Shown one piece after another: positions 1 to 64,000 of a stretch of 64,000 nt of DNA. Origin of the DNA: Occultella kanbiaonis (GTDB taxonomy: Bacteria; Actinomycetota; Actinomycetes; Actinomycetales; Beutenbergiaceae); NCBI RefSeq assembly GCF_009708215.1, contig NZ_CP046175.1, positions 5,456,001 through 5,520,000 of the forward strand, read 5' to 3'. The stretch's first letter is position 1; each line of letters starts with the position of its first letter. A program made the position numbers and the translations under genes. The notes below the pieces were generated by a model. It ran no database searches. It worked only from the letters and a program-made list of their open reading frames with translations, and had not been told where the DNA came from.

Positions 1-654
1 GGATCCACGGTGACTGACTCCGAAGGCACCGCCACCACCTCCGAGACCGTCTCGCAGGCCTCCTCGAACGCCGTCGGCGTCGAGGGTCTGGACCTGGCCG
101 TGGACCCCATGGCGAGCGTCTGGAACAGCACCGGCTCGGCCGCCACCCAGGCGCGCGGGATCGAGGGCGCCGAGAGCTCGGCGTCCGAGTCCGACACCGC
201 GATCTGGGCCGGCGCGCCGTTCCACCTCGGTGGCATCACCGCGGCGGGCGAGTCCGCTCAGGCCGAGGAGCGGCAAGCCACCTCGACCGTCTCCGACGAC
301 GAGGGCACCGTCACCTCGACCGAGCAGTCGTGGGACGCCACCCGCACCTCGTTCATCGGGCAGACCGGTGACATCGCCGGTGAGCCGTGGGTCTGGCTGA
401 CCGACACCCGGTCCGACGCGTCGGCCTCGGCCGGAGACAGCGAAGGCTCGGACAGCAACACCGCGCAGATGGTCGGCTACGCGTTCCCGTTCGCGATCGG
501 GGACTCGGGTTTCGCATCCGAGATCGTCGATGCGTCCGGCACGCACACCGCTGACGCCATCACCGACGAGAACGGCACCCGGACCAACGAGCGGACCACC
601 GAGAACCAGTCGGTGACCCGCCCCGGGTTCGTCCTCGACGGCGCTGCTGGGTGA
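1..654 (+). CDS. C-terminal part of a repeat-containing Ser/Thr/Ala-rich protein (partial)
   Basis: The reading frame is open from base 1, so only the C-terminal part of a larger protein is visible. It has no cysteine and is acidic and rich in Ser, Thr, Ala and Gly, as in exported or surface proteins. A motif of the form V/I-T/S-D-x-x-G-T-x-T-x-x-E appears three times, about 90 residues apart: at the left edge, near visible residue 94 and near residue 184. The segments before the second and third copies also align (SDTAIWAGAPF and SNTAQMVGYAFPF), so the protein is built from units of about 90 residues. There is no LPxTG signal or C-terminal membrane anchor. I do not recognise the family and assign no function. 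A strong hairpin follows the stop. Confidence 0.6.
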   Translation, partial: GSTVTDSEGTATTSETVSQASSNAVGVEGLDLAVDPMASVWNSTGSAATQARGIEGAESSASESDTAIWAGAPFHLGGITAAGESAQAEERQATSTVSDDEGTVTSTEQSWDATRTSFIGQTGDIAGEPWVWLTDTRSDASASAGDSEGSDSNTAQMVGYAFPFAIGDSGFASEIVDASGTHTADAITDENGTRTNERTTENQSVTRPGFVLDGAAG

Positions 655-718
655 CCCGCACGGGCTTCTCGACACCGAGAACGCCCAGCGCAACCGACTG
701 GTCTGAACTAGTCACGCC

Positions 719-746
719 CGGCCCGGCCCCTCACGGGGCCGGGCCG
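719..746. terminator. Bidirectional terminator hairpin
   Basis: A perfect 12-bp G+C stem (719-730 paired with 735-746) encloses the 4-nt loop TCAC. It lies between two converging genes. There is no T-tract, which is common for actinobacterial terminators. Confidence 0.75.
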
Positions 747-816
747 TGGCCACGCGGGTGCGACCGGGCCATCCGGGCGGCGACCATCGGCTGCCGCGAT
801 CGCCGGCGTGTGGCGC

Positions 817-1533
817 CTAGAAGCTACCGATCCCCTGCCCGATCAGCAGGACACCGTAGACGAGCAGCAGCACCACGGCGATCGTGGTGTTGTTGCGCAT
901 CAGCCACACCTCGAGTGCGCGCAGCGGCTGCTCCGTGCGCACCGGGAACAGCAGGTGCAGCCCGACCGGAACGGCAACGGTCAGTGACGCGATCACGGTG
1001 TAGATCACGAGCAGCAGGGCGACGTCGCCGGTGCCAAGACCGGCCGTACCGATCGTGAGGGCGGCCCCCGCCGCGAAGGCCACGTTCTTCGGGTTCGCGC
1101 CCGCGAACAGCAGGCCGCTGCGCAACGACCGCACGGGGGTGGTGCTCGCGATCGAGGACATCCATCCTGGCAGCTGCGGGACCGGGAGACCCGTGTCCGG
1201 GTCGATCTCGGCCTCGGGACCGGGTTCGGACTCGGTGGGCCGGAACTTGCGCCGGGCCATGACCAGCAACCACACGCCGAGCGCGAGCTGCAGCACACCG
1301 GCCACGGGGTTCGGTCCGTCGGAGGAATCGGTCGGCAGGTAGCCCGCGAGCAGGGTGAGGACCGTGACCACCGCCGCGATCCCGACCGCCCAGCCGAGCA
1401 GGAACGCGATCCCGTTCGCCCGCGAGCGCGGTGACAGCAGGATCAGCACGCTGACGATGATCGGGATCGGGCTCACCGATACGCCGAGCCCGAAGGGCAG
1501 GATCGCACCGACCAGATCGAGCATCATGCCCAC
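817..1533 (-). CDS. GAP family (SfLAP-like) integral membrane protein
   Basis: A 238-residue membrane protein with about six hydrophobic segments. Segments 1 and 2 lie near residues 5-60. A charged loop rich in Pro and Glu at about 95-125 (ESEPGPEAEIDPDTG) is followed by four more segments. The start LDLVGAILPFGLGVSVSPIPIIVSVLILLSPRSR has the pattern of the actinobacterial GAP/Sap family (PF11139). The mycobacterial member is linked to export of cell-surface glycolipids, and the fold resembles LysE-type exporters. The cargo here is unknown. The gene appears to be a single transcription unit, converging with the left-edge gene across a hairpin. Confidence 0.7.
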   Translation of the reverse strand: MGMMLDLVGAILPFGLGVSVSPIPIIVSVLILLSPRSRANGIAFLLGWAVGIAAVVTVLTLLAGYLPTDSSDGPNPVAGVLQLALGVWLLVMARRKFRPTESEPGPEAEIDPDTGLPVPQLPGWMSSIASTTPVRSLRSGLLFAGANPKNVAFAAGAALTIGTAGLGTGDVALLLVIYTVIASLTVAVPVGLHLLFPVRTEQPLRALEVWLMRNNTTIAVVLLLVYGVLLIGQGIGSF

Positions 1534-1650
1534 CTCTCGCCTCTGGGACCACGCGACGTCCGGCCCGCCGACGGCACGGTCCGGCGGACCACGCGGGCAA
1601 GCAGGTCGAACGCTAGCGTGCCACCGCCTCGTCGGGGTAGCCGGTCCGGA

Positions 1651-2826
1651 TCAGGCGTGCGCGCCGACGCTGATATCGCCGAACGCCACCTCGGGGCGCG
1701 CCTGCAGCACCGCGGCCACACGGTCGGCCTGCTCCTCGATCGCGCGCCGCCGTCGGGCGGTGGGCCCCTCGAACATCTCCACCGTGATCCTGACCCGGCT
1801 GCCGCTGAGGCGCTGGTGCCAGACCCCGGCCACCACGCCGTCGAGCAGGACCACCGGGAAGTTCCCGGCCTGCCCGCCGGCCAGTGCCCGTTCGGCCGCC
1901 CGGCCCGGGAAGATCCGCTCCCGCGGCTGGCTGCCCACGCCATAGGCGTCGAAGAGCGGGAGCAGGCGGACCTGGTCGCGCCGTGGCTCGACGTCGGGCG
2001 CGCCGGCCACGCGCAGGCACCCGGCACCGTCCCGGTCCACCCGTTCCAGGCGTGGGTCCGCCTCCGCCTGCGCGAACAGGTCCGCGGCCCGGCCCGGACG
2101 GATCGCGAGCCACTTCGCGAACTCGGCGGCAGTGGCCGGGCCGTAGGCGGCCAGGTAGGTGTGCACGAGGTCGACGGCGGCGCCCACGCCCGGTTGCGGG
2201 TCGAACCCGGGCAGCCAGGTGCGCGGGCTCGTGTAGGTGACCTTCCGGCCCCGCGGCCGCCCGAAGCAGAGCAGGCCGCGGTGCCCGGCGATCCCGATCA
2301 GCTGCCGCCAGCGCGGCCAGTAGCCGCCGAACGCCGGCATCACGAGGTCACCGGCCCATGGTCCCGTTGCGCCGATGACCGCCTCGTCGAGCTCGTCGAC
2401 GGTCAGCTCGACGTCGAGGAGGACCGTACCGAGCGCCGCCAGGACCGCGTCGGCCTGCTCGGGGGTGAGCCGCATGGCCGGGGGCGGGGTCGGCCCCGCG
2501 GTCCCGATCCAGCCCATCGCGCCGACCCACCGGGACAGGCCGTCCGCGGAGAGCAGGTGCACCGTCCCGCGCGGGCCGTGGGCCTTGACGAGGGTCCGGT
2601 CCTGTTCGAGCGCGTGGCGCACGTCGGAGCGCGTGGCGCCGCCGACCCGGAGCCCGATCGAGGTCTCGCCGGCCACCATCACCTGGGCGTGTGCCCCGAG
2701 GATCGCGTCGACGACGGCGGTGATCGCCGTCGAGCGGTCGGCTCCGGTCGGCACCGTCTCGAGCAGGCGGTGGGTCGCCAGCCGGGCCGCCAGCAGCCGG
2801 TCCCAGTCGTCGCCTCGTGCGGTCAT
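1651..2826 (-). CDS. Winged-helix HTH_42 (AlkZ/YcaQ-like) DNA glycosylase family protein
   Basis: 391 residues, the usual length for the HTH_42 superfamily (PF06224). It has the N-terminal pattern RLATHRLL, a GAHAQ motif, IGLRVGG, and later FGGYWPRW and an FDAYG-like C-terminal segment. Characterised members (AlkZ, YcaQ/AlkX, trioxacarcin-type enzymes) excise bulky alkyl or crosslinked bases from DNA. Their catalytic motif is Q-x-Q, Q-x-D or H-x-Q; here it reads H46-A47-Q48, which I take as the H-x-Q variant. No biosynthetic genes adjoin it, so a general repair role is more likely than self-resistance. The lesion it removes cannot be told from sequence. Confidence 0.72.
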   Translation of the reverse strand: MTARGDDWDRLLAARLATHRLLETVPTGADRSTAITAVVDAILGAHAQVMVAGETSIGLRVGGATRSDVRHALEQDRTLVKAHGPRGTVHLLSADGLSRWVGAMGWIGTAGPTPPPAMRLTPEQADAVLAALGTVLLDVELTVDELDEAVIGATGPWAGDLVMPAFGGYWPRWRQLIGIAGHRGLLCFGRPRGRKVTYTSPRTWLPGFDPQPGVGAAVDLVHTYLAAYGPATAAEFAKWLAIRPGRAADLFAQAEADPRLERVDRDGAGCLRVAGAPDVEPRRDQVRLLPLFDAYGVGSQPRERIFPGRAAERALAGGQAGNFPVVLLDGVVAGVWHQRLSGSRVRITVEMFEGPTARRRRAIEEQADRVAAVLQARPEVAFGDISVGAHA

Positions 2827-2965
2827 CGGATTCCCCTCGCCGTCGTGTTGACCCCAGGTTAGGCGCGATAGCGGTCAGGACCTGTCCCCTACGACCAGGG
2901 TGACGGCTTCGCAGAATGGCGACCGTCCGCCGTCGGACGCGCGTACCGTTGGTGCGGAGCAGATC

Positions 2966-4588
2966 ATGGACGATCTCACGGCGGTCTTGGACACGGGGCG
3001 ACTGGCGTTCGCCCACGGGGACTGGCAGGGCGCGCATCGGGACCTGTCCAGGGCCCGGGAGCTCGGCACGCTCCCGACGGCGGACCTGGACCTGCTCAGC
3101 CGGGTGTGCTGGTGGGTCGGCAGGGCGCGGGAGTCGCTGGAGCTCTCCGAGGACGTCTACAACCGGTTCGAGCAGGAGGGCGATCTGCCCGGTGCGGCGA
3201 ACAAGGCGCTCAACCTCGGGCTGCTCTGGTTCATCCGCGGGGATCTGGTGATCGCCTCGGGATGGGTGAACCGCGCCCGTCGGATCCTGGCCGATCTGCC
3301 GGAGGGCGTCGAGCACGGCTATCTGCGCTACCTGGACGCGATCGTCGAGCTGGACTTCTACGGGCTCGGCCCGGCCCGCGAGAGCGCCGTGACCCTGAGG
3401 GAGATGGGACAGCGCCTGCACGCCCCACAGCTGACCTCCCTCGGCCTGGTGCTCTCGGGACTCGCCGACGCGCACACGGGCAATCCGGCGGCCGGGTTCG
3501 CGCAGCTCGATGAGGCGATGCTGCCCGTGCTCGCCGGCCAGCTGCCGGCCGAATGGGCCGGCGACGTCTACTGCACCGTCATCCACACCTGCCACAGCCT
3601 CGGTGACCTGAGCCGGATGCGCGCCTGGACCGCGGCCACGGAGCAGTGGTGCGAGCAGTTCCACGGCGAGGTGGTCTACTCCGGGATCTGCCGCGTGCAC
3701 CGCCTGCAGCTGTTGTGCACGCAAGGGGACTGGTCGACGGCGGAGGCCGGCATCGAGCGTAGCGGCGCAGAGCTGACGGGTCTGAACAACTGGGTGGCGG
3801 GTGAGGCGTACTACCAGCTCGGCGAGATCCGGCGGCTGCGGGGAGATGCAGGCGGCGCCCGGGCCGCCTTCGACCGGGCCCGTGATCTCGGTGCGGAGAC
3901 CCAGCCGGGTGCGGCCCTGCTCGACCTGGCGGGCGGGCACGTCCGTGAGGCCTCGGCCGCGCTGCGGGCCGCGCTCGCCGGCCGGGACCGGCTCTCCTCC
4001 GCCCGGCTGCTCGGCCCCGCCGTGGAGATCGCCCTCGCCCAGGGCCGCACCGACGAGGCCGACCGGCTCTGCGGCGAGCTGGAGGCCGTCGCCACCGAGT
4101 TCGCCACCGAGGGTTTCCGCACCTGGGCGGTGCACGCGCGGTCCGCCGTACTGGTGGCCCAGGGTCGCCACGAGGAGGCACTGCCCGTGCTGCGCCGCGC
4201 CGCGGTCGGCTATCGCGCGCTGCAGGCCCGGTACGAGACCGCCCGGATCTACGAACTGAGCGCCCTCGCCCACACCGGCCTCGGGGACGAGGCGGCCGCG
4301 GAGTCCGACCTGGCCACGGCGGTCGCCATCTACGGCGAGCTCGGCGCGGCGCCGGACGTGGCGCGCCTCGACGCAGGCCCGTTGCCCGGCGGGCTGACCG
4401 CACGGGAGGCGGAGGTGCTGCGGCTGATCGCCGCCGGCGCGAGCAACCGGGACGCGGCCGCCGCCCTGTTCATCAGCGCCAAGACGGTGGACCGGCACCT
4501 GGCGAACATCTTCGCCAAGATCGACGTCTCCTCCCGGACCGCGGCCGCCGCCTGGGCCCACGAGCACCGGCTGAGTGGCCGTCGCTAG
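2966..4588 (+). CDS. TPR-containing LuxR-family regulator (paralogue A)
   Basis: 540 residues. Residues 1 to about 460 are helical TPR-like repeats without a Walker motif, so this is not a classical ATPase-containing LAL protein. The C-terminal 65 residues form a LuxR/NarL HTH (LTAREAEVLRLIAAGASN...KTVDRHLANIFAKIDVSSR). An in-frame codon exists upstream at 2900. I chose ATG 2966 because it has CGGAG 6 bases ahead, and because the paralogue at 7658 aligns from that point (LxTGRxxFxxxxWxGAxRxL). A -10-like TACCGT (2944-2949) and a 6-bp dyad CGTCCG-ccgt-CGGACG (2924-2939) lie just upstream, compatible with autoregulation. It probably controls the operon starting at 4861. The signal is unknown. 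Confidence 0.75.
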   Translation: MDDLTAVLDTGRLAFAHGDWQGAHRDLSRARELGTLPTADLDLLSRVCWWVGRARESLELSEDVYNRFEQEGDLPGAANKALNLGLLWFIRGDLVIASGWVNRARRILADLPEGVEHGYLRYLDAIVELDFYGLGPARESAVTLREMGQRLHAPQLTSLGLVLSGLADAHTGNPAAGFAQLDEAMLPVLAGQLPAEWAGDVYCTVIHTCHSLGDLSRMRAWTAATEQWCEQFHGEVVYSGICRVHRLQLLCTQGDWSTAEAGIERSGAELTGLNNWVAGEAYYQLGEIRRLRGDAGGARAAFDRARDLGAETQPGAALLDLAGGHVREASAALRAALAGRDRLSSARLLGPAVEIALAQGRTDEADRLCGELEAVATEFATEGFRTWAVHARSAVLVAQGRHEEALPVLRRAAVGYRALQARYETARIYELSALAHTGLGDEAAAESDLATAVAIYGELGAAPDVARLDAGPLPGGLTAREAEVLRLIAAGASNRDAAAALFISAKTVDRHLANIFAKIDVSSRTAAAAWAHEHRLSGRR

Positions 4589-4601
4589 GGGCGCGGCCCT
4601 C

Positions 4602-4743
4602 GAACCCCGCCGAGTTCGACGCCAAGCCTTCGAACTAGCCAGAAGTTCAGCACTAGCTCGAGGTGTCGGTGACGAACTCGACTGCTGTCTCGACCCGGTC
4701 ATCGCCCGGGCCCGGCGCCAGGGGGCGCTTCCGCGGAAGCGCC
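4602..4743. repeat. Intergenic nested-hairpin element, copy 1
   Basis: After GAACCCCGC (4602-4610) comes an outer stem CGAGTTCG/CGAACTCG (4611-4618 with 4673-4680). Inside it is a stem TCGAaCTAG/CTAGcTCGA (4630-4638 with 4653-4661, one mismatch) with the 14-nt loop CCAGAAGTTCAGCA (4639-4652). A 20-bp perfect palindrome centred on TTCCGCGGAA (4724-4743) follows. Copy 2 at 17470-17584 keeps the pairing and the loop but has different stem sequences. Both copies lie downstream of a + strand gene. The role is unknown; the terminal palindrome could act as a terminator for the LuxR gene. Confidence 0.65.
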
Positions 4744-4815
4744 GTGCACCGAACACCCCATGGCCCGACCGCGCGATTGGGTGATTCGCCCGATTCGCGA
4801 GCCGGCGCGGATTCC

Positions 4816-4821
4816 TAGCGT
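4816..4821 (+). promoter_or_regulatory. -10 box of the 4861-6277 operon
   Basis: TAGCGT within ATTCCTAGCGTTGAGG matches the actinobacterial TANNNT -10 box. The same TTCCTA-type context precedes the genes at 9560, 27965 and 32940. A GAAGGAGG ribosome-binding site follows, ending 6 bases before ATG 4861. Two copies of GATTCGC lie just upstream and could be regulator contacts. Confidence 0.55.
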
Positions 4822-4860
4822 TGAGGCACCGGTTCATACCGAGTCCGAAGGAGGATCACG

Positions 4861-5232
4861 ATGGACCTCAGCCTCGCAGTGTTGGCAGGCAGCATCTCCA
4901 GCGTGATCTTCGCCGGGAGCGTCCTGCCGATGGTCCTCAAGGCCGTCCGCACGCGCGACCTCGCGTCCTACAGCCTCGGCAACCTGTTGCTCGCGAACAC
5001 GGGCAACGTCGTGCACTCCATCTATGTGTACAGCCTGCCGGCGGGCCCGATCTGGGCGCTGCACGGCTTCTATCTCATCACCACCGGCCTGATGCTGGTC
5101 CTGTACCTGCGCCACGCGCGTTCGGTGCCGGAGCCGGTGGCTTCCATCGACAAGGAGAACCCCCTTGAGTACCACCTACCCGACCCCCGCGACGGCACCG
5201 AGCTCGTCGGAACCGTCGGCGACCGAGGCTGA
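4861..5232 (+). CDS. SemiSWEET/PQ-loop-like three-helix membrane protein
   Basis: 123 residues with three predicted membrane helices (about 5-27, 40-60 and 68-90) and a hydrophilic tail. The first helix ends LPMVLKAVRTRDLASYS. This resembles the PQ-loop signature of SemiSWEET and MtN3-type proteins (LPQ..K..RTKS...S), with Met in place of Gln. Such proteins dimerise to move small sugars or other solutes, but the substrate here is unknown. The tail overlaps the next gene by 68 bases in another frame, indicating translational coupling. It may work with the methyltransferase, but that is inference. Confidence 0.6.
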   Translation: MDLSLAVLAGSISSVIFAGSVLPMVLKAVRTRDLASYSLGNLLLANTGNVVHSIYVYSLPAGPIWALHGFYLITTGLMLVLYLRHARSVPEPVASIDKENPLEYHLPDPRDGTELVGTVGDRG

Positions 5233-6277
5233 GGAGACCGCCGCCCTCGCGGCCCGCTACCTCGAGATCCTCAACTCGAGCGCGATCGCCATCCTCACCA
5301 GCATCGGCCACCGCGCCGGGCTGTTCGAGACCCTGGCGACGCTCCCACCCGCGAGCAGCGAGCAGATCGCCGACGCGGCCGACCTGAACGAGCGCTACGT
5401 GCGCGAGTGGCTGGGCGGCATGTCGGCAGCCGGCATCGTCGTCTACGACCCGGTCCGGCAGACCTACCACTTCCCCCGTTCGCACGCCGCCGTGCTCACC
5501 AGCGCGGCCGGCCCGGAGAACCTCGCCCAGCTCATGCAGTACATCCCGATGCTCGGCAGCGTGGAGGCCCGGGTGCTGGAGAGCCTGCAACACGGCGGTG
5601 GGCTCGACTACTCCGAGTACCCGGGCTTCCAGCGCACCATGGCGCAGGAGTCGGCGACGGTGAACGACGCGGTCCTGGTGGACGGCATCCTGCCGCTCGT
5701 GCCCGGGCTCCCGGGCCGGCTGACAGCGGGGATCGACGTCCTCGACGTCGGCTGCGGCTCCGGTCACGCGATCAACCTGATGGCCAGGGCCTACCCGAAC
5801 AGCGCCTTCGTCGGGTACGACTTCTCGTCCGAGGGCGTCGCGGCCGCCCGCGCCGAGGCCGCGGCCTGGGGCCTGGCAAACTCCCGGTTCGAGGTGGTCG
5901 ACGTCGCCGGGATCGCCGAGCGGGGCCACTTCGACCTGGTCACGGCGTTCGACGCCATCCACGACCAGGCCCACCCCGCGCAGGTGCTCGGCAACGTGCG
6001 GTCGGCGCTGCGCGAGGACGGGGTGTTCCTGATGGTGGACATCAAGGCGTCGAGCAACGTGGAGGACAACGCCGCCCTGCCCTGGGGCAGCTACCTCTAT
6101 GCGATCTCGATGTTCCACTGCATGAGCGTCTCCCTCGGGCTCGGCGGGGACGGTCTCGGCACGGTCTGGGGCACCCAGCTCGCGGAGCGGATGCTCGGTG
6201 AGGCCGGGTTCACCGACGTCGAGATCGTGGACGTGCCCGCCGATCCGTTCAACGCCTACTTCGTGGCGCGTCCGTAG
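5165..6277 (+). CDS. Class I SAM-dependent methyltransferase with N-terminal winged helix (Rv2258c-like)
   Basis: 370 residues. Residues about 25-110 form a winged-helix-like N-domain (AGLFETLATLPPASSEQIADAADL...YVREWLGGM) that in this family serves in dimerisation rather than DNA binding. The Rossmann methyltransferase domain follows, with the SAM motif VLDVGCGSGHAINLM near residue 195 and FDLVTAFDAIHD. The TTG start at 5165 has AAGGAG 6 bases upstream and lies inside the preceding gene. The acceptor substrate is unknown. This is the second gene of a two-gene unit following LuxR regulator A. A perfect hairpin just after the stop ends transcription. Confidence 0.75.
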   Translation: MSTTYPTPATAPSSSEPSATEAEETAALAARYLEILNSSAIAILTSIGHRAGLFETLATLPPASSEQIADAADLNERYVREWLGGMSAAGIVVYDPVRQTYHFPRSHAAVLTSAAGPENLAQLMQYIPMLGSVEARVLESLQHGGGLDYSEYPGFQRTMAQESATVNDAVLVDGILPLVPGLPGRLTAGIDVLDVGCGSGHAINLMARAYPNSAFVGYDFSSEGVAAARAEAAAWGLANSRFEVVDVAGIAERGHFDLVTAFDAIHDQAHPAQVLGNVRSALREDGVFLMVDIKASSNVEDNAALPWGSYLYAISMFHCMSVSLGLGGDGLGTVWGTQLAERMLGEAGFTDVEIVDVPADPFNAYFVARP

Positions 6278-6282
6278 TCGCG

Positions 6283-6313
6283 AGCGCCGCCGTCAACGCC
6301 CGACGGCGGCGCT
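6283..6313. terminator. Bidirectional terminator hairpin
   Basis: A perfect 12-bp stem AGCGCCGCCGTC/GACGGCGGCGCT (6283-6294 with 6302-6313) has a 7-nt loop. It starts 5 bases after the methyltransferase stop and includes the stop codon of the converging OYE gene. Confidence 0.8.
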
Positions 6314-7402
6314 TGCGTCGTGCGCTAGGGCGGCACGTGGGCGGGCCCGCAGGTACTGCTGCGGCCAACTCGCGGCATCCGGCTCGCCCAGTTCGGTCGC
6401 CGCGCGCAATGCGAAGTGCGGATCGCGCAGCCACTCACGGCCTGCCATGACGGCGTCGGCGTCGCCCGCCTGAAGAATCTGTTCTGCCTGCGGACCGTCG
6501 GTGATCTCGCCGACTGCGCTGACCGGCAGCCCGGCCAGGCGGCGGACCTGGGCTGCCACCGGCACCTGGTAGCCGGGCCCGACCCTGATCTGCTGGTGGG
6601 CGACGAGGCCACCGCTGGAGATGTCGAAGAATTGGGCGCCGCGGTCGGCCGCCCAGCTGGCGACGGTCGCAGTCTGCATGACGTCCCAACCTCCGTCGGC
6701 CCAGTCGGTGCCCGAGAACCGCACGAACAGGGTCGCGGCCGGCGCGGCCGTGGCCACGGCCTCCACGACCCGCAGCAACAATCGGGCCCGGTTCTCGAGC
6801 GAGCCTCCGTAGTGGTCGTCGCGGCGGTTCGACAACGGCGAGAGGAACTGATGCAGCAGGTAGCCGTGCGCGGCGTGCACCTCGAGCACTCCGAATCCCG
6901 CGGCGGCCGCACGCCTGGCGGCATCGGCGAATGCGGTCACGACGGCATCGATGCCGGCGAGGTCCAGGGCCGCCGGCTCGGCCAAGCCCTCGAAGGCGAT
7001 CGCCGACGGCGCCACCGTCTGCCAGCCGCCGCGATCGCGTGGAACCGAACCCCGTTCGCTGGCGAACGGTGCGAACGTCGACGCCTTGCGGCCGGCGTGG
7101 GCGAGTTGGATGCCGGGGACGGCCCCTCGGGCACGGATGGCCCCAGCGATCGGCGCCCAGGCCTCGCGTTGCGCGTCGTTCCACAGTCCGGTGTCGCCGG
7201 GCGAGATGCGTCCCTCGGGTACCACGGCGGTCGCCTCAGCGATGACCAGGCCGGCACCGCCCGAGGCGAACTGCGCCAGGTGCACGTGATGCCAGTCGTT
7301 CGGGACACCCTCGACCGCCGAGTACTGGCACATGGGTGCGACCCACAGCCGGTTGCGGAAGGTGGTGGTGCCAAGGTCGAACGGGCTCAGCAGCAGGCTC
7401 AT
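6293..7402 (-). CDS. NADH:flavin oxidoreductase, Old Yellow Enzyme family (YqjM-like)
   Basis: 369-residue TIM-barrel FMN enzyme. It shows the YqjM-class N-terminus (FRNRLWVAPMCQYSA, with the Cys and Tyr that tune FMN), QLAHAGRKAS, GWQTVAPSAIAF, the catalytic His pair in EVHAAHGYLLHQFLSPLSNRR, and a phosphate-binding VGEITD...GREWLRDP C-terminus. It reduces activated C=C bonds with NAD(P)H, and detoxification of electrophiles is the usual suggestion. The frame is open far upstream, but the family start is MSLLLSPFDLG, so ATG 7402 is used; no good ribosome-binding site is visible. It lies head to head with LuxR regulator B, which may control it. Confidence 0.85.
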   Translation of the reverse strand: MSLLLSPFDLGTTTFRNRLWVAPMCQYSAVEGVPNDWHHVHLAQFASGGAGLVIAEATAVVPEGRISPGDTGLWNDAQREAWAPIAGAIRARGAVPGIQLAHAGRKASTFAPFASERGSVPRDRGGWQTVAPSAIAFEGLAEPAALDLAGIDAVVTAFADAARRAAAAGFGVLEVHAAHGYLLHQFLSPLSNRRDDHYGGSLENRARLLLRVVEAVATAAPAATLFVRFSGTDWADGGWDVMQTATVASWAADRGAQFFDISSGGLVAHQQIRVGPGYQVPVAAQVRRLAGLPVSAVGEITDGPQAEQILQAGDADAVMAGREWLRDPHFALRAATELGEPDAASWPQQYLRARPRAALAHDASAAVGR

Positions 7403-7553
7403 GCCGTGTGCAACCGCCGACGACGACACGTATTCCCTTGGCAGCCGGTGTGATCCGCGCGCAGGCCGGCGAGGTTCCGCGGCCCCGTGAAGCACCCACC
7501 GCGCAGCACGGCAGACCTCCTCGTGGCCCAGGCCGTGCGACTGCCCGAGTAAG

Positions 7554-7595
7554 GGCGGTCGGTCGACCGCCGACGGGGCCGAACGCGCGTAGCAT
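7554..7595 (+). promoter_or_regulatory. Candidate promoter and dyad upstream of LuxR paralogue B
   Basis: The inverted repeat GGCGGTC-ggtc-GACCGCC (7554-7571) overlaps the -35 region for a -10-like TAGCAT (7590-7595). The position suits an operator, perhaps autoregulatory. Otherwise the 255-base gap between the OYE and LuxR genes shows nothing recognisable. Confidence 0.35.
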
Positions 7596-7657
7596 CGACG
7601 AGGTGAGAGACGCCGTCGGGTTCGGCTCGACGCGACGACCGGGCCGGTGAGGTCCCG

Positions 7658-9337
7658 GTGTCCGCGCCGACGACCGAACCGCTCGAGACCGGCCGGACGC
7701 TGTTCCAGCGGCGGGCCTGGGCGGGCGCGCTCCGGGCGCTGCGGCAGGCGGATGACGCCGCCCCGCTGGAGTCGGCGGACCTGGACCGGTTGGCGAAGTC
7801 CGCCTACCTCAGCGGGCACGAGCCGGAGAGCATCGCCGCGTTCACCAGCGCGTTCCAGCTCGACGTCGACACCGACCCACGGGCGGCGGCGCGGAGCGCG
7901 TTCTGGCTCGGGTTCGTCCTGACCCAGGCCGGCCGGTGGTCGGAGGCGGGCGCGTGGCTGGAGCGAGGGTCGGCGGTCCTCGACCGAGCCGGCCTGGACG
8001 GTCCCGAGCGTGGCCTGCTGCTCGTGCCGCTCGGTCTCCAGCGCGCGTTCGCAGGCGACGGTGAGGGGTCGGCGCGCCTGTTCGCCCGTGCCCTGGACCT
8101 CGGCCGCGAGCACCGCGACCCGGACCTGCTGGCCCTCGCCCGGCTCGGCACCGGCCGGGCAGCGCTGATGCCCGGGATGGCCACGACCGCTGAGGCCGTC
8201 GCGGCGGTCGGGCAGCTGGACGAGGTGATGCTCGCCGTGACCGCCGGCGAGGTCACCGAGATGATCGCGGGCCTGGCCTACTGCGCCGTGATCGACGCGT
8301 GCCGGATCCTGCTCGACGTGCGCCGGGCACAGGAGTGGACGGCCGCGCTGACCCGCTGGTGCGAGGACCAGCCCGAACTGGTCCCGTATCGAGGCCAGTG
8401 CCTCGTGCACCGCGCCCAGGTGCTCCAGTTGCACGGCGCCTGGGCCGACGCCGCCATCCAGGCCCGCCTCGCGCGGGAACGGCTGAGCGACCCGCCCGGG
8501 CAGGCCGCGGCGGGGGATGCCTGGTACCAGGAGGGTGAGCTGCACCGGTTGGGCGGGGACTGGGCGAGCGCGGAGGAGGACTACCAGCGAGCGAACACGT
8601 TCGGGCGCCAACCCCAGCCCGGGCACGCCCTGCTGCTCCTGGCCAGCGGACACGGCGCGGCGGCGGCCGGGACCATCGCCCGGATCCTCGACGAGACGGC
8701 CGACCCGTTCGCGCGGCCGCTGCTGCTGGCCGCCCAGGTCACGATCGCGCGGGAGCTCGGGGACGCCGCCGCGGTGCGTTCGGCGGCGGACGAGCTGGTG
8801 TCCCTTTCCGGCCGACGGCCCTGCCAGTACCTCGCGGCGCTCGCCGGTCATGCGGTCGGCGCCGCGGCGCTGGCCGAGGGCGACGCGGCGGGTGCGCTGC
8901 CGCCGCTGCGGGCGGCGCTCAGCGTGTGGGCGAGCCTGGACGCGCCGTACGAGCAGGCCGGCACCCGGGAGCTCATCGGGCTGGCCTGCCGCGTCCTGGC
9001 CGATGACGCCGGCGCCGCCCTGGAGCTGGGCAGCGCCGAGGAGACGTTCACCAGGCTCGGTGCCGGGCCGGATGCCGCGCGGGTCGGGGCGCTGTTGCGA
9101 CCCGAACCTGCTCAGCCGTCGAGCCACCCGCTCTCCGTGCGGGAGATCGAGGTGCTCAAGCTGATCAGCGCCGGGCACACGAACCGGGCGATCGCGACGG
9201 CGCTGCACCTCAGCGAGAAGACGGTGGCTCGGCACGTCGGGAACATCCTGACGAAGCTGGACCTGCCGTCCCGGTCCGCCGCTACCGCGTGGGCGTACGA
9301 GCACGGCGTGATCCGAGCCGGGGCCACCCCGAGCTAG
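7658..9337 (+). CDS. TPR-containing LuxR-family regulator (paralogue B)
   Basis: 559 residues, same plan as the gene at 2966: about 480 residues of TPR-like helices without a Walker motif, then a LuxR HTH (LSVREIEVLKLISAGHTN...KTVARHVGNILTKLDLPSR). The HTHs of the two proteins match at well over half of positions, and the N-termini also align, pointing to an ancestral duplication. GTG 7658 has GGTGAGG upstream. It lies between an OYE gene on the opposite strand and an FAD monooxygenase gene on the same strand. Both are plausible targets. Confidence 0.75.
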   Translation: MSAPTTEPLETGRTLFQRRAWAGALRALRQADDAAPLESADLDRLAKSAYLSGHEPESIAAFTSAFQLDVDTDPRAAARSAFWLGFVLTQAGRWSEAGAWLERGSAVLDRAGLDGPERGLLLVPLGLQRAFAGDGEGSARLFARALDLGREHRDPDLLALARLGTGRAALMPGMATTAEAVAAVGQLDEVMLAVTAGEVTEMIAGLAYCAVIDACRILLDVRRAQEWTAALTRWCEDQPELVPYRGQCLVHRAQVLQLHGAWADAAIQARLARERLSDPPGQAAAGDAWYQEGELHRLGGDWASAEEDYQRANTFGRQPQPGHALLLLASGHGAAAAGTIARILDETADPFARPLLLAAQVTIARELGDAAAVRSAADELVSLSGRRPCQYLAALAGHAVGAAALAEGDAAGALPPLRAALSVWASLDAPYEQAGTRELIGLACRVLADDAGAALELGSAEETFTRLGAGPDAARVGALLRPEPAQPSSHPLSVREIEVLKLISAGHTNRAIATALHLSEKTVARHVGNILTKLDLPSRSAATAWAYEHGVIRAGATPS

Positions 9338-9408
9338 CCCGAGTGCCGCCCGCGGCCGGGCGCGCCGCCGCAGCAGCGGCACCGACGGCCCGGCCCGCGC
9401 GGCACCCA

Positions 9409-9423
9409 CGGCCCGAAGGGCCG
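9409..9423. terminator. Small hairpin after LuxR paralogue B
   Basis: CGGCCC-gaa-GGGCCG (6-bp stem, 3-nt loop) lies in a C+G-rich stretch 70 bases after the stop. It is a weak terminator candidate. Confidence 0.35.
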
Positions 9424-9499
9424 CACCCGACCCTCCCCATCGCGGCGGCGCCGCGGCAGAACTACCCACGCTCCGCCGTCGGGCATTGCTCAGAACTGT

Positions 9500-9534
9500 C
9501 GATGTGCGCGCCGTACCGGCTTCCTAGCGTCGAG
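9500..9534 (+). promoter_or_regulatory. Promoter of the flavin monooxygenase gene with shared upstream box
   Basis: CGATGTGCGC (9500-9509), 13 bases, then CCTAGCGTCGAG (9523-9534) containing the -10-like TAGCGT. Exactly the same two boxes at the same spacing occur at 32902-32936 before a membrane protein and multicopper oxidase operon. This suggests a common sigma factor or activator. Confidence 0.5.
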
Positions 9535-9559
9535 ACACGACACGACGAGAGGAACGACC

Positions 9560-10633
9560 ATGAGCACGCACCACACCATCGTCATCGGCGGCGGCCATTC
9601 CGGCCTGTCCGCCGGGTACCACCTCGCGCAGGCCGGCGTGGACTTCGTGATCCTCGACGCCGAGGACCGCGTCGGCGCGCACTGGGAGCGGCACTGGGAC
9701 TCCCTGCGGCTGTTCTCCCCCGCGCGGTACAGCTCGCTGCCGGGGCTCGCCGTCCCGGGCGATCCCAGGCACTTCCCCGACCGCGACGAGATCGCCGGGT
9801 ACCTGCGGACCTACGCCGAGCACATCGCTGCGCCGGTGCGCTCCGGCGTGCGGGTGGACGCGCTGCGTCGCGCCGGGGACACCTACGTCGCCGAGGCCGG
9901 CGACCAGCGGTTCGAGGCTCCGAACGTCGTGGTCGCGACCGGGCCGCACCAGGAGCCGCACGTGCCGGACTTCGCCGCCAAGCTGGACCCGGGTATTCGG
10001 CAGTGGCACTCGACCGGCTACCGGGGCCCCTCGGACCTGCCTGCCGGGGACGTCCTGGTGGTCGGTGCGTCCCACTCCGGTGCGGACATCGCCTACGAGA
10101 CCGCCGCCAGCCACGCCACGACGCTCGCCGGCACCGTGAACGGACAGATGCCGTTCCGGATCGAGGGCCCAGAGGCGCGAGTGATCCTGCCGATCTGGTT
10201 CTTCGCCACCCAGCACCTGCTCACCATGCGCACGCCCATCGGCCGGAAGATGCGCCCGCAGGTCCGCGCCCACGGTGCGCCGCTGCTGCGCGTGCGGAGA
10301 TCGGACCTGGACGCCGCCGGGGTACAGCGGGTGGGGCGGATCACCGGCGTCGCCGACGGACTGCCGGTTGCCGACGGGCGGGAGCTGGACGTCGCGAGCA
10401 TCATCTGGTGCACCGGATACCGCCCGAACTACAGCTGGATCGACCTGCCGGTCACCGACGAGGCGGGCTTCCCGATCAGCGACCGGGGCATCACCGCGTT
10501 CCCCGGCCTGTACTTCCTCGGGGTGCCGTTCCAGTACGCGTTCGCGTCGATGCTGATCGGCGGGGCCGGCCGGGACGCGGGGTACGTGGTGCGGCACCTG
10601 CTGCGGACCCGGGAGCCGGTCGCCGCCGCGTGA
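9560..10633 (+). CDS. FAD/NAD(P)-dependent flavin monooxygenase-type oxidoreductase (CzcO/FMO-like)
   Basis: 357 residues with two dinucleotide-binding motifs: IGGGHSGLSAGYHLA near residue 9 for FAD, and VVGASHSGADIAYE near residue 170 for NADPH. The FMO-family pattern W...W..LRLFSPARYSSLPG and the C-terminal WCTGYRPNYSWI are present. The enzyme probably oxygenates or reduces a small substrate that is not identifiable. ATG 9560 has GAGAGGAA ahead of it. It follows LuxR regulator B, in the same relation as the methyltransferase operon to regulator A, and is followed by the TipA-like gene with its own promoter. Confidence 0.75.
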   Translation: MSTHHTIVIGGGHSGLSAGYHLAQAGVDFVILDAEDRVGAHWERHWDSLRLFSPARYSSLPGLAVPGDPRHFPDRDEIAGYLRTYAEHIAAPVRSGVRVDALRRAGDTYVAEAGDQRFEAPNVVVATGPHQEPHVPDFAAKLDPGIRQWHSTGYRGPSDLPAGDVLVVGASHSGADIAYETAASHATTLAGTVNGQMPFRIEGPEARVILPIWFFATQHLLTMRTPIGRKMRPQVRAHGAPLLRVRRSDLDAAGVQRVGRITGVADGLPVADGRELDVASIIWCTGYRPNYSWIDLPVTDEAGFPISDRGITAFPGLYFLGVPFQYAFASMLIGGAGRDAGYVVRHLLRTREPVAAA

Positions 10634-10706
10634 CCGGTGCAGCGCGAGCACCGGCGCGAGCGCGAGCGCGGCGAGGGAGCGCCCCGAACGGATCCGGAAT
10701 CGGCTG

Positions 10707-10737
10707 TTGACTTTGACGCGACGTCAAGGTCCAGACT
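10707..10737 (+). promoter_or_regulatory. MerR-type promoter and operator of the TipA-like gene
   Basis: TTGACT (10707-10712) and CAGACT (10732-10737) are separated by 19 bp, the overlong spacing that MerR proteins correct by twisting DNA. The spacer holds an inverted repeat CTTTGACG-cga-CGTCAAGG (10711-10729, one mismatch), very like the tipA operator. Autoactivation by the downstream MerR protein is the natural reading. Confidence 0.75.
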
Positions 10738-10765
10738 GGTCTCACCGACACCCCAGGAGGGACCG

Positions 10766-11560
10766 ATGAACCGGAACGAAGCAGTGCTCGACCACCCCGC
10801 GTCGACCGACGCGCAGTGGTCCATGCACGAGATCACCCGGCTCACCGGGACGACCAGTCGCACGCTGCGTCACTACGACCAGATCGGACTACTGGAACCG
10901 TCCCGGATCGGCGCGAACGGCTACCGCTACTACGACGGCGAGGCCCTGGTCCGGCTGCAACGCATCCTGATGCTGCGCGACCTCGGTCTCGGCCTCGGCA
11001 CCATCGCCGAGGTGCTCGACCGGTCGCAGGACGAGGCCACGGCGCTGCGGACGCACCTGGAACTGCTCCACCAGGAGCGCGACCGGCTCGATCGACGGAT
11101 CGAGTCCGTTCGGACCACCGTGATGAAGAGGGAAGGAGGTGAAGAACTCATGGCAGAAGAGATGTTCGACGGCTTCGACCACACCCGGTACAAGGGCGAG
11201 GTCGAGCAGCGTTGGGGACGCGACGCCTACGCGAAGAGCGACGCCTGGTGGCGCTCGCTCGGCGACTCCGAGAAGAAGGCGTTCCAGCAGCGCCAGGCCG
11301 ACATCGGTGCCGACTACGCCCGGGCGGCGGCCGAAGGCCTCGACCCCGGCGACGAGCGGGTGCGGGCGATCAGCGCCCGGCACCACGAATGGCTCGGCGT
11401 GGCCTCGAACGAGGTGTCCCGCGGCTACTTCCTCGGACTGGCCGACATGTACGTCGCGGACGACCGGTTCGCAGCGAACTACGGCGGGACCGACGGCGCC
11501 ACGTTCGTCCGGGACGCGATGCGCGCGTACGCCGAGGGCGCGACGTTCAGCGGCGAGTAG
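10766..11560 (+). CDS. TipA-like MerR-family regulator with TipAS drug-sensing domain
   Basis: 264 residues. The MerR winged helix spans about 18-90 (MHEITRLTGTTSRTLRHYDQIGLLEPSR), then a coiled coil to about 125, then the all-helical TipAS domain from residue 129. TipA proteins bind amphipathic drugs such as thiopeptides and activate their own promoter. ATG 10766 has AGGAGG 5 bases upstream. The TipAS part has the MYVADDRFAANYGG segment but no cysteine, so covalent drug capture as in TipA of Streptomyces lividans is not expected. A second strong ribosome-binding site sits inside the gene at 11133. A hairpin follows the stop. Confidence 0.85.
   Translation: MNRNEAVLDHPASTDAQWSMHEITRLTGTTSRTLRHYDQIGLLEPSRIGANGYRYYDGEALVRLQRILMLRDLGLGLGTIAEVLDRSQDEATALRTHLELLHQERDRLDRRIESVRTTVMKREGGEELMAEEMFDGFDHTRYKGEVEQRWGRDAYAKSDAWWRSLGDSEKKAFQQRQADIGADYARAAAEGLDPGDERVRAISARHHEWLGVASNEVSRGYFLGLADMYVADDRFAANYGGTDGATFVRDAMRAYAEGATFSGE
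11133..11152 (+). promoter_or_regulatory. Internal ribosome-binding site and start for a TipAS-only product
   Basis: AAGGAGGTGA (11133-11142), a full match to the anti-Shine-Dalgarno, is followed after 7 bases by ATG 11150 in the frame of the TipA-like gene. Starting here would give a 136-residue protein consisting of the drug-sensing domain only. TipAS in Streptomyces is made from the same gene in this way. Confidence 0.7.
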
Positions 11561-11567
11561 TCGCTGA

Positions 11568-11593
11568 TCGGCCGGGGCTGCAGACCCGGCCGA
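11568..11593. terminator. Bidirectional terminator hairpin
   Basis: The 9-bp stem TCGGCCGGG/CCCGGCCGA (11568-11576 with 11585-11593) has an 8-nt loop. It fills the gap between the converging TipA-like and PlsC genes. Confidence 0.75.
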
Positions 11594-11599
11594 ACCCGC

Positions 11600-12169
11600 T
11601 CACCCCTCCTCGTCGCGCAGACGCGGCTCGATCGTCTCCGTCTGGCGTACCCCGGTCTTGCCCTTGTAGAACGCGCGGATGACGTCCATGTCCGCGACCA
11701 CGTCCCCGGTGAGCTCGAGCGTGGGGCCGAGTCCGGTGGTCATCGTCCTGCGGTCCACATAGCCGAGCGTCACCGGCAGTCCGGTCTCCTGGGCGATCCG
11801 ATAGAACCCGGACCTCCAGTAGGGCGCACCGCTCCGGGTGCCCTCCGGCGTGATGACGAGGTGGAACCTCTCGCCGGCGCGGACCCGGTCCACGACCTCG
11901 GCGACCACTGTCGACGGGTCCCGCCGGTCCACCGGGATCCCCCCGAGTGCCCGCATGATCGTGCCGAACGGCTTCTTGAACAGTTGGTGCTTGCCGAGGA
12001 ACCTCAGCCGGTAGCCGCCCTGCCAGGCGATCGCGAGCATGAACACGAAGTCCCAGTTGGACGTGTGCGGCGCACCGAGCAGGATCCCCGCGCCGCGCGG
12101 GTCCACCGGCTCCGAGCGCTGGGTCCACCGGCTCAACGACCAGTACAGCCGGGCGATGGCCCGCTTCAC
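11600..12169 (-). CDS. 1-acyl-sn-glycerol-3-phosphate acyltransferase (PlsC) family protein
   Basis: 189 residues, slightly short for the family. The catalytic HTSNWD (H-x4-D) lies near residue 35 and the substrate-binding ITPEGTRSG near residue 105, both hallmarks of the PlsC/LPLAT fold. It transfers an acyl chain to a lysophospholipid or similar acceptor at the membrane. The GTG start at 12169 is preceded by a modest GAGG. It lies 21 bases after the MarR gene on the same strand and is probably cotranscribed with it, although the functional link is not obvious. Confidence 0.8.
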   Translation of the reverse strand: MKRAIARLYWSLSRWTQRSEPVDPRGAGILLGAPHTSNWDFVFMLAIAWQGGYRLRFLGKHQLFKKPFGTIMRALGGIPVDRRDPSTVVAEVVDRVRAGERFHLVITPEGTRSGAPYWRSGFYRIAQETGLPVTLGYVDRRTMTTGLGPTLELTGDVVADMDVIRAFYKGKTGVRQTETIEPRLRDEEG

Positions 12170-12190
12170 GTCTGCCTCATGGGCTTGACC

Positions 12191-12709
12191 TTACGGGCGC
12201 GACGAGGCGATCGCCGGGTCGATGGTCCCAGCGGTCGATACTCCTTCGGGCGGGCGGTGCCCAGCGATGACGGTCTCCGTGATTCGTTGGAAGGCCGAGC
12301 GCTCAGCGTCCGTGAGTCCGGCCAACAGGCCGTCGAGCGCCCGCGCGACGTCGGCGTGGAACACGTCGACCGCCGAGGCTCCGGCGTCGGTCAGCACGAC
12401 GTCCACGGAACGCCTGTCCCCCGGGACCGGCCGGCGCTCGACCAGGGAGCGGCGCTCCACGCGGTCGACCAGCCCGGTGAGCGCAGCCTTCTCGACGCCG
12501 AGGCGCCGGGCGAGGTCCGCCATGCGCAGCGGACCGTCGATCAGCACGCACAACAGCTGCCCCTGGCTCGGGGTCAGGTCATGCCGGTCCGCGACGGCGC
12601 CGATGGTTGACCGCACCAGGTTCGCCAGATCCGCGAGCGCGGGCAGCCCGGTGGCCCCCAGGGTTGGGCACCCTGGCGCACGGTCCGCCGGTTCGCTCAC
12701 GGGAAACAT
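12191..12709 (-). CDS. MarR-family transcriptional regulator
   Basis: 172 residues with the winged-helix core LTPSQGQLLCVLIDGPLRMADLARRLGVEKAALTGLVDRVERRSLVERRPVPGDRRSVDVVLTDAG at about 45-110, the standard MarR DNA-binding motif with the wing DRRS. It is divergent from a deazaflavin-dependent nitroreductase gene, with dyads between the two starts. It therefore most likely represses that gene and itself, and is relieved by a small aromatic ligand. PlsC lies downstream on the same strand. Confidence 0.85.
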   Translation of the reverse strand: MFPVSEPADRAPGCPTLGATGLPALADLANLVRSTIGAVADRHDLTPSQGQLLCVLIDGPLRMADLARRLGVEKAALTGLVDRVERRSLVERRPVPGDRRSVDVVLTDAGASAVDVFHADVARALDGLLAGLTDAERSAFQRITETVIAGHRPPEGVSTAGTIDPAIASSRP

Positions 12710-12710
12710 C

Positions 12711-12746
12711 GTACGCGTTGACGATAGTTAATAGTGCGTACAGTAT
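12711..12746. promoter_or_regulatory. Divergent promoter region with MarR-type dyad
   Basis: For the rightward gene: TTGACG (12718-12723), 17 bp, CAGTAT (12741-12746). An inverted repeat GTACGC...GCGTAC (12711-12716 and 12736-12741) brackets this promoter. The A+T-rich core ATAGTTAATAGT stands out in this G+C-rich DNA and also provides a -10 for the leftward MarR gene. Confidence 0.6.
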
Positions 12747-12798
12747 TGATGACGAACCATGCAGGAGCCGCAGTGACCACCACGGAGGAGCAGTCCGA

Positions 12799-13257
12799 AT
12801 GACCTTCAACACGCCCAACGGCACCTACGGCATCAGCTTGCCGCCGGCCGAGGAGCTGCACGCCAGGAACGAACCCACCATCGCCACCATCCGAGAGGGC
12901 GGGTCCACGCCGGGCATGCAGACCCTCGTCCTGATCACCCGCGGCAAGAAGAGTGGGCTCGAGCGCGAGAACCCGGTCGCCTACTTCCCGCTGTCCGACG
13001 AGTCCTGGCTGATCCTCGCCTCGGCCGGAGGGGCGACGAAGCACCCGTCCTGGTACTTCAACCTCGCCGCGCACCCCGACGAGGCACGGGTCGTCCTCGC
13101 CGGCGAGGAGTTTCCGGTGGCCGCCGAGGAGTTGCACGGCCCCGAGCGCGAACACCACTGGCAGGAGATCACCGCTGCGGCGCCCGGCTTCGCGGAGTAC
13201 GCGACCCGGACCGACCGCACCATCCCGGTGATCCGGTTGACCGGGCGCGCCGCCTGA
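12799..13257 (+). CDS. Deazaflavin (F420)-dependent nitroreductase family protein
   Basis: 152 residues, the usual size of the DDN family (PF04075): LITRGKKSGLERENPVAYFPL, then SAGGATKHPSWYFNLAAHPDEARV, with the split beta-barrel residues that hold F420. Relatives reduce nitroimidazoles, menaquinone or aflatoxins using F420H2. ATG 12799 is chosen because GGAGGAG sits 8 bases upstream and the family begins near here. It is divergent from the MarR gene and probably repressed by it. It converges on the Rox-like gene, with a short hairpin between. Confidence 0.85.
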   Translation: MTFNTPNGTYGISLPPAEELHARNEPTIATIREGGSTPGMQTLVLITRGKKSGLERENPVAYFPLSDESWLILASAGGATKHPSWYFNLAAHPDEARVVLAGEEFPVAAEELHGPEREHHWQEITAAAPGFAEYATRTDRTIPVIRLTGRAA

Positions 13258-13279
13258 ACCACACGGTGGGCTGGGCCTC

Positions 13280-13296
13280 GTCACCCGGTGGGTGAC
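13280..13296. terminator. Short hairpin between converging genes
   Basis: GTCACCC-ggt-GGGTGAC (7-bp stem, 3-nt loop) overlaps the stop codon of the Rox-like gene and starts 22 bases after the nitroreductase stop. Confidence 0.5.
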
Positions 13297-14744
13297 TCGG
13301 GACCGAACCAGCGGGCGAGTGCGGCGGTCAGCCCCTCGTCGGTTCCTTGTCCAACCCACGCGACGTGCCCATCCGGGCGAACCAGTACAGCCGAGGGGGC
13401 GCTCACCTCGCCGAGCACCGGCAGTTCCCAGGTGCGGGCGAACCGGGCGTCGACGAGCCGGACCCGGTCGGCCCAGGGGGTGATGTCGATCCGGGCCGGT
13501 TCACCCAGGTCGAGCAGGAGCGGCCTGGCCTGATGGAGCAACGAGTAGACCCGGGTCGGACCGTCCCTCGTGTCGACGTCGAGGTCCGGCATGCGACGGC
13601 CCAGCAGCGGATGCCCCTCGCCGAAGTCGTAGGCGATGTCGAGACCATGGATCCGGGCAGCCAGCCGCGTGCGGGGCTGGTCCATCGTCATCAGTTCGTC
13701 GACGGTCTCGGTGAGTGCAGCGGTCCGCGGGTCGGAGCGCTGCAGGACCGACTGCGCCATCGAGTACCTGAGTGCCCGGGCCGTGGGCGGGTGCCGCTCG
13801 TCGCGGTAGGTGTCCAGGAGCGACTCGGGCGAGACACCCTTGACGACCTGTGCGAGTTTCCAGCCCAGGTTCACCGCATCCTGGATCCCGAGACCGATCC
13901 CCTGCCCGCCGGCGGGATAGTGGATGTGTGCGGCATCCCCGGCGATCAGCACCCGCCCAGCCCGGTAGTCCGCGGCCTGCCGGGTGGCGTCGGTGAACCG
14001 GGAGATCCAGATCGGGCTGTGCACTCCGAAGTCGGTTCCGTAGACCGCCGACAGGGCCCGCCCGAGGTCGGCCAGGCTCGGATCGGCGCCGGAACCGAGC
14101 TGCTGCTCCGTCGTCACGACCCGATAGGTGCGCCCGTCCGCCAGCCGGCTGAGGCCGTGGACGCCCGACTCGTCCTGACGCATGCCGCTCGGCGGCTCCT
14201 CGGCAACCTCGACCTCGGCGATCAGATTGCTGCGGGTCGCATCCGACCCGGGAAAGTCGATGCCGGCGGCCTTGCGGATCACGCTGCGCCCACCGTCGGC
14301 GCCGACGAGGTACTTCGCCCGCGCGGGCGGGCCGTCCGAGAACTCGACACCCACGCCGTCGTCACCCCGGCCGAGGCCGACCACCTCCCGCCCACGATGG
14401 ACCGGCACCCCGAGCTCCTCGATCCAGTTCGCCAGGATCGGCTCCATGCGGTTCTGCCACAGAGCGAGCACATAGGGGTGCCGTGTCGGAAAGTCGCTGA
14501 TGTCCAGCACGGTCGTGCCGAACGTCGCCGCCTGCACGGTCCGGCCCTCCGCCAGGAACTGGTCCACGATCCCGCGCTGGTCGAGGATCTCGATCGTCCG
14601 TGAGTGGATCCCGCCCGCACGCGAGCCGGTCAGCTCGGACGTCGGGCGCTGCTCCACGATCGACACGTCGACCCCTGCCAGGGCGAGTTCACCCGCCAGC
14701 ATCATCCCGGTCGGCCCGCTCCCCACCACGATCACGTCTGCCAT
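13281..14744 (-). CDS. Class A FAD monooxygenase, rifampin monooxygenase (Rox)-like
   Basis: 487 residues with the PHBH fold: FAD-binding VGSGPTGMMLAGELA at residue 5, the DG motif VGADGGRSVIRKA near 155, and the GD motif RVLIAGDAAHIHYPAGGQGIGLGIQDA near 275. A thioredoxin-like C-domain ends in LVRPDGHVAWVG. The patterns GTDFGVHSPxWxSRFxDATRQA and YDxGEGHxLLGRRMPDL match my memory of Rox enzymes that hydroxylate and linearise rifamycins. ATG 14744 has GAGGGG upstream. A rifamycin-associated-element-like palindrome lies 56 bases ahead of the start. Other aromatic substrates remain possible. Confidence 0.75.
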   Translation of the reverse strand: MADVIVVGSGPTGMMLAGELALAGVDVSIVEQRPTSELTGSRAGGIHSRTIEILDQRGIVDQFLAEGRTVQAATFGTTVLDISDFPTRHPYVLALWQNRMEPILANWIEELGVPVHRGREVVGLGRGDDGVGVEFSDGPPARAKYLVGADGGRSVIRKAAGIDFPGSDATRSNLIAEVEVAEEPPSGMRQDESGVHGLSRLADGRTYRVVTTEQQLGSGADPSLADLGRALSAVYGTDFGVHSPIWISRFTDATRQAADYRAGRVLIAGDAAHIHYPAGGQGIGLGIQDAVNLGWKLAQVVKGVSPESLLDTYRDERHPPTARALRYSMAQSVLQRSDPRTAALTETVDELMTMDQPRTRLAARIHGLDIAYDFGEGHPLLGRRMPDLDVDTRDGPTRVYSLLHQARPLLLDLGEPARIDITPWADRVRLVDARFARTWELPVLGEVSAPSAVLVRPDGHVAWVGQGTDEGLTAALARWFGPESPTG

Positions 14745-14800
14745 CACAGTCCCCTCGCCGTACCCGCTGATGGGCACGGCCAAGCAGCGTAGAGCGGTGA

Positions 14801-14822
14801 GGGGGTCTTGCGGCAAGCCCCC
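14801..14822. promoter_or_regulatory. Rifamycin-associated element (RAE)-like palindrome
   Basis: GGGG-t-CTTGC-G-GCAAG-c-CCCC (14802-14822) is a near-perfect dyad upstream of the leftward Rox-like gene. From memory, the RAE is an inverted repeat of about 19 bp built on CTTGCGGCAAG with G and C flanks, found before rifamycin-inactivation genes. Apart from one extra base in each arm the match is close. Confidence 0.6.
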
Positions 14823-14904
14823 GTGCCGGACGTATCCTGAAAATGCCAGGACGTGCCTTCCCGCCGCCGCAGTTCTCGATCTCCTCGATGACCAGCGCGC
14901 TCAC

Positions 14905-14922
14905 GCGCTTCCGCGGAAGCGC
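14905..14922. terminator. 18-bp palindrome after the WYL regulator gene
   Basis: GCGCTTCCGCGGAAGCGC is perfect and lies 3 bases beyond the stop of the leftward WYL gene. The same GCTTCCGCGGAAGC core closes the intergenic element at 4724-4743, and a degenerate form is at 17569-17584. Here the hairpin part of that element is missing. It is probably a terminator. Confidence 0.5.
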
Positions 14923-14925
14923 CCG

Positions 14926-15888
14926 CTAACCCGCTTCGGTGGCGTCGAGGAGTCCACGCCCCCACGCCCTCATGTAGGCGATCGCCTCGGGGGGACCGTG
15001 CACCACGAACGGCGCACCGATCGCGACGAGGCAGAAGGCCGCCCAGTCCAGCGACTCGGCGGCGATGTGGACCTCGCACGAGGTCTCGTCCAAGGGCTCC
15101 ACGGTCCCGTGGTGCACGATCTCGGCCCCGATCCGTTCGGCGGGCGCCTGGACTGTCGCGTGCACGCGGTGGCGTGACGGCAGGACGCCGAGCTGAGCGC
15201 GCACGAATGCGACGGGATCGTCATCGGGCAGACGGCGCGGGGCGAACCTGTTCCCGGTCCGGTGGGGCTCCGTGATGCGGTCGACCCGGAACGTCCGCCA
15301 GTCCGCACGGTCCAGGTCCCACGCGACGAGGTAGATCCGGTTCTCCACGTTCACGATCCGGTGTGGTTGCGCCGTACGTCGAGAAGGTTCGCCTGCTCGG
15401 GAGCTGTAGGCGAACTCGACCGTATCGGCGTCGCGGCAGGCGAGGGCCAGCGTGGTGAGCGCGGTGATGTCGCCGATCGCAGCGCGGTTCCCGGGGCCAC
15501 CGGCCGGGACCGCGACGGCCCGCAGGCTGTCGATCCGGCCTCGGATGCGGGGCGGGAGGACCTGCACGATCTTGGCCATCGCACTGACGGCAGCTTCGGC
15601 CGAGGACGGGTGCGCACCCGTGGCGATCTCCTTCAGCCCGAGCACCGTGGCCGCGGCCTCGTCCTCGCTGAGGACCAGTGGCGGAAGGGATGCCCCGGCG
15701 CTGAGCTGGTAGCCGCCGCCGGTCCCCCGGGTCGTGATGATCGGATAGCCGAGCTGCTGCAGGCCGTTGACGTCGCGGCGGAGGGTCCGCTGGCTCACGT
15801 TGAGCCGGCGCGCGAGTTCGGTTCCGGGCCAGTGGCGCCGGCTCTGCAGGAGCCCGAGGAGGTCAAGGGCCCGGGTGCTGGTCGACAT
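14926..15888 (-). CDS. WYL-domain helix-turn-helix regulator (YafY/PafC type)
   Basis: 320 residues. The N-terminal HTH_11 (residues 5-60: RALDLLGLLQSRRHWPGTELARRLNVSQRTLRRDVNGLQQLGYPI) is followed by a WYL domain around 140-230 (VEFAYSSR...PHRIVNVENRIYLVAWDLDRADWRTFRVDRI) and the WCX C-domain. WYL proteins sense small ligands or nucleic acid. It is divergent from a VOC plus NmrA-like gene pair across an 85-base gap, so it probably regulates that pair. Confidence 0.85.
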   Translation of the reverse strand: MSTSTRALDLLGLLQSRRHWPGTELARRLNVSQRTLRRDVNGLQQLGYPIITTRGTGGGYQLSAGASLPPLVLSEDEAAATVLGLKEIATGAHPSSAEAAVSAMAKIVQVLPPRIRGRIDSLRAVAVPAGGPGNRAAIGDITALTTLALACRDADTVEFAYSSRAGEPSRRTAQPHRIVNVENRIYLVAWDLDRADWRTFRVDRITEPHRTGNRFAPRRLPDDDPVAFVRAQLGVLPSRHRVHATVQAPAERIGAEIVHHGTVEPLDETSCEVHIAAESLDWAAFCLVAIGAPFVVHGPPEAIAYMRAWGRGLLDATEAG

Positions 15889-15973
15889 TCCTCCAGACTA
15901 GTTTCACTTGTGGCCAGATACCGACCGGAAGTCACGCGAGACTTGGAGGACCAACACGAACTGAAGGAGTCCC

Positions 15974-16540
15974 ATGTCTGCTCCCACGCCGTCGACCGTC
16001 CCCGCCGCCCCCGCCGGCTCCGCGACCGTCGACCCGTTCATCTGGTCCGACGACGCTCCCGGCCTGATCGCCTTCCTGGTCGACGTGTTCGGCGCCGCCG
16101 AGGTTCCGGAAGCCCGTACCGCCGACACCGACGGGCTGGTCCTGCACTCCGAGCTGCAGATCGGCGACTCCAGCGTCACCATCGCCGACCGCAAGCCTGG
16201 CTGGCCGTACACCCCGGCGTTCGTGCGCGTGTACGTCGACGACCCGGCGGCCGTCCTGGCACGCGCCGTGGCCGGCGGAGCCCGGACGGTCACCGAACCG
16301 ACGGAGTTCTGGGGCGACGTGCTCGCACGCTTCGCCGACCCGTTCGGCCACCTGTGGTGGGTCTACAAGCACAACCCGGGTGCCACCACCTGGGACGGCG
16401 CCGAGAGCGACTGGTCAGGGGGCGACGCCGGCGGAGAGGACGAACAGTCCTGGGAGTCGGCCGCCACGCCGGAGCTGGCCTACATCCACGCGACCCTGAT
16501 GGAGGCGATGTCCTCGCTCCAGGACCCCCGCACGCGCTGA
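15974..16540 (+). CDS. VOC-superfamily (glyoxalase/PhnB-like) protein
   Basis: 188 residues. Residues 20-140 form a betaalpha-beta-beta-beta VOC module: FIWSDDAPGLIAFLVDVFGA, LQIGDSSVTIAD, VRVYVDDPAAVLARAVAGGARTV and FADPFGHLWWVYKH. This YtPhnB-like pattern is common beside WYL regulators. The tail of about 45 residues is acidic (SGGDAGGEDEQSWES) and ends in a helix. No metal-binding triad is certain and the substrate is unknown. GAAGGAG precedes the ATG. The NmrA-like gene follows after 32 bases with its own ribosome-binding site, so this is a two-gene operon facing the WYL regulator. Confidence 0.75.
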   Translation: MSAPTPSTVPAAPAGSATVDPFIWSDDAPGLIAFLVDVFGAAEVPEARTADTDGLVLHSELQIGDSSVTIADRKPGWPYTPAFVRVYVDDPAAVLARAVAGGARTVTEPTEFWGDVLARFADPFGHLWWVYKHNPGATTWDGAESDWSGGDAGGEDEQSWESAATPELAYIHATLMEAMSSLQDPRTR

Positions 16541-16572
16541 CAACCCGACCAGAAGAGAAAGGACCGATCAGC

Positions 16573-17406
16573 ATGCGCATCCTGGTCACCGGAGCAACCG
16601 GACAGGTCGGACGCCATCTCGTCGACGAACTCCACCGGCGCGGACATCACGTCCGGGCCCTCACCCGAAGCCCCCAGAACGCCGGATTCCCGGACGGCGT
16701 CGAGGTCGTCGGCGGCGACCTCACCGAGGTCGAGACCCTCGGCGACGCGTTCGAAGGAGTCGACGCGATCCACCTCATCACCTTCGGCGGGGACTTCGGT
16801 GACCTGACCAACGGCACTGAAATCGTCGACCTGGCCGAGCGGAAGCGGGTCCGCCGTGCGTCCGTGCTCGGGAGCTGGTCCCGGACCAGCGTCGAGACCG
16901 CGCTCAAGGGCAGCGCGATCGGATGGACCCTGCTGCACCCGGTCGAGTTCATGGCCAACACGTTCGACTGGGCAGACGAGCTCAGCACGAACGGCACCCT
17001 GTCCACGCTCGCCACCTACCCGAGCGCGATGGTCCACGAGGCGGACATCGCCGCCGTCGCCGCCAGCGTCCTCACGGAGCAGGGGCACGCGGGCCGCACC
17101 TATCCATTGACCGGCCCAGAAGCGCTCACCCCGCAGGAGCGAGTTCGCGTCCTCGCGGAGCAGACCGGCCGGGATCTCACGTTCGTGCGACTGACCGAGG
17201 CGCAGGAGCGTGTACGCCTGCGCGGCTATGGATACGACGACGACTACGTGGAGTTCGGGATCAACCTGGCGACGAACCCACCTGCGACCGCGGGAAGAGT
17301 CCTTCCCACCGTCCGGGACGTCACGGGCAGCCCGGCACGCACGTTCGTCCAATGGGCGAAGGAGAATGCGGCACGGTTCCTCCCGCGGGATACCAGCGGA
17401 GTGTAA
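16573..17406 (+). CDS. NmrA-like NAD(P)-binding atypical short-chain dehydrogenase
   Basis: 277 residues with the N-terminal Rossmann motif LVTGATGQVGRHLVDEL and the NmrA/QorB-type layout: VVGGDLTEVETLGDAFEGVDAIHLIT, VLGSWSRTSVETALKGS, TLLHPVEFMANTFDW and a C-terminal variable substrate domain. The Tyr-x3-Lys active site of classical SDRs is absent. These proteins act as quinone reductases or as redox-sensing NAD(P) binders. ATG 16573 has AAAGGA upstream and follows the VOC gene closely. The intergenic hairpin element copy 2 lies downstream. Confidence 0.75.
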   Translation: MRILVTGATGQVGRHLVDELHRRGHHVRALTRSPQNAGFPDGVEVVGGDLTEVETLGDAFEGVDAIHLITFGGDFGDLTNGTEIVDLAERKRVRRASVLGSWSRTSVETALKGSAIGWTLLHPVEFMANTFDWADELSTNGTLSTLATYPSAMVHEADIAAVAASVLTEQGHAGRTYPLTGPEALTPQERVRVLAEQTGRDLTFVRLTEAQERVRLRGYGYDDDYVEFGINLATNPPATAGRVLPTVRDVTGSPARTFVQWAKENAARFLPRDTSGV

Positions 17407-17469
17407 GAGCCGAGTCGACCGTCATTGCCGGCGGCCGCTGAGGTAGCACTGGGCGTTCGCGGACGCGTG

Positions 17470-17584
17470 GAACTCCCCGCGACCTAGTCGGCGCGGCGTC
17501 GAGATCGCCAGAAGTTCGGGACGATCTCGACAGTGGAGTGGCTAGGTCGGCGAACCGAGCGGGCTCCACGCTTCCGCGGAATCG
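17470..17584. repeat. Intergenic nested-hairpin element, copy 2
   Basis: After GAACTCCCCGC (17470-17480) comes an outer stem CGACCTAG/CTAGGTCG (17480-17487 with 17542-17549), which can extend inward with wobble pairs. It encloses a perfect 10-bp stem GTCGAGATCG/CGATCTCGAC (17498-17507 with 17522-17531) with the 14-nt loop CCAGAAGTTCGGGA (17508-17521). TTCCGCGGAA (17572-17581) follows within a degenerate palindrome. Compared with copy 1 (4602-4743), the loop and geometry are kept while every stem has changed sequence. It lies between the NmrA-like gene and a converging VOC-SRPBCC gene. Confidence 0.65.
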
Positions 17585-17630
17585 CACGAGTCGCGCCCCA
17601 GGCCACCGGGCCATCCCGTCGCTGCGGATC

Positions 17631-18647
17631 TCAGGATCGGCCCGTTCCCGCCCGCGCCGCGGCCTCGAAGTGCCCCAGGATCACCGGCCAGTCGGTGAAC
17701 TTCGCACGCCCCTCGGCGTTGCGCGCGTCCCAGCCGCCGTGTTCCAGCCGGACCAGGGTGCCGCCGTCGGAAGCAGTGAAGTGCGCGTCCAGCCGCGTCG
17801 GGATCGCGGGATCCTGGGCGAGCGTGAACGTCATCGCCCAGTGCGAGGGCCGGCCGCGGTGCAGCACGCGGCCGATCGGCAGCCGGCCCCGGCTGTTCTC
17901 GAAGACCACCTCGTCGGCGACGGTCACCGCGGCGCCCCCCTCCCGGCCGTACTCGACCCACCATCCGAACGAGGTGAACAGGTCGTAGGCGGCGCCGGGC
18001 TCGAGCGGCACCCTGACCTCGGTGACGATCGGCGGGAGCTCCCGGTCCGCTCGGGCCTGCTCGCCGTCGGTCTGCAGGAACGTGAGCCGGTTCCCGAACG
18101 GGTCGCTGACGGTGACGGTCAGCCCCCACGGCTCCTGGTCAAGACCGGGCGCCGCGTACGGGTAGTCCTTCGCCGACAACGCAGCATGGACTGCCGCGGC
18201 GTCGGCCACCTCGATGAGCACGGCGGTTCCGGGTGTGCCGTCGCCGTGGTGCTCGGACAGGTGCAGCCGGGCGCCGTCGCCGGATGAGACCTGCACGTAC
18301 CGGGGCAGGTGGTCGGCGAACCGGTGCCCCCAGTCCACCGTCCAGCCGAGGTAGCCCACGTAGAAGGCCAGCGCCTTGTCCCAGTCGAACATGCGCAGGA
18401 TGGGGATGACGGCGGAGGTCGCCGGCGCGTGGTCGGCTCCGGTCCCGCTCGGGTCACCCGGGCGGGAGCCGGCCGCGCCGGCGGGTCCGGCGGTGCCGGC
18501 CAGGGTATTCCAGTCCGCGAGCCCGTGGGTCTTCGCGAGCAGTTCGAGCGCGGCCGAGTGGCCGATCTCGATCCCTGCGGCGGCGAGGGCCGTGCGCAGG
18601 CGCCTGGCCTGGGCCTTCGCCTCATCGGAGGTGGGCACGGCGTTCAT
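17631..18647 (-). CDS. Three-module glyoxalase-type protein: leader domain, VOC domain, SRPBCC domain
   Basis: 338 residues in three parts. Residues 8-50 (AKAQARRLRTALAAAGIEIGHSAALELLAKTHGLADWNTLAG) match the small domain found at the start of glyoxalase superfamily proteins. Residues about 75-195 are a bleomycin-resistance-like VOC fold (PILRMFDWDKALAFYVGYLGWTVDW...VTVSDPFGNRLTFLQ). Residues about 205-338 are an AHSA1/SRPBCC hydrophobic-cavity domain ending WPVILGHFEAAARA. The VOC module may bind a hydrophobic toxin or antibiotic, and SRPBCC adds another ligand pocket. It appears to be transcribed alone. Confidence 0.75.
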   Translation of the reverse strand: MNAVPTSDEAKAQARRLRTALAAAGIEIGHSAALELLAKTHGLADWNTLAGTAGPAGAAGSRPGDPSGTGADHAPATSAVIPILRMFDWDKALAFYVGYLGWTVDWGHRFADHLPRYVQVSSGDGARLHLSEHHGDGTPGTAVLIEVADAAAVHAALSAKDYPYAAPGLDQEPWGLTVTVSDPFGNRLTFLQTDGEQARADRELPPIVTEVRVPLEPGAAYDLFTSFGWWVEYGREGGAAVTVADEVVFENSRGRLPIGRVLHRGRPSHWAMTFTLAQDPAIPTRLDAHFTASDGGTLVRLEHGGWDARNAEGRAKFTDWPVILGHFEAAARAGTGRS

Positions 18648-18757
18648 GACGAATCCTCACGGCGGAGCCGATCACTCGGTGCCTGCATTGCCGACGTCCT
18701 CCGCGCGGTGTTCGTCGTCTTCGATGACCTTGACCGTGCGTGATCGGCATTCACCAA

Positions 18758-18776
18758 CTCGCACCGACGGTGCGAG
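18758..18776. other. Short hairpin upstream of the VOC-SRPBCC gene
   Basis: CTCGCACC-gac-GGTGCGAG (8-bp stem) lies between the lpd terminator and the start at 18647. It could be an operator or a 5' leader hairpin. The rest of 18648-18842 shows nothing else. Confidence 0.35.
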
Positions 18777-18842
18777 GCAGGCGGCCGGCTGCCGAAGCCG
18801 TGGCACCATCATGCCTCGCGGCGTGGCCGGACGGCGACGAAC

Positions 18843-18889
18843 GCGCGCAAACCCCCGGTCCGATCGCCCGGGACCGGGGGTTTGCGCGC
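18843..18889. terminator. Strong terminator of lpd
   Basis: A perfect 19-bp stem (18843-18861 with 18871-18889) with a 9-nt loop begins 31 bases after the stop of the leftward lipoamide dehydrogenase gene. It is the longest perfect hairpin noticed in the window. Confidence 0.85.
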
Positions 18890-18920
18890 ACTCGACTCAG
18901 GCGGTGGGGCGTCAGCGAAG

Positions 18921-20321
18921 TCAGAAGTTGATCATGTGCCCGGTCAGCCCGTGGAAGCCCTCCTGCAGCGCCTCGCTCAGCGTCGGGTGCGTGTGCACGT
19001 TCCTCGCCAGCTCGTTCGCGGTGAGGTCCCACTTCTGCGCGAGCGTCAGCTCGGGCAGCAGCTCGGAGACGTCCGGGCCGATGAGGTGCCCGCCGAGCAA
19101 CTCGTTGTACTTCGCGTCGGCGACGAGCTTCACGAACCCGGTCGGCTCGCCCAGACCGTGCGCCTTGCCGTTCGCGGTGAACGGGAACTTCACGACCTTG
19201 ACGTCGTAGCCCTCGTCCCGGGCCTGGGCCTCGGTGAGGCCGAAGCTGGCCACCTGCGGCTGGCAGAACGTGGCGCGCGGCATCATCCGGTAGTCGCCCA
19301 GCTCCAGGGTCTCGGCGCCCGCGATGGTCTCGGCGGCGACCACACCCTGCGCCTCCGCGACGTGCGCGAGCTGCAGCTTCGCGGTGACGTCACCGATCGC
19401 GTAGATGCCGGGCACGTTGGTGCGCATCCGCTCGTCGATCGCGATCGCGCCGCGCTCGGTGAGCTGCACGCCGGCCCGCTCCAGGCCGTAGCCGTCCACG
19501 CGCGGGGCGAACCCGATCGACATCAGGACCTTGTCCGCGACGAGCTCGCCGGCGTTGCCCTTGGCGTCGGTGTACGTCACCTTCACCGAGGAGCCGTCGT
19601 CGGTGACGGTCTCGACCTTGGTGGAGGTGAGGATGTTCACGCCGAGCTTCTTGTAACTCTTCGCGATCTCCTTGGAGACCTCGACGTCCTCGTTCGGCAG
19701 CGCCCGGTCGAGGAACTCGACGATGGTCACGTCCACGCCGTAGTTCTTCAGCACGTAGGCGAACTCCATGCCGATCGCGCCCGCGCCGACGATCACGATC
19801 GAGGAGGGCAGGTCGCGGGTGAGGATCTGCTCCTCGTACGTGACCACGTTCTTGCTCAGCTCGACACCGGGCAGCAGCCGCACGGTGGAGCCGGTGGCGA
19901 TGATGACGTTGTCGAACGTGATCTGCTCGGTGCCGCCGGAACTGAGCTCGACGTTCAGGGTCTTGCCGTCCGCGAAGGAGCCGAGCCCGTCGTACTCCGT
20001 GATCTTGTTCTTCTTCATCAGGAAGTGGACGCCCTTGACGCGACCGTCGGCGACGTCGCGGCTCCGGTCGAACGCCGCACCGAAATCGAAGCTCACCTCA
20101 CCGGTGATCCCGAAGGTGGAAGCCTGATGGTTGAAGATGTGGGCCAGTTCCGCGTTCCGCAGCAGCGCCTTGGACGGGATGCAGCCGACGTTCAGGCAGA
20201 CACCGCCCCAATACTGCTTCTCCACGATCGCCACGCTCTGCCCGAGCTGCGCCGCGCGAATGGCAGCCACGTATCCGCCGGGTCCGGCGCCGAGAACAAC
20301 AACGTCATAGTGTCCAGTCAC
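18921..20321 (-). CDS. lpd: Dihydrolipoyl dehydrogenase (E3)
   Basis: 466 residues. FAD-binding [20 protein letters not shown] starts at residue 7, and the redox disulfide is C42-x4-C47 in [16 protein letters not shown]. The NAD site is [19 protein letters not shown] near 180, and GIYAIGDV near 305 is the second FAD contact. The catalytic His is in [10 protein letters not shown] near the C-terminus. It reoxidises dihydrolipoamide in the pyruvate and 2-oxoglutarate dehydrogenase complexes. The GTG start at 20321 fits the family N-terminus. The codon usage, with many AAG and GAG, suits a highly expressed housekeeping gene. It is transcribed alone. Confidence 0.95.
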
Positions 20322-20393
20322 CCTCCCAACCCTAGTCGGACACGGCGCGGATGGAGTGAGCCGTTGGTCACACCCAGGGACCCGTTGTGGGCT

Positions 20394-20415
20394 AAAGTTC
20401 GGACACCCGAACTTT
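20394..20415. promoter_or_regulatory. Candidate metal-regulator operator upstream of the NRAMP gene
   Basis: AAAGTTCGG-acac-CCGAACTTT is a perfect 9-bp inverted repeat with a 4-nt spacer. It overlaps a -10-like TAAAGT and lies 16 bases ahead of the chosen start. Its position over the promoter suits repression, most simply by a manganese-sensing DtxR/MntR protein, though the regulator itself is not in the window. Confidence 0.6.
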
Positions 20416-20431
20416 TCACCTGGAGGTGCTG

Positions 20432-21670
20432 GTGGCCACCGCGACCACTGACAAGCAGGCCAATGCCCGACGGCGTCACCTGCTTCCGCTGCTCGGCCCC
20501 GCCTTCGTAGCCGCGGTCGCCTACGTCGACCCGGGGAACGTGGCCGCGAACCTCACCGCCGGCGCGCGGTACGGGTACCTGCTGCTCTGGGTGCTGGTCG
20601 CGGCGAACCTGATGGCCGTGATGGTCCAGTACCAGTCCGCGAAGCTCGGGCTGGTCACCGGCGCCACGATGCCCGAGCTGCTCGGCCGCCGGCTGCGCCG
20701 CAAACCGCGCCTCGCGTACTGGGCGCAGGCCGAGCTCGTCGCCGCGGCCACGGACCTCGCCGAGGTGATCGGTGGAGCGATCGCACTGAACCTGCTGTTC
20801 GGGCTCCCGCTGCCGTTGGGTGGGCTCATCGTCGGGGTGATCTCGATGCTGATGCTCCTCGTCGCCGACCGGCACGGCCAGCGCCGGTTCGAGTCGGTCA
20901 TCGTCGCGCTGCTCGCCGTGATCACCGTCGGGTTCGTCGCCGGCCTGTTCGTCAACCCGCCCGACGGCGGCGAGATGGTCAGCGGCCTGGTGCCCCGCTT
21001 CGCCGGCGCGGACAGCGTGCTGCTGGCGACGTCGATGCTGGGGGCCACCGTGATGCCGCACGCGATCTACGTGCACTCGGCGCTGGCCCGGGACCGGCAC
21101 GGCAAGGCCGAGGGGAGGCTCCCGACGCTGCTCCGGGCGACCCGATGGGACGTCGTCGCCGCGCTCGGGGTGGCCGGGTGCGTGAACATCGCGATGCTGC
21201 TCCTGGCCGCGTCCAGCCTGCAGGGGGTACCCGGGACGGACACCATCGAGGGCGCACACGCCGCCGTCACAGACGCACTCGGCCCGGCGATCGGCATGGT
21301 GTTCGCGATCGGGCTGCTCGCGTCCGGGCTCGCGTCCACGTCGGTCGGCAGCTACGCCGGGGCCACCATCATGGCCGGTCTGCTGCATCGCCGGATCCCG
21401 GTGCTGGCCCGGCGCGCCGTGACGCTGGTGCCGGCGCTGATCCTGCTCGCCGCCGGCGTGGACCCGACCTGGGCGCTGGTGGTCTCGCAGGTGGTGCTGA
21501 GCTTCGGGATCCCGTTCGCGCTGGTTCCGCTGCTGCGCCTGACCTCGGACCGCACGTTGATGGGCGAGTCGGCGAACGGCCCGGTCATCCGGTGGCTGCT
21601 GACCGGCATCGTCGTGGCCGTCGTGGCCCTCAACCTGGGTCTGATCGTGCTCACGCTGACCGGCGGCTGA
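20432..21670 (+). CDS. mntH: NRAMP-family divalent metal (Mn/Fe) transporter
   Basis: 412 residues with about 11 membrane helices. The helix-1 metal motif DPGN ([15 protein letters not shown]) and the helix-6 motif MPHAIYVHS are both present, as needed for Mn(II)/Fe(II)-proton symport. GTG 20432 is preferred over GTG 20426 because GGAGG (20422-20426) then has 5-base spacing, whereas the other codon overlaps the ribosome-binding site. A strong dyad overlaps the promoter. It is divergent from lpd and transcribed alone. Confidence 0.9.
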
Positions 21671-21809
21671 CTCCGGGGCGCGGGACCGAGGCCTGCAGCC
21701 TCCCGCGGGATGGTCGACGGATCAGGATCCGTGCCCTCGGACGCACGCTCGGGGTAACGTTCAAGGCATCCGGTCGCTCGGTGACCCCGATTCCCCGCGG
21801 AGGTAGGAC

Positions 21810-22268
21810 ATGACCACGTTGGTACGCGTCGAATGGACCGACAACGACCTGCAGCGGCTCGTGACCGCGCAGGAGGCCGAGGTGATCGAGCGGTACGGCG
21901 ACGAGATGGCCGCGCAGCCCCTCGAACCGGGAACGGTGTCCGTCGGCCTGCTGGTCCGCGACGACGCCGGCGTGGCCGTGGGCTGCGGAGTTCTGCGCGA
22001 TCCGGCGCCTGCGTTCCAGGCAGGTACCGCCGAGTTGAACCGGATGTACGTGGTGCCCGAGCAGCGCCGCAAGGGCCTGGCCAAGGTGATCCTGCGCGAG
22101 CTCGAGGCGATCGCCGTGCAGCGCAAGGTCACTCAACTCGTTCTGGAGACCGGAGTCCTGCTCGAGGAGGCCATCGGGCTCTACTCCTCCGAGGGCTACC
22201 GGATCATCGACAACTACGAGCCGTACGAGGACTCCGAGGACTCGCGCTGCTTCGCGAAGGCGCTGTAG
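21810..22268 (+). CDS. GNAT-family N-acetyltransferase
   Basis: 152 residues. The acetyl-CoA-binding motif A is LNRMYVVPEQRRKGLAKVILRELEAIA (V-x-x-x-x-R-x-x-G-x-A) near residues 75-100, followed by LVLETGVLLEEAIGLYSSEGYRIID, the standard end of a GNAT fold. The acceptor is unknown. The start has CGGAGG upstream. It converges with a membrane protein gene across a small hairpin. Confidence 0.85.
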   Translation: MTTLVRVEWTDNDLQRLVTAQEAEVIERYGDEMAAQPLEPGTVSVGLLVRDDAGVAVGCGVLRDPAPAFQAGTAELNRMYVVPEQRRKGLAKVILRELEAIAVQRKVTQLVLETGVLLEEAIGLYSSEGYRIIDNYEPYEDSEDSRCFAKAL

Positions 22269-22269
22269 T

Positions 22270-22289
22270 TCGCGGGTCGACGCCCGCGA
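22270..22289. terminator. Hairpin between converging genes
   Basis: TCGCGGG-tcgacg-CCCGCGA (7-bp stem, 6-nt loop) lies directly after the GNAT stop codon. Confidence 0.55.
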
Positions 22290-22299
22290 GCTCGACCGC

Positions 22300-22947
22300 T
22301 CAGTAGGGGCTGCGCAGCGCCAGCCGGTTCGTGGTGATCAGCAGCCACACCAGGCAGAGGATGCGCCCGCCCGTGGCCACGATGCCCCACGGCACGATCG
22401 GGAGCGCGAGCAGCCCCATCACCGACACCACGGCGGCGACCACGCCGAAAACCCGTTCGGGCGGCGCGTAGGCCCGCGACCGGGACAACGCCAGGACGTA
22501 CAGGCCGAGCGTCGCCACGTGCACCGGGCCGCCGACCACGGTGAGCGTCGAGTGCAGCAGGTGCACCGCACGCTCGCTGCCCATCGCGCCGGAGAACGCC
22601 AGGGCGAGCCCAGCGCCGGCCGCGATCGCCAGGCCCGCCACGGCGGCGAGGTGGGCCAGCCCGAGCCGCCGCTCGGACGGCACCGCGCGCGGGACCACCA
22701 GACCGAACACCAACAGGGCGCCGGCCGCGATCAGGTACAGGCCACCGATGGCCAGGAGTAGTTCGTCGTGCGCGCGCAGGAACTCCAGGGCGCCGTCCGA
22801 GCGGGGCCGCGGAATCGACCGGCCCGACACCCAGTTCGCGAGGCCCGCCTCCACCACGCAGGCGAGGGTCAGCACGACGGCGCAGATGAACGCGGTCACC
22901 GCCGCTCCGCGCTGCCGCGGGCGGAAGGCCTGCTCCTGCTGCCTCAT
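22300..22947 (-). CDS. Multi-pass membrane protein of unknown function
   Basis: 215 residues with about six hydrophobic helices: roughly 14-37, 62-82, 95-118, 128-150, 158-178 and 185-205. It has a basic N-terminus (RQQEQAFRPRQRG) and short loops. I recognise no family; the overall look is of DUF4386-like small membrane proteins. ATG 22947 is preferred to the GTG 9 bases upstream because GCGAGGA then has a workable spacing. Upstream, towards 23150, is gene-free DNA and then gene remnants. Confidence 0.6.
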   Translation of the reverse strand: MRQQEQAFRPRQRGAAVTAFICAVVLTLACVVEAGLANWVSGRSIPRPRSDGALEFLRAHDELLLAIGGLYLIAAGALLVFGLVVPRAVPSERRLGLAHLAAVAGLAIAAGAGLALAFSGAMGSERAVHLLHSTLTVVGGPVHVATLGLYVLALSRSRAYAPPERVFGVVAAVVSVMGLLALPIVPWGIVATGGRILCLVWLLITTNRLALRSPY

Positions 22948-23154
22948 GACCCGCACGTCCTCGCTCTCGACATTCGGGACCGGCCTCGGCGCCGAGCCTC
23001 ACGACACCGGAGTCCGCGGCGCCCGCTCCCACCGTAGAGGGCGGCCGGGTCCGGAGGCGAGCACCGACGGGGAGCGCCGGGCACGGCGGCGCACTGCCGA
23101 GCGGACCTTCCGACGACGGCGCCCGAGCAAGCCGGCGACGAACGGTGCCGTCGG

Positions 23155-23260
23155 GTCAGTGGGGCAGGATCGCCTCCGCCGCGGCGAGGTAGGCGTCCGG
23201 GTCGAAGTCCTCCAGCAGCGCGCGCTGCGTGCCACGGCCGACGAGGCCCAGCCCGGCGCC
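23155..23260 (-). pseudogene. C-terminal remnant of a leftward gene
   Basis: Read leftward, this stretch gives a sensible C-terminal tail (GLVGRGTQRALLEDFDPDAYLAAAEAILPH, then TGA). No start, upstream domain or ribosome-binding site remains. Immediately to the right the coding signal switches to the other strand, so the gene was truncated at about 23260. The tail could come from a TetR-type regulator, but this is a guess. Confidence 0.35.
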
Positions 23261-23899
23261 CTCGAGCTGATCCCCGTGATCGACCGGGAGGCCGCCGTGG
23301 CGGCCGTCGAGGCCCGTGAGGTCTACGGCGCCGTGGTCATCGGTGAGCAGCCTGAGGTCCTCACCTCCCGCTCGTGCTCGGCGGCCTGGCCGGGGGCGTC
23401 GCGATCTCGCTCGGCGTCGCGGGCCCGCTGCGCCGCGTCGTCGCGGTCGTCGCCTACGCCGGCGCGGGCGGCCTCCTGCTCACCGGCGTCCTGCAGAGTT
23501 GGTTCGGCTCACTCCAGGGCGACTGGTGGCTCAACGCCGGCGTGATCGCCCTCGCCCTCGCCGCGATCGCGGCCCCGATCACCGGGTTCGTCGCGCTCCT
23601 GGGTCGCGCGGGGGGTCGCCCTCGGGGTCGTGCTCATGATGCTCGTCGCGAACCCGATCTCCGGCGTGGCCGTCCCGCCCGAGTTCCTCCCGTGGCACTG
23701 GGGCGCGATCGGCCAGTGGTTCCCGCCCGGCGCGAGCGGCACCCTGCTGCGTGATGTGTCCTACTTCCCGGCGGCGGACGCCGGCGCGGCCTGGCTCGCG
23801 CTCGGCCTCTGGGCCGGAGTCGGCGCACTGCTGTCGTTGGCCGGGCACGTCCGAAGCGCGGCCGGCCCCGCGAACGCCGCGACCGCCGTCGGGCACTAG
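23261..23899 (+). pseudogene. Decayed YhgE/DUF3533-like ABC-2-type membrane protein
   Basis: Three pieces of one protein lie in two frames. At 23261-23372: LELIPVIDREAAVAAVEAREVYGAVVIGEQPEVLTS, the extracellular segment. At 23374-23610, in another frame: GGLAGGVAISLGVAGPLRR...GVLQSWFGSLQGDWWL...PITGFVALLG, membrane helices. From about 23616, back in the first frame: VALGVVLMMLVANPISGVAVPPEFLP...FPPGASGTLLRDV, the C-terminal helices. The middle of the protein is missing between pieces 1 and 2. Pieces 2 and 3 are joined by a one-base slip at a run of six G (23610-23615). There is no start. The end overlaps the stop of the leftward exporter permease. Confidence 0.65.
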
Positions 23900-25575
23900 T
23901 TCGAGCGGATGTCCCGACGGCGGACCCCGAGCAGGCCGGCGACGGTCAGCACCGCACCGATCGCCGTGAGCGCGAGGAGAGGACCGGCGTCGGCCGCCTC
24001 GACCGGCACCGTGGGCGTGCGGTCCACCGGCGAGAGGCCGACGAGCACGCCGGGCAGGTTGAGCAGGGCGCCCACCCAGCCAACGAAGACGACCCACGCC
24101 ACGCCGGCCCAGGCCAGCCCGGCGAACGCCGGCACCAGACCGAACAGCGCGAGCGCCAGGCCGGCCATCACCAGCACGGCGGGCAGGTACGCCAGCGCGG
24201 CCCCGACGAGCCGCACCGTGGCGTCGGCGGACCCGGTCGCGGCCTGCACGCCGAGGCCGAGACCGAACCCGGACAGCACCAGCATCACGATGGCCGCCAC
24301 CATGACGACGCCGAACCAGCTCGCGACCCAGCCGAGCCGGGACGCTCCGGTGGCCAGCACGCCCTCACCGCGCCCGGCCTCCTCCTCCGTCCGCAGCCGC
24401 AGCACCGCCCCGACGGCGAACGCCCCGACCCCGAAGATGAGGTAGGACAGCATCGCGGCCGCGAACGCGTCGATCAGGTCGCCGCTGCCGATCCCGATCC
24501 AGGCACCGAGGTCCGGGACCTCCGCGAGCATGTCCTCGAGCGAGTTCGCGAGGCTGCCGAACGTGATCCCCATCAGCACCAGGCCGATCGCCCAGCCGAT
24601 GATCGTGCCGCGCAGCAGCCGAAGGGCGAGGCCGGGTCCGCTCAGGAGCCCACGGCTCGCGACCGCCCGGCCGCCACGCTCCGGGCGCAGGCCGGCGCCG
24701 AGATCCCGGTGCCGCGCGAGCCGCACGGACACCGCGAGCAGGACGACCGTCAGCGCGAGCGAGAGCCCAAGCGGCCACCAGCGCAGGTCGACGAAGAGCC
24801 GGGTCTGCTGGGCCCACGCGAGCGGCGAGAGCCAGGACAGCCAGGACCCCTGCGCGTCGATCACGTCGCCGACGCCACGAGCCAGGAAGGCGGCCGCGAG
24901 GACCACCATCGCCATCCCGGTCGCGGCCCGGGCGTGCGCGGTCACCTGGGTCGTGACCGAGGCGACGGCGCCGAACACGAGTCCGGTGACCGCCGTCGCC
25001 AGTCCCATCGCGAGGCTGCTCGCGGCCGCCAGGCCACTGCCGAGCAGCGCGAGCGCCGTCCCGGCCCCGATCACGGCGTTCACCGCGGCGACATGGACGA
25101 GGGCCGCCGTCGCCGGCGCGTAGTGCCCGACGGGCAGTCCGCGCAGGAGCTCGGTCCGGCCCGACTCCTCCTCGGACCGGGTGTGCCGGACGGTGAGCAG
25201 GATGCTCATCACCGCGACCGCCACGAACAGGCTCAGACTCAGCTCGTTGGCGACCATCGCGCCGAGCGTGTAGTCCTCGAGGCCGAACGCGGGCCCGGTC
25301 ATCATGACCGCGGACGGGTTCGTGAGCAGAGCCGCGCGGGCCTGCCGGGCCGCCTCGTCCGGATAGGCGACCTCGAGCGCGGGCACGGTGGCCGCGACGG
25401 TCCCGACGATCGCGACGAACCAGATGAGGATGCGGACCCGGTCGCGCCGCAGGGCCAGCCGCAGCAGGTCCCCGGTACCGGCCCACGGTTCGCGCACCGA
25501 CGTCCCTCCCCGGCGCTGCCCGCGGGGCGCGCGGTGTGCGGCGTGGCGGTGGTCGGTGACCGTGGTCGCGGTCAT
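23896..25575 (-). CDS. ABC exporter permease (polyketide-antibiotic exporter family)
   Basis: 559 residues with about 12 membrane helices in two six-helix halves. The N-terminal region is basic, and the pattern RLALRRDRVRILIW...YPDEAARQARAALLTNPSAVMMTGPAFGLEDYTLGAMVANE is that of the actinobacterial TnrB3-like exporters (COG3559). The loop RSEEESGRTELLRGLPVGH is characteristic. It forms an ABC-2-type exporter with the ATPase encoded 3 bases upstream, under a TetR gene. The cargo is unknown, probably a hydrophobic drug or peptide. The membrane parts are Ala/Val/Gly-rich. Confidence 0.85.
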   Translation of the reverse strand: MTATTVTDHRHAAHRAPRGQRRGGTSVREPWAGTGDLLRLALRRDRVRILIWFVAIVGTVAATVPALEVAYPDEAARQARAALLTNPSAVMMTGPAFGLEDYTLGAMVANELSLSLFVAVAVMSILLTVRHTRSEEESGRTELLRGLPVGHYAPATAALVHVAAVNAVIGAGTALALLGSGLAAASSLAMGLATAVTGLVFGAVASVTTQVTAHARAATGMAMVVLAAAFLARGVGDVIDAQGSWLSWLSPLAWAQQTRLFVDLRWWPLGLSLALTVVLLAVSVRLARHRDLGAGLRPERGGRAVASRGLLSGPGLALRLLRGTIIGWAIGLVLMGITFGSLANSLEDMLAEVPDLGAWIGIGSGDLIDAFAAAMLSYLIFGVGAFAVGAVLRLRTEEEAGRGEGVLATGASRLGWVASWFGVVMVAAIVMLVLSGFGLGLGVQAATGSADATVRLVGAALAYLPAVLVMAGLALALFGLVPAFAGLAWAGVAWVVFVGWVGALLNLPGVLVGLSPVDRTPTVPVEAADAGPLLALTAIGAVLTVAGLLGVRRRDIRSN

Positions 25576-25578
25576 GGC

Positions 25579-26484
25579 TCAGACCCGCGCTTCGACGGTC
25601 TCGTCGCCGTAGTGGCGCATGAACAGTTCCTCGAGCGACGGCGGTGCGACGGTCAGGTGCGACACGCCCGCCTCGGTCAGCACGGCCAGTACGGCGCCGA
25701 TGTGGGCGTCGTCGACGTCGAACCGCAGCCGTGAGTCCTCTGCTACGAGGTCGTGCACGCCGGGCAGACCGGCCAGGCGGGCCGGATCCGCTGCCGTCGA
25801 CGCGGTCACCGACGAACGGGTCAGGTGACGCAGGTCGGCGAGCGTGCCGGTCTCGACCGCGCGGCCGGAGCGGATGATCGTGACGGTGTCACAGAGCTTC
25901 TCCACCTCCGCCAGGATGTGGCTGGACAGCAGCACGGTGCGCCCTGCCTCGCGCAGGGCGCGGACCTCGTCGGTGAAGACGGCCTCCATCAGCGGGTCCA
26001 GCCCGGAGGTGGGCTCGTCGAACAGGTACAGCTCGGCGTCCGTGCACAGGGCGGCCACGAGCGCGACCTTCTGCCGGTTCCCCTTGGAGTACGTGCGTGC
26101 CTTCTTCGTGGGGTCCAGCTCGAACCGTTCGAGGAGGTCGGACCGGCGGGCATCGCGCCGTGCCGACCCGGAGTGGATCCGGGTGAGCAGGTCGACGACC
26201 TCGCCTCCGGTCAGGTTCGGCCACAGGCTCACGTCACCGGCCACGTAGGCGAGGCGGCGGTGCACGGCGACGGCGTCGCGGAAGGGGTCCATGCCGAGCA
26301 CGGTCGCAGTGCCCGAGTCCGCGCGCAGCATGCCGAGCAGGACCCGGATCGTGGTCGACTTCCCCGCGCCGTTCGGGCCGAGGAAGCCGGCCACCTGCCC
26401 GGTCTCGACCGTCAGATCGAACCCGTCGAGCGCGCGAGTGGTGCCGAACGTCTTGACGAGGTTCTCGGTGCGGATCGCGGTCAT
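25579..26484 (-). CDS. ABC transporter ATP-binding protein
   Basis: 301 residues. Walker A GPNGAGKST is near residue 40, the signature YSKGNRQKVALVAAL near 135, Walker B LYLFDEPTSGLDP near 155 and the H-loop SSHILAEVEKL near 190. The signature is SKGNRQ rather than LSGGQ, as usual in this drug-exporter class. ATG 26484 is taken over a codon 15 bases upstream because GGAAGG then sits 7 bases away and the TetR gene (ending 26489) is not overlapped. It energises the permease encoded next. This is the middle gene of a TetR-ATPase-permease operon. Confidence 0.9.
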   Translation of the reverse strand: MTAIRTENLVKTFGTTRALDGFDLTVETGQVAGFLGPNGAGKSTTIRVLLGMLRADSGTATVLGMDPFRDAVAVHRRLAYVAGDVSLWPNLTGGEVVDLLTRIHSGSARRDARRSDLLERFELDPTKKARTYSKGNRQKVALVAALCTDAELYLFDEPTSGLDPLMEAVFTDEVRALREAGRTVLLSSHILAEVEKLCDTVTIIRSGRAVETGTLADLRHLTRSSVTASTAADPARLAGLPGVHDLVAEDSRLRFDVDDAHIGAVLAVLTEAGVSHLTVAPPSLEELFMRHYGDETVEARV

Positions 26485-26488
26485 CTGT

Positions 26489-27178
26489 CTACCTTCCATC
26501 TTCCGGTTCGGTGGCCGGGGACTCGCCCGGCAGGCTGGCGGCGAACGCGTCCAGCAGGCTGCGGTCGACGAGCAGGCCCTCGGTGTAGAGCTCGAGGCTC
26601 GGCACCGTGATCTCCTCGGTGTAGGCCTGCAGGAGGCCCGCGAGCGCGTCCAGATCGAGACGGTCCCGGGCCGCCGGCATCCGGAGCAGCAGGGCGCCGA
26701 GACTGGACTCGACGACGTACCGCGCCCGGGCCTTCGGCGCCAGGCTCGGCCGGATCGAACCGTCCGCCACCCCGGCCTCGAGGTAGTCCGCGGTGGCGGC
26801 GACCATCCTGTCCACGAACGCGGTCAGCACCGGTCCGCCGTGCTGCAGGAGGCGCAGCATGTAGCCGACCATGGCACTGTGCTGACCGAGGCCGGACAGC
26901 CACGCCGCCGCCGTGCTCGCGCCGCCGTCACGCAGCAGTTCATCATCGGCTCGGAACATCTCGTCCAGCACGAACTGGTCGCACGCCTCACGCAACCCGT
27001 CCCGGGAGCCGAAGTGGTGCAGGATCAGGCCCGGGCTGACCCCTGCGTCGGCCGCGATGGTCCGCAACGGTGCGGTGAGTCCGTCGGTCGCGAAACGCCT
27101 GACCGCCGCGTCGCGGATGCGAGCGCGGGCGGTCAGGTCATCTACGGACCGGTCCGAACCGGTCGTGGTTGAACGCAC
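26489..27178 (-). CDS. TetR-family regulator of the ABC exporter operon
   Basis: 229 residues with an N-terminal HTH (RARIRDAAVRRFATDGLTAPLRTIAADAGVSPGLILHHFGSRDGLREACD) and a helical ligand-binding C-domain. It is the first gene of the operon with the exporter ATPase and permease, so it probably represses its own exporter until a drug binds. The GTG at 27178 lies inside a palindrome. A GTG 33 bases further in (27145) would leave that palindrome in the promoter and is a serious alternative start. Confidence 0.8.
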   Translation of the reverse strand: MRSTTTGSDRSVDDLTARARIRDAAVRRFATDGLTAPLRTIAADAGVSPGLILHHFGSRDGLREACDQFVLDEMFRADDELLRDGGASTAAAWLSGLGQHSAMVGYMLRLLQHGGPVLTAFVDRMVAATADYLEAGVADGSIRPSLAPKARARYVVESSLGALLLRMPAARDRLDLDALAGLLQAYTEEITVPSLELYTEGLLVDRSLLDAFAASLPGESPATEPEDGR

Positions 27179-27183
27179 GTTCA
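27170..27183. promoter_or_regulatory. Candidate TetR operator
   Basis: TGAACG-ca-CGTTCA is a perfect dyad at the presumed start of the TetR gene. A related half-site, CGCATTCAACG, lies about 15 bases further upstream. This is compatible with autorepression of the exporter operon. Confidence 0.5.
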
Positions 27184-27330
27184 GGATGCTACACGCGCAT
27201 TCAACGGTCGTCCACCTGGCGACGCCCGGCCGGGTGTCCTGCTACGGCTCATGGCCGCCGCGGGCCGCAGGAACGCACCCGGACGCGCGTGACAGTGCGG
27301 ACCCACGTCCGCCCGCACGGTCAGCACCGG

Positions 27331-27786
27331 TCACCTCCCGCGGTTCGTCCGGGTGGCTCCGCGCACCGGCAGCAGCCCGATCAGCGCGGCGCCGACGCCC
27401 AGGTGCATGGCGCCGAGGGTGAGGGCAGCCTCCAGCGACTGCGCCTGCCCGACCGGGCCGAGCAGGGAGACCACGGTGAACGCGACGGCGATCAGGACCC
27501 AGAGCTTCGGGGCGCCCGCCGTCAGCCGCTCGAGCAGGGCAAGGGAGCCCCATCCGGCGAGGCCGGCGACCACGCACGCGACGATGACCGAGCCGAGTCC
27601 GATCTGCGTGGTCGCCTCGGCCATGGTCACCGACAGGTCCACGCCGCGGCCGGGCACCGCGATCAGCCAGGTGCCCACCCCGACGGCGGTGGCGACCCCG
27701 ACCGCGAGGGTCCGGCGCAGCCGGCGCGCCGAGGTCGACATCCTGGATGTTGCGGTGGTGGCTGGGGGCGAGGTCGTGGTGCTCAT
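27331..27786 (-). CDS. DUF6069-like four-helix membrane protein
   Basis: 151 residues. The N-terminal 25 residues are Ser/Thr/Pro-rich and polar, followed by four hydrophobic segments (about 27-45, 60-82, 92-112 and 120-140). The layout and the ending LGAMHLGVGAALIGLLPVRG resemble the DUF6069 family, which is common in Actinomycetota near two-component genes. The function is unknown. It is divergent from the histidine kinase at 27965 and may be a target of that system. Confidence 0.6.
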   Translation of the reverse strand: MSTTTSPPATTATSRMSTSARRLRRTLAVGVATAVGVGTWLIAVPGRGVDLSVTMAEATTQIGLGSVIVACVVAGLAGWGSLALLERLTAGAPKLWVLIAVAFTVVSLLGPVGQAQSLEAALTLGAMHLGVGAALIGLLPVRGATRTNRGR

Positions 27787-27951
27787 CTCGGATCACTCCT
27801 TCGGTGACGTCGGTGCCGCACGGTGCGGCCACCGGTTCCACCGTCGCGCCAGCGGGGCGCCGCCGGTACCGGCCGTGGGTCCACCCGGGCCCGGCCGTCG
27901 GGCGGGAGGGGTACCGACCTTCGGCCGTATCCGCCGCGGCCCGCCGATTCC

Positions 27952-27957
27952 TACGCT
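27952..27957 (+). promoter_or_regulatory. -10 box of the 27965 two-component operon
   Basis: TACGCT within ATTCCTACGCTGAAGG ends 7 bases before ATG 27965, so the transcript is probably leaderless. It belongs to the same TTCCTA-type promoter class as those at 4816, 9525 and 32927. Confidence 0.55.
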
Positions 27958-27964
27958 GAAGGCC

Positions 27965-29134
27965 ATGAGGACACTGCACGATGTCTGCGCCGTCGATCCG
28001 CGGCGTCCGCCGCGGGAGGTCACGGCCGTGATGATGGTCGGGCTGGCTGCGCTGGCCGGCCTGACCCTGGTGAGCATGATCTCGAACGCGTCGTCGACGG
28101 CGTTCGTGGTCCTGGACGTCGGCGTCGCCGTGGCGTCGGTGTTGTGCGTGCCGCTGCTGGCGCGCCGGCCGGTGCCGGGCGCCGCCGCGCTCGCCCTGTT
28201 GGCGACGTTGTCCCCGATCGCGACCACCGGGTCCACCATGGGCACGTACTACGTGGCCCGGAACGCCCCGCTGCCGGACGCCGTCGGGATCGCCGTGATC
28301 GGGTTCGGCGCCAACCTCGTGCAGTTCCTGTGGCGGCCGATGCCGGGTATCGACACCTTCTGGTTCGTGCTCCTCGACGCCGCCGCGCACGCGGCTCTGC
28401 TCGGCGTCGGCGCCCTGTTCCGCTCCCGCGAGCAGCTGATCAGATCCCTGCTGGAGCGGGCCGCCCTCGCCGAGGCGGACCGGGATCGGCACGCGGACGA
28501 GGCCCGGCTCGCCGAGCGGTCCCGGATCGCCCGGGAGATGCATGACGTGCTGGCCCACCGGCTATCGCTGCTGGCCACGTACGCAGGTGCGCTGGAGTAC
28601 CGGCCGGACGCCCCGCCCGAGCAGGTCGCCCGGGCCGCCGGGGTGCTGCGCACGGGCACCCACGAGGCCCTCGAGGACCTCCGTGAGGTGATCGGCGTGC
28701 TCCGCCTGCCCGACGGCGACGGACCCGACCGGCCCCGGCCGCAGCCCGACGTGCCCGAGATCGGGCGGCTGATCGCCACGGCGCGCGCCTCGGGCATGGA
28801 CATCGCCTACTCCGCCGGCTACGCGGACCCGACGAGCCTGCCCGGTGCAAGTGCACGGACCGGCTACCGGATCGTGCAGGAGGCCCTGACGAACGCCCGC
28901 AAGCACGCACCCGGCGCCCCGGTGCGGGTGCGCGTGGCCGGCGAGCCGGGCGAGGGCCTGAACATCGAGGTCAGCAACGACGCCGCGACCCGGTCCGCCG
29001 ACGCGACGCTCGTGGGCTCCTCGGCCGGCCTGATCGGCCTGGCCGAGCGGGTCGACCTCGCGCACGGCCGGCTCACCCACGGGCCGCACGCCCAGGGTTT
29101 TCGGGTCGTCGCCTGGCTACCATGGCCACGGTGA
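27965..29134 (+). CDS. NarL-type sensor histidine kinase
   Basis: 389 residues. The N-terminal half has four to six membrane helices with almost no extracellular domain. The HisKA_3 phosphoacceptor is in RSRIAREMHDVLAHRLSLL and the HATPase in TGYRIVQEALTNARKHAPGAPV...SAGLIGLAERV. Such kinases sense membrane or cell-wall stress or control transporters. ATG 27965 follows a -10 box by 7 bases. The response-regulator gene overlaps its end by 13 bases, so the two form one operon. Confidence 0.9.
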   Translation: MRTLHDVCAVDPRRPPREVTAVMMVGLAALAGLTLVSMISNASSTAFVVLDVGVAVASVLCVPLLARRPVPGAAALALLATLSPIATTGSTMGTYYVARNAPLPDAVGIAVIGFGANLVQFLWRPMPGIDTFWFVLLDAAAHAALLGVGALFRSREQLIRSLLERAALAEADRDRHADEARLAERSRIAREMHDVLAHRLSLLATYAGALEYRPDAPPEQVARAAGVLRTGTHEALEDLREVIGVLRLPDGDGPDRPRPQPDVPEIGRLIATARASGMDIAYSAGYADPTSLPGASARTGYRIVQEALTNARKHAPGAPVRVRVAGEPGEGLNIEVSNDAATRSADATLVGSSAGLIGLAERVDLAHGRLTHGPHAQGFRVVAWLPWPR

Positions 29135-29841
29135 CCCACAGCGCGCAGCCAGGAACGCAGGGATCAGGGCCGGAGCGCACGCTCCGGGTCCTGCTGGTGG
29201 ACGACGACGCACTCGTCCGGGCCGGGCTGACCATGATGCTCGACGGCACCACCGCGGCCGGGACCACGGTGCGGGTGGTCGGCGAGGCGGGCGACGGCGA
29301 CGAGGTCCCCGATGCCCTCGCCGCGCATCCCTGCGACGTGGTCCTCATGGACCTGCGGATGCCGCGGGTGGACGGGATCACCGCGACCGAGCGGCTGCGC
29401 TCGGCCTCCGACGCGCCGGAGGTCGTCGTGCTGACGACGTTCCACACCGATGCCGAGATCGTCGGGGCCTTGCGGGCCGGCGCGAGCGGGTACCTGCTCA
29501 AGGACACGCCGCCCGCCGAGATCGTGACCGCGCTGGCCAGGGTGGCCGACGGCGACGCGGTGCTCTCGCCCGAGGTCACCCGGCATCTCATCGCCCGCAC
29601 GGTCGGCGAGGTCGGCCCCCGGGAGTCCGCCCGCAAGCGACTGGACCGGCTCAGCGAGCGGGAGGCGGAGGTGGCCCGCGAGATCGCCCGCGGCGCCACG
29701 AACGCGGAGATCGCGGGCGCGCTGTTCCTGTCGGTGGCCACCGTGAAGGCGTACGTCTCGACGGTCCTGACCAAGCTCGGGGTGGGCAACCGCACCCAGA
29801 TCGCGCTGCTCGTGCACGACGGCGGGTGGCTGGAGGCGTAG
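29122..29841 (+). CDS. NarL-family response regulator
   Basis: 239 residues. The receiver domain has acidic residues in [12 protein letters not shown], the phosphorylatable Asp in [15 protein letters not shown], Thr in VVLTTFHTD, and Lys in GYLLKDTPP. The C-terminal HTH is [48 protein letters not shown]. The first 20 residues ([20 protein letters not shown]) precede the fold, so a later start is possible, but the overlap with the kinase gene supports ATG 29122. Partner of the kinase at 27965; targets may include the divergent DUF6069 gene. Confidence 0.92.
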
Positions 29842-29861
29842 GGGTCTGGCAGGTTGGGTGC

Positions 29862-30506
29862 ATGGACCGCTGGGAGACCTTCCGCTCGGGGACCGCGAGT
29901 TCGCCCGAGGCGCCCGACGGCGCCTTGCACCGCACCTTCGACGACCTGGTCCTGCGGACCCGGGTCGCGTTCCCGCTCGCCGGCGGCGCCCACTACCGCG
30001 CCGAGTCCGTGATCCGGTTCGCCCACGGCGCGCGCACGTGGGAGTCCGCGACGTTCCGGTCCGAGCCGGATGGACGGCACTCGAACGTGGACCGGGTGAG
30101 CGCGGGCCTGGACGCGGACACGATGCCGAGCTACGGGGAGTTCGTGCTGCTCGCGGACCTGATCGCCTCCGGTGAGCCGGCCGTGCGCTACATCCGCCTC
30201 GATGACTCCGACCCGGTCGGCGGCGCCGATCGGGCCACGCTCGAGCGGCAGGGCACCGAGACCGTCACCCCACCCGGTGGCACCCCGCTCGAGGCGAGGC
30301 GCTACGGCGTGGTGGTCGATCGCGAGCAGATCGGCACGCACTGGGTGGTCGAGGGAAGGGTCGAGCTGAGCGACTGGAACGGCGCCACCTCGGTGCATGT
30401 CGACTCCGCGGCGACGGCCCTGGCCGGGCTGCCCGACGCCCTGCTCGCGTTCCTGCGCGAAGGGTTCGGCAGCGCCGAGCACCGCGGCAGGGACTCGAGC
30501 GGGTGA
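29862..30506 (+). CDS. Conserved-looking hypothetical protein
   Basis: 214 residues, soluble, mixed alpha/beta, without signal peptide or membrane helix. It includes MDRWETFRSGTASSPEAPDG, FDDLVLRTRVAFPLAGGAHYRAESVIRF and RYGVVVDREQIGTHWVVEGRVELSDW. I recognise no family. ATG 29862 lies 6 bases after a CAGGTT -10-like hexamer, so it may be leaderless. It overlaps the YchJ-like gene by 4 bases (GTGA), so the two are coupled. Coding bias matches its neighbours, supporting a real gene. Confidence 0.6.
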   Translation: MDRWETFRSGTASSPEAPDGALHRTFDDLVLRTRVAFPLAGGAHYRAESVIRFAHGARTWESATFRSEPDGRHSNVDRVSAGLDADTMPSYGEFVLLADLIASGEPAVRYIRLDDSDPVGGADRATLERQGTETVTPPGGTPLEARRYGVVVDREQIGTHWVVEGRVELSDWNGATSVHVDSAATALAGLPDALLAFLREGFGSAEHRGRDSSG

Positions 30507-30892
30507 GTCTCGAACGGGCCTGCTCGTGCGGGAGCGGCGCGGCCTACGACGCCTGTTGCGGCCCACTGCACCGGCAGGAGCGGTACGCGAGCACCGCGGA
30601 GGAACTGATGCGGTCCCGGTACTGCGGGTACGCCGTCGGGGCCCTGGACCACGTGTTCCGGACCTGGCACCCGCGCACCCGGCCCGCGGAAATCGAGCCC
30701 ACGGCCGGGTTGACCTGGCTCGGCCTGACGATCGTGGCCACCGACGCCGGCGGGCCGGACGACCGTGACGGCGTCGTCGAGTTCCGGGCCAGGTACTCCA
30801 CCGTCGCGGGTCCGGGCGAGCTGCACGAGCGGAGCACCTTCACGCGGCGGGCCGGGCGCTGGGTCTACGTCGACGGTGACATCGACCCGTAG
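30503..30892 (+). CDS. YchJ-like protein with SEC-C metal-binding motif
   Basis: 129 residues. The N-terminal SEC-C motif CSCGSGAAYDACCGPLH (C-x-C-x8-C-C) is expected to bind zinc. It is followed by the YchJ core with ELMRSRYCGYAVGALDHVFRTWHPRTRP and VEFRARY...LHERSTFTRRAGRWVYVDGD, an NTF2-like fold. It matches the YchJ/UPF0225 family at full length. The role is unknown; SEC-C motifs occur in SecA, where they contact SecB or ribosomes. Its GTG start overlaps the stop of the preceding gene. Confidence 0.85.
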   Translation: MSLERACSCGSGAAYDACCGPLHRQERYASTAEELMRSRYCGYAVGALDHVFRTWHPRTRPAEIEPTAGLTWLGLTIVATDAGGPDDRDGVVEFRARYSTVAGPGELHERSTFTRRAGRWVYVDGDIDP

Positions 30893-30933
30893 CCCGGTCG
30901 TCCCGACGAGGCAGCCCCGCCCGGCCCTCGAAC

Positions 30934-31623
30934 TCAGTCCCAGCCCGGGCTGACCAGGCCGGACTCGTAGGCGAGCACCACGAGCTGGGCGCGGTCGCGC
31001 GCGTGCAGCTTGCTCAGCAACCGGCTCGCGTACGTGCGGGCGGTGGCCGGGCTGAGGAACAGTTCCGCCGCCACCTCCTGGTTCGACCGCCCACGGCCGA
31101 TCAGCGTGAGCACCTCCCGCTCCCGCTCGGTGAGGGAGTCGAGCACGCCGGGAGCGGTCCGCTGCACCGGGGCGTCCGCGACCTGGCGCATCAGCGTCCG
31201 CGCCACCGCCGGGGAGAGTGTCGCCTCCCCCGCGGCGACCCTGCGGATCGCGGACCGCAGCTCCGACGGCGCAACGTCCTTGAGCAGGTAGCCGCTCGCC
31301 CCGGCGCGGATCGCCTCGAGGATGTCGGAGTCCTCGTCGAACGTGGTCAGCACGAGCACGCGGACGTCGGCCAGGCCTGGGTCGGCTCCGATGGCGGCGG
31401 TCGCCTCGATCCCGTCCATCTCGGGCATCCGTAGATCCATGAGGACGACGTCGGGGTGGGTGCGGCGGGCCTCGGCGAGCGCCTCACGCCCGTTGCCGGC
31501 CTGGGCGACGACCTCGATGTCGCCCTCGTGGGTGGCGAGCGCGAGCAGGCCCGCGCGGACCAGGGTGGAGTCGTCGGCCATGAGGACGCGGATCGGCGCG
31601 GGATCGCGGGCGGGCACCGTCAT
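30934..31623 (-). CDS. NarL-family response regulator
   Basis: 229 residues. The receiver domain has VLMADDSTLVRAGL, the phosphoacceptor in [15 protein letters not shown], and GYLLKDVAPSELR. The LuxR-type HTH is LTEREREVLTLIGRGRSNQEVAAELFLSPATARTYASRLLSKLHARDR. It overlaps the end of the kinase gene by 4 bases and is its partner. Candidate operators lie before the kinase gene, so autoregulation is possible. The divergent membrane protein and multicopper oxidase operon is a plausible target. Confidence 0.92.
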   Translation of the reverse strand: MTVPARDPAPIRVLMADDSTLVRAGLLALATHEGDIEVVAQAGNGREALAEARRTHPDVVLMDLRMPEMDGIEATAAIGADPGLADVRVLVLTTFDEDSDILEAIRAGASGYLLKDVAPSELRSAIRRVAAGEATLSPAVARTLMRQVADAPVQRTAPGVLDSLTEREREVLTLIGRGRSNQEVAAELFLSPATARTYASRLLSKLHARDRAQLVVLAYESGLVSPGWD

Positions 31624-32783
31624 CGGTCCAGCCTCGCAGGTAGCAGCGCCCGAACGGCGAACCCGCCACCCTCGCGCGGGCCCGCGGTCAGGGTGCCGCC
31701 GAGCAGGGTGGCCCGCTCGGCCATCCCGGCGATGCCGTGTCCACCGCTCCCGGCCGCTTGCGCGGGAACGGAACCGACGCCGTCGTCGATCACGTCGAGG
31801 TGCAGCGTGCCGTCGGTGACCCGAGCGCCGATCTCGACCCGCTGCGCGTGCGCGTGCCGGAGCACGTTCGTCAGGGACTCCTGGACGATCCGGTACGCGG
31901 CGGCATCGATCGCCCCCGAGAGGGCGCCGTTCGAGACGTCGACGGTGGTCTCGACCGTCAGTCCGGCCTCGCGTGCGGGATCGGTGAGCCGGGCCAACCC
32001 GGCCAGTCCGGGGGCGACCGTGCCGGGGTCGCGAAGCAGCCGGACGGTCGCCCGCAACTCCCCCATGGTCTGCGCCGTGGTCGCCCGGATCTGGGCCACT
32101 GCCCGGTGCGCCGCCGCGTCGTCGTGGCCGATCGCCTCGTCCGCGACGTTCGCGTGCACGGCGACCACGGACAGCGTGTGGCCAACGACGTCATGGATGT
32201 CCCGGGCGATCTGCACCCGTTCGGTCTGCAGCCGCTGATCGGTGCGGTGCTGCTGCTCGGCGCTGGTGAGCGCCGCGATGCGCTCGGCCTGGGCCCGTGC
32301 CTGCCGCCGCGCTCGCACGCTCACCCCGAGCGCGATCGCGGCGGCGACCAGGGCGACGTTGGTGAGGAGCTCGTACCCGAGCAGGTACGCCGTCGGCTGG
32401 CCCTCGGCGATGCGGAAGTAGGCGGCCACGCCGGTCAGCAGGGCACTCAGCACGACGGCCCACCAGGTATGGCCCTGCTCGGCGGCGGAGTACAGCGCAG
32501 CGGAGGCGGGCAGCGCGATCCCGATCGGCGGGAAGCCGATGGCGTAGTAGACGAAGATGCCGACGACGGTGAGCACCAGGACCAGCCGTGGATACCGCCG
32601 TCGGCCCGCCATCAGCAGGCCGAAGCCGACGGCGAACAGGTACGCGGCAGCCGGGGCGGGGGCCGGGTCGATCCGGCCCGGATCGGCCAGGATCACGAGC
32701 GCGACGCCCATCGCGATGCCGACGCCGAGGAGCACGTCGAGGACCCGGGGGTCCACGTCGCCGGTCGGCCTGCCGGTTCGCAT
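31620..32783 (-). CDS. NarL-type sensor histidine kinase
   Basis: 387 residues with about five membrane helices at 12-150. HisKA_3 is ERVQIARDIHDVVGHTLSVVAVHANVA, and HATPase is AYRIVQESLTNVLRHAHAQRVEIGARV...GGHGIAGMAERATLLGG. The reading frame is open far upstream, but family length and a leaderless promoter point to ATG 32783: -10 TAGGGT (complement of 32791-32796) lies 7 bases ahead. It is the first gene of a two-gene operon, divergent from the gene at 32940. Confidence 0.9.
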   Translation of the reverse strand: MRTGRPTGDVDPRVLDVLLGVGIAMGVALVILADPGRIDPAPAPAAAYLFAVGFGLLMAGRRRYPRLVLVLTVVGIFVYYAIGFPPIGIALPASAALYSAAEQGHTWWAVVLSALLTGVAAYFRIAEGQPTAYLLGYELLTNVALVAAAIALGVSVRARRQARAQAERIAALTSAEQQHRTDQRLQTERVQIARDIHDVVGHTLSVVAVHANVADEAIGHDDAAAHRAVAQIRATTAQTMGELRATVRLLRDPGTVAPGLAGLARLTDPAREAGLTVETTVDVSNGALSGAIDAAAYRIVQESLTNVLRHAHAQRVEIGARVTDGTLHLDVIDDGVGSVPAQAAGSGGHGIAGMAERATLLGGTLTAGPREGGGFAVRALLPARLDR

Positions 32784-32803
32784 GGACCCCACCCTAGGAA
32801 GAA

Positions 32804-32818
32804 GTCCCCCTGGGGGAC
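32804..32818. promoter_or_regulatory. Palindromic operator candidate in the kinase promoter
   Basis: GTCCCCC-t-GGGGGAC is a perfect dyad lying between the -10 box (32791-32796) and the expected -35 of the leftward two-component operon. This position suits repression or autoregulation. Confidence 0.5.
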
Positions 32819-32837
32819 ATCCCGCATCGGTCGCGGA

Positions 32838-32863
32838 TCGGTGTCGCCTGGAGGCGACACCGA
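32838..32863. promoter_or_regulatory. 11-bp inverted repeat in the divergent intergenic region
   Basis: TCGGTGTCGCC-tgga-GGCGACACCGA is a perfect inverted repeat midway between the divergent starts at 32783 and 32940. It may bind a regulator of either operon, or form a hairpin. Confidence 0.5.
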
Positions 32864-32901
32864 CGGCCAACAACGTGCGACGGCCGCACGCGCCCGCGGG
32901 C

Positions 32902-32936
32902 CGATGTGCGCAGGGCCGCGAGTTCCTAGCGTCGAG
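32902..32936 (+). promoter_or_regulatory. Promoter of the membrane protein and multicopper oxidase operon
   Basis: CGATGTGCGC (32902-32911), 13 bases, then CCTAGCGTCGAG (32925-32936) with the -10-like TAGCGT. Both boxes and the spacing are identical to those at 9500-9534. ATG 32940 follows 7 bases after the -10 box, so the mRNA is probably leaderless. Confidence 0.55.
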
Positions 32937-32939
32937 GGC

Positions 32940-33623
32940 ATGACGACAGAGCCCGAACGACACACCCCCGGCGCCACTGCGCCGGCGCCGTACCAGGCGC
33001 CGACCGCGGACGCGATGCCCACGAACACCGGCGGGCCGCAGCAGGCCGCACCGCACACGCCGCACACGCCCACGCCCACGCCCACGCCGAACATGCCCAC
33101 GCCGATCACGCCGACACACGCCGACCAGGCCGGCACCCCGCACGCCGGAGCGCCCACGGGCTCCGGCTGGGTCGGCGCCGGGCAGTCCGGCACAGCCACG
33201 AGCCCCGGCCGGACCGGCCCTGCGCAGCCCGGTGATCAGGGGCCCGCCACGGCGCCGCTGTCCTGGGCGCTCATCATCGGCCTCGGCGCCCTGACCCTGC
33301 TCTGGCCGCTGACCGCGGCCACGCCGATCGCGGACCAGTTCGGCGGGCCCGAACGCGCCATCGCGGTGCGCTCGGTCATCGCGCTCGCCTGGATCCTGGT
33401 GGTCCTGCTCGCCCGGGTCGCCCGGCCGCTGGCGACGCTGACGCTCGCCGGGCTCGCTGCCGGCGTCATCACCGTCGGCGTCGACGTCCTGCTCTCCCCC
33501 GCAGGGCTGGGCAGCGGCCTGACCGCGCTCCCGTTCGCGGCGATCCCGATCCTCGCGACGCAGACCCTGTTCGGCGCCGTGACCGGCCTGATCGCCCTCG
33601 GCCTGCAGAGACTGACGCGATGA
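32940..33623 (+). CDS. Pro/Thr-rich membrane protein of unknown function
   Basis: 227 residues. Residues 1-105 are low complexity, rich in Pro, Thr, Ala and Gly (for example PHTPHTPTPTPTPNMPTPITP), and likely disordered in the cytoplasm. Residues 108-227 hold about four hydrophobic helices (WALIIGLGALTLLWPLTA, VIALAWILVVLLA and others). I recognise no family. It overlaps the multicopper oxidase gene by 4 bases (ATGA), so the two are translated together. It may assist the oxidase at the membrane, but that is inference. Confidence 0.6.
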   Translation: MTTEPERHTPGATAPAPYQAPTADAMPTNTGGPQQAAPHTPHTPTPTPTPNMPTPITPTHADQAGTPHAGAPTGSGWVGAGQSGTATSPGRTGPAQPGDQGPATAPLSWALIIGLGALTLLWPLTAATPIADQFGGPERAIAVRSVIALAWILVVLLARVARPLATLTLAGLAAGVITVGVDVLLSPAGLGSGLTALPFAAIPILATQTLFGAVTGLIALGLQRLTR

Positions 33624-33871
33624 CCGGGGCGACCACGCCGGACCGAGCGGGGCTGCGCCGTCGGGCGGCTGAGACCCCCGCATTGACCGGGGTGAACACG
33701 CCGGCCGGACGGAGCCCGCGCCGTCGGGCGGCTGAGACCGCCACACCGACCGAGGCGAACACGCCGTCCGGACGCAGCCCGCGCCGTCGGGAGGCAGAAG
33801 CCGCCACACCGACCGAGGCGAGCGCACCCGACCGACGGAGCCTGCGCCGTCGGACCCTGTTGCTCCTTGCC
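33620..33871 (+). repeat. 63-bp tandem repeat in the oxidase gene, about four units
   Basis: Units start at 33620, 33683, 33746 and 33809. They share the pattern T-x-x-x-T/A-P-x-x-R-S/G-P/L-R-R-R-x-A-E. The period is a multiple of three, so copy-number change keeps the frame. The last unit runs into the functional signal peptide. Confidence 0.7.
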
Positions 33872-35374
33872 GCCGGGGCACCGGCGGTCGTCGCGGCCGG
33901 CAGCCTGGCCGCCTGCGGCGCGAGCGTCAGCCCTGTCACCGAGCCGTCGGCGTTCGACCGGCCGCTGACGATCCCGCCGCTGGCCGAGTCCACCGTGGCC
34001 GCGGACGGCACCCGCGTGTTCACCCTGGAGGCGCGGGAGGGGACCTCCCGGTTCCTCGACGAGGCGACGACCGCCACCTGGGGCTTCAACGGGGACTTCC
34101 TCGGCCCCACGCTGCGGGCCGAGCGCGGCGAGCGGGTCGCCGTCGAGGTCACGAACTCCCTGCCGGAGAGCACGAGCGTGCACTGGCACGGCATGCACCT
34201 GCCGGCCGCGATGGACGGCGGGCCGCACCAGAGCGTCGAGCCCGGCCAGACCTGGCGCCCGGAGTGGACGATCAACCAGCCCGGCGCCACGCTCTGGTAC
34301 CACCCGCACCCGCACGGCCGCACCGAGCAGCACGTCTACAAGGGCCTGGCCGGCCTGTTCCTGCTCGACGACGGCGAGACCGAGGCGGCCGGACTCCCGA
34401 GCGAGTACGGGGTGGACGACATCCCGGTGATCGTCCAGGACAAGAGCTTCGACGACGGCGAACTCACCATCGATGACGGCGGCAACGAGGTGGGGCTGCT
34501 CGGGTCGACGGTCTTGGTGAACGGCACGATCGGGGCGGTCCTCGACGTCACCACCGAGATCGTCCGGCTGCGGATCCTGAACGGCTCGACGGCGCGGACG
34601 TACTCGTTCGGGTTCGACGACCGGTCGTTCACGCTCGTCGCCACCGACGGCGGACTGCTGCGGGCGCCCGTGGAACTGGACCGGATCCGCCTCTCGCCTG
34701 CCGAGCGCGCCGAGATCCTGGTCCGGATGGAGCCGGGCACCGAGACGATGCTGCACTCCTTCAAACCGGAACTCGGGCGGGTGGTGGTGCCGTTCGCCGT
34801 CGGCGGGAACGACGAGTTCGACGTGCTGCGGCTCCGGGCGGCCGAGTCGCTCGCGCCGTCCGGGGAGCCGGCGGCGGTGTTCACGGAGTTCGGGCTGGAC
34901 GCGGCGACGGCCACCACGACCCGGTCCTTCGAGCTGCAGGACCGGGAGATCAACGGGCAGCTGATGGACATGGGGCGGATCGACGAGTCCGTGTACGTGG
35001 ACACGACCGAGATCTGGGAGGTCCGCAACCAGGACCTGTCGCCGCACAACTTCCATGTGCACGACGTGCAGTTCGAGATCGTGGACATCGACGGCGACGC
35101 CCCGCCGCCGGAGCTGGCCGGGCGCAAGGACACCATCTACACCGAGCCGCAGCGGACCTACCGGCTGGTGATGCGGTTCGAGGAGTACACCGATCCCGCG
35201 ATGCCGTACATGTACCACTGCCACCTGCTCCGACACGAGGACGAGGGCCTGATGGGGCAGTTCGTGGTGCTGGCACCGGGTGAGGTGGCGCAGCCGCCGG
35301 AGGGGACGTCGGCCGGCGGCGGGCCGGGCGGGGCCGGGTCGGGCGGGGCCGGGTCGGCCGGACACGACCACTGA
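33620..35374 (+). CDS. Exported multicopper oxidase (CueO/laccase-like) with repeated signal-peptide n-region
   Basis: 584 residues. All four copper-ligand motifs are visible: HWHGMH near 190, WYHPHPHG near 230, SPHNFHVHD near 475 and YHCHLLRHEDEGLM near 530, the last giving a Met axial ligand. The signal peptide is RSLRRRTLLLLAAGAPAVVAAGSLAAC, with lipobox Cys at residue 99 and twin arginines, so a Tat-exported lipoprotein is likely. Residues 1-84 are four tandem copies of a 21-residue unit, each with an RRR. The Gly/Ala/Ser tail ends HDH. The enzyme probably oxidises Cu(I) or phenols. Confidence 0.88.
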   Translation: MTGATTPDRAGLRRRAAETPALTGVNTPAGRSPRRRAAETATPTEANTPSGRSPRRREAEAATPTEASAPDRRSLRRRTLLLLAAGAPAVVAAGSLAACGASVSPVTEPSAFDRPLTIPPLAESTVAADGTRVFTLEAREGTSRFLDEATTATWGFNGDFLGPTLRAERGERVAVEVTNSLPESTSVHWHGMHLPAAMDGGPHQSVEPGQTWRPEWTINQPGATLWYHPHPHGRTEQHVYKGLAGLFLLDDGETEAAGLPSEYGVDDIPVIVQDKSFDDGELTIDDGGNEVGLLGSTVLVNGTIGAVLDVTTEIVRLRILNGSTARTYSFGFDDRSFTLVATDGGLLRAPVELDRIRLSPAERAEILVRMEPGTETMLHSFKPELGRVVVPFAVGGNDEFDVLRLRAAESLAPSGEPAAVFTEFGLDAATATTTRSFELQDREINGQLMDMGRIDESVYVDTTEIWEVRNQDLSPHNFHVHDVQFEIVDIDGDAPPPELAGRKDTIYTEPQRTYRLVMRFEEYTDPAMPYMYHCHLLRHEDEGLMGQFVVLAPGEVAQPPEGTSAGGGPGGAGSGGAGSAGHDH

Positions 35375-35585
35375 GCCCACGCCACCGGCTGTGGATCGCC
35401 GGACGGGCCAGCTCAGGCTGTGGATGGAGTGTCATCGCGGCACCCTTCTCAAGGGCCGAGGTCCCGTCCGGCGCGCCTGATGCCCGGTCGTCCACATCGG
35501 CTTGACAGACCCTTGCAACCTCTGATCCGACGCGTAACGTTGCCATTGATCGCACGTACGTTCGACGGATGGGAGGTGACGATCG

Positions 35586-37313
35586 ATGGACTGGACCACG
35601 GGACACACACCCGGCGAAGGGCGCCCGGAGGAGGACGGTGTCCGGCCGGTCGACGTCGCCTCCGACCCTCGGCGTGACGCCGACCTGTCCGAGCTGCTGG
35701 CCGGCTCTCTCGACGATCGACTCTTCGTCCTCGACGCCGTCACGGCCGCTCTGGCCGATGTGGACCGGCTCGACGAGCAGCACGAACACACCGGCCGGGC
35801 CTTGGGTGAGGCGAGCGTGCGGGCGCACCGGGACATCGAGATCCTGACCGGGCGGCGGTTGGACTGGCTTGCGGCGGAGAAGGCCGAGGGCATGTGGGAC
35901 CTGTCCGGGCGCGTGCGTACCTACACCCAGCACGTGGCCCGCACCCACAAGATGTCCTTCGCTCGGGCCTCACGCGAGGTCCGGCTCGCCGAGCGGCTGA
36001 GCAACGACCTGCCCGAGGCCCGCGAGGCCCTCCGACGCGGGGAGCTGGGCGTCGAGCAGGCCGGGCTGATCGCCACCGTCGCCGCCTCCAGTGCCGCCCG
36101 CCGCGCGGCCCTCCGACTCCCCGCGCGCGGCCTCAGCCGGCCCGGCGACGCCGAGCCGAGCCAACCCGGCGACGCCGACCCGAGCCAACCCGGCGACGCC
36201 GACCCGAGCCAACCTGGCGAGACGGCCGAGGCCGACCCGACGGGTTCGGGTGCGCCTACGCAATCCGGTGCTGCCGGCGAGGCGGTCCTCGACGAGGACG
36301 CGACCGCGGAGTCGGTGATCCTGCACCTGGCGAGTACCGGGTCCTTCGAGGACCTGCGCGTGGTCTGCAAGTACTTCGCCGCGCTCTCCGACGCCGAGTC
36401 CGACGAACGCGGCTACAAGGAGGCCTGCGAACGCGAGTTCTTCGACCTGGCCTCGACCACCGGTGGGTTCCACCTCTCCGGGTTCCTGACCGAGGAGCAC
36501 GGCCAACTGGTCAAGCAGACACTGGCCGCGCTCACGCCCGTCCCAGCCGCAGGAGACACCCGTAGCGCCAGCCAGCGCCGCGCCCAGGCCCTCGCCGACG
36601 GTGCCCAGCTGATCCTCAACCAGGGCCTTGCCGGCAAGGGCCAGTCCGTGCGGCCACACATGGGCGTGCTGATCAGCGCACCGGAGTTCGAACACATCGT
36701 CGCCACCAGCGCCATGCACGGTTGGGCAGGCGGCGACGCCACGTCCGTGCCCGCCTCCGACATCCCCGACTGGGCCCGCGCAGCCGACCCCGATGCCTGC
36801 GACGCGCGGCCCGTGTTCGGCCGTGACCTCCCACCCCTGCGGCCCGGCACCGGCGGTCTGACCAACCTCAAAGCCCTCGAGCACGTGGACTGGCGGGCGA
36901 TCCTGTCCCAACCACCGGCCACCTGGGCCGACGGCACCGGGCCCGTTCCACCCTCCGTGCTGCGCAGGATCGCCTGCGGTGGCGAGATCTACCGCGTCAT
37001 CTTCGGACCCGACTCCGCCGTGATCAACACCGGCAGGGCCCACCGCCGCTTCACCTCCGCCCAGCGCCGCGCAATGATCGCACGCGACCGGCACTGCACC
37101 TACCCCGGCTGCAAGGCCCCTCCGGCCATGTGCGAGGGTCACCACTCCAACGTCCACTGGGCCGCCGGCGGGAACACCGACCTGCCCAACGGCGCGCTGC
37201 TGTGCTTCTACCATCACCGCTTCGTGGACACCCACCAGATCGCCATGATCTGGCAGGGCAACGAGTGGGCCTTCTACACCCCCGACGGTGAGCGCATCGG
37301 CCCCGGGCCATGA
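35586..37313 (+). CDS. DUF222 domain HNH endonuclease
   Basis: 575 residues. The DUF222 helical region spans about 50-340 (DWLAAEKAEGMWDLSGRVRTYTQHVARTHKMSFARASREVRLAERL). The C-terminal HNH domain near 500-550 has CTYPGCKAPPAMCEGHH...HWAAGGNTDLPNGALLCFYHHRFVD, with the zinc and catalytic His residues intact. This family is abundant in Actinomycetota, often in several copies per genome; its role is not settled. ATG 35586 has GGGAGGTGA 6 bases ahead. A promoter-like TTGCAA-16-TAACGT lies at 35513-35540. An Asp/Pro/Ser/Gln repeat interrupts residues 186-212. It is flanked by unrelated genes. Confidence 0.88.
   Translation: MDWTTGHTPGEGRPEEDGVRPVDVASDPRRDADLSELLAGSLDDRLFVLDAVTAALADVDRLDEQHEHTGRALGEASVRAHRDIEILTGRRLDWLAAEKAEGMWDLSGRVRTYTQHVARTHKMSFARASREVRLAERLSNDLPEAREALRRGELGVEQAGLIATVAASSAARRAALRLPARGLSRPGDAEPSQPGDADPSQPGDADPSQPGETAEADPTGSGAPTQSGAAGEAVLDEDATAESVILHLASTGSFEDLRVVCKYFAALSDAESDERGYKEACEREFFDLASTTGGFHLSGFLTEEHGQLVKQTLAALTPVPAAGDTRSASQRRAQALADGAQLILNQGLAGKGQSVRPHMGVLISAPEFEHIVATSAMHGWAGGDATSVPASDIPDWARAADPDACDARPVFGRDLPPLRPGTGGLTNLKALEHVDWRAILSQPPATWADGTGPVPPSVLRRIACGGEIYRVIFGPDSAVINTGRAHRRFTSAQRRAMIARDRHCTYPGCKAPPAMCEGHHSNVHWAAGGNTDLPNGALLCFYHHRFVDTHQIAMIWQGNEWAFYTPDGERIGPGP
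36141..36221 (+). repeat. 24-bp tandem repeat within the DUF222 gene
   Basis: Three and a third copies of a 24-bp unit encode PGDA(D/E)PSQ in a linker between two DUF222 segments. The second and third units are identical. The frame is preserved. Confidence 0.75.
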
Positions 37314-37319
37314 GGCGCC

Positions 37320-37339
37320 GGCACGCCCGCCGGCGTGCC
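37320..37339. terminator. Terminator hairpin after the HNH gene
   Basis: GGCACGCC-cgcc-GGCGTGCC (8-bp stem) is followed by a second smaller hairpin (GCCCAC...GTGGGC) within 25 bases. It lies between converging genes. Confidence 0.6.
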
Positions 37340-37410
37340 CGTGCCCACGCCCGCCGGTGGGCCCGCGCCCGGAGCTGACACCGCGGCTGACCGACCTCCT
37401 GTTCTGGACA

Positions 37411-38025
37411 TCACCCCTGGACGGTCGTCGCCACGCCCGCCAGCGCCGCGAGAGCCATGGTGCGCAGCAGGGCTTCCATGTCGGCCCGGGCCAGCCTGGC
37501 ACTGTGCGGCGTCGAGTTGATCAGCCCGAACACGGCGTGCGCCCCCGACCTCGCGGTGCGCTCCTCGACCTCGGGGTACAGCTCGCGGATCAGCCGGACC
37601 CAGATCTCGACGTACTCCCGTTGCAACCGGCGGACCTCGTCGCGCTCCGCCTCGGCCAGGCTGTCGAGGTCCCGGTACTGGATGGTGATCAGCGGGAGAT
37701 GATCCAGAGCGAACTCGATGTGCCAGTCGACCAGGGCAGCAAGCGCGGCGGTCGGGTCCTCGGCTGCCTCGGAGCGCCGTCTGCCCTCGGACAGCAGGGT
37801 GGCGCTGATCGAGACCAGCATCTCGCTGAGGAGGGCACCCTTGCTCCGGAAGTGCCGGTACAGAGCAGGCCCGGAGATTCCGACCGCTGCGCCGATGTCG
37901 TAGATGGAGACGCCTCGGAAGCCGTGTCGGGCGAAGAGGTCCGCAGCCGCGGCGAGGATCTCCTCGCGTCGGGACCCGGCAACCACGGCACCGGACCCGG
38001 CGGCGGATCCCGCAGACTCGCTCAT
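37411..38025 (-). CDS. TetR-family regulator of the acyl-CoA carboxylase operon
   Basis: 204 residues. The HTH is SRREEILAAAADLFARHGFRGVSIYDIGAAVGISGPALYRHFRSKGALLSEML at residues 18-70, and the ligand domain includes WHIEFALDHLPLITIQYRDLDSLAEAERDEVRRLQREYVEIW. This is the type that senses acyl-CoA thioesters and sits beside branched-chain acyl-CoA degradation genes in Actinomycetota. It is divergent from the carboxylase operon with two evenly spaced dyads between, so it probably represses both directions until an acyl-CoA such as 3-methylcrotonyl-CoA accumulates. Confidence 0.85.
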   Translation of the reverse strand: MSESAGSAAGSGAVVAGSRREEILAAAADLFARHGFRGVSIYDIGAAVGISGPALYRHFRSKGALLSEMLVSISATLLSEGRRRSEAAEDPTAALAALVDWHIEFALDHLPLITIQYRDLDSLAEAERDEVRRLQREYVEIWVRLIRELYPEVEERTARSGAHAVFGLINSTPHSARLARADMEALLRTMALAALAGVATTVQG

Positions 38026-38047
38026 GCTCGGGAGTCTAGACGCGGAA

Positions 38048-38085
38048 GTTAGCGACTGCTAACGTCGACGTTATCGATTGCTAAC
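38048..38085. promoter_or_regulatory. Twin TetR operators between divergent genes
   Basis: GTTAGC-gact-GCTAAC (38048-38063) is perfect. GTTATC-gatt-GCTAAC (38070-38085) has one mismatch. They are offset by 22 bp, two helical turns, which suits two dimers on one DNA face. A TAACGT -10-like box (38060-38065) overlaps the first site. Confidence 0.75.
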
Positions 38086-38104
38086 TCGCGACAGGAGTGC
38101 CGTC

Positions 38105-39676
38105 ATGGCGAAGGCCGGTCCGGTCACGACGCTCTCGTCACTCACCGCCGAGTTGCGCGACCGCCTGGCCACGGTCCGGACGGGCGGCAGCGAGTCCTCC
38201 CGCGAGCGGCACCTCGCTCGGGGCAAGCTGCTGGTCCGCGACCGGATCGACCGACTCCTCGACCCGGGTTCTCCGTTCCTCGAGCTCTCGCCCCTCGCTG
38301 CCTATGACCTGTACGGCGGCGAGGTCCCCTCTGCCGGGATCGTCACCGGCCTCGGCCAGGTGTCCGGGCGGACCTGCGTCATCGTGGCGAACGACGCGAC
38401 CGTCAAGGGCGGCACCTACTACCCGGTGACCGTCAAGAAGCATCTGCGCGCCCAGGAGATCGCGGCGGCGAACCGACTGCCGTGCATCTACCTGGTCGAC
38501 TCGGGCGGCGCCTACCTGCCATTCCAGGATGAGGTCTTCCCCGACCGGGACCACTTCGGCCGGATCTTCTTCAACCAGGCCAGCCTCTCCTCGCGTGGCA
38601 TCCCCCAGATCGCCGCCGTGATGGGCTCGTGCACCGCGGGCGGGGCCTATGTACCCGCGATGTCCGACGAGTCGGTGATCGTGCGGAACCAGGGCACGAT
38701 CTTCCTGGCCGGGCCGCCGCTCGTGAAGGCGGCGACCGGCGAGGTCGTGACCGCCGAGGAGCTCGGCGGCGGCGACGTGCACGCCCGGGTCTCCGGCGTC
38801 GTGGACCACCTCGCCGAGGACGATGAGGACGCCGTCGCCATCGTGCGGCGGATCGTGGCGACCTTCGAGCGCCCGGCGGACCCGTCGATCCAGCAGATCG
38901 CCGTCGAGGAACCGGCGAAGGACCCGGCAGCCCTGCTCGACCTCGTCCCGACCGATCCCCGCGTCTCCTACGACGTCCGTGAGGTCATCACCCGGATCGT
39001 CGACGGCTCCCGGTTCGCCGAGTTCAAGGAGCTCTACGGGCAGAGCCTGGTCTGTGGCTTCGCGCACGTGTGGGGCTTCCCGGTCGGCGTCGTGGCCAAC
39101 AACGGGATCCTGTTCAGCGAATCGGCGCTGAAGGGCGCGCACTTCATCGAGCTGTGCAACCAGCGTGGCATCCCCCTCGTGTTCCTCCAGAACATCAGCG
39201 GCTTCATGGTCGGGCGCGAGTACGAACGCGGTGGCATCGCCAAGGACGGCGCGAAACTTGTCACCGCCGTCGCCTGCTCCGTCGTACCGAAGTTCACCGT
39301 CGTGATCGGAGGCTCCTTCGGGGCCGGCAACTACGGCATGGCCGGACGCGCCTTCGACCCGCGCTTCCTGTGGATGTGGCCGAACGCCCGCATCTCGGTG
39401 ATGGGCGGCGAGCAGGCCGCGTCCGTGCTGGCCACCGTCCGTCGCGACGGCATCGCGGCGCGCGGCGGCGAGTGGCCGGCCGAGGAGGAGGCGGAGTTCG
39501 TCGCCGGCATCCACGAGCAGTACGAGCGGCAGGGCTCGCCCTACTACTCGACGGCGCGCCTCTGGGACGACGGCATCATCGATCCGCTCGACACCCGTCG
39601 GGTCCTCGGGATGGGGCTGGCCGCGGCCGCGAACGCCCCGATTCCGGAGCCTCGCTACGGCATCTTCCGCATGTGA
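38105..39676 (+). CDS. Acyl-CoA carboxylase beta subunit (methylcrotonyl-CoA carboxylase type)
   Basis: 523 residues, a carboxyltransferase with both crotonase-like halves. The sequence [59 protein letters not shown] and the later [31 protein letters not shown]...[34 protein letters not shown] are typical of MccB/AccD1. It transfers the carboxyl group from biotin to 3-methylcrotonyl-CoA in leucine breakdown. ATG 38105 has AGGAG 7 bases upstream. It is the first gene of a five-gene operon controlled by the divergent TetR. Confidence 0.88.
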
Positions 39677-39683
39677 GGCGCGC

Positions 39684-41768
39684 ATGAGTTTCGGAACCCT
39701 CCTGGTCGCCAACCGGGGCGAGATCGCGGTGCGGGTCCTGCGCGCCGCCCGCGAGGCCGGGCTTCGGACCGTTGCGGTCTACTCCGACGCGGACCGAGAC
39801 GCACCGCACGTGCGCGTCGCCGACACCGCGGTCAGGCTGGGCCCGCCACCAGCTGCCGAGTCCTACCTGTCGATCCCCGCCCTGATCGACGCCGCCGCCC
39901 GATCCGGAGCCGACGCGGTGCACCCCGGCTACGGCTTCCTCTCCGAACGCGCCGAGTTCGCGGCAGCCTGCCGCGACGCGGGTCTGGTGTTCGTAGGCCC
40001 CTCGCCCGAGGTGATCGACCTGATGGGCCGCAAGGACGAGGCGCGTCGGATCGCCGCGACGGCCGGTGTGCCGATGCTGCCCGCGGTCGAGGGCGCCGAC
40101 GACGAGGCGCTCATGGCCGCCGCGCGCGCCGAGATCGGCTTCCCGCTCCTGGTCAAGGCCGTCTCGGGCGGGGGCGGCAAGGGCATGCGGATCGTCCGTG
40201 ATGCGTCCGCGCTGCCCGCGGCCCTCGCCGCCGCTCGCCGCGAGGCGAAGGCAGCGTTCGGCGACGACTCGATGCTCATCGAGCGCTACGTCGAGCACGG
40301 CCGCCACATCGAGGTCCAGGTGCTCGCGGACTCCCATGGCAACGTGCTGCACCTGTTCGACCGGGATTGCTCGGTGCAGCGACGTCACCAGAAGGTCGTC
40401 GAGGAGGCCCCGGCGCCGACCATCAGCGCCGCCGTGCGGGAGAGTGTGACGAGCGCCGCGATCCGGCTCGCGACCGAGGTCGGATACGTGAATGCGGGCA
40501 CCGTGGAGTTCCAGGTACAGGGCGAGGAGGCGTACTTCCTCGAGATGAACACCCGGCTCCAGGTCGAGCACCCCGTGACGGAGTTCGTCACCGGTATCGA
40601 CCTGGTCGCCGAGCAGCTCCGCATCGCCCAGGGCGAGGCCCTGTCGTTCACCCAGGACCAGGTCACGGTCACCGGGCACGCCATCGAGGCCCGCGTCTAC
40701 GCCGAGGACCCGGACGCCCAGTTCCTGCCGCAGGCCGGGTCCGCCCGGACGGTGCGCTGGTCCACGCGGGCACGGGTCGACGAAGCCCTCGCCAGCGGTC
40801 AGCAGGTCGGCACCTGGTACGACCCGATGCTCGCCAAGATCATCACCCACGCACCGACGCGCGAGGCCGCCCGCCGCCGGCTCGTCGAGGCGATCGACGA
40901 CTCCGCAGTCGTCGGGCTCACCACGAACCTCGGGTTCCTGCGCCGCCTGGTCGCGAGCCCCGAGTTCACCGCAGCGGAGCTCGACACGGCCTGGCTGGAC
41001 CGCGCCGACGCACCCTTCCCGGCTGAGTCATCCGACCTCGCACTTGTCGTGGCGGGGTGGCTGCTGGCCGACGGTACGCCTCCTGCGCACCCGTTCGTGG
41101 CGGGAGACGGCTGGCGCGACGGTGGACCGGCGGCCCCGGTCGTCCGCACCTTCGCCGTGGGCGGGGATCGGCGCGCGGTCCGGGTCGACCGGCGCGCACG
41201 CGAGGTGCACGTGGAGGACGTCCGCCCTCGAGACGCCGGCCGGTCCGGCCCGGGAGAACACGTCGGAGCGGGCGGCGCCCGGGTCGCGACCGTGCGCCCT
41301 ATGCTCGCCCCGCCGGGCCGCGCCCGGCTGGAGATCGACGGCGTCGTGCACGAGGTGACGTACGAGCTCGACCAGGGGGCCGCCGTCGTCTGCCTGCACG
41401 GCCAGAACTACACGATCCGGCCTGCCGGCAGCCTGGCCCCGGAACACGCCGCGCCCACCGAGGACCTCGTCCGTGCACCGATGCCCGGCCTCGTCCTGGA
41501 CGTCGTCGTCCTCCCGGGACAGGTCGTCACCAGAGGGACGCACCTCGGCGTGCTCGAAGCCATGAAGATGGAGGTGACGCTGACGGCGCCGCACGACGGC
41601 ACCGTCAGCGCCGTCGCCGTGGTCCCCGGCGCCCAGGTCACGACCGGGCAGGAACTGTTCACCGTGACCGCCGGCGGCACCGACGCCGGCGGCACCGACG
41701 ACCCTGGCACCAACGGCGGTGAGACGGACGACGCCGGCACTGTGGCGACCGGCGTACCTGCGCCATGA
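39684..41768 (+). CDS. Acyl-CoA carboxylase alpha subunit (biotin carboxylase plus BCCP)
   Basis: 694 residues. The biotin carboxylase domain has LLVANRGEIAVRVLRAA, GYGFLSERAEFA, ATP-grasp GGGGKGMRIV, FDRDCSVQRRHQKVVEEAPAP and EMNTRLQVEHPVTE. A linker domain is followed by the C-terminal biotinyl domain with biotin attached to K629 in EAMKME. After that comes a low-complexity tail of about 40 residues rich in Gly, Thr and Asp (GGTDAGGTDDPGTNGGETDD), unusual for the family. Together with the beta subunit it forms methylcrotonyl-CoA carboxylase. It begins 7 bases after the beta gene. Confidence 0.92.
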   Translation: MSFGTLLVANRGEIAVRVLRAAREAGLRTVAVYSDADRDAPHVRVADTAVRLGPPPAAESYLSIPALIDAAARSGADAVHPGYGFLSERAEFAAACRDAGLVFVGPSPEVIDLMGRKDEARRIAATAGVPMLPAVEGADDEALMAAARAEIGFPLLVKAVSGGGGKGMRIVRDASALPAALAAARREAKAAFGDDSMLIERYVEHGRHIEVQVLADSHGNVLHLFDRDCSVQRRHQKVVEEAPAPTISAAVRESVTSAAIRLATEVGYVNAGTVEFQVQGEEAYFLEMNTRLQVEHPVTEFVTGIDLVAEQLRIAQGEALSFTQDQVTVTGHAIEARVYAEDPDAQFLPQAGSARTVRWSTRARVDEALASGQQVGTWYDPMLAKIITHAPTREAARRRLVEAIDDSAVVGLTTNLGFLRRLVASPEFTAAELDTAWLDRADAPFPAESSDLALVVAGWLLADGTPPAHPFVAGDGWRDGGPAAPVVRTFAVGGDRRAVRVDRRAREVHVEDVRPRDAGRSGPGEHVGAGGARVATVRPMLAPPGRARLEIDGVVHEVTYELDQGAAVVCLHGQNYTIRPAGSLAPEHAAPTEDLVRAPMPGLVLDVVVLPGQVVTRGTHLGVLEAMKMEVTLTAPHDGTVSAVAVVPGAQVTTGQELFTVTAGGTDAGGTDDPGTNGGETDDAGTVATGVPAP

Positions 41769-41810
41769 TCGACCACGTCAACGCGTATCGCCCCCGAACG
41801 GAGAAACCGA

Positions 41811-42431
41811 ATGTCGATGACCCTCAGTCCGCCCGTGCTGGGCGATCTGCTCCCCGCGACCCGCCTGCGTGACGCTGCCCTCGTCGTCGGCGGCGCCGCC
41901 ACCGTCGCGCTGGTCGGCCAGATCTCCGTGCCGCTGCCGTTCACCCCGGTCCCACTGACGCTCGGGACGTTCGCCGCGCTCGCCGTCGGGGCCGCGCTGG
42001 GACCGGTCCGCGCCACGCTCAGCCTCGGCCTGTTCCTGGCTGCCGGGATCATCGGCGCGCCGGTGTTCGCCGGCTGGGGCTCCGGATGGGAGGCAGCCTC
42101 CTTCGGCTACGCGCTCGGCTACCTGCCGGCCGCCGCCCTCGCGGGCTGGCTGGCCGCCCGCGGCGCGGACCGCTCCGTGTGGCGTGCGGCCGCCATGTAC
42201 GCGGCGGCGGGCGCGGTGATCTACCTGTTCGGGGTCCCGTGGCTCATGGTCGCGCTGGGGGTCGGCCTGCCCGAGGCGATCGCCCTGGGAGTGCTCCCGT
42301 TCCTCGTCGGCGACGCGCTCAAGGCGGCCGCGGTCGCCCTCCTGCTGCCCGGCACCTGGCGCCTCCTGGGCAGCCGCGCCGGATCGGACGACCTCGCCGA
42401 CCCGGCTCCGCGGAGGTCGACCTCGACATGA
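41811..42431 (+). CDS. bioY: Biotin transporter substrate-binding component BioY
   Basis: 206 residues with six membrane helices. The BioY signature is present: VGQISVPLPFTPVPLTLGTFAALAVGAALGP, GAPVFAGWGSGWEAASFGYALGYLPAA, and a final LPFLVGDALKAAAVALLLPGTW. BioY takes up biotin alone or as the S-component of an ECF transporter; no ATPase or BioN gene adjoins it. Its place inside a biotin-dependent carboxylase operon ties cofactor uptake to enzyme synthesis. It follows the alpha gene by 42 bases and overlaps the MaoC gene by 4 bases (ATGA). Confidence 0.9.
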   Translation: MSMTLSPPVLGDLLPATRLRDAALVVGGAATVALVGQISVPLPFTPVPLTLGTFAALAVGAALGPVRATLSLGLFLAAGIIGAPVFAGWGSGWEAASFGYALGYLPAAALAGWLAARGADRSVWRAAAMYAAAGAVIYLFGVPWLMVALGVGLPEAIALGVLPFLVGDALKAAAVALLLPGTWRLLGSRAGSDDLADPAPRRSTST

Positions 42432-42934
42432 GCGACCCGACCGAGCCGCGCGCCGTCGTGGTGCAGCGGGGCCTGTACTACGAGGAGTTCGACACGGGCG
42501 TGCTCTACCAGCACCGCCCGGGGCGCACCGTCACCGAGGCGGACAACGTGCTGTTCACGACCCTCACCATGAACACGCAGTCGCTGCACCTCGACGCCGC
42601 CTGGTCCGCGGGCCAGCCGTTCGGACAGCGCCTGGTGAACTCGATGTTCACGCTGGCCACCCTGGTGGGATCGTCGGTCGCCCAACTGACCCAGGGCACG
42701 ATCGTGGCCAACCTCGGGTTCGAGGCGGTCACGTTCCCCCATCCGCTCTACCACGGCGACACCCTCTACTCGGAGACGCGGGTGCGCAGCAAGCGGCTCT
42801 CGTCCTCGCGCCCGGGCCAGGGCATCGTGACCCTTGAGCACACCGGCCGGAACCAGGACGGCACCATCGTCGCCACCGCCGTCAGGTCCACGCTGGTGTG
42901 GTGCGAGGACGCGATCGGCGAGGCCCCGCAGTGA
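42428..42934 (+). CDS. MaoC-family (hot-dog fold) hydratase/dehydratase
   Basis: 168 residues with the MaoC pattern: VVQRGLYYEEFDTGVLYQHRPGRTVTEADNVLFTTLTMNTQSLHLDAAW, with the catalytic His in LHLD, then FGQRLVNSMFTLATLVGSSVAQLTQGT and FPHPLYHGDTLYSETRV. It probably hydrates an enoyl-CoA or acts on 3-methylglutaconyl-CoA-like products in the carboxylase pathway. ATG 42428 overlaps the bioY stop, and its own stop overlaps the GTG of the next gene, giving a tightly coupled operon. Confidence 0.85.
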   Translation: MSDPTEPRAVVVQRGLYYEEFDTGVLYQHRPGRTVTEADNVLFTTLTMNTQSLHLDAAWSAGQPFGQRLVNSMFTLATLVGSSVAQLTQGTIVANLGFEAVTFPHPLYHGDTLYSETRVRSKRLSSSRPGQGIVTLEHTGRNQDGTIVATAVRSTLVWCEDAIGEAPQ

Positions 42935-43770
42935 GCCCGACAGTCCCCGAGAGCGGGACCGGCATCGCCTGGGGGCCGGCGCTGCTGTTCTGCCCGGCCG
43001 ACCGGCCGGACCGATTCGCCAAGGCGGCCGAGCGGGCGGACGCCGTCATCCTGGACCTGGAGGACGCCGTCGCCCCGGAGCGCAAGGCGCAGGCCCGGGA
43101 CGCACTGCGCGCGCACCCGCTCGACCCGACCCGCACGATCGTGAGGGTCAACGCCGTCGGCGGCCCGGAGTTCGAGGCCGACCTCGAGGCGGTCGTCGGC
43201 ACCGACTACCGCACGGTCATGCTGGCCAAGGCGGAGTCGCCGGCGCAGGTCGCCCGGCTCGGCGGCTTCGAGGTGGTCGCCCTGTGCGAGACCGCACTCG
43301 GTGTGCTGGCGGCGCCCGAGATCGCGGCCGTTCCGGCGGTGCGCGCCCTGATGTGGGGCGCCGAGGATCTGCTGGCGTCCTTGGGCGGTACGTCGAGTCG
43401 AGCCGGCGACGGCGGCTACCGGGACGTCGCACGGGCGGCCCGTTCGGCGGTGCTACTTGCCGCGGGCGCGCACGGCAAGGCTGCGATCGACGCCGTGCAT
43501 CTGGACATCGCCGATCTCGACGGGCTCGCGGCCGAGGCCGCGGACGCCAACGCGAGCGGCTTCAGCGCGACCGCCTGCATCCATCCCGGGCAGGTCGAGA
43601 CGATCCGCGCGGCGTATCGCCCCGGCCCGGGTCAGGTCGCGTGGGCAAGGGAAGTCCTTGCGGCCGCGAGCGACCAGCCGGGAGTGTTCCGGCACAAGGG
43701 TCAGATGATCGACGAGCCGGTTCTGCGTCAGGCCCGCACGGTCCTGGCCCGGGTCGGCGAACCGGGCTGA
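42931..43770 (+). CDS. HpcH/HpaI (CitE-like) aldolase/lyase
   Basis: 279 residues, TIM barrel. It shows LLFCPADRPDRFAKAAERADAVILDLEDAVAPERKAQAR, the arginine in TIVRVNAVGGPEF, VMLAKAESPAQV, MWGAEDLLASLGG and ATACIHPGQVETI, as in CitE-like beta subunits and (S)-citramalyl-CoA lyase relatives. It probably cleaves or thioesterifies a hydroxyacyl-CoA in the pathway served by this operon. GTG 42931 overlaps the MaoC stop. It is the last gene, and a C+G-rich gap of 27 bases separates it from the converging SufE gene. Confidence 0.82.
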   Translation: MSPTVPESGTGIAWGPALLFCPADRPDRFAKAAERADAVILDLEDAVAPERKAQARDALRAHPLDPTRTIVRVNAVGGPEFEADLEAVVGTDYRTVMLAKAESPAQVARLGGFEVVALCETALGVLAAPEIAAVPAVRALMWGAEDLLASLGGTSSRAGDGGYRDVARAARSAVLLAAGAHGKAAIDAVHLDIADLDGLAAEAADANASGFSATACIHPGQVETIRAAYRPGPGQVAWAREVLAAASDQPGVFRHKGQMIDEPVLRQARTVLARVGEPG

Positions 43771-43797
43771 CGAGTTCGAGCCCTCACGACGGCCCGC

Positions 43798-44250
43798 TCA
43801 GATCCCGGACTTCTCCCGCACCTGCCGCTTGATGCGGCCGAGCATCCCGGCCATCCCACGCAGCCGCAGCGGGCTGACGGCCTCGGCGAGGCCGAGCCGG
43901 TCGGAGATGTCGTTCGGCACGGCCTGGACGTCTGCGGCGGTGAGCCCGTTCAGGCCCTCGTACAGGATGCCCGCGAAACCGCGGGTGGTCGGCGCCTCGG
44001 CCGGCGCCGAGAAGAACAGGTGCACCGGAGCGTCCGGGCCGCTGCCGTCCACCTCGACGACCAGGAAGATCGGGGACTGGCACTCCGGCACACCCTCGAG
44101 GAGCTCGGGGTGCGCGGCGTACCGCTCCGGCAGTTCCGGCAGACCGGTCGAGAACTCGAGCAGCAGCTGCAACCGGTCCGCCGTCGTGAGCGCATTGAAG
44201 TCGTCGACGATGCCCCTCAGGGCAGCCGTCAGGTCGGACGTGTCGGTCAT
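43798..44250 (-). CDS. sufE: SufE-family cysteine desulfurase sulfur acceptor
   Basis: 150 residues, the family length. The sulfur-accepting Cys is in EGVPECQSPIFLVVEV, and the closing segment SPLRLRGMAGMLGRIKRQV is typical of SufE. It takes persulfide sulfur from a SufS-type desulfurase for Fe-S cluster assembly. ATG 44250 is used because the frame extends upstream without a better site and MTDTSDLTAALRGIVDDF is a normal N-terminus. It lies 13 bases after the thiosulfate sulfurtransferase gene, an association common in Actinomycetota. Confidence 0.88.
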   Translation of the reverse strand: MTDTSDLTAALRGIVDDFNALTTADRLQLLLEFSTGLPELPERYAAHPELLEGVPECQSPIFLVVEVDGSGPDAPVHLFFSAPAEAPTTRGFAGILYEGLNGLTAADVQAVPNDISDRLGLAEAVSPLRLRGMAGMLGRIKRQVREKSGI

Positions 44251-44263
44251 GCAGCCAAGTCTG

Positions 44264-45163
44264 TCATGGAGCGGGAACGTCCCCGGGCTCCGCGCCACGG
44301 GCGATCGGCACCCGCACCGAGTTGCCCCACTCGGTCCAGGAACCGTCGTAGTTGCGGACGTTCGGGAAGCCCAGCAGGTGCTGCAGCACGAACCACGAGT
44401 GCGCGGAACGCTCGCCGATGCGGCAGTAGGCGATCACGGGCTCCGATGGGGTGAGGCCCTTCTCCTGACGGTAGATCGCGTCCAGGTCGGCGCGGGAGCG
44501 GAACGTGCCGTCCTCGTTCGCCGCCCTGGCCCACGGCACCGACTGCGCACCGGGGATGTGGCCGCCGCGCACGGTGCCCTCGTCCGGGTAGTCGGGCATG
44601 TGGGTGCGCTCGCCGGTGTACTCCGGCAGCGACCGGACGTCCACGAGCTGCCCACCGAGGAAGCCGAGCACGTCCTCCTTGAAGGCGCGCACGCCGTCGT
44701 CCTCGCGCTCGACGACCGGGTAGTCGACCGGCGCCGGGCTCGGCACGTCCGTGGTGAACTCGCGCCCCTCGGCCACCCACTTGGCCCGGCCGCCGTCGAG
44801 CAGGCGCACGTCCGGGTGGCCGAACAGCGCGAACACCCACAGCGCGTAGGCGGCCCACCAGTTGTTCTTGTCCCCGTAGATGACCACGGTGGTGTCCCGC
44901 GTGATGCCCTTGCCACCGAGGAGCTTGGCGAACCCCGCGCCGTCCACGTAGTCACGGGTGACCGCGTCGTTCAGGTCGAGGTGCCAGTCCACCTTCACGG
45001 CGCCCGGGATGTGCCCGGTCTCGTAGAGCAGCACGTCCTCGTCGCTCTCGACGACGGCGAGGCCCTCGTCACCGAGGTGATCCGCGAGCCACTGCGTGCT
45101 CACCAGCCGCTCCGGGTTGGCGTAGGCGGTGAACTTCGGGTCGTCGTCGAAGAGCAGCGACAT
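44264..45163 (-). CDS. sseA: Thiosulfate/3-mercaptopyruvate sulfurtransferase (two rhodanese domains)
   Basis: 299 residues. The N-terminal inactive rhodanese domain includes [30 protein letters not shown]. The C-terminal catalytic domain has [13 protein letters not shown]...[14 protein letters not shown] and the active Cys in [22 protein letters not shown]. It transfers sulfur from thiosulfate to cyanide or a thiol, and here probably feeds the SufE encoded next. The two genes form an operon. The start at 45163 has AAGGAG upstream. The promoter lies in the 210-base gap shared with the divergent ABC operon. Confidence 0.92.
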
Positions 45164-45373
45164 CGTGAACTCCTTGCTCGGTGGGTTGTGTCCATCCTGA
45201 CACCCGGCCCTCGGAGCGACCGAGACGGACTGCCCACGTCCACATAGTGGTCAGCGGTTGCGGCCGTCCGTCCCCCAAAGGTTGGCGCCCAGGTTCCCCC
45301 CTGCGCCAGACGATTCCGCACGCCGGCCCGGACAGGCTGGAGGCATCAACCACACCACCGCCGGAGGACCCCC

Positions 45374-46087
45374 ATGCACGCGATCGAGATCACCGATCTC
45401 CACAAGTCGTACGGCCCCGTCGAAGCCCTGCGCGGCGTCAGCTTCACGGCCGCGGAGGGTCGCGTCGTCGGCCTCCTCGGCCCGAACGGCGCCGGCAAGT
45501 CCACGAGCGTCCACATCCTGCTCGGGCTCGCCCGGGCCACCTCGGGCACGGCCGCCATCGCGGGCAGCGCCTACTCCGACCTCGACCACCCGGCCCGCGT
45601 CGTCGGCGCCCTGCTCGACCAGGGCGGCCTGCACCGCGGCCGCAGCGGCCGCGACCACCTGCGCGTCCTCGCAGCCGCCGCCCACCTGCCCGAGGCGGCT
45701 GTCGCCGTCGCCCTGGAGAAGGTCGGCATGACCCGCGCCGCGGACCGACGCGTCGGCACCTACTCGCTCGGTATGCGCCAGCGGATCGGCCTGGCGGCTG
45801 CGCTGCTCGGCGAGCCCCGGATCCTCGTCCTAGACGAGCCCGCGAACGGGCTCGACCCGGCGGGCATGGCCTGGTTGCGCGGCATGCTGCGCTCCTTCGC
45901 CGACGGCGGGGGCACCGTCCTGCTTGCCTCTCACGTGCTCGCCGAGGTCGCCCAGGTGGCCGACGACCTCGTGGTCATCGGCGAGGGCCGCGTCCTCGCC
46001 GATGGCCCGCTCGCCGACGTGATGGCCGGCGACACCCTCGAGCATGCCTACCTCGACCTGACCGCCGCCTCCGAAGGGATGTTCTGA
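45374..46087 (+). CDS. ABC transporter ATP-binding protein
   Basis: 237 residues. Walker A is LLGPNGAGKSTSVHIL, signature YSLGMRQRIGLAAALLG, Walker B ILVLDEPANGLDPAGMAW and H-loop LLASHVLAEVAQVADD. This is the DrrA/BcrA type used with ABC-2 permeases for drug or peptide export. ATG 45374 has GGAGGA ahead. Its stop shares one base with the permease start. A -10-like CAGGCT (45333-45338) lies upstream. It is followed by the permease and by a two-component system, so this is a four-gene stress or drug-response locus. Confidence 0.9.
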   Translation: MHAIEITDLHKSYGPVEALRGVSFTAAEGRVVGLLGPNGAGKSTSVHILLGLARATSGTAAIAGSAYSDLDHPARVVGALLDQGGLHRGRSGRDHLRVLAAAAHLPEAAVAVALEKVGMTRAADRRVGTYSLGMRQRIGLAAALLGEPRILVLDEPANGLDPAGMAWLRGMLRSFADGGGTVLLASHVLAEVAQVADDLVVIGEGRVLADGPLADVMAGDTLEHAYLDLTAASEGMF

Positions 46088-46956
46088 TGTTCCGCTCCGA
46101 ACTGCTCAAGCTCCGCACCACCAGGGCCGCCTGGATCGTCGCCGCGGTCGCGTGGATCGGGATGATCGCCGTGCAGGCCCTCACCGTCTCGCTGCCGCGC
46201 CTGGTCGAGTCCCTGGGGACCGGGTCGAGCGACCTCCCGCCCGACGTCGCGGCCGAGCTGATCCCGGACCTCTCCGCGCTCACGGACCTCGGCAGCCCGA
46301 CCCTGCAACGCTCGATCCTCGACCTGCTCGCACTCGGGCCGGGCAGCTCGAACGTCGGCCTCACCGTGATGGCCATGCTCGTCCTCGGCGCCCTCATCGC
46401 CACCACCGACCTGCGCACCGGCGGCATCGTGCCGACCGCCCTGATCACCCCGTCCCGGCCCCGGATCCTCGCCGCGAAGGCCGCCGCCGGCGCCACCACA
46501 GCCGTCATCATCGGGGTCGGGCTGATCGTCCTGACCGCGCTCGGACTGTTCGTCGCCATCACCATCACCCCGGGTGCGGACCTGGCCCTCGCGCCGGGCG
46601 AGGTGCTCGGCATCTGGGGCCGCGGCCTGGCCGTCCTGGTCCTGTTCACATGGCTCGGTCAGGCGATCGGCACCCTCATCCGCGGACAGGTCGCCACCCT
46701 GATCACGGTCGGCGCCCTGATCATCGCCGAGCCGATCCTGCGCGGCATCGTCAGCTTCATCGGCGGTGGCGGCGCCGCCATCACGGACTGGCTGCCGCTC
46801 GGGCTCGGCTCACTCGCCTCGGTCGGCCCGGGCGCGGGCGTGCTCGCCGGACCGGCGAGCCTCGGGGCCCTCGGCGGGCTCGCGGCCTTGGCCGCGTGGG
46901 TGCTCGTGCTCGGCTTCGGTGGGCTGCAGAGCTTCCGGCGCCGCGACCTCGCGTGA
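46087..46956 (+). CDS. ABC-2-type permease
   Basis: 289 residues. The N-terminus MFRSELLKLRTTRAAWI is typical of BcrB/ABC2_membrane permeases, followed by about six helices, with a polar periplasmic loop at 40-85 and a long Ala/Val/Leu-rich C-terminal half ending FGGLQSFRRRDLA. The RRRDLA end is characteristic of ABC-2 permeases. It pairs with the ATPase encoded immediately upstream (TGATG overlap). Bacitracin or lantibiotic efflux is a usual job for such pairs next to NarL-type regulators. Confidence 0.85.
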   Translation: MFRSELLKLRTTRAAWIVAAVAWIGMIAVQALTVSLPRLVESLGTGSSDLPPDVAAELIPDLSALTDLGSPTLQRSILDLLALGPGSSNVGLTVMAMLVLGALIATTDLRTGGIVPTALITPSRPRILAAKAAAGATTAVIIGVGLIVLTALGLFVAITITPGADLALAPGEVLGIWGRGLAVLVLFTWLGQAIGTLIRGQVATLITVGALIIAEPILRGIVSFIGGGGAAITDWLPLGLGSLASVGPGAGVLAGPASLGALGGLAALAAWVLVLGFGGLQSFRRRDLA

Positions 46957-46976
46957 GCCGAGGCACCGGACCTCAC

Positions 46977-46982
46977 TACGCT
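46977..46982 (+). promoter_or_regulatory. -10 box for the kinase gene at 47012
   Basis: TACGCT follows CCTCAC in the 55-base gap after the permease. A GAGGGGG ribosome-binding site lies ahead of GTG 47012. The kinase and regulator may therefore be expressed independently of the transporter. Confidence 0.45.
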
Positions 46983-47011
46983 GAGCCGATCGGATCGACG
47001 AGGGGGCTGAG

Positions 47012-48283
47012 GTGACCAACACGCTGCGCGCCCGCCTCCTCTCCCTGCGCCCGCGCACCGCCACCGGCCGCGACGTGGTCGTGGCCGGCGTGGTCGCGGC
47101 GCTGAACGTCATCGGGTTCGCCGGACTCGAGGTCCTCCTCGCCGGCGGAACGGCCGCAGAGCTCGGCCTGGACGTCGCGGCCATCACCGGGCCGGCCAGA
47201 GCGGGCGTGTACGCGCTCCTGGTGGCCCAGTCCGCCGCACTGATCCTGCGCCGCCGGGCGCCGGTGCTGTGCTTCGCGCTCGCCGTCCTCGCCCAGATCC
47301 TGATGACCCCGCTGCTACCGGACCTCGTCTCGATCCGCGGGCTCGCAACGCTGGTGGCTGCGTACGCGGTCGGCGCGTACGCACCTCGACGGGTCGCCGC
47401 GGTCGCCATCGGGGTCGGCGCCGTTGCCGAGGCGCTGCTCACCGTCGCGCTCGGCGGGCCGGACCCGATTCCCGACGGCGGACCTGCCGTCAACCTGTTG
47501 GCCTCGCTCGCGTCGGCGGTCGCCGTGTACGCGATCGCGTGCTTCATCGGGGTGTACGTCGGCACCCGCCGGCAGCTGCTCGCGTCATTGCGGGCGCAGG
47601 TGGACGCGGCGGCGGCCGAGCAGCAGAGCCGGGCCGAGCGGGCGGTGGCCGCCGAGCGGTCCAGGATCGCACGTGAGCTGCACGACGTGGCGGCCCACCA
47701 CCTCTCCGGGATCGTGGTCCAGGCGGCCGCCGCGGAGCGTCTGATCGCGGCCGATCCGGACCGGGCCCGTGAGTCCATGCGGTGGATCCGGACCCAGGGC
47801 CGCCTGACCCTCGACAACCTCCGCCTCGTCGTCGGCCTGCTCCGCGGCGCCGACGGCGCCGAGCAGACCCCGCAACCCGGCCTGGCCGACCTCGACACCC
47901 TGATCGACGACGCCCGCACCGCGGGCGCCCGGGTCACCGACCGGGTCGACGGCGAGCCGTGGGACCTGGGGCCGACGGCGGAACTCACCCTGTACCGCGT
48001 GCTGCAGGAGGCGCTCTCGAACGCACGGCGCCACGCGCCCGGCCGCAGCATCGACATCCACCGCGAGTACACGCCGTCGGCCTGCGTGTTGACGGTCCGC
48101 AACCCCGCGCCCGGGCGGCCCGGCAGCGACGGCACCACCGGCGCGCCCGGCTCATCCGGGCACGGCCTGGTCGGGATGCGCGAACGCGCCCAGATGCTCC
48201 ACGGCGAGCTCACCGCGGGCCACGTTGCCGGCGGCGCCTGGCAGATCCGGCTGACCATCCCCCGACCGGGAGGAACCTCATGA
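47012..48283 (+). CDS. NarL-type sensor histidine kinase
   Basis: 423 residues. The N-terminal 175 residues have five to six membrane helices. HisKA_3 is RSRIARELHDVAAHHLSGIVVQAAAAE, followed by the HATPase region LTLYRVLQEALSNARRHAPGRSI and GHGLVGMRERAQMLHGEL. The N-box is intact. The GTG start has a GAGGGGG ribosome-binding site. The response-regulator gene overlaps its end by 4 bases. The location after an ABC exporter suggests it senses the exported compound or envelope stress. Confidence 0.92.
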   Translation: MTNTLRARLLSLRPRTATGRDVVVAGVVAALNVIGFAGLEVLLAGGTAAELGLDVAAITGPARAGVYALLVAQSAALILRRRAPVLCFALAVLAQILMTPLLPDLVSIRGLATLVAAYAVGAYAPRRVAAVAIGVGAVAEALLTVALGGPDPIPDGGPAVNLLASLASAVAVYAIACFIGVYVGTRRQLLASLRAQVDAAAAEQQSRAERAVAAERSRIARELHDVAAHHLSGIVVQAAAAERLIAADPDRARESMRWIRTQGRLTLDNLRLVVGLLRGADGAEQTPQPGLADLDTLIDDARTAGARVTDRVDGEPWDLGPTAELTLYRVLQEALSNARRHAPGRSIDIHREYTPSACVLTVRNPAPGRPGSDGTTGAPGSSGHGLVGMRERAQMLHGELTAGHVAGGAWQIRLTIPRPGGTS

Positions 48284-48936
48284 CCACAGTGGTGCTCGTC
48301 GACGACCAGGCCGTGGTGCGGGCTGGATTCGAGGTGATCCTGCGCTCGGAGGGCATCGAGGTGGTCGGGCAGGCGGCCGGCGGCGTCGAGGGTGTGCGGA
48401 TCGCTCGGGAGCTGCGCCCCGACGTGGTCTGCATGGACGTGCGGATGCCCGGCGGCGACGGGATCACCGCCACCCGCGCGCTCGCCGGGCCGGACGTCGC
48501 CGACCCGATCCCGGTGCTGGTGGTGACCACGTTCGACCTGGACGACTACGTGTTCGGCGCCCTCGAGGCCGGCGCGAGCGGGTTCCTGCTCAAGGACGCG
48601 GACCCGGACGTCCTGGTCGACGCGGTCCGGCGGGTGGCCTCCGGCGAGGGGCTGGTGGACCAGAGCCTGACCAGGCGGGTGCTGCGGGAGTTCGCCACGC
48701 GCCGGGCCGCGACCCCGCGCGACGTCGCGGCCGCCCGACTCCTGACGGCACGCGAGCACGACATCCTCGGACTCCTCTGCCGCGGCTCGTCGAACGCCGA
48801 GATCGCTGCCGCGCTGCACCTGGAGGCGAGCACGGTGAAGACGCACCTGTCCCGGATCATGACGAAGACGGACTCCCGGGACCGGGTGCAGCTGGTGGTC
48901 TGGGCCTACTCGAGAGGCATCGCCGAGCCGGCCTGA
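48280..48936 (+). CDS. NarL-family response regulator
   Basis: 218 residues. The receiver domain has VVLVDDQAVVRAGFEVIL, the phosphorylated Asp in PDVVCMDVRMPGGDG, Thr in LVVTTFDLDDYVF and Lys in GFLLKDADPDVL. The HTH is LTAREHDILGLLCRGSSNAEIAAALHLEASTVKTHLSRIMTKTDSRDR. ATG 48280 overlaps the kinase stop (ATGA). It most likely controls the upstream ABC transporter pair. Confidence 0.93.
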   Translation: MTTVVLVDDQAVVRAGFEVILRSEGIEVVGQAAGGVEGVRIARELRPDVVCMDVRMPGGDGITATRALAGPDVADPIPVLVVTTFDLDDYVFGALEAGASGFLLKDADPDVLVDAVRRVASGEGLVDQSLTRRVLREFATRRAATPRDVAAARLLTAREHDILGLLCRGSSNAEIAAALHLEASTVKTHLSRIMTKTDSRDRVQLVVWAYSRGIAEPA

Positions 48937-48976
48937 CTCCTCCGTGCCGCCGGCCGTGTGTGTCAGGGTGGTGCGC

Positions 48977-49459
48977 ATGATCTCCACCGACGATCTGACA
49001 CGACTGCGCCGGTGCGTGAGCCTGGCGACCGAGGCCCTCGACGGCGGCGACGAGCCGTTCGGCTCCATCCTGGTGGACCGCCGCGGCACCGAGCTGTTCG
49101 CCGATCACAACCATGTCGCCGGCGGCGACCACACCCGCCACCCCGAGTTCGAGATCGCCCGCTGGGCGGCGGCGAACCTCGCGCCCGAGGCGCGCCGCAC
49201 CGCCGTCGTCTACACCTCCGGTGAGCACTGCCCGATGTGCGCCGCAGCCCACGGCTGGGTGGGGCTCGGCAGGATCGTCTACGCCGCTTCCTCCGCCCAG
49301 CTCGCGGGCTGGCTCGCCGAGTGGGGTGTCGCGCCCGGACCCGTCGCGACGCTTCCGGTCACCGCCGTGGTCCCGACCGCTCAGACGGACGGCCCCGCCC
49401 CCGAGCTCGCCGACGAGATGCGCACGCTCTACCAGCGAGCGTTCCGCCCGGCCCTCTGA
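48977..49459 (+). CDS. Cytidine/deoxycytidylate deaminase-fold nucleoside deaminase
   Basis: 160 residues. Zinc ligands are in HPEFEIARWAA (His with catalytic Glu) and GEHCPMCAAAHGWVGLGRIVYA (the C-x2-C pair). Family members usually read EPCPMC; here it is GEHCPMC, with His for Pro. It resembles guanine deaminase/TadA-type hydrolases, but the base is not certain. ATG 48977 is preferred: a CAGGGT -10-like hexamer lies 7 bases ahead, so the transcript is probably leaderless. Confidence 0.8.
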   Translation: MISTDDLTRLRRCVSLATEALDGGDEPFGSILVDRRGTELFADHNHVAGGDHTRHPEFEIARWAAANLAPEARRTAVVYTSGEHCPMCAAAHGWVGLGRIVYAASSAQLAGWLAEWGVAPGPVATLPVTAVVPTAQTDGPAPELADEMRTLYQRAFRPAL

Positions 49460-49499
49460 ACGGATCGGGCCGGCCCTCCGCGCCCGCGGCGAGACGTGA

Positions 49500-49530
49500 C
49501 GGCCGGGCCCAGCGTCACTGAACCCGGCCG
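49500..49530. terminator. Hairpin between converging genes
   Basis: CGGCCGGG/CCCGGCCG (8-bp stem, 15-nt loop) lies between the deaminase and the converging quinone reductase gene. Confidence 0.6.
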
Positions 49531-49542
49531 CGGACGCGCCCG

Positions 49543-50418
<876 letters not shown>

Positions 50419-50444
50419 GTGGAAATCCTCCTGGGACATGGGTG

Positions 50445-50573
50445 GGGCGATCTGGGCGTGCTGTGATCTGGACAAGGCTGTGATCTGGACGGGCTGTGAT
50501 CTGGACGGGCTGTGGTGCGGACGTGCTTCGATCCGGACCCGCTTCGATCTCGGCTCGCCGTGGTCCGAGCCTG
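50445..50573. repeat. 16-bp tandem array, about eight units
   Basis: Degenerate copies of a 16-bp unit abut without spacers: GGGCGATCTGGGCGTG at 50445; CTGTGATCTGGACGGG and near copies at 50461 (17 bp), 50478 and 50494; and decayed forms at 50510, 50526, 50542 and 50558. The conserved core is GATC-x-GGAC. The array lies upstream of the quinone reductase gene and 37 bases from the HxlR operator. It has no coding explanation. Confidence 0.7.
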
Positions 50574-50609
50574 CCCGCGGGCCATCGGTCCGATCGGGCT
50601 CGCCCATGC

Positions 50610-50634
50610 TTGCACTAACTTTTCGTTAGTGCAA
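50610..50634. promoter_or_regulatory. HxlR-type operator
   Basis: TTGCACTAAC-ttttc-GTTAGTGCAA is a perfect 10-bp inverted repeat with a 5-base spacer, placed between the divergent quinone reductase and HxlR genes. The A+T content contrasts with the surroundings. HxlR/QorR repressors bind dyads of this size in such gaps. Confidence 0.75.
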
Positions 50635-50698
50635 TGGAATCCACAGTGCGGTGTATCTCACAGTGCCAACGCAGCGCCGCCCGACTACGCTTGCCGGC

Positions 50699-51091
50699 AT
50701 GTCCACCCAGCCCGACACCGGACCGTCCGCGGAGCTCATCGCCGACGTGTTCCAGCGCGGCTGCACCTCCCGCCACGTGCTCGAGACCGTCACCGGCCGC
50801 TGGGGCGTGCTGACCGTGGCCGGCCTGCGCGACGGCGCGATCCGGTTCAACGCGCTCCGGCGTCGCATCGACGGGGTCAGCGAGAAGATGCTCGCCCAGA
50901 CCCTGCAGGCACTCGAGCGCGACGGGATCGTCATCCGCGAGGCAAGGGCGACGTTGCCCCCGCACGTCGAGTACCGGCTCTCCGAGCTCGGCGAGCGAAT
51001 CGCGGACCGGCTCATCGGCCTCATCGAGGTGCTCGAGGACTCCGTTCCCGAGGTGAGTTCGGCGCAACGTGACTACGACGCCCGCGACTGA
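50699..51091 (+). CDS. HxlR-family (QorR-like) transcriptional regulator
   Basis: 130 residues. The winged helix is CTSRHVLETVTGRWGVLTVAGLRDGAIRFNALRRRIDGVSEKMLAQTLQALERDGIVIREARATLPPHVEYRLSELG. The single cysteine at residue 22, just before the HTH, is where redox-sensing HxlR proteins (QorR, YodB) carry theirs. ATG 50699 lies 8 bases after a TACGCT -10 box (50685-50690), so the gene is probably leaderless. It is divergent from the quinone reductase and likely represses it until quinones or oxidants modify the cysteine. Confidence 0.88.
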   Translation: MSTQPDTGPSAELIADVFQRGCTSRHVLETVTGRWGVLTVAGLRDGAIRFNALRRRIDGVSEKMLAQTLQALERDGIVIREARATLPPHVEYRLSELGERIADRLIGLIEVLEDSVPEVSSAQRDYDARD

Positions 51092-51118
51092 CCCTGTTCG
51101 CCGGCGGTCAGCGCCCGC

Positions 51119-51592
51119 TCAGCCGTCGGCGGCGCGCTCCACCGCCGCGATGTCGATCTTGCGCATCAGGAGCATGGCCTCCATGGCCCGCCCGGCCCGC
51201 TCGGGATCGGGGTCGCCGAGCAGCTCCATCAGTCGCCTCGGCACCACCTGCCAGGAGACCCCGAACCGGTCCTTGAGCCAGGCGCACTGGCTCTCCTGGC
51301 CACCGTCCGCCGTGAGTGCGCCCCAGTAGTGGTCCACCTCGGCCTGATCCGCGCACTCGATGATGAACGAGATCGCCTCGGTGAACGCGAACGCGGGTCC
51401 CCCGTTCAGGCCCACGAACTGCTTGCCGTCGAGACTGAAGGCGACCGTCATCACCGTGCCCTCCGGCATCGGCGCCCCCGGTCCGTACCGCTCCACGTGG
51501 CCGATCGAGGAGTTCGGGAAGATCGACGTGTAGAGCTCCGCCGCCTCCTCGGCCCGGCTCTCGAACCAGAGATTCGGGGTGATGTTCGGCAT
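51119..51592 (-). CDS. VOC-family PhnB-like protein
   Basis: 157 residues. NITPNLWFESRAEEAAELYTSIFPNSSIGHVERYGPGAP, then GKQFVGLNGGPAFAFTEAISFIIECADQAEVDHYWGALTADGGQESQCAWLKDRFGVSWQVVP, is the pattern of the family once labelled 3-demethylubiquinone-9 3-methyltransferase (PF06983). The real activity is unknown. ATG 51592 (MPNITPN) fits the family N-terminus better than upstream codons. It converges with the HxlR gene and is divergent from helD. Confidence 0.85.
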   Translation of the reverse strand: MPNITPNLWFESRAEEAAELYTSIFPNSSIGHVERYGPGAPMPEGTVMTVAFSLDGKQFVGLNGGPAFAFTEAISFIIECADQAEVDHYWGALTADGGQESQCAWLKDRFGVSWQVVPRRLMELLGDPDPERAGRAMEAMLLMRKIDIAAVERAADG

Positions 51593-51798
51593 GATGGGCG
51601 TCCTCACTGCTGGTACCTCCCGCACTCGGATCGCGATCCACGCGCAGGTGAACGGGTTCGCTCAACTGCGACAGACGCCGGCAGGTGCCCGAACTCATCG
51701 GTCCCCCAAGCAGCCCGACCCGACTTCCGCCGTCGGGAACAACCGCGCCGCCGCCGTCGTTGGTCAACGAGTCCACCCGACAGAACGGAAGGGGATCC

Positions 51799-54126
51799 GT
51801 GCCGTCCAACGCGATCAGGCTCGAACAGCAGTACCTGGATGGGCTCTACGCCCGAGTGGAGGAGTTGCGGGAGGAGACCCTGGCCGCGCTGACCGCCACC
51901 AACCTGGCCGGCGCCGACGGGCCGCGCGGCCTCGTCGACCGGGACGCGCACGCCGCCCGGCTGAGTGAGTGCCGCGCCGGCCTGGACCGGGCCGAGCACG
52001 GCCTGTGCTTCGGGCGCCTGGACCGCCGGGACGGTTCGGTGACCTACATCGGCCGGATGGGACTGCGGGACGCGGACCTGAACCCGTTGCTGGTCGACTG
52101 GCGCGCGCCCGTCGCCTCCGACTTCTACACGGCCACGGCCGCGTCCGGCACGGACGTGCAGCGGCGCCGGCACATCCGCACGACGGGCCGCACCGTCGTC
52201 GGTGTGAACGACGAGCTCCTCGACCTCGACCACGCCCCCGCCAGCGACCTGGTCGGCGAGGGCGCCCTGATGGAGGCCCTCACCGCGCACCGGACCGGTC
52301 GCATGGGGGACATCGTCGCCACCCTCCAGGGCGAGCAGGACGAGGTCATCCGCGCCGATGCCGACGGTGTCCTCGTGGTCCAGGGCGGGCCCGGCACGGG
52401 CAAGACCGCGGTCGCGTTGCACCGGGCGGCCTACCTGCTCTACACCTACCCGCGGATCGCCGAGCAGGGCGTCCTCGTGGTCGGCCCGAGCCCGGTCTTC
52501 CTCGCCTACATCGAGCAGGTGCTGCCCTCGCTCGGGGAGACCCAGGTGGTGCTCGCCACACCGAACACGGTGCTGCCGAGCACGACCGTGACGGCCACCG
52601 AGGACCCGGGCTCGGCCGTCGTCAAGGGCCACGTCGCGATGGCCGGTGTGGTCGCCTCTGCCGTGCGGGCACGGCAGGAGATGCCCGACGGCGTCGACGT
52701 CACCTTCTCGGGTGACGTGCTGCGGGTGACCGGTCCGGTCCTGGCCGGCGCGGCCGAGCAGGCCCGGCGCACCGGCCTCGGCCACAACCTGGCCCGGCTG
52801 GTCTTCGCCGAGGAGATCTGGTCCCACCTGACCGAACTCGTGCTCGACCGCGACCGGCAGCTCCTCGAGGACACCGAGCGCGGGTTCGAGGCGGAACTGC
52901 GCAGCGTCGACGCCGCCATCGCGAAGCAGGCCGACCGGCTGCCGTCGGCCGTCGAGGGCGCGGGCACCGAGGTCACGGGCACGGCCGGTGAGCACGAGGT
53001 GACCCATGTGCGCCGTGAGCTCGAACAGGATCTCGCCGTGGCCGCCGTCGTGGACCGGCTCTGGCCGGCGCTCACGCCGGAGGACCTCCTCGAGGACCTG
53101 TTCGAGCAGATCGCCGACCGCGCGGAGCTGGCACCCGACCTCACCGAGGCGGACCGGCGCGCCCTGGCCCGCGAGCGCGGGGCGGGGTGGAGCGCGGCGG
53201 ACGTGCCGCTCCTGGACGAGGCCGCCGAGCTCCTCGGCGTCGATGACACCGTGACCGACGCACGGCTGAGCGCCCGCCGCCGGGAGGAACTGCGGTACGC
53301 CCAGCAGGTGCTCGCCGCGTCCGGCGTGAAGGGTGTCTCCGCCGAGGACCTGGCCGGCCGGTTCCGCGAGCGGGACTCCCGTTCCCTGGCCGAGCGGGCC
53401 GCGGCGGACCGGACCTGGGCGTACGGGCACCTGATCGTCGACGAGGCGCAGGAACTGTCCGCGATGCAGTGGCGGATGCTGCTGCGCCGGGTGCCCTCCG
53501 GCTCCCTGACGGTGGTGGGCGATGTCCACCAGACCTCCGCCGCGACGGGCACCACCTCCTGGGACACGCTCGCGGCGGCGCACCCCCGGCGCCGGTGGCG
53601 GCGGGTGGACCTGAGCGTCAGCTACCGCACGCCGCAGGCCGTGCTGGACGCGGCCGCCCCGGTGCTGCGGGCACTGGATCCGGACGCGCCCGCCCCGGTC
53701 GCGGCACGCGCCGGCGGCGAGGTCCCCTGGCGGGTGCGCTCGACGCCGGACACGGTGACCACGGACGTCGTCGGCCTCGCCCGAGCGGAACTGGACGCCC
53801 TCGACGGCGGACACCTCGCCGTCGTCGCTCCCGCGGCCCGGACCGGCGAGCTCGGCGGCGCGCTCGATGCCGCGCTCGAGGCGACCACCGTCTCGTTCGG
53901 CGCGGACCCGGAGCTGACGGCCGACGTGGTGGTGCTCACCCCGGAGCAGGCCAAGGGCCTGGAGTTCGACGGCGTCCTGGTGATCGACGTGGAGGCCGTC
54001 GCCTCCGGTCCTCGCGGCCTCGGGGCGCTGTACGTGGCGATGACCCGGCCGACGACGCGGCTCGGCCTGGTCCACCTCGGTCCGGTCCCGGAGGTGCTCG
54101 CGGGGTTGCCGGAGCGACCTCGCTGA
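51799..54126 (+). CDS. HelD/HelR-like RNA polymerase-associated superfamily 1 ATPase
   Basis: 775 residues. An N-terminal coiled coil (about 8-33) precedes the actinobacterial HelD block LCFGRLDRRDGSVTYIGRMGLRD...LLVDWRAPVASDFYTAT. Walker A is GGPGTGKT at 196-203; Walker B-like LIVDEAQEL is near 550. SF1 motifs VVGDVHQT, SYRTPQAVLDAA, GLEFDGVLVIDVE and YVAMTRPTTRLGL follow. HelD recycles stalled RNA polymerase, and HelR forms dislodge rifamycins. GTG 51799 has GGAAGGGG 4 bases upstream. Whether it is a resistance-type HelR is open: no rifamycin-associated element was found ahead of it. Confidence 0.88.
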   Translation: MPSNAIRLEQQYLDGLYARVEELREETLAALTATNLAGADGPRGLVDRDAHAARLSECRAGLDRAEHGLCFGRLDRRDGSVTYIGRMGLRDADLNPLLVDWRAPVASDFYTATAASGTDVQRRRHIRTTGRTVVGVNDELLDLDHAPASDLVGEGALMEALTAHRTGRMGDIVATLQGEQDEVIRADADGVLVVQGGPGTGKTAVALHRAAYLLYTYPRIAEQGVLVVGPSPVFLAYIEQVLPSLGETQVVLATPNTVLPSTTVTATEDPGSAVVKGHVAMAGVVASAVRARQEMPDGVDVTFSGDVLRVTGPVLAGAAEQARRTGLGHNLARLVFAEEIWSHLTELVLDRDRQLLEDTERGFEAELRSVDAAIAKQADRLPSAVEGAGTEVTGTAGEHEVTHVRRELEQDLAVAAVVDRLWPALTPEDLLEDLFEQIADRAELAPDLTEADRRALARERGAGWSAADVPLLDEAAELLGVDDTVTDARLSARRREELRYAQQVLAASGVKGVSAEDLAGRFRERDSRSLAERAAADRTWAYGHLIVDEAQELSAMQWRMLLRRVPSGSLTVVGDVHQTSAATGTTSWDTLAAAHPRRRWRRVDLSVSYRTPQAVLDAAAPVLRALDPDAPAPVAARAGGEVPWRVRSTPDTVTTDVVGLARAELDALDGGHLAVVAPAARTGELGGALDAALEATTVSFGADPELTADVVVLTPEQAKGLEFDGVLVIDVEAVASGPRGLGALYVAMTRPTTRLGLVHLGPVPEVLAGLPERPR

Positions 54127-54131
54127 CCTCG

Positions 54132-54173
54132 CGTCGGGTCGGGCAACCTGAGATCGGTTGTGGTGACCCGACG
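54132..54173. terminator. Terminator-like nested hairpin after helD
   Basis: CGTCGGGTC/GACCCGACG (54132-54140 with 54165-54173) encloses CAACC/GGTTG (54144-54148 with 54156-54160). It starts 6 bases after the helD stop. Confidence 0.6.
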
Positions 54174-54241
54174 TGATTGGGTCCGACCGTGGACGTGAGG
54201 GCATCGGGCCCGGCGCCACCCACCTGACCGAGGAGGGCACC

Positions 54242-55600
54242 ATGTCGATCCCACGGATGAGCCAGCACAGCGGCCACCAGGGGCAGCAGACGCCCGTGCC
54301 CGGCTGGGGCACCACCGGGACCGGCGGCGGCTGGTCCGGGGCGAGCGGCGCGGGCGGGTACCCCTCGCCGTCGAGCAGTTTCGGTACGGCGGGCTCCGGC
54401 ACGCCGGGCACCGAGCGGCCGAGGTCCGTCCTCGGGGACTTCGGCGACCCGGTGACGCCGCGCCGGCGCCGCCGGTTCCGGTTCGGCTGGCTCGGCGCGC
54501 TGCTGCCGATCCTGTTCGTCGGCTTCATGGTGATCGGCCTACCCCGGATCGCGATGAGCTCGACCAGCTCGAACGAGCTGCTGCCGGTCGGCGCGTTCAC
54601 CCAGGTGAACGGGCGCGACGTGGTCCTGATGCCGTACGAGGCGGATGGCATCTGGATCTGGGACGACGTGTTCCAGATCCGGCTGGCCGCCGTCGACGTG
54701 GTGGCCGGCGAGCCGATCTGGGACGTGCAACTGAACGAGGACCTGATCGGAGCGGCCGGCGTGATCGCCGCCGGCAGCCAGTACCTGTACGTCGTCACCG
54801 ACTACGGGCTCGAGATCCGATCCGTGGCCGACGCCCACCGGGAGGCCGGGCCGGACGACATCGAGGGCCTCGGGGCGGACTACCTCGCCGCATACGCCGC
54901 CTACGGGTACGACCGGAACCTGAACGCGATCATCATCCTCACCAGCCTCGGCGAGTACCGCACCCTGCCCGTGGACAGCCTCACCGCGACCCCGTCCGAC
55001 GCCCCGACCATCAACGCCTGGCAGTTCTCCGTGTTCGCGGACTCGAGCGGTTCCTGGATGTATCTGGACTCCGACTGGGACGACACCACGGACTCGGCGG
55101 TCGTCGGCGAGAGCCGGTTCGACTACGGCCCGCTGTCCCCTGGGGTTCCCGGCGGCACGGTCCGGCTGACCGGGCCGAGCGGCACCGTCGAGCTGCCCGG
55201 ACCCATCTACAACGGGGAGTTCCTGCTCGAGGTGACGAAGACCCCGGCCGGCCTGCTGAGCCCTGAGCAGCGTGAGCAGATGCCGACGTCGAGCGACCGG
55301 AGCTATCTGAGCTACGCCCCGGCCGGTGCGCCTGGCGGACTCGTGCTGCTGCAGAGCACGGTGACGGCCAACGGTGACGAGTACCGGTTGGACGTCCTCG
55401 ACGCGGCCACCGGAACGGTCGTCGGCTCCACGCCGATGGGCGAGCGGGCGACCCGGGTGATGACGGCGCCCGGTGGCACCATCGTCGTGGTCGCCTCGAA
55501 CGACGACCACTACGCCGACTCGTTCGTGCTGATCGCCCCTGACGGCACCGTCAGCCTGGTCGAGGTGGGCGTGCCCGACCTGTTCGGCCGCAGGGCCTGA
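54242..55600 (+). CDS. Membrane-anchored beta-propeller-like protein (PA2928-like)
   Basis: 452 residues. The N-terminal 80 residues are Gly/Ser/Gln-rich and disordered. A basic stretch RRRRRFRFG precedes one membrane helix (about 83-105, LGALLPILFVGFMVIGLP), so the rest is probably extracytoplasmic. The outer domain has repeated beta-strand blades with phrases such as RLAAVDVVAGEPIWDVQLNEDL and YRLDVLDAATGTVVGSTPMG, as in PQQ-like or PA2928-family propellers. No enzyme site is visible. ATG 54242 has GAGGAGG upstream. It is separated from helD by a terminator and converges with the YdeI-like gene. Confidence 0.65.
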   Translation: MSIPRMSQHSGHQGQQTPVPGWGTTGTGGGWSGASGAGGYPSPSSSFGTAGSGTPGTERPRSVLGDFGDPVTPRRRRRFRFGWLGALLPILFVGFMVIGLPRIAMSSTSSNELLPVGAFTQVNGRDVVLMPYEADGIWIWDDVFQIRLAAVDVVAGEPIWDVQLNEDLIGAAGVIAAGSQYLYVVTDYGLEIRSVADAHREAGPDDIEGLGADYLAAYAAYGYDRNLNAIIILTSLGEYRTLPVDSLTATPSDAPTINAWQFSVFADSSGSWMYLDSDWDDTTDSAVVGESRFDYGPLSPGVPGGTVRLTGPSGTVELPGPIYNGEFLLEVTKTPAGLLSPEQREQMPTSSDRSYLSYAPAGAPGGLVLLQSTVTANGDEYRLDVLDAATGTVVGSTPMGERATRVMTAPGGTIVVVASNDDHYADSFVLIAPDGTVSLVEVGVPDLFGRRA

Positions 55601-55622
55601 CCGGGCCCCTGCCTGACGCCGT

Positions 55623-55662
55623 CCGGGCCGGTCGGGCACCGGATCGGTTGCCCGTGGCCCGG
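55623..55662. terminator. Bidirectional terminator with nested stems
   Basis: Outer CCGGGCC/GGCCCGG (55623-55629 with 55656-55662) and an inner stem with one bulge (55633-55641 with 55645-55654). It lies between converging genes. Confidence 0.7.
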
Positions 55663-55668
55663 AGCCCG

Positions 55669-56271
55669 CTACTCGGGCTCGGCCGGACGCCGCTTCTGCG
55701 GGTAGAAGGTCTCGCCCCGGGCGAGCATCGCCACGAACTCCCCGATCTTGCGGGTCCTGGTCTCCTCGCGCTTCACGGCGCCAAGGCGGTGGATCAGCGC
55801 GAACCTGTTGGCAGACGTGAGCACCTCGAACATCGCCTGGGCCGCGGCGTCTGCGGCGATCGCCTCGACCAGATCCGCCGGCACCACCGCGGTGGCGGGC
55901 CCGGCGTAGGCGGCCTCCCAGCGGCCGTCGGCCTGCGCGGCCTCGACGGCGGCCCGACCGGCCGGCTGCATCCGCCCCTCCTGCTCCAGCCGGGCCACCC
56001 GCGCGACATTCACCGCCGACCACCTGCTGCGCGAGCTCCGCGGGGTCATCCGCTGCGCCGAGGTGGCCTCGTCACGCCGGGCTGCCTGGCCGTCGATCCA
56101 GCCGTAGCACAGCGCCTCCTCGACGGCGGCGGCGTACGTCAGCGCCGTGGCGTCGCCGCCCTTCTTGCCCAGGCGCAACCAGACACCGGGCGAGGAGTCG
56201 TGGTTCGTGGCCAACCAGTCGCGCCAGGCCGCGGCGTCGGGCAGCAGGAGATCGGGAAGTTCGGTGGCCAT
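55669..56271 (-). CDS. YdeI/OmpD-associated family protein
   Basis: 200 residues. The N-terminal pattern AAWRDWLATNHDSSPGVWLRLGKKGGDATALTYAAAVEEALCYGWIDGQAARRDEATSAQRMTPRSSRSRWSAVNVARVARLEQEGRMQPAG is that of the YdeI family. Some members have been linked to protection against bacteriocins or antimicrobial peptides, but the mechanism is unclear. The C-terminal domain includes AMFEVLTSANRFALIHRLGAVKREETRTRKIGEFVAMLARGE. It is cytosolic, without signal peptide. The gene upstream on the same strand ends 26 bases away. Confidence 0.88.
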   Translation of the reverse strand: MATELPDLLLPDAAAWRDWLATNHDSSPGVWLRLGKKGGDATALTYAAAVEEALCYGWIDGQAARRDEATSAQRMTPRSSRSRWSAVNVARVARLEQEGRMQPAGRAAVEAAQADGRWEAAYAGPATAVVPADLVEAIAADAAAQAMFEVLTSANRFALIHRLGAVKREETRTRKIGEFVAMLARGETFYPQKRRPAEPE

Positions 56272-56297
56272 CGTGCTCGCTTCCGTGCGTGGACCGC

Positions 56298-57251
56298 CTA
56301 GCCGGCGGTGGGCCGGCGGCGTTGCCGTGCCGACTCGGGGTCGATGAGGGACTCGACGGTCGGATCCTGAGGGTCCTGCCCGGACAGGTTGCCGAGGTCG
56401 AGGGGACTCGTGCCGCCACCGGCGGGCGCCGCGTCGAGGGCGCCGGCGATGCGCTGCTCCATCGCGTCCATGGCGACGTCCGGGAGGACGATCAGCCCTT
56501 CCAGCTCGCTCTTGGCGCGCCGGTAGGCGACCTGCCGCTCGGCGTGCGTGGCTCCGTTGTCGTCCGCGATCGCGATGAGTTTGCGCGCCCGCGCCAGGGA
56601 CGACCGCTCGGACTCGCTGAAGTCCGAGCGCCGGCGTCGCTTCGCCTCCCGCTCGGCGACGTCGAAGGCGACCTCGAACGTGCGGACGGCCTCGCGGTAC
56701 TCCGCGAGCCGGACGGGATCCCTGAGTTCCTCGGGCTTCGCCGGGTCCTCCGGCCGGAGGAAGTCCGCGTCCCGCTTGGCCCGGTGGAAGTCCACGGTCA
56801 GTGGCTCGCGCATGTCCGACATCAGCGGGAAGTCGATGAGTTTGGCGACGTCGAGCTCGTAGTCCAGCCAGCGCCGGTTCACGTCGTCGTGCGCGGTGAC
56901 GATCCGGTCGACGTCGCGCTGGAACACCACGGCCGGGTTCGCACGTCCCACCCCGGCCACACCCGCCGCGCCGGCCGCCTGCCCACCGGCCGCCACGCCC
57001 GCGCCGTGACCCGCGTGTCCCTGCCCGTGCCCGCCTTGACCCTGCCCGCCTTGACCCTGCCCGCCCTGACCCTGACCAGCCGGCCCGACCTGCCCGTGCC
57101 GGATCCGCTCCAGTTCGAGCTCCTGCTGGTAGCGCTCGTGCCGTCGTCTCTCATCCCACTTCTGGGCGCCCTTGACCCAGCCGCCCACGATGCCGGCCAA
57201 CGGGAAGGCCAACCACCAGAACGAGCCGATGAAGTCCCAGAACTGTTCCAC
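56298..57251 (-). CDS. Hypothetical membrane-anchored protein with Gly/Gln repeats
   Basis: 317 residues. One N-terminal membrane helix (DFIGSFWWLAFPLAGIVGGWV) is followed by a charged helix (WDERRRHERYQQELELERIRHG), then a Gly/Gln/His-rich repeat (units of GQGQGG at about 53-80) and an Ala/Gly linker. A helical, charged C-domain follows, from about residue 105 (VFQRDVDRIVTAHDDVNRRWLDYELDVAKLIDFPLMSDMREPLT). I recognise no family. The GTG start at 57251 lies 7 bases after a TAGGCT -10 box, indicating a leaderless mRNA. The repeat corresponds to a 15- to 18-bp tandem DNA repeat near 57018-57068. Confidence 0.6.
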   Translation of the reverse strand: MEQFWDFIGSFWWLAFPLAGIVGGWVKGAQKWDERRRHERYQQELELERIRHGQVGPAGQGQGGQGQGGQGQGGHGQGHAGHGAGVAAGGQAAGAAGVAGVGRANPAVVFQRDVDRIVTAHDDVNRRWLDYELDVAKLIDFPLMSDMREPLTVDFHRAKRDADFLRPEDPAKPEELRDPVRLAEYREAVRTFEVAFDVAEREAKRRRRSDFSESERSSLARARKLIAIADDNGATHAERQVAYRRAKSELEGLIVLPDVAMDAMEQRIAGALDAAPAGGGTSPLDLGNLSGQDPQDPTVESLIDPESARQRRRPTAG

Positions 57252-57304
57252 CCGCTCAAGCCTACTTGTCCACAGCCACGGCGGACACGGGCCGAGCGGT
57301 GGGA

Positions 57305-57949
57305 TCAGGCGTTCGCGGGCGCCGGCGCAGCCAGAGCGAGTTTGACCCCGACGGCGCCCAGCAGCGTCCCGGTCACCCGACGCTGCCACGCCATCCAGGT
57401 CGGCCGACCCGCGAGGAACGCCGCGATGCCGCCGGCGGCGAGCACGATCGCCGTGTTCACCACGGCGCTGACCGTGATCTGCACGCCGCCCAGCACGAAG
57501 GCCTGGGCCATCGCGGCGCCACGGGACGGGTCCACGAACTGCGGGACCAGGGCGAGGTACATGATGGCCGCCTTCGGGTTCAGCAGGTTCGTGACGAGGC
57601 CCATCCGGAACAGCCTGGACCGGGAGTCCCTCGGCAGGGTGACGGTCTCGAACGGGGACCGCCCGCCCGGGCGCAGGGTCTTCCAGGCGAGGTGGAGCAG
57701 GTACGCGGCGCCGACCAGCTTCAGCCCGACGAACAGGCCAGGCACCAGCACGAACACCGCGGACAGGCCCACGTTGGCCATCGTCATGTAGACGACGAAA
57801 CCGACCATCGTCCCGCCAAGTGAGACCATGCCGGCGCGCCACCCCTGCCCGATGCTGCGGGAGATGAGGTAGATCATGTTCGGACCCGGCGTGAGTACCA
57901 TGCCGAGTGCCACCAGGGCCATGTCGAGAACCGCTGTCGTGGTCACCAC
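57305..57949 (-). CDS. LysE/RhtB-family amino acid exporter
   Basis: 214 residues with six membrane helices. The family signature is LGMVLTPGPNMIYLISRSIGQGWRAGMVSLGGTMVGF near the N-terminus, then LVGAAYLLHLAWKTLR and FRMGLVTNLLNPKAAIMYLALVPQFVDP. It exports an amino acid or homoserine-lactone-like solute; the substrate is unknown. GTG 57949 lies 6 bases after a TACGCT -10 box (complement of 57956-57961), so it is probably leaderless; the next GTG at 57946 is equally possible. It is divergent from the MBL-fold gene. Confidence 0.9.
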   Translation of the reverse strand: MVTTTAVLDMALVALGMVLTPGPNMIYLISRSIGQGWRAGMVSLGGTMVGFVVYMTMANVGLSAVFVLVPGLFVGLKLVGAAYLLHLAWKTLRPGGRSPFETVTLPRDSRSRLFRMGLVTNLLNPKAAIMYLALVPQFVDPSRGAAMAQAFVLGGVQITVSAVVNTAIVLAAGGIAAFLAGRPTWMAWQRRVTGTLLGAVGVKLALAAPAPANA

Positions 57950-57992
57950 CGCGTCAGCGTAGATCGGCCGGTCCCTTCGAGAAAGGAACGCC

Positions 57993-58802
57993 ATGGTGAT
58001 CTGCGCGACCTGCGCCGTCGAGTACGACGAGCCGGCGCCCGATGTCTGTCCGATCTGCGCGGACGAGCGGCAGTGGGTGCCGGCGGACGGCCAGCACTGG
58101 ACCAGCCTCGCCGAACTGGCCGCGGCCGGGCAGCACCTCACCTGGACCGAGACCGAACCGGGCCTGGTCAGCATCGCCACCGACCCGAGGGTCGGCATCG
58201 GGCAGACGGCGCAACTGGTCACCACGCCAGAGGGCTCGCTGCTGTGGGATCCCACCGGATACCTGGACGCCGAGACGGTGGCCCGGGTGCGCGAGCGCGG
58301 CCCGGTCCTGGCGATCGCGGCCAGCCACCCGCACATGTTCGGGGTGCAGGTCGACTGGGCCCGGGCCCTGGACGCGCCGGTGCTCGTCAACGAGGCGGAC
58401 GCGCAGTGGCTCGGTCGCCGCGACGACCGGATCGAGTTCTGGTCGGGCGAGCGGGTGATCACCGACTCGCTCACGCTGCATCAGGTCGGCGGCCACTTCG
58501 TCGGCAGCGCGGTGGCCCTGTGGGCCGACGGCGCGGACGGGCGCGGTGTCCTGCTCACCGGGGACTCGGTGTTCCCGAACCCGGACCGCACCTCGATCGG
58601 GTTCCTGCGCAGCTACCCGAACAAGATCCCGCTCTCGGGTGCGGTGGTGGAGCGACTCACGACGGCGCTCGAGACGCTGACCTTCGACCGGCTCATCGGC
58701 AACTTCGACAATCGGATCGACACCGACGCCCGAACCGTCCTGCGCCGCAGCGCCGACCGGCACATCGCCTGGGTGCGCGGCGACTTCGACCACCTCACCT
58801 AG
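57993..58802 (+). CDS. MBL-fold protein with N-terminal rubredoxin-like zinc ribbon
   Basis: 269 residues. The N-terminal 25 residues carry two knuckles, C-x2-C in ICATCAVEY and CPICADE, as in a rubredoxin or zinc ribbon. The metallo-beta-lactamase fold follows (LVTTPEGSLLWDPTGYLDAETVARV, HQVGGHFVGSAVALW, GVLLTGDSVF). The first metal motif, usually HxHxDH, reads SHPHMFG here, so the canonical dinuclear site is degraded. It may bind one metal or act without the usual hydrolysis. GAAAGGAA precedes the ATG. Confidence 0.75.
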   Translation: MVICATCAVEYDEPAPDVCPICADERQWVPADGQHWTSLAELAAAGQHLTWTETEPGLVSIATDPRVGIGQTAQLVTTPEGSLLWDPTGYLDAETVARVRERGPVLAIAASHPHMFGVQVDWARALDAPVLVNEADAQWLGRRDDRIEFWSGERVITDSLTLHQVGGHFVGSAVALWADGADGRGVLLTGDSVFPNPDRTSIGFLRSYPNKIPLSGAVVERLTTALETLTFDRLIGNFDNRIDTDARTVLRRSADRHIAWVRGDFDHLT

Positions 58803-58929
58803 CGGTCCAGCTCCCGCGGGTACGGGCCGGTCGCGTCGGCGTCACCGCCGCCGCGATCTCACATCGCGGACTTGTCCGAGAACTGCGCGAGCGCCGGAAT
58901 GTTTGGCTCGACCGGACGTTGGGACAGGC

Positions 58930-59571
58930 ATGACAACGATCGGAATCATCGGGGCAGGCAACATCGGCAGCAACGTGGCGCGCGCGGTGATCGAGTCGGG
59001 CCACGACGTCGTGATCGCGAACTCCCGCGACCCGCAGACCCTGGCCGGCCTGGTCGACGACCTGGGGCCGCGGGCGCGGGCGGGAACAGCCGCCGAAGCG
59101 GCGGGGGCCGGCGAGGTCGTCGTGGTCACGGTGCCGCTGCACGCGATCGACCAGATCCCCGTCGAGCCCCTCGCGGGCAAGATCGTGCTCGACACCAACA
59201 ACTACTACTACGAACGCGACGGCCAGATCGAGTCGCTCGACGATGGTGAGGCGACGACCTCCGGCCTGCTCCAGCAGCACCTGCCGACGTCCAGGGTCGT
59301 CAAGGCGTTCAACCACATCGTCGCCGACCAGATCAACACCGACGGCACCCCCGCCGGCACCCCGAACCGGCGTGCGCTCGCCACCGCCAGCGACTTTCCC
59401 GAAGCGGTCGAGTTCGTCACCGCGCTCTACGACCAGCTCGGCTTCGACACCGTGGACATCGGGTCGCTCGACGAGTCCTGGCGCGTCGAGCGGGACCGCC
59501 CCGCCTACGTGGTGCGGCAGAACGCCATCGAGCTCGCCGAGAACCTCACCAAGGCGAACCGGCTGCCCTGA
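58930..59571 (+). CDS. NAD(P)-binding F420 reductase (Fno)-like protein
   Basis: 213 residues. The Rossmann motif IGIIGAGNIGSNVARAVIESGHDVVIANSRDPQTL is at the N-terminus, then VVVTVPLHAIDQIPVEPLAGKIVLDTNNYYYERDG, TSRVVKAFNHIVADQI and NRRALATASDFPEAVEFV. This is the pattern of NADPH:F420 oxidoreductase relatives and STEAP-like reductases. It may supply F420H2 or ferric reduction. A deazaflavin-type nitroreductase at 12799 shows that this organism probably uses F420. ATG 58930 starts the fold. It appears monocistronic and converges with the ParA-like gene. Confidence 0.8.
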   Translation: MTTIGIIGAGNIGSNVARAVIESGHDVVIANSRDPQTLAGLVDDLGPRARAGTAAEAAGAGEVVVVTVPLHAIDQIPVEPLAGKIVLDTNNYYYERDGQIESLDDGEATTSGLLQQHLPTSRVVKAFNHIVADQINTDGTPAGTPNRRALATASDFPEAVEFVTALYDQLGFDTVDIGSLDESWRVERDRPAYVVRQNAIELAENLTKANRLP

Positions 59572-59602
59572 CCGCGGCGGCGCGCGCCGGGCGACGCACC
59601 GC

Positions 59603-61426
59603 TCACAGACCCGCCGCCACGGCCGCCCCGGCGCGCAACCACGCGCGCTGGGTGGCCGGGGCGAGCGAGTCGAACCGCAGCACGGACTCGACCATGGCCC
59701 GGTCGTACGGGATGGTGACCGTCTCGCGGACCCAGCCGGTGAAGCCCTTGGCGATGTCCGAGGCAGCGGGCTTGGTGTCCTTCTCGCGGGCCTGGGAGAC
59801 CACCACGACGGCGCCGCGTGCGAGCTCCGCGGACCGGCCGCCGCGGGCGACGAGCTCCTCGAGCAGGAGCGCACCCGCCTCGGCGTGTTCGGGCTTGGCG
59901 ATGCTGGCGACCACGAGCTGGTCGGCCTTGTCGATCATCCGCAGCCAGTTCTCGGCGGACTCGTCGTTGCCTGAGTCGACGAACACGAGCCGGTAGTAGC
60001 GGCCGGCGACGTCGTGGATCGCGTCCACGTCCGGTGCGCTGATCCGGGTCTCGGAGGACAGCAGGTTCGGGTTCGAGCGGAGTACGTCGTACTTGTCCGC
60101 GGGCTGGTGGTGCACGTAGTGGGAGATGTCCCCCGCCTTCGCGCCCGGGGAGAGCAGGTTGTCCACCTCGGGCAACAGGTCGAGCACCGTCGCATCGTGC
60201 GGACCCTGGTCGGTGCGCCAGCCGAGCGTGCCGCGGGTGACGTTGTTGTCCCAGGCGAGCGTGGCGGCCCCGGAGTTGCGCGCGAACACGGCGGCGAGCA
60301 GGGCCGTGGTGGGGGTCTTGTTCGCCCCGCCCTTGCCGTTCACGATGGCGATCGTGCGCACCCCCGGCCAGTGCTGGGAGACGGTGTTGCGGTCGGACCG
60401 CTCGGAGCGTTCGGCGGCGCTCGGAGCCGTCTTGATGCCGGCTCGGGCGAGGACACCGCGCAGCCCGGTGCTGGCCGGCGCCTCGACCTGCTCCTGGGTG
60501 AGGAAGGACTCACGCAGCTGGCGCCGGGTCAGCGCGGGCTCGCCGGTCTGCTGCGGATACGCCGGCCCCGCGTTCTGCGGCGGGTACGCCGGGCCTGCCG
60601 GCTGCGGCACGGACGCGGAGCCGCCCGACTGCGGCGGGTACGCCGGGCCGCCGGGCTGCGGGGCGGACGGTGAGAACGAAGGCATGGACGACGGCGACTG
60701 CCCAGGAGCAGGGAACGGCGCCTGGCGGGCGGGTTGCGTCGGGTACGAGCCGGGCTGAGCCCGGTGCGGGCTCGGCGGCAGTTGCTCGGCCGCCGGTTCG
60801 GCGGGTCGAGGTGGCGGCGCCCAGTGGTCCGGCGCCGCCGGGGCCCGACCTGCCGGAGCCTGCGTCGCGGGTGCGTGCGGTTCTGCCGGTACAGCCGGCG
60901 CTGCCAGTTCAGCCGGCGCTGCCGGTGTGGGCGGTTCTGCTCGCGCTGCCGGTTCAGCCGGTTCAGGTCGCACTGCCGGTGTGGGCGGTTCAGCTCGCGC
61001 TGCCGGGTCGGCGAACGCGGCCGGCTCCGCCGCGTCGGACCGTTCGGCCGGCTCGGGCGCGGACTCCTGGGTCGCCGGCCCGGCCGGGGGCCGGACCCGG
61101 GTCATCACGGTGGCGTCCGACTGCGGGTCGTGGATGAGCGCACTCGGCTCGGGCGCCTGGTCGCGGCTCGCCCGCTCGTCGACGCTGCCGTCGGGGTGCA
61201 CAGCGAGCTCGAAGCGTCCCTCCGGCTCACTCACGTGCACGAGCACGGCGCGGCCGAGGACGTCCCGGGCCCGTTGGGCGACGTAGGTGGTGACGTCCCG
61301 CCGGGCGCCGGGCAGGGATCCGCTGCGCAGGTAGTGGGGTACGCCGTCGAAGATCACCTCGGCCACGCCGTCGGGGTCGATCGTCGCCGACACCCGAGGG
61401 TGCGGCGGGACGTTGTCGAAATTCAT
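59603..61426 (-). CDS. ParA/MinD-like ATPase with long disordered proline-rich N-terminal region
   Basis: 607 residues. Residues 1-85 form a small alpha/beta domain. Residues 90-300 are low complexity in Pro, Ala, Glu and Gln, with repeats such as AEPPTPA and GPAYPPQ. From about 355 there is a P-loop ATPase of the SIMIBI class. Its deviant Walker A is NGKGGANKTPTT (residues 363-374), where Asn replaces the usual Gly before the catalytic Lys370. DNNVTRGTLGWRTDQGPHDATVLDLLP and LVFVDSGNDESAENWLRMID follow. Similar proteins occur near type VII secretion or cell-envelope loci in Actinomycetota; no such locus is seen here. Confidence 0.78.
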   Translation of the reverse strand: MNFDNVPPHPRVSATIDPDGVAEVIFDGVPHYLRSGSLPGARRDVTTYVAQRARDVLGRAVLVHVSEPEGRFELAVHPDGSVDERASRDQAPEPSALIHDPQSDATVMTRVRPPAGPATQESAPEPAERSDAAEPAAFADPAARAEPPTPAVRPEPAEPAARAEPPTPAAPAELAAPAVPAEPHAPATQAPAGRAPAAPDHWAPPPRPAEPAAEQLPPSPHRAQPGSYPTQPARQAPFPAPGQSPSSMPSFSPSAPQPGGPAYPPQSGGSASVPQPAGPAYPPQNAGPAYPQQTGEPALTRRQLRESFLTQEQVEAPASTGLRGVLARAGIKTAPSAAERSERSDRNTVSQHWPGVRTIAIVNGKGGANKTPTTALLAAVFARNSGAATLAWDNNVTRGTLGWRTDQGPHDATVLDLLPEVDNLLSPGAKAGDISHYVHHQPADKYDVLRSNPNLLSSETRISAPDVDAIHDVAGRYYRLVFVDSGNDESAENWLRMIDKADQLVVASIAKPEHAEAGALLLEELVARGGRSAELARGAVVVVSQAREKDTKPAASDIAKGFTGWVRETVTIPYDRAMVESVLRFDSLAPATQRAWLRAGAAVAAGL

Positions 61427-61636
61427 CGGTGCTCCTCGGCGGTCGCTCTCCCCCGGTCTGCCGGGATCCGCGGGCCCGGTAGGCGGTCATTCGGCTCCCA
61501 CCCTATGGACCTTCGCCCCCCAGCGCCGCACCAGCGCACGTGAGGGTCGCCACGCCGGACCCGTCCGACGGCGACGATCACCGCGATCCTCGAGGTCCCC
61601 CACGCCGCGCCACGAGCCGCCGGACCGGTTCGGACG

Positions 61637-62920
61637 TCACCCTGCGGTCCGCCGCAGGACCCGGTGCCGGAGCACCCGGTAGGCCACCCCGACGGCGAGC
61701 ACGCCCACCCCGACCGCGATCGTCGGCGGTGGCAGCGTGGCCACCAGCACGGCGCACCCTCCGGCGCCGAGCCCCTGCAGCCACCTCGGATACCGGCGGT
61801 CGGCGCCGGTCTGCGTCCAGGCGGACAGGTTCGCGATCAGGTAGTACAACAGCACCCCGAACGAGGAGAACCCGATCGCGTCCTTCAGGTCCACGGTGAG
61901 CACCAGGACACCGATCACGACGGCGATCGCGACCTCCGCGTGATGGGGCACCAGGTACCGGGGGTGGACCGCGGCGAGCCACCGGGGCAGGTCGTCGCCC
62001 CGCGCCATCGCCAGCGTGGTCCGACCGACCCCGGTGAGCAGCGCGAGCAGCGCCCCGAGGGCGGCGACAGCGGCCCCGGCCCGCACGATCGGTACCGCCG
62101 CCGACCACGGACCCGCCTCCACCGCGGCGGCGAGCGGCGCGACCGAGGAGGCGACGCCGTCGGGCCCCAGGACGGTCAGCACCGCGACCGCGACGAGCGC
62201 GTACAGCCCGACGGCGACCGCGAGCGCCCCGAGGATCGCGCGCGGGATGGTGCGGGTCGGGTCGCGGACCTCCTCGCCGAGGGTCGCGATCCGCGCGTAG
62301 CCGGCGAACGCGAAGAACAACAGGCCCGCGGACTGGAGCACCCCGTACCAGCCGGCGGACGGCGTCGCCCACCCGTCGAGATTGGCGGCGTCCGGGTCGC
62401 CGACGCCGAGGGTCGCCACGAGGACGAGCACGAGCACGGCCAGGACCGCGACGACGATCACCCGGGCGGCCCGCATCGTCTTCGTGATGCCGCGGTAGTT
62501 CAGCGCGGCGAGGACGATCACTGCCGCGAGGGCGACCGGCCTGCGCCAGGCCTCCGGCGCCGCGTACTCGGCGACCGCGAGCGCCATCGCGGCGCAGCTG
62601 GCCGTCTTGCCGATGACGAACGCCCACCCGGCTCCGAAGCCCCACCACGGCCCGAGCCGTTCGCGGCCGTAGACGTAGGTGCCACCCGAGGTCGGGTAGA
62701 CGGCGGCGAGCTGCGCCGACGAGGTCGCGTTGGCCAGGGCCACCGCCGCCGCGATGCCCAGGCCGATGAGCAGACCGGCCCCGGCGGCCTGGGCTGCCGG
62801 GGCGAACACCGTGAACACACCCGCGCCGATCATCGACGCGAGCCCGATCATCACCGCGTCGGCGGTACCCAGCCGACGCGCCAGGGCGGGCTGCGCGCCC
62901 GCCGTGGAATCCGTACCCAT
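61637..62920 (-). CDS. APC-superfamily amino acid permease
   Basis: 427 residues with about 12 membrane helices. The first carries the substrate-binding GLASMIGAGVFTVFAPAA motif, with the G-(S/A)-x-(I/M)-G-(S/A)-G-(I/V)-F pattern of amino acid transporters, and YPTSGGTYVYGRERLGPWWGFGAGWAFVIGKTASCAAMALA is typical of the AAT/APA groups. The substrate is unknown. ATG 62920 is chosen because GGAG sits 6 bases upstream and the extension beyond it is charged (RREARRERRLPL) and not family-like. It is 219 bases from the LacI-type gene, with no feature seen between. Confidence 0.85.
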   Translation of the reverse strand: MGTDSTAGAQPALARRLGTADAVMIGLASMIGAGVFTVFAPAAQAAGAGLLIGLGIAAAVALANATSSAQLAAVYPTSGGTYVYGRERLGPWWGFGAGWAFVIGKTASCAAMALAVAEYAAPEAWRRPVALAAVIVLAALNYRGITKTMRAARVIVVAVLAVLVLVLVATLGVGDPDAANLDGWATPSAGWYGVLQSAGLLFFAFAGYARIATLGEEVRDPTRTIPRAILGALAVAVGLYALVAVAVLTVLGPDGVASSVAPLAAAVEAGPWSAAVPIVRAGAAVAALGALLALLTGVGRTTLAMARGDDLPRWLAAVHPRYLVPHHAEVAIAVVIGVLVLTVDLKDAIGFSSFGVLLYYLIANLSAWTQTGADRRYPRWLQGLGAGGCAVLVATLPPPTIAVGVGVLAVGVAYRVLRHRVLRRTAG

Positions 62921-63139
62921 CACCAGCTCCCGACCGAGCGGGAGACGCCGCTCCCGCCGAGCCTCGCGCCCGGTGGGCTGGTGGGTCAAGCGGCTACCTG
63001 CTGCTCACCCGCGGTTCATGTGAGGTCCCTGGCGCCTCCTGCCGCCGAACGCGCAGGTCCAACGTTTCACCCCTCGCGACTCCACGTTCGAGCCTTGGCC
63101 GGATGCCGCGGGAGCGACGGAGCGCGGGCCGAGGTGGGG

Positions 63140-64000
63140 CTACGTCGTACGCGGCGGCCCGCTGGAGGACCGGACCTTGAGGGTCGGGCTGACCTGGACC
63201 CGGTGCACGGGCCGGCCGGGATCGGCCATCCGAGCGGCCAGGAGCGATACGGCCGTGCGCCCGATGGTCCGCCGCGGCGGGCGGACGGCGGACAGCGCGG
63301 GCGTGGCCAGCGGCGCCACCTGGTCGTCGTAGGCGAGTACGGAGAGGTCACCGGGCACGCTCAGTCCACGCTCGGCGGCCCGCTGCACCACCCGTAGTGC
63401 CTCGGGGTCGGAGTGCACGATGAGCGCCGTGGTCCCGGTCGCCAGGACGGCATCCACGACCGCTTCGATGGCGGCCGTGAAGCCGGGATCCGGCCGGTCC
63501 GGCACGGGTAGGTCCACGACGCCGGCGGTGTCCAATCCGAGGTCGGTGCACGCCGCGTGCCAGCCCGCGTGGAGCTGCCCCACGTGCGGGGAGTGCTGGC
63601 TGAGCGCCACCCCGATCCGGCGGTGGCCCAGGCTGGTGAAGTGGTGCACGGCCATCGCGATGCCACCCCGATGGTCGGTGGTCACGGACTCCACGGCGCG
63701 CCGTTCGTCGCCGACGACGGCGTTGCGCTCCATGAGCACGACCGGCACCTCGGTCTCGGCGAGCCAGGCCCGCATCAGGTCTCCGCCCGGTCCGGTGACG
63801 GTCGGGGCGAGCAGCAGGCCGTCCGCGCCGCCTTCGAGGAGGCGCTGCACGTCGCCGCGCTCGTCGGCGGCCTCGTACACCGACCCGCGCAGTGCCATCC
63901 GCAGGCCGAGCGCCCGGGTCTCCTCCTCAACCCCCCGAGCGACGTCCGGCCAGTAGTAGTCGAGGGACGGCACGAGCATGCCCACGGCGCCACCGACGAC
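63140..64000 (-). CDS. LacI-family transcriptional regulator (N-terminus outside the window)
   Basis: The reading frame is open at base 64000, so the HTH is cut off by the window edge. What remains is the periplasmic-binding-protein-like sensor domain of a LacI/GalR protein: VGGAVGMLVPSLDYYWPDVARGVEEETRALG at the edge, VVLMERN, VTTDHRGGIAMAVHHFTSLGHRRIGVALSQ, ALIVHSDPEALRVVQRAAERGLSVPGDLSVLAYDDQ, and the closing LSAVRPPRRTIGRTAVSLLAARMADPG. It probably responds to a sugar. The controlled gene may lie to the right, outside the window. Confidence 0.9.
   Translation of the reverse strand, partial: VVGGAVGMLVPSLDYYWPDVARGVEEETRALGLRMALRGSVYEAADERGDVQRLLEGGADGLLLAPTVTGPGGDLMRAWLAETEVPVVLMERNAVVGDERRAVESVTTDHRGGIAMAVHHFTSLGHRRIGVALSQHSPHVGQLHAGWHAACTDLGLDTAGVVDLPVPDRPDPGFTAAIEAVVDAVLATGTTALIVHSDPEALRVVQRAAERGLSVPGDLSVLAYDDQVAPLATPALSAVRPPRRTIGRTAVSLLAARMADPGRPVHRVQVSPTLKVRSSSGPPRTT

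Follow-up and report, generated by a model that had tools for sequence, protein, structure and literature searches.

The window, by which we mean the whole stretch of 64,000 nucleotides of Occultella kanbiaonis DNA analysed here, contains two intergenic sequences that can each fold back on themselves, and the question they raise is what kind of element they are and what spreads or keeps it. The initial annotation had described them as sharing one layout of nested stems, and this observation proved real, in part. The layout is present, as both copies align without a gap on a common plan of 31 + 14 + 31 nt (Table 1). A feature beyond that first description is the tandem doubling of a unit in each arm, the two units lying about 20 bp apart.

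Table 1. Positions, within the window, of the two palindromic copies and of their units
Feature	Position	Strand	Sequence or remark
Copy 1, four-unit quasi-palindrome (31-nt arm + 14-nt centre + 31-nt arm)	4608..4683	+	model match E 2.5e-16; copy 1 is part of the model
Copy 1, outer left unit	4611..4618	+	CGAGTTCG
Copy 1, inner left unit	4631..4638	+	CGAACTAG; 20 bp after the outer unit
Copy 1, centre	4639..4652	+	CCAGAAGTTCAGCA; trait of the subfamily, not of the family
Copy 1, inner right unit, inverted	4653..4660	-	CTAGCTCG on the + strand
Copy 1, outer right unit, inverted	4673..4680	-	CGAACTCG on the + strand
Copy 2, four-unit quasi-palindrome	17477..17552	+	model match E 1.1e-15; copy 2 is part of the model
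Copy 2, outer left unit	17480..17487	+	CGACCTAG
Copy 2, inner left unit	17500..17507	+	CGAGATCG
Copy 2, centre	17508..17521	+	CCAGAAGTTCGGGA
Copy 2, inner right unit, inverted	17522..17529	-	CGATCTCG on the + strand
Copy 2, outer right unit, inverted	17542..17549	-	CTAGGTCG on the + strand

Copy 1 lies between an ORF for a LuxR-type regulator (2900-4588) and a small ORF without Pfam match (4861-5232), and copy 2 occupies the convergent junction between an ORF on the + strand (15262-17406) and a glyoxalase-family ORF on the - strand (17631-18647). When the whole window was scanned for palindromes, at least 21 of 31 possible pairs were found at 8 of 128000 half-position centres, copy 1 (22 pairs) and copy 2 (21 pairs) included, while single-sequence RNA folding of the two copies gave z values of -1.96 and -1.79, which is weak evidence. 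The best palindrome of the window by pair score (24/31) is a near-perfect long hairpin at about 18840-18895 with the arm CGCGCAAACCCCCGGTCC, which is also found in the related genome G001 and resembles an ordinary terminator.

The element had been described as having two copies. A covariance model was built from six own-genome copies, picked with a motif in which no more than TCGA/TCGA and part of the loop is fixed. On the own chromosome (5,648,255 bases) the model found 16 distinct places at E<=5e-4, besides four weaker matches with E values of 0.026 to 0.62. The supposed invariance of the 14-nt loop did not hold up either. The sequence CCAGAAGTTC occurs 30 times in the genome, three of these in the context of the element, where it forms the centre shared by three own-genome copies; in other copies and species the centres differ and are often themselves palindromic. 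The idea of a pseudoknot between loop and GAAC was dropped because the loop is not conserved. As to the TTCCGCGGAA palindrome downstream, it does stand about 17-45 nt past three own-genome elements (window positions 4729-4738 and 17572-17581, and the copy at C1:4,348,840, locus L053) and G001 and G002 preserve it where copy 1 lies, but it does not travel with the family; a third occurrence in the window, at 14909, has no element nearby.

Beyond the own genome, matches at E<=0.01 were obtained in 23 of 59 genomes, a count that includes the own genome and some false matches, since part of it rests on false-looking coding repeats (L066, L074, L076 and L078). Hosts among the matches listed are Cellulosimicrobium, Isoptericola, Cellulomonas, Krasilnikoviella, Sanguibacter, Oerskovia, Flavimobilis and Actinomyces. 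The model matched 25 to 110 times in each of six whole records, both strands counted, with Cellulosimicrobium cellulans PW reaching the 110; in Isoptericola AK164 the distinct places number 25 at E<=1e-3. When 1.6 Mb of PW were scanned strictly for four units, 7 elements emerged, a smaller number than the covariance model gives for this stretch. A class-wide search with a second model and strict filters matched 2 of 296 genomes at E<=1e-6, the own genome being one of them, so that this unit type seems confined to few lineages. The palindromes form a little-studied, dispersed, intergenic family in a group of actinobacteria; a search of titles and abstract openings found no paper that treats the element, or palindromes around AbiEi/DUF559 genes.

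The element is a quasi-palindrome of about 70-76 bp that consists of four units of about 20 bp, two forward and two inverted. In other genera the unit measures 19-20 bp with the core CGAGnnMG, again twice forward and twice inverted around a centre of mostly 12-14 nt, and its sequence depends on the host: CGAGRTAGARC in Cellulosimicrobium, CGAGTTCGGCA in Cellulomonas sp. IC4_254, CGAGATCGACG and CGAGGTAGGCA in Isoptericola and CGAGGTCGTGA in Sanguibacter hominis. Longer arrays exist as well: at one junction shared by Krasilnikoviella flava (L176:7330-7480) and Isoptericola AK164 (L266), the former has five forward plus three inverted units and the latter a larger number. The tails of the units differ there between the two genera, which suggests a genome-wide concerted change of the unit. 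In a further array, in C. cellulans PW (L234:1890-2270), four forward units spaced at 21 bp are separated from three inverted units by about 230 bp that contain a perfect hairpin of some 21 bp.

That the stem arms pair though their sequences differ was likewise claimed at the outset, and it is borne out by covariation. Over the six own-genome copies the covariation score was 0.295 compared with 0.160 in shuffled sets (0/500 shuffles as high; 0.04-0.10 when the arms were slid), and over 44 copies found by the unit motif it was 0.455 compared with 0.134 (again 0/500; slid 0.08-0.10). An absence of further copies and of covariation had been named as what would count against the element; the search found both more copies and covariation. 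Pairing extends to the spacers, on which the motif sets no constraint: a fraction of 0.69 of their positions pair, compared with 0.36 when they are set against the partners of other elements and 0.44 when this is done within a unit type. The sample comprised 120 motif matches, ten of which visual inspection later marked as false. These ten (L178, L183, L189, L210, L235, L239, L244, L263, L269 and L280) were kept in the spacer-pairing count and left out of the counts of target duplications and locations given below. In the alignment of 44 copies, 1159 of 1364 cells are Watson-Crick pairs, with 27 GT and 36 AC cells on an arbitrary strand, and when the 73 co-directional copies are read in the sense of the transcript, 87 G-U stand against 89 A-C combinations. 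In an RNA that is transcribed and under selection, G-U pairs are expected to be favoured; as they are no commoner than A-C here, the pairing is of the DNA type. It fits a DNA hairpin or cruciform, or arms that are kept alike via template switching.

Spread by a REP-type nuclease had been among the first suggestions. The gene for RAYT/Y1_Tnp (PF01797) is absent from the own genome and present in 4 of 59 genomes (own included in the 59), these not being G001-G003, G014, G017, G049 or G052; among the four, elements occur in G004 only, with 5 two-strand matches, and RAYT was rejected as the linked enzyme. Clustering of element-adjacent genes yielded, beside a largest cluster of a common transporter ATPase type, one gene family that recurs at several unrelated places. 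Its members account for 9 of 372 element-adjacent genes, compared with 1 of the 664 remaining genes of these loci (p 6e-4), although the family profile was built from five of the nine, which leaves 4 versus 1 for the part not so selected; in this count, positions were entered by hand for the elements next to L050, L055 and L142 and for those at the L038-L083 centres (six dropped). The suggestion of a REP-type spread comes near, except as to the enzyme: the linked gene is of an AbiEi-like and Vsr/MTES_1575-like kind.

In the alignment, the members measure about 300-340 residues; their N-terminal part resembles AbiEi, and their C-terminal part resembles the Vsr-type MTES_1575 nuclease or DUF559, for the most part in weak matches. 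Several PADLOC AbiEi models match 8 of the 9 members strongly, and Pfam MTES_1575 and AbiEi_4 each match 5 of 9 at E<=0.1. Over the curated Pfam cut-offs are AbiEi_1 in L139, AbiEi_4 in L360 and DUF559 in L382, L383 and L384; MTES_1575 never exceeds its cut-off in the members, and in L379 nothing in Pfam matches at E<=0.05. Eight residues are invariant in nine sequences (S214, E217, R221, D248, E259, D261, G262 and R284 in L281 numbering). In an AlphaFold model, a weak one with a mean pLDDT of 57, the C-terminal third runs helix-strand-strand-strand-helix-strand, with block pLDDT values mostly of 62-83 and a dip to 39. This is the order of PD-(D/E)XK enzymes, and the modelled arrangement fits such a core. 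A PDB sequence search gave nothing convincing, and phage records gave no match. The linked gene probably encodes a DNA-cutting enzyme. No member was found within the window itself. The member of the own genome (C1:1,076,850-1,077,881) is flanked by model matches at 1,076,663-1,076,738 (E 0.026) and 1,077,896-1,077,971 (E 4.9e-5), which have diverged from each other and share 2 10-mers. G003 encodes a protein 71% identical to it, apparently at another place, as the flanks of the 3-kb locus do not match, and this member has an element of the unit type on one side only.

What is new here is that related palindromes enclose the genes of this AbiEi-like plus Vsr/MTES_1575-like nuclease family. As members had already been inspected when the bracketing tests were settled on, the plasmid set and the stretch of PW are the fairer samples. 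Ten members not chosen for palindromes comprise five records of a plasmid collection, four further places and one in 1.6 Mb of PW. At least 10 shared 10-mers between the two flanks were found in 8 of these 10 members versus 66 of 1585 other genes, and at least 25 in 5 of 10 versus 1 of 1585, where the gene ends of L381, L385 and L387 are guesses. In the element loci, 6 of 8 members reach 10 shared 10-mers (L050 has 2, L116 has 9), and 13 neighbouring genes score 0-6 in the same test. Palindromes on the two sides share at least 7 9-mers in 6 of the ten members first examined (L281, L206, L231, L139, L071 and L077). A palindrome alone says little, as 276 of 1592 genes have one with 19/31 pairs on both sides; seven of these reach at least 7 shared 9-mers, two of them being members. 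By a flank-to-flank alignment score the members were not separated from other genes (rank 1 to 958 of 1207).

The individual cases vary. Tsukamurella L379 has bracketing palindromes in the four-unit 19-bp layout with a different unit, CGCTGCCG, and in Collinsella aerofaciens, which belongs to another class, three palindromes before the gene and two after it were read by eye. L385 fails the flank word count and has palindromes visible by eye on both sides, L116 has a unit-type copy on one side only, the Nonomuraea member L381 is not bracketed, and L273 is neither element-adjacent nor bracketed. The PW member has a palindrome of its own, and of the three occurrences of its word in 1.6 Mb two adjoin the gene; the member has no adjacent element of the main family, and a main-family partner was not found in the 1.6 Mb. 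Near the gene ends of L384 (Tsukamurella) and L387 (Arthrobacter), there are exact inverted repeats of 15-22 bp without two clear full palindromes, which look like the ends of an insertion sequence. A further palindrome family was seen in PW (L371:15400-16500), where CGAGCACGA-like units flank the gene for a membrane-like protein.

The palindromes beside the gene were also compared with the dispersed ones, using for each genome the dispersed copies in hand and not all of them. In 6 of 6 genomes the gene-side palindromes match the dispersed palindromes of their own genome best, and the true assignment alone is at the top of 720; the margins were small in G003 (2.91 versus 1.25) and in the own genome (3.08 versus 0.95). 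The palindromes bracketing the gene and the dispersed palindromes therefore represent one family per genome, which by itself does not establish that the protein acts on them.

On balance, we think it probable that the two window copies are solitary, non-autonomous repeats of a system that resembles REP/RAYT but employs a non-homologous putative enzyme of the AbiEi-like and Vsr/MTES_1575-like type. The enzyme would have to bind, cut and mobilise the palindromes, a step that we infer beyond co-location, and no other single explanation would cover dispersal, cognate units and bracketing as well as mobilisation by the nuclease. In such a mechanism, the four units may fold back as single-stranded DNA into one hairpin of about 30 bp, the AbiEi-like N-terminal domain may recognise the units, and the Vsr/MTES_1575-like PD-(D/E)XK nuclease may nick or cut at the palindrome. 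Repair or template switching would then copy the hairpin into new intergenic places, and since insertions close to promoters would be purged, the copies would remain chiefly downstream of genes. A candidate parent of the solitary palindromes is the nuclease gene with its bracketing copies. A more far-reaching version is a new IS-like class of mobile DNA in Actinomycetota, in which an AbiEi/Vsr-like nuclease mobilises folded single-stranded palindromic ends without target duplication and has spawned swarms of enzyme-less copies with lineage-cognate units; this we regard as a tentative proposal, somewhat less likely to be right than wrong. Two of our estimates of probability were lowered slightly because other genes are also found between element pairs and because the cases of the own genome and of PW fit less well.

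The locations of the copies bear on a different explanation. With gene positions from a home-made gene caller, 145 distinct elements, partly chosen for pairing, were distributed as 51 in convergent, 73 in co-directional and 11 in divergent gaps; of the remainder, 6 lay within predicted genes and 4 at an edge. In the unit-motif set, 86 of 110 elements could be placed in a gap of 75-1500 bp, and for these the convergent gaps hold 37 where 7.1 are expected by length, the co-directional gaps 47 where 51.3 are expected (37 of them in the upstream half) and the divergent gaps 2 where 27.5 are expected. Copies thus favour the 3' ends of genes and convergent junctions, and the early proposal of a 3' element was right in terms of location. 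The hairpins could accordingly be bidirectional 3' elements that are kept as terminators or insulators, with the nuclease genes merely one more class of gene between them. This would also suit the preservation of some places across species and even genera in spite of changed units, and the fact that 8 of 11 inspected element pairs enclose an unrelated gene, with 3 of 11 enclosing a member. A terminator, however, does not need a unit repeated at 20 bp, G-U is not preferred over A-C in the sense of the transcript, and neither the result of the flank word test (8 of 10 members versus 66 of 1585 genes) nor the rarity of the PW bracketing word away from its gene is what this explanation leads one to expect. 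We consider it unlikely, while it is the strongest of the alternatives.

The copies also differ from species to species. At copy 1's place, G001 and G002 have an element, that of G002 with arms of another, CGAGTCAG-like unit type, and G003 has a shorter gap without one; at copy 2's place, no unit-bearing palindrome was found in the related stretches of G001 and G002 (both incomplete) and of G003. Isoptericola chiayiensis contains near-identical copies at unrelated places. Together, presence and absence, unit switches and near-identical copies indicate gain, loss and dispersal. Insertion itself is unproven, as neither a clean empty site nor a transposition was seen and no target duplication was found in 109 elements, in which flanking 4-mer repeats number 22 compared with 14.4 in shuffles and longer repeats are as in shuffles. 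A second alternative, free of any enzyme, is conceivable, as template switching during replication could alone maintain the pairing. The elements would then be neutral quasi-palindromes, with units from slippage and pairing from template switching, without selection and without an enzyme. The almost wholly Watson-Crick pairing, the longer unit arrays and the strongly different arms of sister species between like flanks would all be natural outcomes of such a process, which leaves unexplained, however, why unrelated places across a genome have units in common, why the location bias is so strong and why one gene family is bracketed. We regard this explanation as improbable, and more so than that of 3' elements.

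A spacing of about 20 bp and units that differ by genus could, in the third place, point to chromosome-organising sites, that is, double-stranded DNA bound by a protein with a preference for units two helical turns apart. Relevant to this is the distribution of the 16 own-genome copies (dnaA being at 101-1543 of the own contig), which leaves a terminus-side gap of 42% of the chromosome (C1:1.99-4.35 Mb), and only 94 of 20000 random sets leave one as large. Against this, one weak own-genome match (E 0.62) lies inside the gap, the largest copy-free gap of Isoptericola AK164 is not significant (1180/20000), and the variable spacers pair, which a protein of this kind would not require; such a function is slightly less probable still. 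Finally, a structured RNA, riboswitch or attenuator, as the covarying nested stems had led the initial annotation to consider, is very improbable, as G-U is not favoured (87 versus 89 and 27 versus 36 in the two sets above), the centre is variable, convergent junctions are a common site and Rfam at gathering thresholds has no match in the window.

The reading that we favour, namely a REP/RAYT-like system with another enzyme, can be compared with known systems. As far as the available parts of the respective reports describe them, REP/REPIN-RAYT systems share with the present one the dispersed intergenic palindromes, the inverted doublets that form one hairpin, the predominance of non-autonomous copies and the sequence classes that each adjoin their own distinctive single-copy gene, each distinctive enzyme gene being adjoined by a different palindrome cluster (PMC3116915). 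Unlike REP/REPIN, the palindromes here consist of four units of about 20 bp and occur in Actinomycetota, and unlike RAYT, the linked gene does not encode a Y1/HUH transposase. As the defining enzyme is absent and the linked gene is of another kind, the system is not a member of REP/RAYT. REP hairpins carry the tags GTAG or CGTC, according to the title of one report (PMC3733652); the three bases that flank the outer units here show a G/C preference and nothing more, and some units contain GTAG internally (GAGGTAG). Similar to MITEs, the element is short, dispersed, non-autonomous and built as an inverted repeat, but it lacks a target-site duplication (109 elements) and its arms are tandem units.

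With the AbiE type IV toxin-antitoxin systems, the members have in common the N-terminal part, which resembles the AbiEi antitoxin, but they are one gene fused to a nuclease-like domain and bracketed by palindromes, and among the annotated neighbours in L379, L380, L382, L383, L384 and L386 none is named AbiEii or toxin. The C-terminal domain is like DUF559 and like the Vsr-like REase MTES_1575, which is part of a large multi-domain protein and for which no link to palindromes appears in the available part of its description (PMC3710099). The attC sites of integrons are structure-conserved palindromes with two boxes per arm, much as the element has two units per arm. The copies here are dispersed, in contrast to cassette arrays, and no integron integrase exceeded the cut-off in 59 genomes, where none of 14 controls did either; integron attC was rejected.

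To our knowledge, REP-type palindromes have been tied to one enzyme family, the RAYTs. If a nuclease of another fold has the same arrangement, genome-wide swarms of palindromes have evolved at least twice. This would also suggest a role for the solitary 'AbiEi' and 'DUF559' genes of actinobacteria, which are now named antitoxins or left unnamed, and since every gene is accompanied by a palindrome of its own, sequence alone suffices to match an enzyme to its site. The bracketing of these genes suggests a bacterial 'jumping repeat' system that is built around a new kind of enzyme.
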